Below, in pieces: positions 1 to 21,183 of a DNA stretch of 21,183 bases (positions are counted from its first letter, which is position 1; every line of letters begins with the position of its first letter). The DNA comes from a virus. The position numbers and the translations under genes are program-made. The stretch is taken from IMG/VR virus record IMGVR_UViG_3300042398_001671, positions 1 through 21,183 of that record; one strand, 5' to 3'. The notes beneath the pieces are model-generated. The model searched no databases, was not told the DNA's origin, and saw only the letters and a list, made by a program, of their open reading frames with translations.

Positions 1-5
1 TTAAT

Positions 6-2525
6 ATGAGTATTCGTTACGGAAATAAAGTTGGACCGTTAGTCTCACGTAAGTCTTCTTTTTTTAAAAAGGATAGATTTGATCGACTGCGTATTAAACA
101 ACCATCACCTACTAGCTCAACATCAAGCACTTGGACACGTCCAGCTGATTGGCTAACAATGCCGACTATAATATCTTCAGAGCAAAAAATAGCTTTGTTG
201 ATGCCAGTGTTTCCGCAACAATCTAACTTTCTCGCTTTTACAATATCTGGAGCATATACAGTTGATTGGGGTGATGGTGTAACAGAAAATGTTGCATCTG
301 GTGTTAAGGCTCAACATGAATACTCTTATACCGACCCAGATTTAAATACCACCGTTACAAGTGATGGTTATAAAATGGCAGTTGTAGTCATTACTCCTCA
401 AGCTGGTCAAAATATAACAAGTGTAGACTTTAACCAAAAATATGCATTAACAGGATCTACATTTCCTGATTCTTCTCCTATATTAGAAATAGTTTTATCT
501 TGCCCAAGTTTAACAGGTTTAACTCTTGGTAGTGCAACTGTTGCTTCTGTTTTCTGTAAAAATTTAGTTAGTTTTACTGGAGTTAATATGGGATTATTAA
601 CTAACTTATCTAATTCATTTGCAAATTTAGTTTCATTAAAAAATATATCCCTCAGCGGTACTACTAACGTTACTAATATGACAAGTGCATTTAGTGGTTG
701 TTCTAGTCTTATAAGTGTATCATTGTCTGATACAGGAAGTGTTACTAATATGACTAGTATGTTTAATAATTGCAGGTCTCTTAAAACTGTACCATTATTC
801 AATACAGCTGCTGTTACTAGTATGGTGAGCATGTTTAATTTTTGCTCTTCTCTCACAAGCGTACCATTATTTAACACAAGGATTGTGACTGATATGAATG
901 GTATGTTTGCTAGTTGCACTTCTCTCATAACTGTACCGTTATTTAACACAGTAGCTGTTAATAATATGTCTAGTATGTTTAGTAATTGCCCCTCACTTAC
1001 AAATGTACCATTATTTAATACAGTGAATGTGACTCTTATGGGAGGATCTTTTGGACCACAAGGAATGTTTTTTAATTGTAGGTCGCTTAAAAATGTACCA
1101 TTATTTGACACGTCAAAGGTGACTACTATGGCTAATATGTTTCAGAGTTGCTCTTCTCTTACAACTGTACCTCTGTTTAATACAGGGGCTGTTACTGATA
1201 TGAGTAGTATGTTTAGTAGTTGCACTTCTCTCATAACTGTACCGTTATTTAACACAGTAGCTGTTAATAATATGACTGGTATGTTTTTAGGTTGCACTTC
1301 TCTCATAACTGTACCGTTATTTAACACAGTAGCTGTTACTAGTATGGCTAATATGTTTAATGGTTGTACTGTTCTTACAACTGTACCGTTATTCAATACA
1401 GCCGCTGTTACTAGTATGCCTAATATGTTTCAGAGTTGCATTTCTCTCATAACTGTACCGTTATTCAATACAGGGGCTGTTACTAGTATGAATAGTATGT
1501 TTAGTGGTTGCTCTTCTCTTACAAGCGTACCATTATTCAATACAGGAGCTGTTACTAGTATGCCTAATATGTTTCAGAGTTGCATTTCTCTCATAACTGT
1601 ACCGTTATTCAATACAGGGGCTGTTACTAGTATGAATAGTATGTTTAATGGTTGCTCTTCTCTTACAACTGTTTCATTATTCAATACAGCAGCTGTTACT
1701 GATATGAGTAGTATGTTTAATGGTTGCATTTCTCTCATAACTGTACCGTTATTCAATACAGGGGCTGTTACTAGTATGTCTAATATGTTTAATGGTTGCA
1801 CTTTTCTTACAAGTGTACCGTTATTAATTTCAGGTGCTGGAACAAATATAGGAAAGTTTAGTGGTATTTTTGCAAATTGTATATCCCTTACAAGAGCAGC
1901 ATTAAATGGCTCAGAATATCAAATAAGTTATAGTGGTTGTAAATTATCAAAAGAAGAATTAGAATCTATATTCAATTATCTAGATACAATAGGTGCTACT
2001 TCTCAAACAATAACAGTAACAAGCAATTGGGGAGCACCGACACCTGTAACTCTTACAGGAACTACAACAGCTGGTAGCACAACAATAACAATGGCAAACA
2101 CAACTGGTATTGCTGTTGGTATGCAAATTACTGGTACTGGTTCCCCTCTTACAACAGCAAGAGCTGTGACATTCACAGACGCTGGAGATCTAGTCAACTT
2201 AGCATCACATGGTTTAAGTAATGGAGATGAAGTTTCTTTTGCAACTATAGTAACAACGACTGGTATTGTTACTAATAGAATTTATTATGTAGTCAATGCT
2301 ACAGCTGGAACATTTCAAGTAGCAGCAACTCTAGGTGGTCCAGCACTAGCATTAACGACAAACGGTTCTGGAACCTTACGCTATCGTACACAGGTTGTAT
2401 CAATTAACCCCAACGTAAGCGTCACAGTATCACGACAAATGGCTGCGGGGGGTGCAAATAGTTTAACATTTAGACAATTAAGAACTGGAACAGCCCTATT
2501 AAAAGGCTGGGCAGTAACAACATAA
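6..2525 (+). CDS. BspA/DUF285-repeat adhesin or tail-fibre protein
   Basis: The 839-residue product probably sits on the virion as a receptor-binding fibre or adhesin. It starts with a basic, Ser/Thr-rich region and then a segment with DWGDG at about residues 87-91, typical of PKD-like or DUF285-associated domains. Residues about 198-630 are some 17 tandem 24-residue units of the form VTxMxxMFxxCxSLxxVPLFNT, the BspA-type leucine-rich repeat (DUF285). The last roughly 170 residues are Gly/Thr-rich and beta-like (TTITMANTTGIAVGMQI), resembling spacer or trimerisation segments of phage fibres. It is the only long gene on the plus strand, and it converges on the head genes. The start lies 6 bases from the window edge, so its promoter and ribosome site are not visible. 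Family recognition is strong; the fibre role is inferred from phage context. No signal peptide or membrane segment is evident. Confidence 0.85.
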   Translation: MSIRYGNKVGPLVSRKSSFFKKDRFDRLRIKQPSPTSSTSSTWTRPADWLTMPTIISSEQKIALLMPVFPQQSNFLAFTISGAYTVDWGDGVTENVASGVKAQHEYSYTDPDLNTTVTSDGYKMAVVVITPQAGQNITSVDFNQKYALTGSTFPDSSPILEIVLSCPSLTGLTLGSATVASVFCKNLVSFTGVNMGLLTNLSNSFANLVSLKNISLSGTTNVTNMTSAFSGCSSLISVSLSDTGSVTNMTSMFNNCRSLKTVPLFNTAAVTSMVSMFNFCSSLTSVPLFNTRIVTDMNGMFASCTSLITVPLFNTVAVNNMSSMFSNCPSLTNVPLFNTVNVTLMGGSFGPQGMFFNCRSLKNVPLFDTSKVTTMANMFQSCSSLTTVPLFNTGAVTDMSSMFSSCTSLITVPLFNTVAVNNMTGMFLGCTSLITVPLFNTVAVTSMANMFNGCTVLTTVPLFNTAAVTSMPNMFQSCISLITVPLFNTGAVTSMNSMFSGCSSLTSVPLFNTGAVTSMPNMFQSCISLITVPLFNTGAVTSMNSMFNGCSSLTTVSLFNTAAVTDMSSMFNGCISLITVPLFNTGAVTSMSNMFNGCTFLTSVPLLISGAGTNIGKFSGIFANCISLTRAALNGSEYQISYSGCKLSKEELESIFNYLDTIGATSQTITVTSNWGAPTPVTLTGTTTAGSTTITMANTTGIAVGMQITGTGSPLTTARAVTFTDAGDLVNLASHGLSNGDEVSFATIVTTTGIVTNRIYYVVNATAGTFQVAATLGGPALALTTNGSGTLRYRTQVVSINPNVSVTVSRQMAAGGANSLTFRQLRTGTALLKGWAVTT
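600..1880 (+). repeat. Tandem 72-bp coding repeats (DUF285 units)
   Basis: About 17 in-frame copies of a 72-bp unit encode the 24-residue adhesin repeats. Most units differ by scattered substitutions, and one unit near 1030-1080 carries a short in-frame insertion (GPQG region). A two-unit block is nearly duplicated: positions 1404-1503 and 1548-1647 are identical over 100 nt at exactly 144-nt spacing, followed by one mismatch and 20 more matching bases. The frame is kept throughout, which fits copy-number change by recombination or slippage in a protein under selection. Confidence 0.9.
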
Positions 2526-2529
2526 TTTT

Positions 2530-2697
2530 ATGACATCAGGATTTTACAAAAAAGATAATGAGGAACTTTTCTATGCTCCAAACATAGTAGAAGGAAATGG
2601 GTTTGTGTTAGTAGCGCAAAATAAAGATCAATATGAATATCCAGTAGATGGATGGTATTGGTTTGAAAGTGAAGAAGAAGCTATTACGACACTATAA
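2530..2697 (+). CDS. Small acidic protein after the fibre gene, unknown function
   Basis: This 55-residue ORF starts with ATG four bases after the fibre stop codon and ends in tandem TAA codons just before a terminator hairpin. The product is acidic and aromatic-rich (FYKKDNEELFYAPNIV near the start, YPVDGWYWF near residues 37-47) and has no membrane segment or signal. Its composition looks like a real folded small protein, not a random frame. The tight spacing suggests translation coupled to the fibre gene. A small companion gene directly after a fibre gene is often a fibre partner or assembly factor, but that is inference from position only. No strong ribosome-binding site is visible. Confidence 0.65.
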   Translation: MTSGFYKKDNEELFYAPNIVEGNGFVLVAQNKDQYEYPVDGWYWFESEEEAITTL

Positions 2698-2704
2698 TAA
2701 AAAA

Positions 2705-2727
2705 AGAGCCGATCTTCGATCGGCTCT
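2705..2727. terminator. Bidirectional intrinsic terminator between convergent genes
   Basis: A perfect 10-bp stem (AGAGCCGATC / GATCGGCTCT) closes a 3-nt loop. A-rich sequence lies on the left (AATAAAAA) and CTT on the right. It sits between the plus-strand fibre operon and the minus-strand gene ending at 2750, so it can end transcripts from both sides. The U-run is better for the minus-strand transcript; on the plus strand only a short CTT follows the stem. Confidence 0.8.
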
Positions 2728-2749
2728 CTTAGTATATGAAGAAGAAGTA

Positions 2750-3157
2750 TTAACGATAACCTAGATATACTTCCTTTTGAATCTGTGGAAACGATGTATC
2801 AAATCCGTTTGCTGTAAGAGTCTGTAGTGCAGTACCTGTAACAACTGTGAATAGTGATGATGACTCATCTGTAAAAATAACAGCCATTGTCTGGCCGTTG
2901 TATGCACTATCAACTCTAAATGTTGTACCGGCAAATGCTGAAAGAGTAGCAAACGAACCAGTACCGGAAGCAGGAGATACTGCTGATGAAAGAAGTGTAT
3001 TGAAAGCTACTCCACGGACTGCTTTTGAGGCTGTTGTACCAGTGGTGAGAAGTTCGACTGTCTTAAATTGACCTGTACTGGAAAGAGACCAGCTTAAATT
3101 TACTGGAGGTGTACCGAATGCTGAGAGAACTTGATTGTTAAAGTTAATGACTGGCAT
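2750..3157 (-). CDS. Small late protein after the capsid gene, possible capsid accessory
   Basis: The 135-residue product is rich in Ser, Thr, Ala and Gly, beta-like, without Cys, membrane segment or signal peptide (starts MPVINFNNQ, ends YLGYR). I do not recognise the family. The ATG at 3157 is preferred over an upstream in-frame ATG at 3223, because the extra 22 codons would read through the terminator hairpin at 3195-3226. The late-promoter motif CATAAATA also ends only 5 nt before 3157. The gene is transcribed from its own late promoter just downstream of the terminated major capsid gene. That arrangement fits a late, abundant virion protein such as a head decoration or fibre component, but this is inference from context and composition. 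Confidence 0.75.
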   Translation of the reverse strand: MPVINFNNQVLSAFGTPPVNLSWSLSSTGQFKTVELLTTGTTASKAVRGVAFNTLLSSAVSPASGTGSFATLSAFAGTTFRVDSAYNGQTMAVIFTDESSSLFTVVTGTALQTLTANGFDTSFPQIQKEVYLGYR

Positions 3158-3162
3158 ATTAT

Positions 3163-3170
3163 TATTTATG
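3163..3170 (-). promoter_or_regulatory. T4-type late promoter (CATAAATA)
   Basis: On the minus strand the sequence reads CATAAATAATAATATG, seven of eight matches to the T4 late -10 element TATAAATA, 5 nt before the start codon at 3157. It lies directly after the capsid-gene terminator, so it would restart transcription for the 135-residue protein. Confidence 0.75.
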
Positions 3171-3194
3171 CCTCCCCATACTTTTTTTATATAA

Positions 3195-3226
3195 AAAATG
3201 GCGGGGCCTTCGGTCCCCGCCATTTT
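3195..3226 (-). terminator. Strong intrinsic terminator after the major capsid gene
   Basis: The 12-bp stem AAAATGGCGGGG / CCCCGCCATTTT closes around a loop containing CTTCGG on the plus strand. On the minus strand the hairpin is followed by a T-rich run (TTTTTTATAT), so it works as a rho-independent terminator about 25 nt after the gp23 stop. It would keep very high capsid-gene transcription from running into the next gene. Confidence 0.88.
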
Positions 3227-3250
3227 AAATAACTTTTACTTTGATTAATA

Positions 3251-4729
3251 TCAGAAGTATACGTTCTGAGCTGCAGGAGAGAACGCAGTACCTAGCCCTG
3301 AAACAATAACAACATGGTAGTAAAGGTTAGCGCCGAAGATATTATCGACGACACCATAACGGGTGAGCAAGCCTACGCGTGGAGCGAAGTCTTGCGGTCC
3401 GATTGTTCTTTGTACCATGATCGGAATGTAAGGACAGTAGATGATACCTGTATCGTAGAACTCTGGTCCCTTGTAGCCAAGGAGAGCATACTCAACACCA
3501 GATGTATAAGTACCGGATGGTACGTCTGGGTTGGTATATCCTTGATCACCGTAGAGATTGGAGTTTTGAGCTTCGGTACGTGTATCACGGTATACGCTGA
3601 ATCTTCCACCAACAGAACCAATCTTAGCAATACCTACAGGTTGTGTAGATACATCGCCTTGAACTGGGACCCATTGGAATTCAGGAAGCATTTCAAGAAT
3701 CGCGCAAACACGTGGTGTAGCAACGATGAAGTTAGCAGCACCGCGTCTGTTACGAACAGCGATTCTGTTTGCTTCGATGATAAGCTTCTGATAGAAGTCT
3801 CTATTACGCTCAACCAACCAACGACCGTCAGCAGATGCTGGGCTCCATACGGAGTAACCTGCACCAAAACCAGCTCCAAGAGCAGCTTGAACCATTCTCA
3901 TGATCATTTCACGGTCGATTTCTGCTTGGATCTCATACGACATAGCGTTTGTGATCTCAGCATCGATATCGATACCATTCATGTTCTTGAGGTCTTGCTC
4001 AAGTTCTACTGACCAACGAGCACCGAGTCTACGAGTACCAGCTTCAACAGCTGTTTTCTCGAAGGACACGTTAATCTGAGGAATGTTGTTTTGAATCTCA
4101 AAGTTCTTGAGAATTTCAGCAACACCTTGATCCTGTGCAGCAAATCTCCAAGCATCAGCACCTGAGAGACGTGATGAAGATGTACCTGTGAATCTGGAAT
4201 CAATATATTGATAACCAAGTTCACGGCCATTTGCATTACCTACTGTATAGTGTGGGTTTGGATTTGAGCCAACGTCGCTACCACCAGTACCAAGACCAGT
4301 TGTGTCATACTTATAGCGTAAAGCAAAAGCAAGACCGACTGGGCCGGACATTGGTTGTACACCGACGATTTCGTTGGAGATAAGCTCAGGGAACGTACGA
4401 CGAATCATTGGGATAAGAATCTTCGGAAGACGTGCATCACCTGTCGCGTAGGAGTCAGTGCTGTTGATTGAACCCGGTGGGTTATATTGACCACCAGCAC
4501 CAGAGTATGCGTTGGCGCCAAAAGCACCAACAACACCACCGCCGCTACCTGCGACTGTTTGCTCCATACACCACTTCTCTTGGTTCTCAAGAAGAACAGC
4601 AGTGTTAAGACGTGTGTGCTCGTCACGAATTTCCTTACAAGAATCAGACTTGAAATCAAGAACTGGTGCCCACTTCTCTAGAAGTGTATCAGCTCTGTTT
4701 CTATCGATAAATGACTGTGGTTTATTCAT
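3251..4729 (-). CDS. 23: Major capsid protein, gp23-like
   Basis: This is the T4-type major head protein that forms the hexamers of the prohead shell. The product is 492 residues from MNKPQSF. The N-terminal region (LLEKWAPVLD, then LLENQEKWCMEQ) matches the gp23 delta region that is removed on maturation. The segment IRRTFPELISNEIVGVQPMSGP is the family's hallmark, near residues 110-130. The frame also has an upstream ATG at 4762, but that codon lies in the arm of a hairpin, and the family start and the AAAGGAAA run upstream favour 4729. The spacing from that run is long (about 13 nt). The gene follows scaffold gp22 as in T4 and ends at a strong terminator. I see no clear [LI]-x-E-[AG] cleavage site near residue 60-70; MEQ-TVAG is the nearest candidate. 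T4 gp24-type vertex protein is not in the window. Confidence 0.96.
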   Translation of the reverse strand: MNKPQSFIDRNRADTLLEKWAPVLDFKSDSCKEIRDEHTRLNTAVLLENQEKWCMEQTVAGSGGGVVGAFGANAYSGAGGQYNPPGSINSTDSYATGDARLPKILIPMIRRTFPELISNEIVGVQPMSGPVGLAFALRYKYDTTGLGTGGSDVGSNPNPHYTVGNANGRELGYQYIDSRFTGTSSSRLSGADAWRFAAQDQGVAEILKNFEIQNNIPQINVSFEKTAVEAGTRRLGARWSVELEQDLKNMNGIDIDAEITNAMSYEIQAEIDREMIMRMVQAALGAGFGAGYSVWSPASADGRWLVERNRDFYQKLIIEANRIAVRNRRGAANFIVATPRVCAILEMLPEFQWVPVQGDVSTQPVGIAKIGSVGGRFSVYRDTRTEAQNSNLYGDQGYTNPDVPSGTYTSGVEYALLGYKGPEFYDTGIIYCPYIPIMVQRTIGPQDFAPRVGLLTRYGVVDNIFGANLYYHVVIVSGLGTAFSPAAQNVYF

Positions 4730-4759
4730 AATTAGCTTTATTTCCTTTCTTTCGACCTT

Positions 4760-4797
4760 CATGAGCTAAGCTCATGTTACTCAGGTGTCTAGCACCT
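4760..4797 (-). promoter_or_regulatory. Two-hairpin leader in front of the capsid gene
   Basis: The 86-nt gap between gp22 and gp23 holds two inverted repeats. One is CATGAGC / GCTCATG (4760-4776) with a 3-nt loop; the other is AGGTG / CACCT (4783-4797) with a 5-nt loop. No ATAAATA-type promoter is present here. Neither hairpin is followed by a U-run, so they do not look like terminators. They may protect or process the capsid mRNA or set its translation, which is inference. Confidence 0.5.
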
Positions 4798-4815
4798 CAT
4801 TGTTTAGGGAAAATT

Positions 4816-5661
4816 TTATTTCATTCTTTGAAGTTCAGATAAGTACGGATTTTTTTGTTGTTTTTCTTCACGTACAATCTCTCTAGGAGCATCCGCTTTT
4901 ACAGTACGTTTTGTAAAGGCTTGCTCTTTAATGACATTAAGATTTTCTGCTTCTTTCTTTTCAAAGAGTCTTAAGGTATAATCAAAGTTTTCTACAATAA
5001 ATTTAGGTGTTTTATCACCAAGTACGCGCTTAATATATTCCTTTTTCTTCTCAGAAAGACCTGCTGTCTTCGATTCTAAAATAAGATCAGCTTTTGTCTT
5101 ATTATAATTTTCTTTAAGAAGATTGTTTTCATTGCTTAGCTTTTTAACCTCAGCTGTCAATTGATCAATTTGGGTTTTACCATCGAGAACAGCATCTTTT
5201 ACTGATTCGCTCATCAACGCTGAATCCACAGCAAGCACTTTTCTTAAGTTGCTTAATACTTCAACAGCTGTTCTATTCTTTGTTGCTTCTTGTATTGCTT
5301 CAGAAGGAATAGCTTCGTTAATAAACTCTTCTAAATACTGCGAAATTGACTCTACAAGCGTATTTTTAAATTCTGCTGCGGATTGGTTAATTTCTGTTTC
5401 GTATTTTTTAACTACTTTAAGAAGCTTGTTAGCGTTAACGCGATCGATAGATTCAACCACTCTTTTAAGTTTAGCAGTATGATCTTTATCAATAGCGCTC
5501 ATTAATACAGTAAGCTTCTTTGCGTATAGTTCATCTTGTTCTACTAGCGCAGCCTCAACAAGTACACTTGTTTTATCTTTAATAGCGTTCTGTATTGATG
5601 TTAAGGATTCTTCGGTCAGAAGATCTGTAACTTGTTCCGGTAGCATTTTTGTAATATTCAT
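4816..5661 (-). CDS. 22: Prohead core scaffolding protein, gp22-like
   Basis: The 281-residue product (T4 gp22 is about 270) is almost entirely charged, helical and coiled-coil-like, with long stretches of Lys, Glu, Leu and Asn and no Cys. Such proteins form the internal core on which gp23 assembles and are then digested by gp21. It holds several sites of the gp21 type [LI]-x-E before Ala: LVE-A at residues 34-37, INE-A at 114-117 and IQE-A at 123-126. The assignment also rests on position directly between the protease region and the major capsid gene, as in T4. It starts 6 nt after the small gene upstream, so translation is probably coupled. Sequence identity to T4 gp22 is low, as usual for scaffolds. 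Confidence 0.88.
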   Translation of the reverse strand: MNITKMLPEQVTDLLTEESLTSIQNAIKDKTSVLVEAALVEQDELYAKKLTVLMSAIDKDHTAKLKRVVESIDRVNANKLLKVVKKYETEINQSAAEFKNTLVESISQYLEEFINEAIPSEAIQEATKNRTAVEVLSNLRKVLAVDSALMSESVKDAVLDGKTQIDQLTAEVKKLSNENNLLKENYNKTKADLILESKTAGLSEKKKEYIKRVLGDKTPKFIVENFDYTLRLFEKKEAENLNVIKEQAFTKRTVKADAPREIVREEKQQKNPYLSELQRMK

Positions 5662-5667
5662 AGTAGT

Positions 5668-5862
5668 TTAAAAGAGCGGGTCATTGGCAGCTTTACTAAT
5701 TCTTGCCTGTAGCTTATTATTAACGACAGCTGTTAAATATTTATGTGCTTGAGCATAATTTTTACTAGAAATAGCAGTAATAAACGCAGCAATTTTTGAT
5801 GATTCGCTTATTTTTATTTTTTTTACTGTTTGTTTCTTTTCACTCATACTATTTAGCGACAT
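5668..5862 (-). CDS. Small prohead core protein candidate (gp67/gp68 position)
   Basis: The 64-residue product is basic and helical (KKIKISESSKIAAF, then NYAQAHKYL and a basic KLQARI stretch). In T4 the small core proteins gp67 and gp68 are encoded with gp21 and gp22, and this gene lies between the protease and the scaffold, so a core-protein role is likely. I cannot prove homology to either T4 protein by eye. The ATG at 5862 lies 5 nt after a late promoter motif and would give MSLNSMSEKK; an internal ATG at residue 6 is an alternative start. There is no ribosome-binding site between promoter and ATG. Confidence 0.6.
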   Translation of the reverse strand: MSLNSMSEKKQTVKKIKISESSKIAAFITAISSKNYAQAHKYLTAVVNNKLQARISKAANDPLF

Positions 5863-5867
5863 ATTAT

Positions 5868-5875
5868 TATTTATG
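5868..5875 (-). promoter_or_regulatory. T4-type late promoter (CATAAATA)
   Basis: The minus strand reads CATAAATAATAATATG, ending in the start codon at 5862. These 16 bases are the same as those in front of the gene at 3157. It would drive the small core protein, scaffold and capsid genes, since no other promoter is seen before gp23. Confidence 0.75.
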
Positions 5876-5882
5876 CTCGAAC

Positions 5883-6548
5883 TTATATTTTATTAATAAA
5901 GTTTAAAATTTGCTCGCGTAAATAAGCATCTAAATCTTTGCGTGGTAAAGTATTAATTGTTTTTTCAAAGGTATCATACGCTTCTTCAAACTTACCATTG
6001 TTAGCTAGGACCCATTGCTTGGATTCTAGAATACCATTGACGAAAGCTTTAGGGAAAGACGGATCTGCAACACAGTCAATAGCTACTAGCTTCATGTTTC
6101 GTACAACATTACAACCGCGACTTTCTTCTAAAGTACCTAATGCTCTTGAAGACATACCTACTTTTACTCCATCATTAATAAGCGATTTTACTATTAAACC
6201 ACACGGCGTTGATAGTACTTTTGACTTCCCATAAAAAACATTATTATCTTCATACATCTCTGTAACAACATGACATGCACGTTCAAGATCAACATCTGCT
6301 GAGGTCGGGTGATTTAGTTCACCCATTGCGCGGCCTGGCTTTACCATTTCATCGTTGTACCTATTGACTTCTAATCTTAATTCATCAATAGGGTAAAGTC
6401 TTTTATTTTTGTTTATTCCTTCTGCCATCATATATGGACCTTTTATATAGAGAGTAGCTGGTGTATTGCGATTACTTTCTTCAACAATGTATTCGAAGCT
6501 ATCATCAATTACTGGTTTTTCTACTAAGAGATTCAATTTTAAAGACAT
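5883..6548 (-). CDS. 21: Prohead core maturation protease, gp21-like
   Basis: This is the serine protease of the prohead core that cleaves scaffold and capsid proteins before packaging. The 221-residue length is close to T4 gp21 (about 212). Diagnostic blocks are MMAEGINKNKRLYP (residues 40-53), GELNHP with the likely catalytic His80, and GMSSRALG (131-138) with the catalytic Ser at 133 or 134. The region around VAIDCVADPSFPKAF matches the conserved block after the nucleophile. It lies directly upstream of the core and scaffold genes, the T4 order. The ATG at 6548 is 7 nt from a late-promoter motif. C-terminal residues beyond about 180 are helical and probably belong to the self-cleaved tail. 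Confidence 0.95.
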   Translation of the reverse strand: MSLKLNLLVEKPVIDDSFEYIVEESNRNTPATLYIKGPYMMAEGINKNKRLYPIDELRLEVNRYNDEMVKPGRAMGELNHPTSADVDLERACHVVTEMYEDNNVFYGKSKVLSTPCGLIVKSLINDGVKVGMSSRALGTLEESRGCNVVRNMKLVAIDCVADPSFPKAFVNGILESKQWVLANNGKFEEAYDTFEKTINTLPRKDLDAYLREQILNFINKI

Positions 6549-6555
6549 ATGTATA

Positions 6556-6563
6556 TATTTATT
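6556..6563 (-). promoter_or_regulatory. T4-type late promoter (AATAAATA)
   Basis: The minus strand reads AATAAATATATACATATG, placing the -10-like element 7 nt before the gp21 start codon. No Shine-Dalgarno sequence fits between the two. Confidence 0.7.
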
Positions 6564-6581
6564 GTTTAGTGGTAACTTTTA

Positions 6582-7025
6582 CTAGGTTAATTCTTTTTCT
6601 GTAAGTATGAGAAAGGTCAAGCTATGCTTTCTACAATACTCTCGTGCACTCTCCCATTTTGCTGTATTAATAGCATATTGTTTTTGTTCATATAATAAGT
6701 GCTGCTGTTTTTTATATTTTGTAGCTGGCGGCAGTGTTTGCTTATGTGGTTTGATTTCTACTAAATATTTGTTAAGCTTATTATTTTCTTTAATAACCAC
6801 ATAGTTGTCTACAAAATAACGATGTACTCTATTATCGACAGGGCTTATATACGGTAATACAATATTTTCGCTTCCCCACTGAATAATATTTTGATTCATA
6901 TCACAAAATCTAAAAAACTTAAGTTCAAGTCCTGAGCGATATATAGCGTGGCTTCCGATAAATTTTTCTTTATTTATCGGGGTAAAAATCCCCTGTCTGT
7001 ATTTACTATTTTTTATAAATTTCAT
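6582..7025 (-). CDS. 4: Head completion nuclease, gp4-like
   Basis: The 147-residue product resembles T4 gp4 (also called gp50/gp65-type head completion protein), needed to finish filled heads before tails attach. It has a PD-(D/E)XK nuclease core: Glu34 in SGLELKFF, Asp73 in YFVDNYVV and the EIK triad at residues 90-92 in LVEIKPHKQ, with the usual ending FLILTEKEL. The same fold occurs in TnsA and VRR-type nucleases, so a general endonuclease role is the alternative. Its start codon overlaps the stop of the 381-residue gene in TAATG, which implies coupled translation. In T4 gene 4 lies elsewhere, so finding it between portal and protease is a rearrangement relative to T4. Confidence 0.85.
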   Translation of the reverse strand: MKFIKNSKYRQGIFTPINKEKFIGSHAIYRSGLELKFFRFCDMNQNIIQWGSENIVLPYISPVDNRVHRYFVDNYVVIKENNKLNKYLVEIKPHKQTLPPATKYKKQQHLLYEQKQYAINTAKWESAREYCRKHSLTFLILTEKELT

Positions 7026-8170
7026 TACCCGACATAAAATAGTATAGGATCTGAGTCGCCAAAGCCTGGAGATGCTCCCTCTAAAAGACGCTTCTCCAAT
7101 TCAATTTTTTCTGTTTTACCTTCTTCTAAAAGATCATAATTAAGCGACCCTCCACCCAGTAGGGTTACGTTACCGAATTTGCTTCTAACTCTACCTATGG
7201 TTATTTTCGAAAGAGCTAATGCATATTGATAAACCCACTGCTCCTTAATAAGGTCGCGTATAGGTCGCTCTACATAACACGAAATGACACCATAAAAACG
7301 ATTCTTCCCAGGCTGTGGATACATTGTTAGATATTGCGTTCTAGGGTCAAATTTGAGATCTCTCGTAATAGCGAGTAATTTTTCCCGTGTATCCATGAAC
7401 TCCTTTACAGCGTACCATGAAAGTAAGTCAAAGCCATAATTGCCTAATGCATAACTATAATATGTTTGTTGAGCTAGAGTCTGCTCGAGAGTGAAGAGAG
7501 TGTTTATACCTGTGGTAGAGCCTTCTTGAAAATCAACAACATCAATTACCTTACGGTAGTCCATAATATCGTAATCAAAAACATTGCTGTATGTTGAAGC
7601 TTGCGTTTTGGAGCATTCAAGCGTGAGCGTCTTTTTTATAGTTTGTTTAAAGTTACTTGAAAGAGATACGTTAAATGAAGTAATAGAGCTATATATCGTC
7701 TGATCTATAATATCCAATTCTTCTATACCTTTACTAAAAGTGCTTGAAAGTGTTGTTGATTGTGCAAAAACGGAAGAAATAATACTTGTTGTTGTTATAA
7801 AGACAGCTTCAGGCGTCTCGACTGTAAATCCAGGACCAGGAAATGGTGTTGTATCGGCAAGTTTTTGTGAGGTGGTATATTCGCTATTATTAATAGTAAA
7901 CAAATGATCGAGTCTTATGCCTTTGTTTTTTTCGTATAGGTTTGAATCAAAAACTAAATATTCTGTCGTATACCCAGCAAATTTTGTAAAAAATTCAATA
8001 GCAATCTGTATATTTTCAAATAGCTGATCTTGATGTATTTCAAGAGTGATAAGCGGATACCCTAAAGATCGCTGTATGCGTTCACCAAGCTTACCGTAAC
8101 AATCTATTTTACTATTTAAATTTGTAGAAAGAAACGCTGAAACTGGCGTTATTACACATGGCGATGACAT
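7025..8170 (-). CDS. Probable virion structural protein, unknown family
   Basis: The 381-residue product is encoded between portal and protease and has its own late promoter, so a head or neck role is likely. It is Ser/Thr-rich in the middle (residues about 130-210) and has a more compact C-terminal part with FDPRTQYLTMYPQPGKNRFYG, then KEQWVYQYALALSKITIGRVR, a Gly-rich loop (LLGGGSLNYD) and the ending FGDSDPILFYVG. I believe a similar C-terminal block occurs in hypothetical proteins of marine T4-like phages, but I cannot name a T4 counterpart. It does not look like gp13, gp14, gp3 or a tail tube protein. There is no signal peptide. The ATG at 8170 lies 5 nt after a late promoter motif. Confidence 0.8.
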   Translation of the reverse strand: MSSPCVITPVSAFLSTNLNSKIDCYGKLGERIQRSLGYPLITLEIHQDQLFENIQIAIEFFTKFAGYTTEYLVFDSNLYEKNKGIRLDHLFTINNSEYTTSQKLADTTPFPGPGFTVETPEAVFITTTSIISSVFAQSTTLSSTFSKGIEELDIIDQTIYSSITSFNVSLSSNFKQTIKKTLTLECSKTQASTYSNVFDYDIMDYRKVIDVVDFQEGSTTGINTLFTLEQTLAQQTYYSYALGNYGFDLLSWYAVKEFMDTREKLLAITRDLKFDPRTQYLTMYPQPGKNRFYGVISCYVERPIRDLIKEQWVYQYALALSKITIGRVRSKFGNVTLLGGGSLNYDLLEEGKTEKIELEKRLLEGASPGFGDSDPILFYVG

Positions 8171-8175
8171 ACAGT

Positions 8176-8183
8176 TATTTATT
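8176..8183 (-). promoter_or_regulatory. T4-type late promoter (AATAAATA)
   Basis: The minus strand reads GAATAAATAACTGTATG, 5 nt between motif and start codon at 8170. It lies in the 24-nt gap after the portal gene stop codon. Confidence 0.7.
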
Positions 8184-8194
8184 CTTTAACGTGC

Positions 8195-10003
8195 TTATGC
8201 TGCTGGCTGAGGAGCGGGAGGGACGTTTCCTGCTTCTGCTCCTGGCTCAGGTGGTATTGCTTCTGCTGCAGGCTCTTCACCCAATGCTGCTGGACCTCCA
8301 CCAAAGGCTGGAGGTGCACCGCCTCCACCAGCAGCAGGAGCGCCTTCGCCTGCCTGTCCGCTAATATCATTCGCGATAAGCTGTTCTTTCCATGCTGGGC
8401 CCGCTGCTTGTATTTGTGCTAACTCCCATTGCATTTCCGCGTCTTTGCGTAAAAATTCACGGTTTGCTAGTATATCTCTATCTTTCCATCCTAGATATTT
8501 TTTCTGCGCGTATGTAGCTGAAACAAACTCATTGCTTGCTAGATTATTATAGCTGGTTGATTTTAGTTCTAGCCGTTGATTTTCACGTAGCTCGTAAAAA
8601 TTCGTCGGTACATTAAAGTCTACCTCAATATTATTGAGTGTAAGTTCATACTTCTCCCACAAGCCTGTAAGCTTGAGATGTGTTACAAAGCCACGCTTTA
8701 TACCTGATGCAAATCGTTGCTGCTGTCTTATTATAAATCTTGCAAATTTTAATTCTTCACGAAGAATCTCAGCTCCATCTTTAAAAGCATCTTGTGGATC
8801 GAGACGTGATGTTGGTACTTTAAGTGATCTATATAGTTTTTTAACAAAATACATTAAGTCGTCTAATTGACCTAAGTTTGAACCACCGGGTAGTTGTGTA
8901 ACATTAGTACCTTCTGAGCCTTGACGTTTTGCAAACCAAAACGCGTCAAGCATCGATTGTGGATTGAATTGTTTAACGGTATCAGCTTGATTTAGATCGA
9001 AAGTCTTACGCGACCAGTATTGTTGTATTAGTTTTTTAAGATACGCTTCAGCTTTTGGCGGCGCCATGTTTCCAACATCTACATTAAATACCAAGCGTTC
9101 AGGTGCGCGCACCAATCTATATATAACAATTGAATCTTCAATAAGGGATAACTGACGATAAGGCCTTCTTACATTCTCTAAAAACGGAAGTGCAAAAGTC
9201 TTTGACTCATTATATACACCTGAATTAATGTATATAATTTGATTTTCTTCCATAGGTATAAATTCAATTTTTTCAATCTTTTCAGGATTGACCTTATCAA
9301 AAATAGGCTTCCGATAAATATAACCTTTAATAAGCATATTTTGAATATTGCTGTATACAGGGTCAATAACTTCAGCAGGTAGATTTATAACACCTAAAAC
9401 ACCTTCTTTAAGATAATCTTCGTGTACAATTAATTCGAAGAATATTTCTCCTTCAATCATTAGCTGTCTAAAGTATTGCCAGCCTCTTGTTTTTAACTCA
9501 AAATAATCAGCGTATTTATTAAATTCTTCTTCTAATTTCTCTTTTTCAAGAACAGTTAGGTCTATATTGTTGAATGTTAGATTTACTATTCTGTTATTTT
9601 CACCAGGATTTATTACCTCATCACAAATTTCATCAAGTGCATCTGCTACATCGGAATAAGCAGCCATAATCCTATAATCTCTTAATCGAGCAGGCTTATC
9701 CTGTTGAATGTTAGCATACATTATATCACCAAATGATGTATCTTTATTAATATCCCCTAGAGGCATATTATTAAAGTCATTAGATAGTGAAATAGAGTTC
9801 TTAGCTAGCGCTTCAGCGCGACGTACACCCGCTTTTGCAAAGTGCTTATATTTAGGATTTATCTGATCATTGTCATATGTTACACTGGTATACGGTAATC
9901 TATTTTGAATATAACTTACAAGACTTCTACCGAATGTATTACCACGCCCATCATTTGTAACATAAGAACGATTTGAATTAGGTGATGTAGAAAGATCAGC
10001 CAT
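8195..10003 (-). CDS. 20: Portal vertex protein, gp20-like
   Basis: The portal dodecamer starts head assembly and forms the DNA channel and terminase docking site. At 602 residues it is longer than T4 gp20 (524). Hallmark blocks are RRPYRQLSLIEDSIVIYR and APERLVFNVDVGNMAPPKA near residues 285-320, then LPGGSNLGQLDDLMYF and KKLYRSLKVPTSRL, the region used as the cyanomyovirus g20 marker. The extra length is mostly a low-complexity tail after about residue 550, made of Gly, Ala, Pro and Glu. It opens with KEQLIANDISGQAGEG and ends in PQPAA. The ATG at 10003 is 9 nt from a late promoter motif. The assignment is certain; the role of the tail is unknown. Confidence 0.97.
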   Translation of the reverse strand: MADLSTSPNSNRSYVTNDGRGNTFGRSLVSYIQNRLPYTSVTYDNDQINPKYKHFAKAGVRRAEALAKNSISLSNDFNNMPLGDINKDTSFGDIMYANIQQDKPARLRDYRIMAAYSDVADALDEICDEVINPGENNRIVNLTFNNIDLTVLEKEKLEEEFNKYADYFELKTRGWQYFRQLMIEGEIFFELIVHEDYLKEGVLGVINLPAEVIDPVYSNIQNMLIKGYIYRKPIFDKVNPEKIEKIEFIPMEENQIIYINSGVYNESKTFALPFLENVRRPYRQLSLIEDSIVIYRLVRAPERLVFNVDVGNMAPPKAEAYLKKLIQQYWSRKTFDLNQADTVKQFNPQSMLDAFWFAKRQGSEGTNVTQLPGGSNLGQLDDLMYFVKKLYRSLKVPTSRLDPQDAFKDGAEILREELKFARFIIRQQQRFASGIKRGFVTHLKLTGLWEKYELTLNNIEVDFNVPTNFYELRENQRLELKSTSYNNLASNEFVSATYAQKKYLGWKDRDILANREFLRKDAEMQWELAQIQAAGPAWKEQLIANDISGQAGEGAPAAGGGGAPPAFGGGPAALGEEPAAEAIPPEPGAEAGNVPPAPQPAA

Positions 10004-10012
10004 TAGTGTATA

Positions 10013-10020
10013 TATTTATT
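10013..10020 (-). promoter_or_regulatory. T4-type late promoter (AATAAATA)
   Basis: The minus strand reads AATAAATATATACACTAATG, with 9 nt between motif and the portal start codon. It lies in the 38-nt gap after the gp15-like gene. Confidence 0.7.
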
Positions 10021-10041
10021 AGATGAGTCGAAAAATGACAG

Positions 10042-11169
10042 CTAACAAGGTAAATTATATGTATCACTAAAATGAAAGTTATTCATTGAAAATGTTGAAA
10101 AGCATCCTTGCGGAGCAAAAAGAAGTATATCTACCTTACCACTGCCAGAAAGATACGGAATATTTACAGATAATAAATTATCATTAATAATATTATAAGA
10201 TGAAGGCGATAATTTAAATCCAGAAATTACATTAGACTTACATTTCAGAGATGTCAGACCAGATGTTAAAGTATTATTGTTTGAACTTAACAATACTGTT
10301 GTGACGCTGCTCAACCCTGTTCCGTAAAACAAAAAGCTATTATTACCTGTTAATTGTTTATTAAAGGTAATAGGATGGGTAACAGGTAACATTGAGCCGC
10401 GTGTGGTGTAGAAGGCGTTTGTTATTATCGGTCCACCGCTTATAATATCTGTTGATGAATCGGCTGTAAGTGAGTATGCTTTTATGCTGTAGCTATCATC
10501 ATCAAGGGTATTAAAATCGAATCCCGTGTACGGTGTAATATTGTTAATTTTAACATTATATATTGAAGGGTAATTTACGTTCGAATCTTTAAACAGCCAC
10601 CCTTTAATTGTAAATGTTGTATCCGCTGTAATTCTAAATTTATCACTATAAGTTAAATCTGTTGGGGAAGTTAGGTTAATATTGCCATCCCAAAGTACTT
10701 CTGTTCTTATCTCGAACGTTTCAGTCGTGAGACCGAGAGGCTCTTTCCACGAAATAATAATATATGGGTTAGCGTATGGAATAAAATTAGAGACTATTTG
10801 ATCCATATCTTGCATATATCTCGCAAGAATTGATACGCTAACGGTAATGTTTATTGGTACCGGTGTCTTAATTGTATTGAGATATGCTTCGTTTTTGTAA
10901 TTGTAAAAGCCGTCTAATTTGTTAAAAACACGAGAAGAGTCACGAGATATCGAAGTAGGGTTAATTGCTATAACAGGCAATGTTAGATTTTGCGCTTTAT
11001 TGACAATATCGTACATTACCCTTTCTTTAGGACCGAGTACGTAGCGAACGGAAATTTCTTCTTTAGATTCGCGTGTAGCGTTATATCTTTTTATAACTAT
11101 ATCATCGAACGCTGCAGCAAACTGCGTTAAAAGGTCCTTTACTTCAAAATTATACGTGTATTTTTTCAC
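10042..11169 (-). CDS. 15: Tail sheath stabiliser and completion protein, gp15-like
   Basis: In T4 gp15 caps the tail tube and sheath and joins the tail to the head. Residues about 1-225 match that family: FDDIVIKRYN, then VRYVLGPKERVMYD, LPVIAINPTSISRDSSRVFNK, VSVSILARYMQDMDQIVSNFIPY and the FTIKGWLF block. At 375 residues it is about 100 longer than T4 gp15 (272). The C-terminal extra part (about 240-370) has a pattern like an IPT/TIG Ig-like domain (FYGTGLSS, then GFKLSPSSYN and an acidic-free beta stretch). The start codon is GTG, with AAGGA very close upstream; no in-frame ATG lies nearby. A weak late-type motif, ACTAAATA, covers 11179-11186. Confidence 0.82.
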   Translation of the reverse strand: MKKYTYNFEVKDLLTQFAAAFDDIVIKRYNATRESKEEISVRYVLGPKERVMYDIVNKAQNLTLPVIAINPTSISRDSSRVFNKLDGFYNYKNEAYLNTIKTPVPINITVSVSILARYMQDMDQIVSNFIPYANPYIIISWKEPLGLTTETFEIRTEVLWDGNINLTSPTDLTYSDKFRITADTTFTIKGWLFKDSNVNYPSIYNVKINNITPYTGFDFNTLDDDSYSIKAYSLTADSSTDIISGGPIITNAFYTTRGSMLPVTHPITFNKQLTGNNSFLFYGTGLSSVTTVLLSSNNNTLTSGLTSLKCKSNVISGFKLSPSSYNIINDNLLSVNIPYLSGSGKVDILLFAPQGCFSTFSMNNFHFSDTYNLPC

Positions 11170-11178
11170 TTCCTTTTA

Positions 11179-11186
11179 TATTTAGT
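11179..11186 (-). promoter_or_regulatory. Possible variant late promoter (ACTAAATA)
   Basis: This minus-strand motif keeps the TAAATA core of the T4 late element but lacks the first TA. It overlaps the helicase stop codon, 9 nt before the gp15-like GTG start, at the switch from replication to virion genes. An early or middle gene precedes it, so a late promoter is expected here, but the match is weak. Confidence 0.35.
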
Positions 11187-12814
11187 TAAGTAAACCTTTC
11201 TAAGAAATATTTTGGAAGCTTATCTTTATTTGTAATGATTTTATCTATAATTGAACCGTCTAAAATATATGTAACGCAATGATCTTGTGAAGATCGCACA
11301 CCGCGTCCGCAAGCTTGTATTAATGCTGAGAGCATCTTATTAATATACCACTGCGTATCGCTTTTTATTAATTTTTCTATTCGCTTATCCTTCATAGGTA
11401 AATACGGAGCTTTAACAATAATTTGAAAGCGAGCGCGATCATCTTTTAGATCAACGCCATGCGACATTGAGGGTGAAACAATAACGGTTGGCGAGTCTGT
11501 ATTGTAATGTTGGTTAAGAAGTGCTTCATTATTTACTCCAGGTTCTCTATACAAAAATCTATCTCCTTTAAGCTGTTGTTTTAAAAATCCTGTTATAGTG
11601 TTTGTGTGTGTATGTATTAGACCCTTTTCAGATTTGTGATGATTGCAGATTTCTTCTATTTGCTTTTTAATTTTTGGTAAGTTTTGCTTAAGATTGTTAT
11701 AGCTTAACTTAAGTTTAGTATTTACATGTATAGGAGCATTTTTCGGATCAAAAGAAGAATCTATTTCAATATACTTATAACTATCTATACCTAACGCTTT
11801 GCAGAAATTTTTATGATCAATAATAGTTGCTGACATTAAAATGATTGTTTTGCCGTAATCAAACAAATACTTAGAAAGGTTATTTACTTTCAAGGGAGTA
11901 AAATTTATACCTTTAATAGTAGGCTCGTACACATATTCACATTCATTCCAATTATCTAGTAAGGTAGAGATTTTTGTGTTAAGATTTCTTAAAGTTAAAT
12001 ATTCAGCTTTTTTAACATCAAAAAATAATTGTTTGTTTTTATTTGCTAGATCTTCTTTAAGTTTTTCGAGCTTGTCTGCGATACGAAGATTTACTGTGTT
12101 AACCCATCTATATACTGCGCTATAATTATTGCTATTAAATGGCGGTATTTGTATATCGCTCTTTTTTAATATATCATATTCTATACTACATGAAAATTGC
12201 TTTACAAGTTGATCTTCAAGCTCTGAAGCTTCATCACAAACAAGAAACTCGCGCTTTTTAACATGTTCAGGTAATGAAAAGAACATATTATAATTAAGAG
12301 TTGCAAATGTTGAAACAAGCGCTTGGTTTCTTGCTTCATAATACGGGCATTTGTTCTGCTTCCAGCAGTCATCTTTTTGACTTTTTAACAATATACACGG
12401 TGCTACCTCTGCACTAAGATTCGTATTTACTGCACATTGATAATTAGTTTTTCCTTTTAAAATGTTAATTTCATTAAAAAGATCTTTATATTGATCTTGC
12501 AATGTTTTCGTTATCGTTAAGGCAAAAAGACCATGTGGTTGTTCCTCGGTGCATTCTTCTTCATGTAAGTAACCTCCTATATAATTTTGCTTAAAAGCAG
12601 AGTATGTGTTAATTAATTCTCTATAGCTATAGCTAGGCTCAGAAGCAATATTGCTTATAGTTTTAGATATAAAAGACTTGCCCGATCCTGTAGGTGCACA
12701 GCAGACAATAAATTTAAAGTTATCACTAATTGCATGCTGTATTTCAGCTAGAAGTTTTGTTTGTGCAGAATTTGGCTTATAATTTTTAGGGAAGGCGCTA
12801 AGTAGCTCTAACAT
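11186..12814 (-). CDS. DinG/XPD-type superfamily 2 DNA helicase with Fe-S cysteines
   Basis: The 542-residue product is an ATP-dependent 5'-3' DNA helicase of the Rad3/XPD/DinG group. Walker A is CAPTGSGKS at residues 39-47 and the Walker B box is a variant DEAS at 194-197. Between them lie four spaced cysteines (127, 140, 150, 156), the pattern of the [4Fe-4S] cluster of this group. GVDLKDDRARFQIIVKAPYLP near 453-473 and QACGRGVRS near 500-508 match the C-terminal helicase motifs. A role in phage replication, recombination or R-loop removal is inferred. The gene precedes the gp15-like gene by 16 nt and follows small replication-associated genes. It is not a Dda or UvsW type helicase by motif layout. 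Confidence 0.88.
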   Translation of the reverse strand: MLELLSAFPKNYKPNSAQTKLLAEIQHAISDNFKFIVCCAPTGSGKSFISKTISNIASEPSYSYRELINTYSAFKQNYIGGYLHEEECTEEQPHGLFALTITKTLQDQYKDLFNEINILKGKTNYQCAVNTNLSAEVAPCILLKSQKDDCWKQNKCPYYEARNQALVSTFATLNYNMFFSLPEHVKKREFLVCDEASELEDQLVKQFSCSIEYDILKKSDIQIPPFNSNNYSAVYRWVNTVNLRIADKLEKLKEDLANKNKQLFFDVKKAEYLTLRNLNTKISTLLDNWNECEYVYEPTIKGINFTPLKVNNLSKYLFDYGKTIILMSATIIDHKNFCKALGIDSYKYIEIDSSFDPKNAPIHVNTKLKLSYNNLKQNLPKIKKQIEEICNHHKSEKGLIHTHTNTITGFLKQQLKGDRFLYREPGVNNEALLNQHYNTDSPTVIVSPSMSHGVDLKDDRARFQIIVKAPYLPMKDKRIEKLIKSDTQWYINKMLSALIQACGRGVRSSQDHCVTYILDGSIIDKIITNKDKLPKYFLERFT

Positions 12815-12841
12815 TAATAGTATTGTAATACCGTTATTGAT

Positions 12842-13183
12842 CTATTCTACTGTAATAATTTCTATTAAATTATTATAGAATTTGCTTGTGTTACTTTTGT
12901 CAAAAAGATTTATCTTTACAAAAGGTTTTGATGTTGTATTACAGAAAGCTGATGTGTGATAGTTCAGAGTCGTTGTGCTACCATTTGTTGTAATTATATA
13001 CGGGTATGGCAACTCTACGAGTTTAATATTATTTTTATTATTTTCAATAAAGAGTTTAATATAAAATTGTCGTATATCAAAGTTTTTTATTTTACCTGTA
13101 CGATAAATTTTTGTACCACATTTTATAACTACCTTGCGTAAAAGTAGCTGCTTAAAAATTTCACTATAATAATCTAAACTCAT
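12842..13183 (-). CDS. Hypothetical protein, unknown function
   Basis: The 113-residue product is basic, Asn-rich and beta-like (residues 18-60 alternate hydrophobic and charged, e.g. VVIKCGTKIYRTGKIKNFDI). There are two cysteines, at about 22 and 81, and no membrane segment. I do not recognise a family. Its ATG overlaps the stop codon of the upstream gene in ATGA, so the two are translationally coupled. It sits in the replication and accessory block, before the helicase gene. Confidence 0.7.
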   Translation of the reverse strand: MSLDYYSEIFKQLLLRKVVIKCGTKIYRTGKIKNFDIRQFYIKLFIENNKNNIKLVELPYPYIITTNGSTTTLNYHTSAFCNTTSKPFVKINLFDKSNTSKFYNNLIEIITVE

Positions 13184-13557
13184 TGTTCCATAAATTCTAT
13201 TTTTTGTTTTGCGGTGAGAGGATAAAGATTTTCATTAAAATATTTCCAAAAAGTATCATCTGCTGGGATTGTTTGCAAGAGATTACACCGATCGACACTT
13301 ACTGTTCTATAATCCTGCATTAATATATCCCATACTATAACTACATTTTCTATAGCTTCATTAATACGCTTAGGACCTGTCGGTGGCTTATAATTAAGTG
13401 AAATAAGACCATTAACAGAATTTAATAAATTATAACTTTTTGTACACCACATACGTCGAGTAGCTGATCGACCTACTATAGGTATACGTCTTACAAATCT
13501 AATTTCACAAACGTTTTGGAGTAAAAGATTATCAAGTGTTGTTCGTTGTACTACCAT
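13180..13557 (-). CDS. Small SH3-like beta-barrel protein (DUF2693-like)
   Basis: The 125-residue product starts MVVQRTTLDNLL. The layout (CEIRFVRRIPIVG, then TRRMWCTKSYNLL and the strongly conserved-looking VVIVWDILMQDYRTVSVDRC) resembles the small SH3-fold phage family annotated as DUF2693, where residues VWD and a later D are typical. No reaction is known for that family to me. The frame stays open upstream to a TTG at 13578, but the ATG at 13557 has a purine-rich AAAGAAA just upstream and is preferred. Either way the gene overlaps the end of the GroES-like gene (by 26 nt with the ATG) and shares ATGA with the next gene. Confidence 0.65.
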   Translation of the reverse strand: MVVQRTTLDNLLLQNVCEIRFVRRIPIVGRSATRRMWCTKSYNLLNSVNGLISLNYKPPTGPKRINEAIENVVIVWDILMQDYRTVSVDRCNLLQTIPADDTFWKYFNENLYPLTAKQKIEFMEQ

Positions 13558-13948
13558 TGTTTTCTTTACATATACCAAAAATTCTATTTTCGTTTAAGAA
13601 AATACCTTTGTTAATATAACCATGACCTTCGACATGAATGTTAGAGACAGTAACGCCGAGATTATTAGGAAAAATTACAATATCGTTCTCTTTTACATAT
13701 TGCGCTTTAGGCCCAGCCAAAAGTACTCTACCTTTTCGCCATGCTTTAGCTAACGCGTTTGAAGGAATATATATCCCGTTTCTCGTAATACTTTCACCAT
13801 CTGCTGACATGTCTACAAACTCAACTAAAAGTATGTCGTCAAGAATTGATGAAAGAATATAATCGTCAAGGCCAAAGTCTCCTGATGAATGCGAGCTTAA
13901 ATCAATAAGATTACGCGTCGGTGCAATTTGATCAATATTAGCCGCCAT
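13532..13948 (-). CDS. GroES-like co-chaperonin (gp31-type role)
   Basis: The 138-residue product has the GroES layout from about residue 34: LDDILLVEFVD, then a mobile-loop-like stretch ending in NGIYIPSNALAKA, KGRVLLAGPKAQYVKENDIVIFP and a final ILxxE-type segment (FLNENRIFGIC). Such proteins cap the host GroEL so that it can fold gp23, the role of T4 gp31. Residues 1-33 are an N-terminal extension, and 125-138 a polar tail. The motif IYIP is the usual GroES GIVLP analogue at the end of the mobile loop. A variant late-type motif (ACTAAATA) lies just before the start, at 13954-13961. Functional equivalence to gp31 is inferred from the fold and the presence of gp23. Confidence 0.8.
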   Translation of the reverse strand: MAANIDQIAPTRNLIDLSSHSSGDFGLDDYILSSILDDILLVEFVDMSADGESITRNGIYIPSNALAKAWRKGRVLLAGPKAQYVKENDIVIFPNNLGVTVSNIHVEGHGYINKGIFLNENRIFGICKENNGSTTNNT

Positions 13949-13952
13949 ATTT

Positions 13953-14327
13953 CTATTTAGTATTACTTTCTATTAAGTCAATATATAAAGCAATCTCTCT
14001 TTTAGAGAGATTGCTAGTTTTAGCATACATATCATTATTAGTAGGTTTTTCTTTGTCTTCTTTTTTCTTTTTAATATAATTAATACGCTTAAATTTCTGC
14101 GTTGGTGTTATATTACAGAAGAATTTATAATTATCATTTTTATCGTCAAAAAGACTACTATATTTGTTTGTATTTTCGTTTACAAAAATAGCTTGCGACT
14201 TACTATAAAAAGACTCCCAGCGATTAACCATGTATGGTGTAAATTGTTGAAGGCTCTCTGCGTCTAAATTTTCAGTAGTATTTTGTTTATTAAATAAAAT
14301 ATTATTAATTATTTCAAAAATTGTCAT
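13953..14327 (-). CDS. 62: Sliding-clamp loader small subunit, gp62-like
   Basis: In T4, gp62 joins gp44 to load the gp45 clamp on DNA polymerase. The 124-residue product (T4 gp62 is 187; marine relatives are shorter) has the N-terminal FTPYMVNRWESF block followed by a long helix with AIFVNENTNKYSSLFDDK. After that come a basic KRINYIKKKKED stretch and a C-terminal region of the form NxxMYAKTSNLSKREIALYI. I recognise this as the phage clamp-loader A subunit pattern. The stop codon of the DUF366-like gene overlaps its ATG (ATGA). Homology is by pattern and not by strict identity; a matching gp44 is not in the window. Confidence 0.68.
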   Translation of the reverse strand: MTIFEIINNILFNKQNTTENLDAESLQQFTPYMVNRWESFYSKSQAIFVNENTNKYSSLFDDKNDNYKFFCNITPTQKFKRINYIKKKKEDKEKPTNNDMYAKTSNLSKREIALYIDLIESNTK

Positions 14328-14905
14328 ACGATTACCTTAGTCGTCGCTGTAAACATATCTTGCATTTCTGTATTGAAAAAATCAATAACGGACTCCATAA
14401 GTATACGCGCCCGAACGCCATCGATATTAGTAGAATAAGCAAATCCCGGGGCTCTATTCCCCGCTCTAATATTAATACCCGTATGACCAATAGCGATATT
14501 GTTTTGCGAATAAGTTATAGAAACACTAGCCTTACCACTATTACGCTCTTCGCCATCGCTACCAATAAATTTATCTCTAACTATAATATCATCCCCTTCA
14601 ACTACTACTGGCTTGTTGAGCAGATTGCCTATCATTGAGCCGATATTGTTGTTAAGAAGTCGTTGAAATGCTACCGCTCCTATAGGGCATAAGTTAGGAA
14701 TCTCCCAGCAGAAATTGATAGCTATATCACTATAAATGTAATCTTTTGAGAGAGAGTCTTCAAGATCAATTAAATTATCCGTAACATACATTGGCGCAAT
14801 AAACGCTACAATGTTACCGCAAGGCGAAGTGTCTTTTTTAAAGAACTTATACGCAAAGCGCTTATGAATAAAATCACCGTTATAAATTGCTTGTTCTATA
14901 ATCAT
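14324..14905 (-). CDS. DUF366-like conserved protein
   Basis: The 193-residue product resembles the DUF366 (COG2029) family, best known from archaea and some bacteria. Matching blocks are GDFIHKRFAYKFF near the start, VAFIAPMYV, the LIDLED box near residues 45-50, the YSDIAINFCWEI stretch, GDDIIVRD, and the beta core KASVSITYSQNN followed by GHTGINI. I know of no established reaction for the family. The start at 14905 is ATG, 3 nt after the epimerase stop, and the 3' end overlaps the clamp-loader gene in ATGA. It therefore sits at the seam between the sugar module and replication genes. DUF366 identity is fairly sure; any link to nucleotide or DNA modification is unproven. Confidence 0.65.
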   Translation of the reverse strand: MIIEQAIYNGDFIHKRFAYKFFKKDTSPCGNIVAFIAPMYVTDNLIDLEDSLSKDYIYSDIAINFCWEIPNLCPIGAVAFQRLLNNNIGSMIGNLLNKPVVVEGDDIIVRDKFIGSDGEERNSGKASVSITYSQNNIAIGHTGINIRAGNRAPGFAYSTNIDGVRARILMESVIDFFNTEMQDMFTATTKVIV

Positions 14906-14908
14906 ACA

Positions 14909-15910
14909 TTATTTTAGGTTAGTTTGCTCCTTTATCCAGTGGTAGACAGTCTCAAGGCCCCTTTTAAGTGGGTAATTAGGGGACCATCCGATTGATTGTT
15001 GTATGAGTTTGTTACAGGAGTTTCTCCCACGGACACCTAACGGCGCATTTAACTTATAATTACGTACAAGACTTTTATTTTCAAAGCTACAAGCAATATC
15101 GACAAGATCATTAATTGTAACCATTTCTTCTGATCCTATATTAACTGGTTCGCTAAATTCCGATTCCATTAATTTTCTAATACCCTCTATACACTCATCA
15201 ATATACAAGAACGATCGTGTTTGCTCACCGTCACCCCAAATTTCAATTTCTGAAGCAGCCTCAATAACCTTTCTACAGATAGCAGCAGGTGCCTTTTCTT
15301 TACCACCTTTCCATGTACCAAGTGGTCCAAAAATATTATGAAATCTTGCAATGCGTATGTTTAAGTTATAGTTACGCTTATAAGCTAAAAACAAACGCTC
15401 ACTAAAAAGCTTCTCCCAACCATATTCACTATCTGGGTTAGCAGGGTAAGCTGAATTTTCAGAACAGTTAGGATTGTTAGGATCTATTTGGTTATGCTCT
15501 GGATACATACAGGCGGAGGAAGAATAAAAAAGTTTTTGAACTTTATATCGTACTGCGGCGTCAGCAACATTAAGATTAATAATTGCAGAGTTATGCATCA
15601 CATTTGCATCATTTTCACCTGAGAAAATATAACCAGCGCCTCCCATGTCAGCAGCTAGCTGATAGACTTCATCAAAACCTTTATTCTCCATACTTCTTTG
15701 AAACGGGGCGAAAAATACTTTATTTATTAGAGTAGTTTCTTTAAGATCACCTAATATAAAGTCATCTGCGTTAGATTTTTCTTGATATTCTGGCGCTTTA
15801 AGATCTACGCCTCTTACCCAATAACCTTCCAATTTAAGGCGATTAACTAGGTGATTACCGATAAATCCTCCTGCTCCCAATACTAATGCTGTTTTTTGTT
15901 GGTTATTCAT
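14909..15910 (-). CDS. GDP-mannose 3,5-epimerase (GME-like)
   Basis: This short-chain dehydrogenase-type epimerase would turn GDP-D-mannose into GDP-L-galactose (with GDP-L-gulose as by-product). The 333 residues start with the NAD-binding GAGGFIG loop (12-18). They continue with LAADMGGAGYI (86-95), SSACMYPE with the catalytic Cys134, the YxxxK pair at Tyr163 and Lys167, and GTWKGGKEKAPAA with the catalytic Lys206. QTRSFLYIDECIEG and GVRGRNS complete a match to the plant GME enzyme over its full length. Other NDP-sugar epimerases lack the Cys and GTWKGG blocks. It lies 3 nt before the DUF366-like gene and is the metabolic entry of the glycosyltransferase cluster. It has a duplicated 3' end elsewhere in the window (17311-17389). 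Confidence 0.93.
   Translation of the reverse strand: MNNQQKTALVLGAGGFIGNHLVNRLKLEGYWVRGVDLKAPEYQEKSNADDFILGDLKETTLINKVFFAPFQRSMENKGFDEVYQLAADMGGAGYIFSGENDANVMHNSAIINLNVADAAVRYKVQKLFYSSSACMYPEHNQIDPNNPNCSENSAYPANPDSEYGWEKLFSERLFLAYKRNYNLNIRIARFHNIFGPLGTWKGGKEKAPAAICRKVIEAASEIEIWGDGEQTRSFLYIDECIEGIRKLMESEFSEPVNIGSEEMVTINDLVDIACSFENKSLVRNYKLNAPLGVRGRNSCNKLIQQSIGWSPNYPLKRGLETVYHWIKEQTNLK
14922..15000 (-). repeat. Epimerase 3' end, original copy of a 79-bp direct repeat
   Basis: These 79 bp encode about the last 28 residues of the epimerase (from SIGWSPNYP to the final QT). They recur at 17311-17389 in the same orientation with 77 of 79 matches. The copy here lies in an intact gene and is presumably the parent; the other copy lies in an intergenic gap. 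Confidence 0.93.
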
Positions 15911-15933
15911 ATGCTTTTTTTGTTTCTCATAAT

Positions 15934-16620
15934 TTAGTTTAAAATAGATTTACATTTTGCTATAAAATTAGTGCTACTGTTACGTATTTCGAATTGATGA
16001 TATAACACATCCATATTGTTATGATTATATGTTGTGCCGATACCAAAATATCTATTATCTTTTAATTTCCATTTTGGAATTTCAGAAGATTTTGCCTTAA
16101 AAAGCTTTACATTAATATTATTTTCTTCACACAACCATGTTAATTCTTCTCCAACATCACTTCTATTACCTTGTTGCATTAATGATGGATACACTAGATT
16201 TTTAAATAATGCTGTAGGAAAAGCCAAGCATGCTGGTCCTGCATAAAGGTGATTTTGTGGATTACAATTACACATCTGTTCTATACCTATAATACAATCA
16301 TCATTTTTTAATTCATCCAGAATTATATCATATATATTAGAAACAAGAGGTATACAATCAACGTCAAAAAAGATGATATATTTACTGTTACAATTTTTAG
16401 CAGTCTGGGTTAAAAAGTCTCCATGGTTAGAGTCAATGTTAACTTGAGTAATAGGTAGATTTAATTTTTGAAAAACTAAACGTTGTAGTTTGCATACCTC
16501 ATACGATACGTTTGAATTAGCGTATGAAAAAGCTTCAAATAAGTTTGTATTAGTGCCAGTCATGTAATCTAGTATGTTGGTTAATAATAGTTTTAAGATT
16601 CGTCTTATACTCTTCACCAT
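15934..16620 (-). CDS. Putative glycosyltransferase with DxD motif
   Basis: The 228-residue product has FFDVDCIPL with the DxD pair at Asp86 and Asp88, a nucleotide-sugar metal site typical of GT-A enzymes. GPACLAFPTALF and VGEELTWLCEENN follow it and look like the acceptor side. I do not assign a CAZy family. The first 19 codons (MVKSIRRILK and on) are the same DNA as the end of the truncated FkbM-like remnant in another frame, so the true start may be the ATG at 16563 (MTGTNTNLFEAF). No strong ribosome site decides. It lies between the GT25-like gene and the epimerase in the sugar operon. Confidence 0.75.
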   Translation of the reverse strand: MVKSIRRILKLLLTNILDYMTGTNTNLFEAFSYANSNVSYEVCKLQRLVFQKLNLPITQVNIDSNHGDFLTQTAKNCNSKYIIFFDVDCIPLVSNIYDIILDELKNDDCIIGIEQMCNCNPQNHLYAGPACLAFPTALFKNLVYPSLMQQGNRSDVGEELTWLCEENNINVKLFKAKSSEIPKWKLKDNRYFGIGTTYNHNNMDVLYHQFEIRNSSTNFIAKCKSILN

Positions 16621-16657
16621 AATGAAAGCCGCAATCGATAAATATATTTTTTTTCAT
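16550..16657 (-). pseudogene. Truncated FkbM-methyltransferase-like 5' remnant
   Basis: An ATG-started frame of 35 codons begins MKKNIFIDCGFHYGEEYK, like the SAM-binding start of phage FkbM-type methyltransferases (IFIDCGxxxGE). It stops with TAA at 16550 and has no continuation. It starts 4 nt after the GT25-like stop codon, overlaps the first codons of the next glycosyltransferase in another frame, and so looks like the broken 5' end of a lost gene fused to its neighbour. A small functional peptide is possible but less likely. Confidence 0.55.
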
Positions 16658-16661
16658 AAAT

Positions 16662-17288
16662 TTAAATTAAAGTAGTCCAAATATTTTCCGCTGATTTTTG
16701 TGTTAACCCTGGTTCTGTCCACCCTGAACTTATTATTTTTTTAGATATAATCTCATTATAGAGATGATCTATAGGTTGATTATAGTGATAGTTGTCAAGT
16801 ACTAATCTAGCTCCTTGCTGACTTATTATGTATGCATGAGTGCACCTTGAGCTACAATTACTCGAAAAATAAGAAATTTTATCCTGTGTCTTATTAGCTC
16901 GTGGAATTGTATATTTACCTACCCATACGTCTCCAATCCAAAGCACATCTCCTTGAGATGATTTTGTTTCAAGAATACTTTGCTCAAGAAATTGATGTGT
17001 GTTGGATACACTCTGTAAGTTTACATCATCTTCAAAAACTATACCGTATTCGATATTATTTTGTACTATTTGCTCTAAAGCGTATTTATGTTTAAGAGAA
17101 AGAGATAATTCACTACGTTTTATATTAGTAAAAATATTGCTGTCTATTTCTGACGGTAAAAATGATTCTACCCACTCCATCTGATATGGAAGATTAGCAA
17201 AGTTTAAATCTTTTTGTAATTCTAATTTACGATCAACAGCAGGTGTATGATGAAGAATAAAAATTTTTATTTGAGTGTTATCATACAT
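16662..17288 (-). CDS. Glycosyltransferase family 25-like (LPS biosynthesis type)
   Basis: The 208-residue product has the GT25 layout: an N-terminal IKIFILHHTPAVDRKLELQ block (residues 7-25) and the FEDDV acidic motif at 85-89. A C-terminal part follows with THAYIISQQGARLVLDNYH, then PIDHLYNEI and a late EPGLTQ. GT25 enzymes add galactose or similar sugars to lipo-oligosaccharide or proteins; the substrate here is unknown. The ATG at 17288 lies directly after the chimeric remnant segment, so the upstream sequence of this gene has been replaced by recombination. Length is shorter than many cellular GT25 proteins (about 250), as is usual for phage versions. Confidence 0.82.
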   Translation of the reverse strand: MYDNTQIKIFILHHTPAVDRKLELQKDLNFANLPYQMEWVESFLPSEIDSNIFTNIKRSELSLSLKHKYALEQIVQNNIEYGIVFEDDVNLQSVSNTHQFLEQSILETKSSQGDVLWIGDVWVGKYTIPRANKTQDKISYFSSNCSSRCTHAYIISQQGARLVLDNYHYNQPIDHLYNEIISKKIISSGWTEPGLTQKSAENIWTTLI

Positions 17289-17389
17289 TTTTTAACATAA
17301 TATGTGGTTTGTTTGATCCTTTATCCAGTGGTAGACAGTCTCAAGGCCCTTTTTAAGTGGGTAATTAGGGGACCATCCGATTGATTGTT
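17289..17389 (-). pseudogene. Chimeric duplicate of two gene 3' ends (recombination scar)
   Basis: This intergenic segment is built of two pieces. Positions 17311-17389 match the epimerase 3' end (14922-15000) at 77 of 79 bases. Positions 17289-17315 match the 3' end of the glycosyltransferase gene at 18126-18152 over 27 of 27 bases. The two matches share GTTTG at 17311-17315, a 5-bp microhomology at the joint. In the epimerase frame it reads a stop, then QSIGWSPNYPLKKGLETVYH and onward, and stops again after LC. It has no start codon and is not a gene. Confidence 0.92.
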
Positions 17390-17394
17390 ATATA

Positions 17395-18111
17395 TTACTG
17401 ATTTTGAAATAACCCCCATGTAATAACTGGATTATAAAACTCATTTAAACCAGGGTTTGATAATTGAGTATAATCACTCCAACCTGGCTGTCTTGTAAAT
17501 AAGTTAACTAGGTACTCCGTATTACCCCACTGTCCAATTTCTAAAATCTTAAATCCAGCTTGATGTGCTAGTGCGGTTAGTCCCATAGATGTATATCCGG
17601 TATAATAATGAAAAGGATCGCTGTGTGGTATGTTGCACGCAGGTACGTTAATATAAACATAACCATCAGGAGTGAGATGTTTTTTAATATTAACTAAGCA
17701 TTGGTAAGGGTTATATACGTGCTCAAGCGTTTGATGCAAGCAGATAAAATCGTAATCCTTTTTGGGCAAATTAAAACGATGTAGGTCGTAATTAAATGTA
17801 TCCTGTTCATACAACCCATGATGTATATTTTTTATACGGCCTTCTAGATACTCTAACTCCGGATCGTTTTCGCCGTTGAAAATTAAAAGATCGTTTATGT
17901 TAAAATTATACTTTTGTATATATTTTTCAAATTCTAAAAGTGAAATTATTCGCGGAAAATCCTTGCCCTCCCATTTCCATTTTTTATTATTTTTTGTAAC
18001 GGGGAGTGGAACATATTGGTTTCGATATTCTGGAGTATCGTGTATCTTTACATATCTTGTATAAAGATCTTCGATTGTACTGTTTTCTATAACTGGTATT
18101 GTTGTGTTCAT
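17395..18111 (-). CDS. SAM-dependent methyltransferase, class I-like
   Basis: The 238-residue product has the post-I and later motifs of class I methyltransferases of small molecules or sugars: DYDFICLHQTLEHV with the H-xx-LEH pair, the LTPDGYVYINVPA strand, and the HYYTGYTSMGLTALAHQAGF region typical of Methyltransf_11/23 proteins next to glycan genes. The expected motif I (GxGxG) is degenerate: the equivalent region reads LLIFNGENDPELEYLE. This may mean a weak or altered cofactor site. The gene is flanked by the recombination scar and by the parent of its 27-bp repeat, so it appears inserted as a cassette. O-methylation of a sugar is the likely role, inferred from neighbours. Confidence 0.75.
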   Translation of the reverse strand: MNTTIPVIENSTIEDLYTRYVKIHDTPEYRNQYVPLPVTKNNKKWKWEGKDFPRIISLLEFEKYIQKYNFNINDLLIFNGENDPELEYLEGRIKNIHHGLYEQDTFNYDLHRFNLPKKDYDFICLHQTLEHVYNPYQCLVNIKKHLTPDGYVYINVPACNIPHSDPFHYYTGYTSMGLTALAHQAGFKILEIGQWGNTEYLVNLFTRQPGWSDYTQLSNPGLNEFYNPVITWGLFQNQ

Positions 18112-18120
18112 AATATTTTG

Positions 18121-18882
18121 TTAACTTTTTAACATAATATGTGGTTTGTTTGTTTTATTAGATCTTAACAGATAATCATAATACCATGTATTTTCATCTT
18201 CTAATTGTATCTGTTCCCATATAGGTTTTATATTTGTAAAGTATAAAGCAATTATACCTTGATCATTTGTTTTTGAGATTTTACATTCTTCCGCTAAACC
18301 TACTAAATCACTAAATGTATTATTATCTATAATAGACGTATCATATAGCATGATAGTAGTTTGCGGAAAATCGATATAAAAATTATATTTTTTATTTAAG
18401 TCAAAAAATATAAAGTCTTCTTTTATAAACTGTGTTGTGAGGTTATAGCTATAATCTGGATAAGCGTCAGAATGCGCTAAAAATTTGCCTTTTTTATAAG
18501 CATTAATAATAGGCATTACAGAGCTATATATTTTCATTCCTGCGTCGAGATAAAATATATAATTCCATTTTTTAAAAAAGGTATTAAACAAATTTAACTT
18601 ATGATATTGGAACTTCTTACGACGCCAGTGTTCTTCCCGTGGCATTGTGTTGAATTTTCCGTTAAAATCATCTGAAAAAATAATATCAGGAAAATATTTT
18701 ATAATAATATTATTTGACTCTAACAGTGGATGATTTAGTTTATCAGAATCTTTTAAATCATCACCTATAACAACACATATATCCCCTATGTATTCATAGG
18801 AAAGCATACCCTCAAGAGTATGTATCAATCGATCAAAAAAAGCATCGTTTGTTACAAGAACTGTACATATATTATTAACCAT
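18121..18882 (-). CDS. Putative glycosyltransferase (GT8/GT-A type)
   Basis: The 253-residue product has an alternating hydrophobic N-terminal ICTVLVTNDAFFD, and KWNYIFYLDAGMKIYSS near residues 105-120, where LDAG takes the place of the DxD motif. The short helix-rich tail ends in NKPHIMLKS. This layout is common in phage and LPS glycosyltransferases of the GT-A fold; I do not assign a family with confidence. Its ATG overlaps the end of the exostosin-like gene by 8 nt, indicating coupled translation. The 3' end is the parent of a 27-bp repeat found at 17289-17315. Confidence 0.65.
   Translation of the reverse strand: MVNNICTVLVTNDAFFDRLIHTLEGMLSYEYIGDICVVIGDDLKDSDKLNHPLLESNNIIIKYFPDIIFSDDFNGKFNTMPREEHWRRKKFQYHKLNLFNTFFKKWNYIFYLDAGMKIYSSVMPIINAYKKGKFLAHSDAYPDYSYNLTTQFIKEDFIFFDLNKKYNFYIDFPQTTIMLYDTSIIDNNTFSDLVGLAEECKISKTNDQGIIALYFTNIKPIWEQIQLEDENTWYYDYLLRSNKTNKPHIMLKS
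18126..18152 (-). repeat. 27-bp direct repeat, parent copy in glycosyltransferase 3' end
   Basis: These 27 bases encode the last residues of the glycosyltransferase (NKPHIMLK). They recur exactly at 17289-17315, in front of the GT25-like gene. The two copies flank the methyltransferase gene and the epimerase remnant as direct repeats. Confidence 0.9.
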
Positions 18883-19744
18883 ATATATTTGTTTTCCAGT
18901 AAGACATATTTAATTCTGCAAGGTTATTTTTCAAGTTTTGTTGAAAAGGCTCTACAGATGAGTTAAGAAAATCTATTGTTACTTTAGACCAGTCATCTAT
19001 AAATAAAATAGGTAAGTGCTTAAACTGTTCATAACAATTATCATATTTTATTATAGGTATCGTCTTTAAGTATAGACATTCCCACACGCGGTGACAATCA
19101 ACTCCATTGCCAGGAGGACTTACACAAAAAATACTCTTAGCTATATTTGTCAAATAGTTCGGTTGGTCTACCCTACTGTCCATAGCTATACCGTTTTGTG
19201 AGGTTATATAGTCTATATGACTTCTTATTTGGAAATTAGTATATATATCAAAGTTCTTATATACAATATGTTCCTTATCAGGTGAAGTATTAATTATCTG
19301 ATTAAGTAGCTCTAAATTACCATGAGAGTATTGTTGGTTAGCAATACCTATAGGTAGAGCAAAAAGTTTTTCGTGATTGAGGGTTTTATTTTGACTATAC
19401 CACTTTATTACTTTTTTTTCATTTAAGTAATTAATATAAGAATTTGAGAAAGCAGAATCAGAATTGTGCGATATGAAAACGTATTCGTTTTTTAGTAGAG
19501 GAAAAATTTTGCTAAAAAATTTATCTAGCGTCCAGGTATTAACAAATATTACACGCGCATTCTGAACGTAATCTGGTAGTGTGTTAGTAAAAGCGTTGTA
19601 ATAAAACGTATTATAATTGTTATTCTGTTGCTGCTTAATTACGAAGTCGCAATTACTTTCTCCAATCGAATCACCTTCAGGTATAATAGAAACGTCTGCT
19701 AGTGCTTGAAATCTTTCACCGGTAATAAAATCTTTTATATTCAT
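18875..19744 (-). CDS. Exostosin/GT47-like glycosyltransferase
   Basis: The 289-residue product has a C-terminal region typical of exostosin-like (GT-B, GT47-type) transferases: SIFCVSPPGNGVDCHRVWE followed by LYLKTIPIIK, around residues 204-233. In that family the Pro-Gly stretch and the downstream Glu bind the nucleotide sugar. Upstream blocks EYVFISHNSDSAF and KLFALPIGIANQQYS fit the acceptor half. Bacterial and phage versions act on surface polysaccharide. The ATG at 19744 lies 6 nt after the GT32-like stop and the 3' end overlaps the next gene by 8 nt. Cytoplasmic, with no membrane segment. Confidence 0.78.
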   Translation of the reverse strand: MNIKDFITGERFQALADVSIIPEGDSIGESNCDFVIKQQQNNNYNTFYYNAFTNTLPDYVQNARVIFVNTWTLDKFFSKIFPLLKNEYVFISHNSDSAFSNSYINYLNEKKVIKWYSQNKTLNHEKLFALPIGIANQQYSHGNLELLNQIINTSPDKEHIVYKNFDIYTNFQIRSHIDYITSQNGIAMDSRVDQPNYLTNIAKSIFCVSPPGNGVDCHRVWECLYLKTIPIIKYDNCYEQFKHLPILFIDDWSKVTIDFLNSSVEPFQQNLKNNLAELNMSYWKTNIYG

Positions 19745-19750
19745 AATAGT

Positions 19751-20518
19751 TTACATCCATGACCCAGACCATATATGACATGCGATTGTCTCAGGTCGTA
19801 AGTATGTTTTATAATCTGGCTGTTTATTTATATCTGTATTTGGAAAGGGATAGAAAAACGATACAGGTAATACTAACATATTATTAAAATTTTCAATATG
19901 TTTAAATACTTTTCTTGTTGTGAGGTATGGTCCAGTTGTATTAATGATATCCATTCCGTCACTATACCCAATATTCATATCTAAATTTAACATATCTGCT
20001 ATGATAGTATTTCCGGGCGTTGTACCTATAAGACCGTTAAACAGACTTGGAGCTCCATCGTATGCTACTCCGCAGAAAAAATCTAAATCCAGTAGATCGT
20101 CGAACATTTTTAGTAATATGAAATCTGTATCTAGATAAACACCTCCACGCTCGTATAAGATTTGCGATCTAATAATATCTGATTTTTGTCCATTATTTGG
20201 TGTATTATTAAACTCGTCTATATTTTTAAATTCACTTAGTTTATAAATATCATCTTCTGTCCATAAAAAATATTCCCAATTATTTAGTTGAGCAAAATTC
20301 TTGACTTGATTGCATAACTCTTGTTCACGCTGTGGCATATTACCACCAATCCAGACTTGATGTATAATTTTTGGTATTTTAGCTTGTTGTAAAGGTGTAT
20401 CTCTTATTAGGTTATATCTTTGAATTATTATATCCCATCTATTCTGATATGTTCTAGAGTTATTATACTCTAAAGATAGCACCATCGATTCGTCAAAAGT
20501 AGGCCAATTAGTTTTCAT
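19751..20518 (-). CDS. Glycosyltransferase family 32-like (OCH1 type, DxD)
   Basis: The 255-residue product has both hallmarks of the sugar-binding DxD (Gly_transf_sug) family: IPKIIHQVWIGG at residues 48-59 and SDIIRSQILYERGGVYLDTD at 113-132, the last four residues giving the metal site. GLIGTTPGN near 170 and HIWSGSWM at the C terminus complete the layout. Enzymes of this group add mannose, galactose or similar sugars to surface glycans or proteins. Its ATG overlaps the stop of the right-edge gene in ATGA, so these two are translationally coupled. Confidence 0.88.
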   Translation of the reverse strand: MKTNWPTFDESMVLSLEYNNSRTYQNRWDIIIQRYNLIRDTPLQQAKIPKIIHQVWIGGNMPQREQELCNQVKNFAQLNNWEYFLWTEDDIYKLSEFKNIDEFNNTPNNGQKSDIIRSQILYERGGVYLDTDFILLKMFDDLLDLDFFCGVAYDGAPSLFNGLIGTTPGNTIIADMLNLDMNIGYSDGMDIINTTGPYLTTRKVFKHIENFNNMLVLPVSFFYPFPNTDINKQPDYKTYLRPETIACHIWSGSWM

Positions 20519-21183
20519 AGAATTTCTTTTTCAGAGTCGTTGTGGTATTTTTCATTAACATTAAGGTATGTTAGCTCGAGATTAAGATAAAGGGATGTTG
20601 TCGATACGTTTGATGTAGATCTTATAAGATGTTTACATTTTGATAAAAGAATTACATCAGTGAGAACGTTAAGACCTTTTATATAACCGGATATGTCTTT
20701 GAAGTTATTATGTATACTTTTTGTGCTATTACCTCGTATTGCGTTAATGTTATAAATTAGCTTTTTACCGTAATGCTTTTTCATATACTCAACAGCATCT
20801 ATACAATCTGTTGCTAAATAGATATAATCGTATTCATTTATTATTAAATCGATTTCCTTTTTAAAAAGATCTAGATCGACTGGAGTATGCTTATGCGTTG
20901 TACCGTACATACCTATTAAAAATTTATCTGTACGCCTTATATGTACACCAAGAATATTTTTTTCTTCAAATAATTTGTAATTAGGAGATAGTTTTTTTTC
21001 TATATCGTCGTTTAAAATGAAATAATTTTTGTAAATATAATTCATTGTCGATCTAAAACTTTTATCTTTAAGAAGCATTAAATCAGTATAATCGCTCACC
21101 TCTTGGTACGTGTCATGAAGCGGGTAGAGTTGTTTGAAATAATACTCCCACACATTATCACCGCGTGAAGAATCGTAGTATAA
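20515..21183 (-). CDS. Fucosyltransferase-fold glycosyltransferase, 5' end missing
   Basis: The reading frame stays open to the window edge (LYYDSSRGDNVWEYYF at its start), so the N-terminus lies outside. A GTG at 21153 could be read as a start but looks internal. GVHIRRTDK is motif I of the alpha-1,6- and O-fucosyltransferase superfamily (GT23/NodZ, GT65-type). YIYLATDCIDAVEYMKKHYG and the STSNVSTTSLYLN region match the second and third parts of the nucleotide-binding domain. These families transfer L-fucose or related sugars from GDP-sugars. That fits the GDP-mannose epimerase downstream in the same operon, though the actual donor is inferred. Confidence 0.8.
   Translation of the reverse strand, partial: LYYDSSRGDNVWEYYFKQLYPLHDTYQEVSDYTDLMLLKDKSFRSTMNYIYKNYFILNDDIEKKLSPNYKLFEEKNILGVHIRRTDKFLIGMYGTTHKHTPVDLDLFKKEIDLIINEYDYIYLATDCIDAVEYMKKHYGKKLIYNINAIRGNSTKSIHNNFKDISGYIKGLNVLTDVILLSKCKHLIRSTSNVSTTSLYLNLELTYLNVNEKYHNDSEKEIL

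Follow-up and report, generated by a model that had tools for sequence, protein, structure and literature searches.

What does a 35-codon reading frame with the start of an FkbM-type methyltransferase represent when it lies between two genes of a phage glycosylation cassette? The window analysed here is the whole record of an uncultured virus, 21,183 bases long. It carries T4-like genes for the major head protein, head maturation protease, portal and tail sheath stabilizer, together with a run of sugar and methyl-transfer genes on the minus strand from about 14.9 to 21.2 kb, in which the frame lies. Elsewhere in the window, an 840-codon ORF with DUF285 repeats (3-2525, plus strand; PF03382, E 1.4e-73; PHROGs matches of unknown function) adjoins the minus-strand T4-like head genes and possibly encodes an adhesin or fibre. 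The original prediction read the 35-codon frame as an FkbM start fused out of frame to the following glycosyltransferase. Our comparisons of sequences point instead, with a probability of roughly 0.86, to an FkbM gene that underwent an in-frame internal deletion, keeping its own start and stop, with the start ATG of the glycosyltransferase at 16563 placed within its last codons. The features on which this reading is built are as follows.

16662..17288, minus strand: glycosyltransferase family 25 (GT25) gene, upstream of the stump (PF01755, E 6.6e-10).
16550..16657, minus strand: FkbM-type methyltransferase stump of 35 codons, with ~16 N-terminal and ~15-19 C-terminal codons in frame, plus stop (FkbM start profile, C-terminal matrix, both-ends test).
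16597..16612, minus strand: approximate internal deletion joint, at stump residues ~16-20 (an estimate from the reach of the N-terminal profile and the onset of positive C-terminal matrix scores).
16550..16563, minus strand: 14-nt overlap of the stump stop with the glycosyltransferase start, ATGACTGGCACTAA (same overlap length in loci L062, L073 and L075).
15934..16563, minus strand: glycosyltransferase of 209 codons, probable true start ATG 16563, GT-A-like fold, DVDC motif (relatives' starts, alignment, structure model).
16564..16620, minus strand: spurious in-frame extension of the glycosyltransferase ORF, 19 codons of stump DNA in another frame (absent from 8/8 related contigs; mean pLDDT 52-59).

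The frame containing IFIDCGFHYGE was confirmed in the ORF list at its predicted length and place: the GT25-like ORF ends at 16662, so that the stump ATG at 16657 lies 4 nt past the GT25 stop. Its translation reads MKKNIFIDCGFHYGEEYKTNLKTIINQHTRLHDWH, in which the FkbM-type motif FIDCGxHxG[D/E] occupies residues 6-15, with the frame in the expected gene slot. The proposal that this peptide is an FkbM start was borne out by the motif and by a profile match of 26.9 bits, a score that is partly circular because the profile seeds were picked by that same motif. The match extends to residue 25 at most and is strong only to about residue 16. Intact phage proteins starting with FIDCGxHxG[DE] carried PF05050 in all three cases scanned (L013, L004 and L017). 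Two degenerate FkbM-start patterns gave no match in viral contigs, and a looser pattern gave 16 loci. Pfam and PHROGs searches with the 35 residues returned no match, and tblastn of the same residues against 50,697 phage records returned chance matches only (E 6-7); three intact FkbM proteins searched against these records gave none, two weak and no matches, respectively.

The other end of the frame is equally informative. Rather than breaking off inside the next gene, as had been proposed, the frame closes with an FkbM-like C-terminus, NLKTIINQHTRLHDWH, and a stop that overlaps the next start by 14 nt. The endings ..DWH, ..EWH and similar ones recur in many intact FkbM proteins, for instance GVNLHDWH in L047 against TRLHDWH in the stump (compare also L078, L070 and L017); [DE]WH ends occur in 10/58 FkbM proteins and in 0/820 control ORFs. 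We built a C-terminal matrix from the final 16 residues of 58 non-redundant FkbM proteins whose ends had not been used to collect them: 97 matches gave 63 distinct proteins of 150-260 aa, with the window and its copy L002 left out, and 58 remained once redundancy over the last 40 residues had been filtered out. The stump scores 15.4 bits against this matrix, whose length of 16 was chosen after the resemblance had been noticed; the leave-one-out median of the FkbM proteins themselves is 11.9. That score was reached by none of 820 non-FkbM ORFs of at least 100 aa, by none of 3585 short ORFs (28-60 aa) and by 18 of 200,000 shuffles. Most of the match comes from four of the last five residues (L, H, W and H) and from I at position 5 of 16, and the matrix turns positive from L21 of the stump, while residues 17-24 have no clear match to anything. 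In a blind test of both ends among 738 long ORF products, the stump picked the FkbM protein of L078 with 91 points (54+37); none of 500 shuffles scored above 41, and the runner-up among the 25 candidates reached 38. The C-terminal matrix and the both-ends test are not circular, and since both ends are FkbM-like, the stump would be an FkbM gene without its middle.

These observations bear directly on the idea of an out-of-frame junction near 16563 between an FkbM start and the glycosyltransferase, which would have given the latter a new start or N-terminus. The FkbM start is real, identity to a related locus steps up near 16550-16563 and homologues lack the 19-codon extension, all as this idea would have it; however, the frame ends like an FkbM protein with its own stop, which a chance readthrough would not do, and the glycosyltransferases of relatives start at positions equivalent to the vicinity of 16563. 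We therefore consider an out-of-frame fusion very unlikely. Another candidate, a joint after HDW with the whole frame as an N-terminal FkbM part, was dropped once FkbM ends had been compared. Because the FkbM C-terminus and stop are retained, the joint of the internal deletion is placed inside the stump, near 16597-16612. In the deletion reading, an FkbM-type methyltransferase gene would formerly have stood between the GT25 and glycosyltransferase genes, and an in-frame loss of about 150-165 codons, as judged from intact relatives of mostly 180-210 codons, would have joined ~16 start codons to the last 15-19 codons and the native stop. We infer this parent gene, since none of the fetched loci (17 with GT25 and 8 with the glycosyltransferase) has an intact FkbM gene between the two.

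The stump also explains how the glycosyltransferase came to be called too long. The called ORF (15934..16620) has 228 codons, and its first 19 were rightly suspected of sharing DNA with the stump in another frame and of being foreign to the family. The glycosyltransferase of L001, a near-twin contig, starts at ATG 3010, equivalent to 16563 in the window; together with the lack of the extension in relatives, this marks the 19 codons as spurious, and ATG 16620 stands in the same open frame because the stump DNA happens to be open there. Homologues do not share the MVKSIRRILK start, and the new N-terminus once envisaged for the glycosyltransferase gives way to an ordinary start at 16563. That the 228-codon ORF is the true gene, with a new N-terminal helix made from stump DNA, would fit the open frame and a helix predicted at residues 2-20 of the structure model; we regard it as highly improbable, as the extension occurs in 0/8 related contigs, mean pLDDT is 59 and 52 in the first two ten-residue blocks and below 50 at residues 17-24, and most VIA alignment rows begin at residues 22-28, with a few starting at residues 1-15. 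The tblastn alignment of L026 begins at residue 5 of the extended ORF but runs across a stop codon of the preceding gene, and the resemblance of the extension to the end of that gene was set aside as chance, without a statistic. Starts inside FkbM ends are common: in 23/63 intact genes, the FkbM end contains the first ATG of the following long ORF, and the overlap is exactly 14 nt in three (L062, L073 and L075), these overlaps being upper limits because the most upstream ATG was taken. The FkbM gene of L073 is intact and closes with ..NLYEWH, its last 14 nt, stop codon included, being shared with the following ORF, presumably the start of a transaldolase. In practical terms, mechanical ORF calling makes this glycosyltransferase 19 residues too long.

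The structure model of the glycosyltransferase has a mean pLDDT of 88.1 and a GT-A-like fold. The best Foldseek match was Mimivirus R699 (E 7.1e-6), with nucleotidyltransferases of related fold also listed; VIA matches were mostly glycosyltransferases (Z 10.4-12.2, rmsd 2.8-4.3 Å over 144-191 residues), the best row, STIV A197, being tied with others. The acidic D-x-D-type motif reads DVDC, and D86 and D88 are invariant in 8 sequences. A Pfam search at E 0.1 returned no match for 15934-16563, so only a GT-A-like fold is claimed here, with no family name; matches of the glycosyltransferase profile to PDB sequences did not rise above chance level. The genome-contig scan yielded a single match, a distant relative (L045, 33%) on an Actinomycetota MAG contig.

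Relatives of the glycosyltransferase provide snapshots of the same slot. The 8 related contigs amount to about 6 independent viruses, since several loci are the same or near-identical (L001/L020/L023; L021/L022/L024/L025; L026/L031; L027/L032; L028/L029). In L021/L022 and L027, GT25 and the glycosyltransferase are adjacent without a stump and are followed by a methyltransferase of 193-220 codons, and in L026 another gene of 330 codons lies between them. L001 holds a more decayed stump, YKKNIFIDRIK*KTKLHD*Y* in register (asterisks, stops), in which TAT replaces ATG, two internal stops interrupt the frame and 15 codons fewer remain; the upstream part of its tail agrees at 15/24 nt, not above chance alone, so that the register rests on the last codons. 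This copy, without ATG and with its internal stops, speaks against a conserved stand-alone peptide of 35 residues. It also bears on whether the stump arose artificially when two metagenomic sequences were put together: the status of the window as the record of an uncultured virus speaks for this, but L001, a different IMG/VR record, has a related stump between the same two genes, which leaves an assembly chimera barely credible. The presence of a stump, a decayed stump, no stump or another gene among relatives fits a slot where genes come and go.

Comparison of the window with L001 adds a second event. Identity jumps near 16563 from about 80% to 99%: identical, synonymous and nonsynonymous codons number 127/35/45 in GT25 (80 of 207 differing) and 201/3/5 in the glycosyltransferase (8 of 209 differing). 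As only 3 of the 8 glycosyltransferase differences are synonymous, we infer that the identity step reflects recent exchange and not selection; the glycosyltransferase gene was probably exchanged by homologous recombination, with one edge at the stump. The second recombination joint originally placed near 16563 is thus retained as an abrupt change of identity to L001 near 16563/16550, while the deletion joint itself lies elsewhere, at 16597-16612. The tract shared with L001 extends into the beginning of the next methyltransferase and no further; the window retains a few codons of that gene and then jumps to the epimerase. The locus is of interest as an exchange site, with one gene 99% identical between phages whose compared neighbours are clearly more diverged. 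Within GT25 (16662-17288 against L001 2336-2959), identity ranges from 37/60 to 58/60 per 60-column block, and this unevenness suggests that the GT25 gene may itself be mosaic.

Further gene ends lie nearby in the same cassette.

15907..15930, minus strand: mini-ORF MRNKKSI (7 residues plus stop, 8 codons), made of the opening codons of the next methyltransferase (MT213 in L001) followed by a joint.
17289..17315, minus strand: tail of a homologue of the gene at 18121-18882, left ahead of GT25 (27/27 nt identical to that gene's own tail).
17295..17393, minus strand: tail belonging to a second nucleotide-sugar epimerase and continuing into the 17289..17315 tail (near-identical to that of the intact epimerase at 14909-15910).

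The MT213 gene of L001, from 3643, starts MRNKTLTEIG, and the mini-ORF begins alike; its TGA and the epimerase ATG form a 4-nt overlap, and the mini-ORF is perhaps a second two-ended stump. In L001, the gene that precedes GT25 genuinely ends with the 17289..17315 tail. The two tails at 17289-17393 on the minus strand share a CAAAC-type sequence at their joint. With an epimerase tail, the tail of the gene before GT25 and a few methyltransferase codons, the cassette is full of gene ends.

The overlap of the stump with the glycosyltransferase raises the possibility of translational coupling, in which the stump would be translated and ribosomes ending on it would probably restart on the glycosyltransferase at ATG 16563. 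In the reporter work of PMC10666635, coupling in two pairs of E. coli genes needs no more than the last 15 nt of the upstream gene, and it drops sharply with distance. A stump kept as a leader mini-gene, with GT25, stump and glycosyltransferase in series and the native stop preserving termination-reinitiation, would be compatible with the internal deletion. In its favour are those short 3' ends, an in-frame deletion and an open stump whose start lies 4 nt past the GT25 stop and whose stop reaches 14 nt into the glycosyltransferase; we nevertheless judge such retention unlikely, because chance alone gives an in-frame deletion one time in three, no second two-ended stump appeared among the 25 mini-ORF candidates, and in L001 the stump lacks an ATG and has in-frame stops while the glycosyltransferase is still intact. 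Since the L001 stump is untranslatable from an ATG, coupling does not seem indispensable there. It is a still more doubtful generalization that tightly overlapped glycosylation cassettes favour deletions that leave an open frame from start to stop, with such 'stub genes' serving as translational bridges that deliver ribosomes to the start of the overlapping gene downstream.

How does this arrangement compare with known systems? As in the short overlapping gene pairs with termination-reinitiation of PMC10666635, the upstream stop overlaps the downstream start; unlike those pairs, the overlap is 14 nt and not the common 4 or 1, and coupling here is putative. Intact phage FkbM proteins of PF05050 (Methyltransf_21), such as those of L013, L017, L047 and L078, start with FIDCGxHxGE and end with ..[DE]WH before the stop, as the stump does, although not every copy has both. 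The SAM-binding and catalytic middle of FkbM is wholly missing from the stump, whose 35 residues lack the full domain with its central [DN]IEG[AS]E region and have no Pfam match; the stump therefore cannot be an active enzyme and is a relic, not a member enzyme. Gene remnants in phage genomes are left by mosaic exchange and deletion, a pseudogene by internal deletion being one form. The biology is accordingly ordinary: a two-ended gene relic of gene decay and phage cassette turnover, with no new system. Its value lies in showing one clear gene-loss step in a phage glycosylation cassette, with intermediates across contigs (another gene, stump, decayed stump, no stump). As in other remnants of this kind, gene ends stand between intact genes and neighbours are swapped among relatives; in contrast to the usual ones, this stump retains a single open frame bounded by its native start and native stop, and it thereby upsets the prediction of where the following gene begins.
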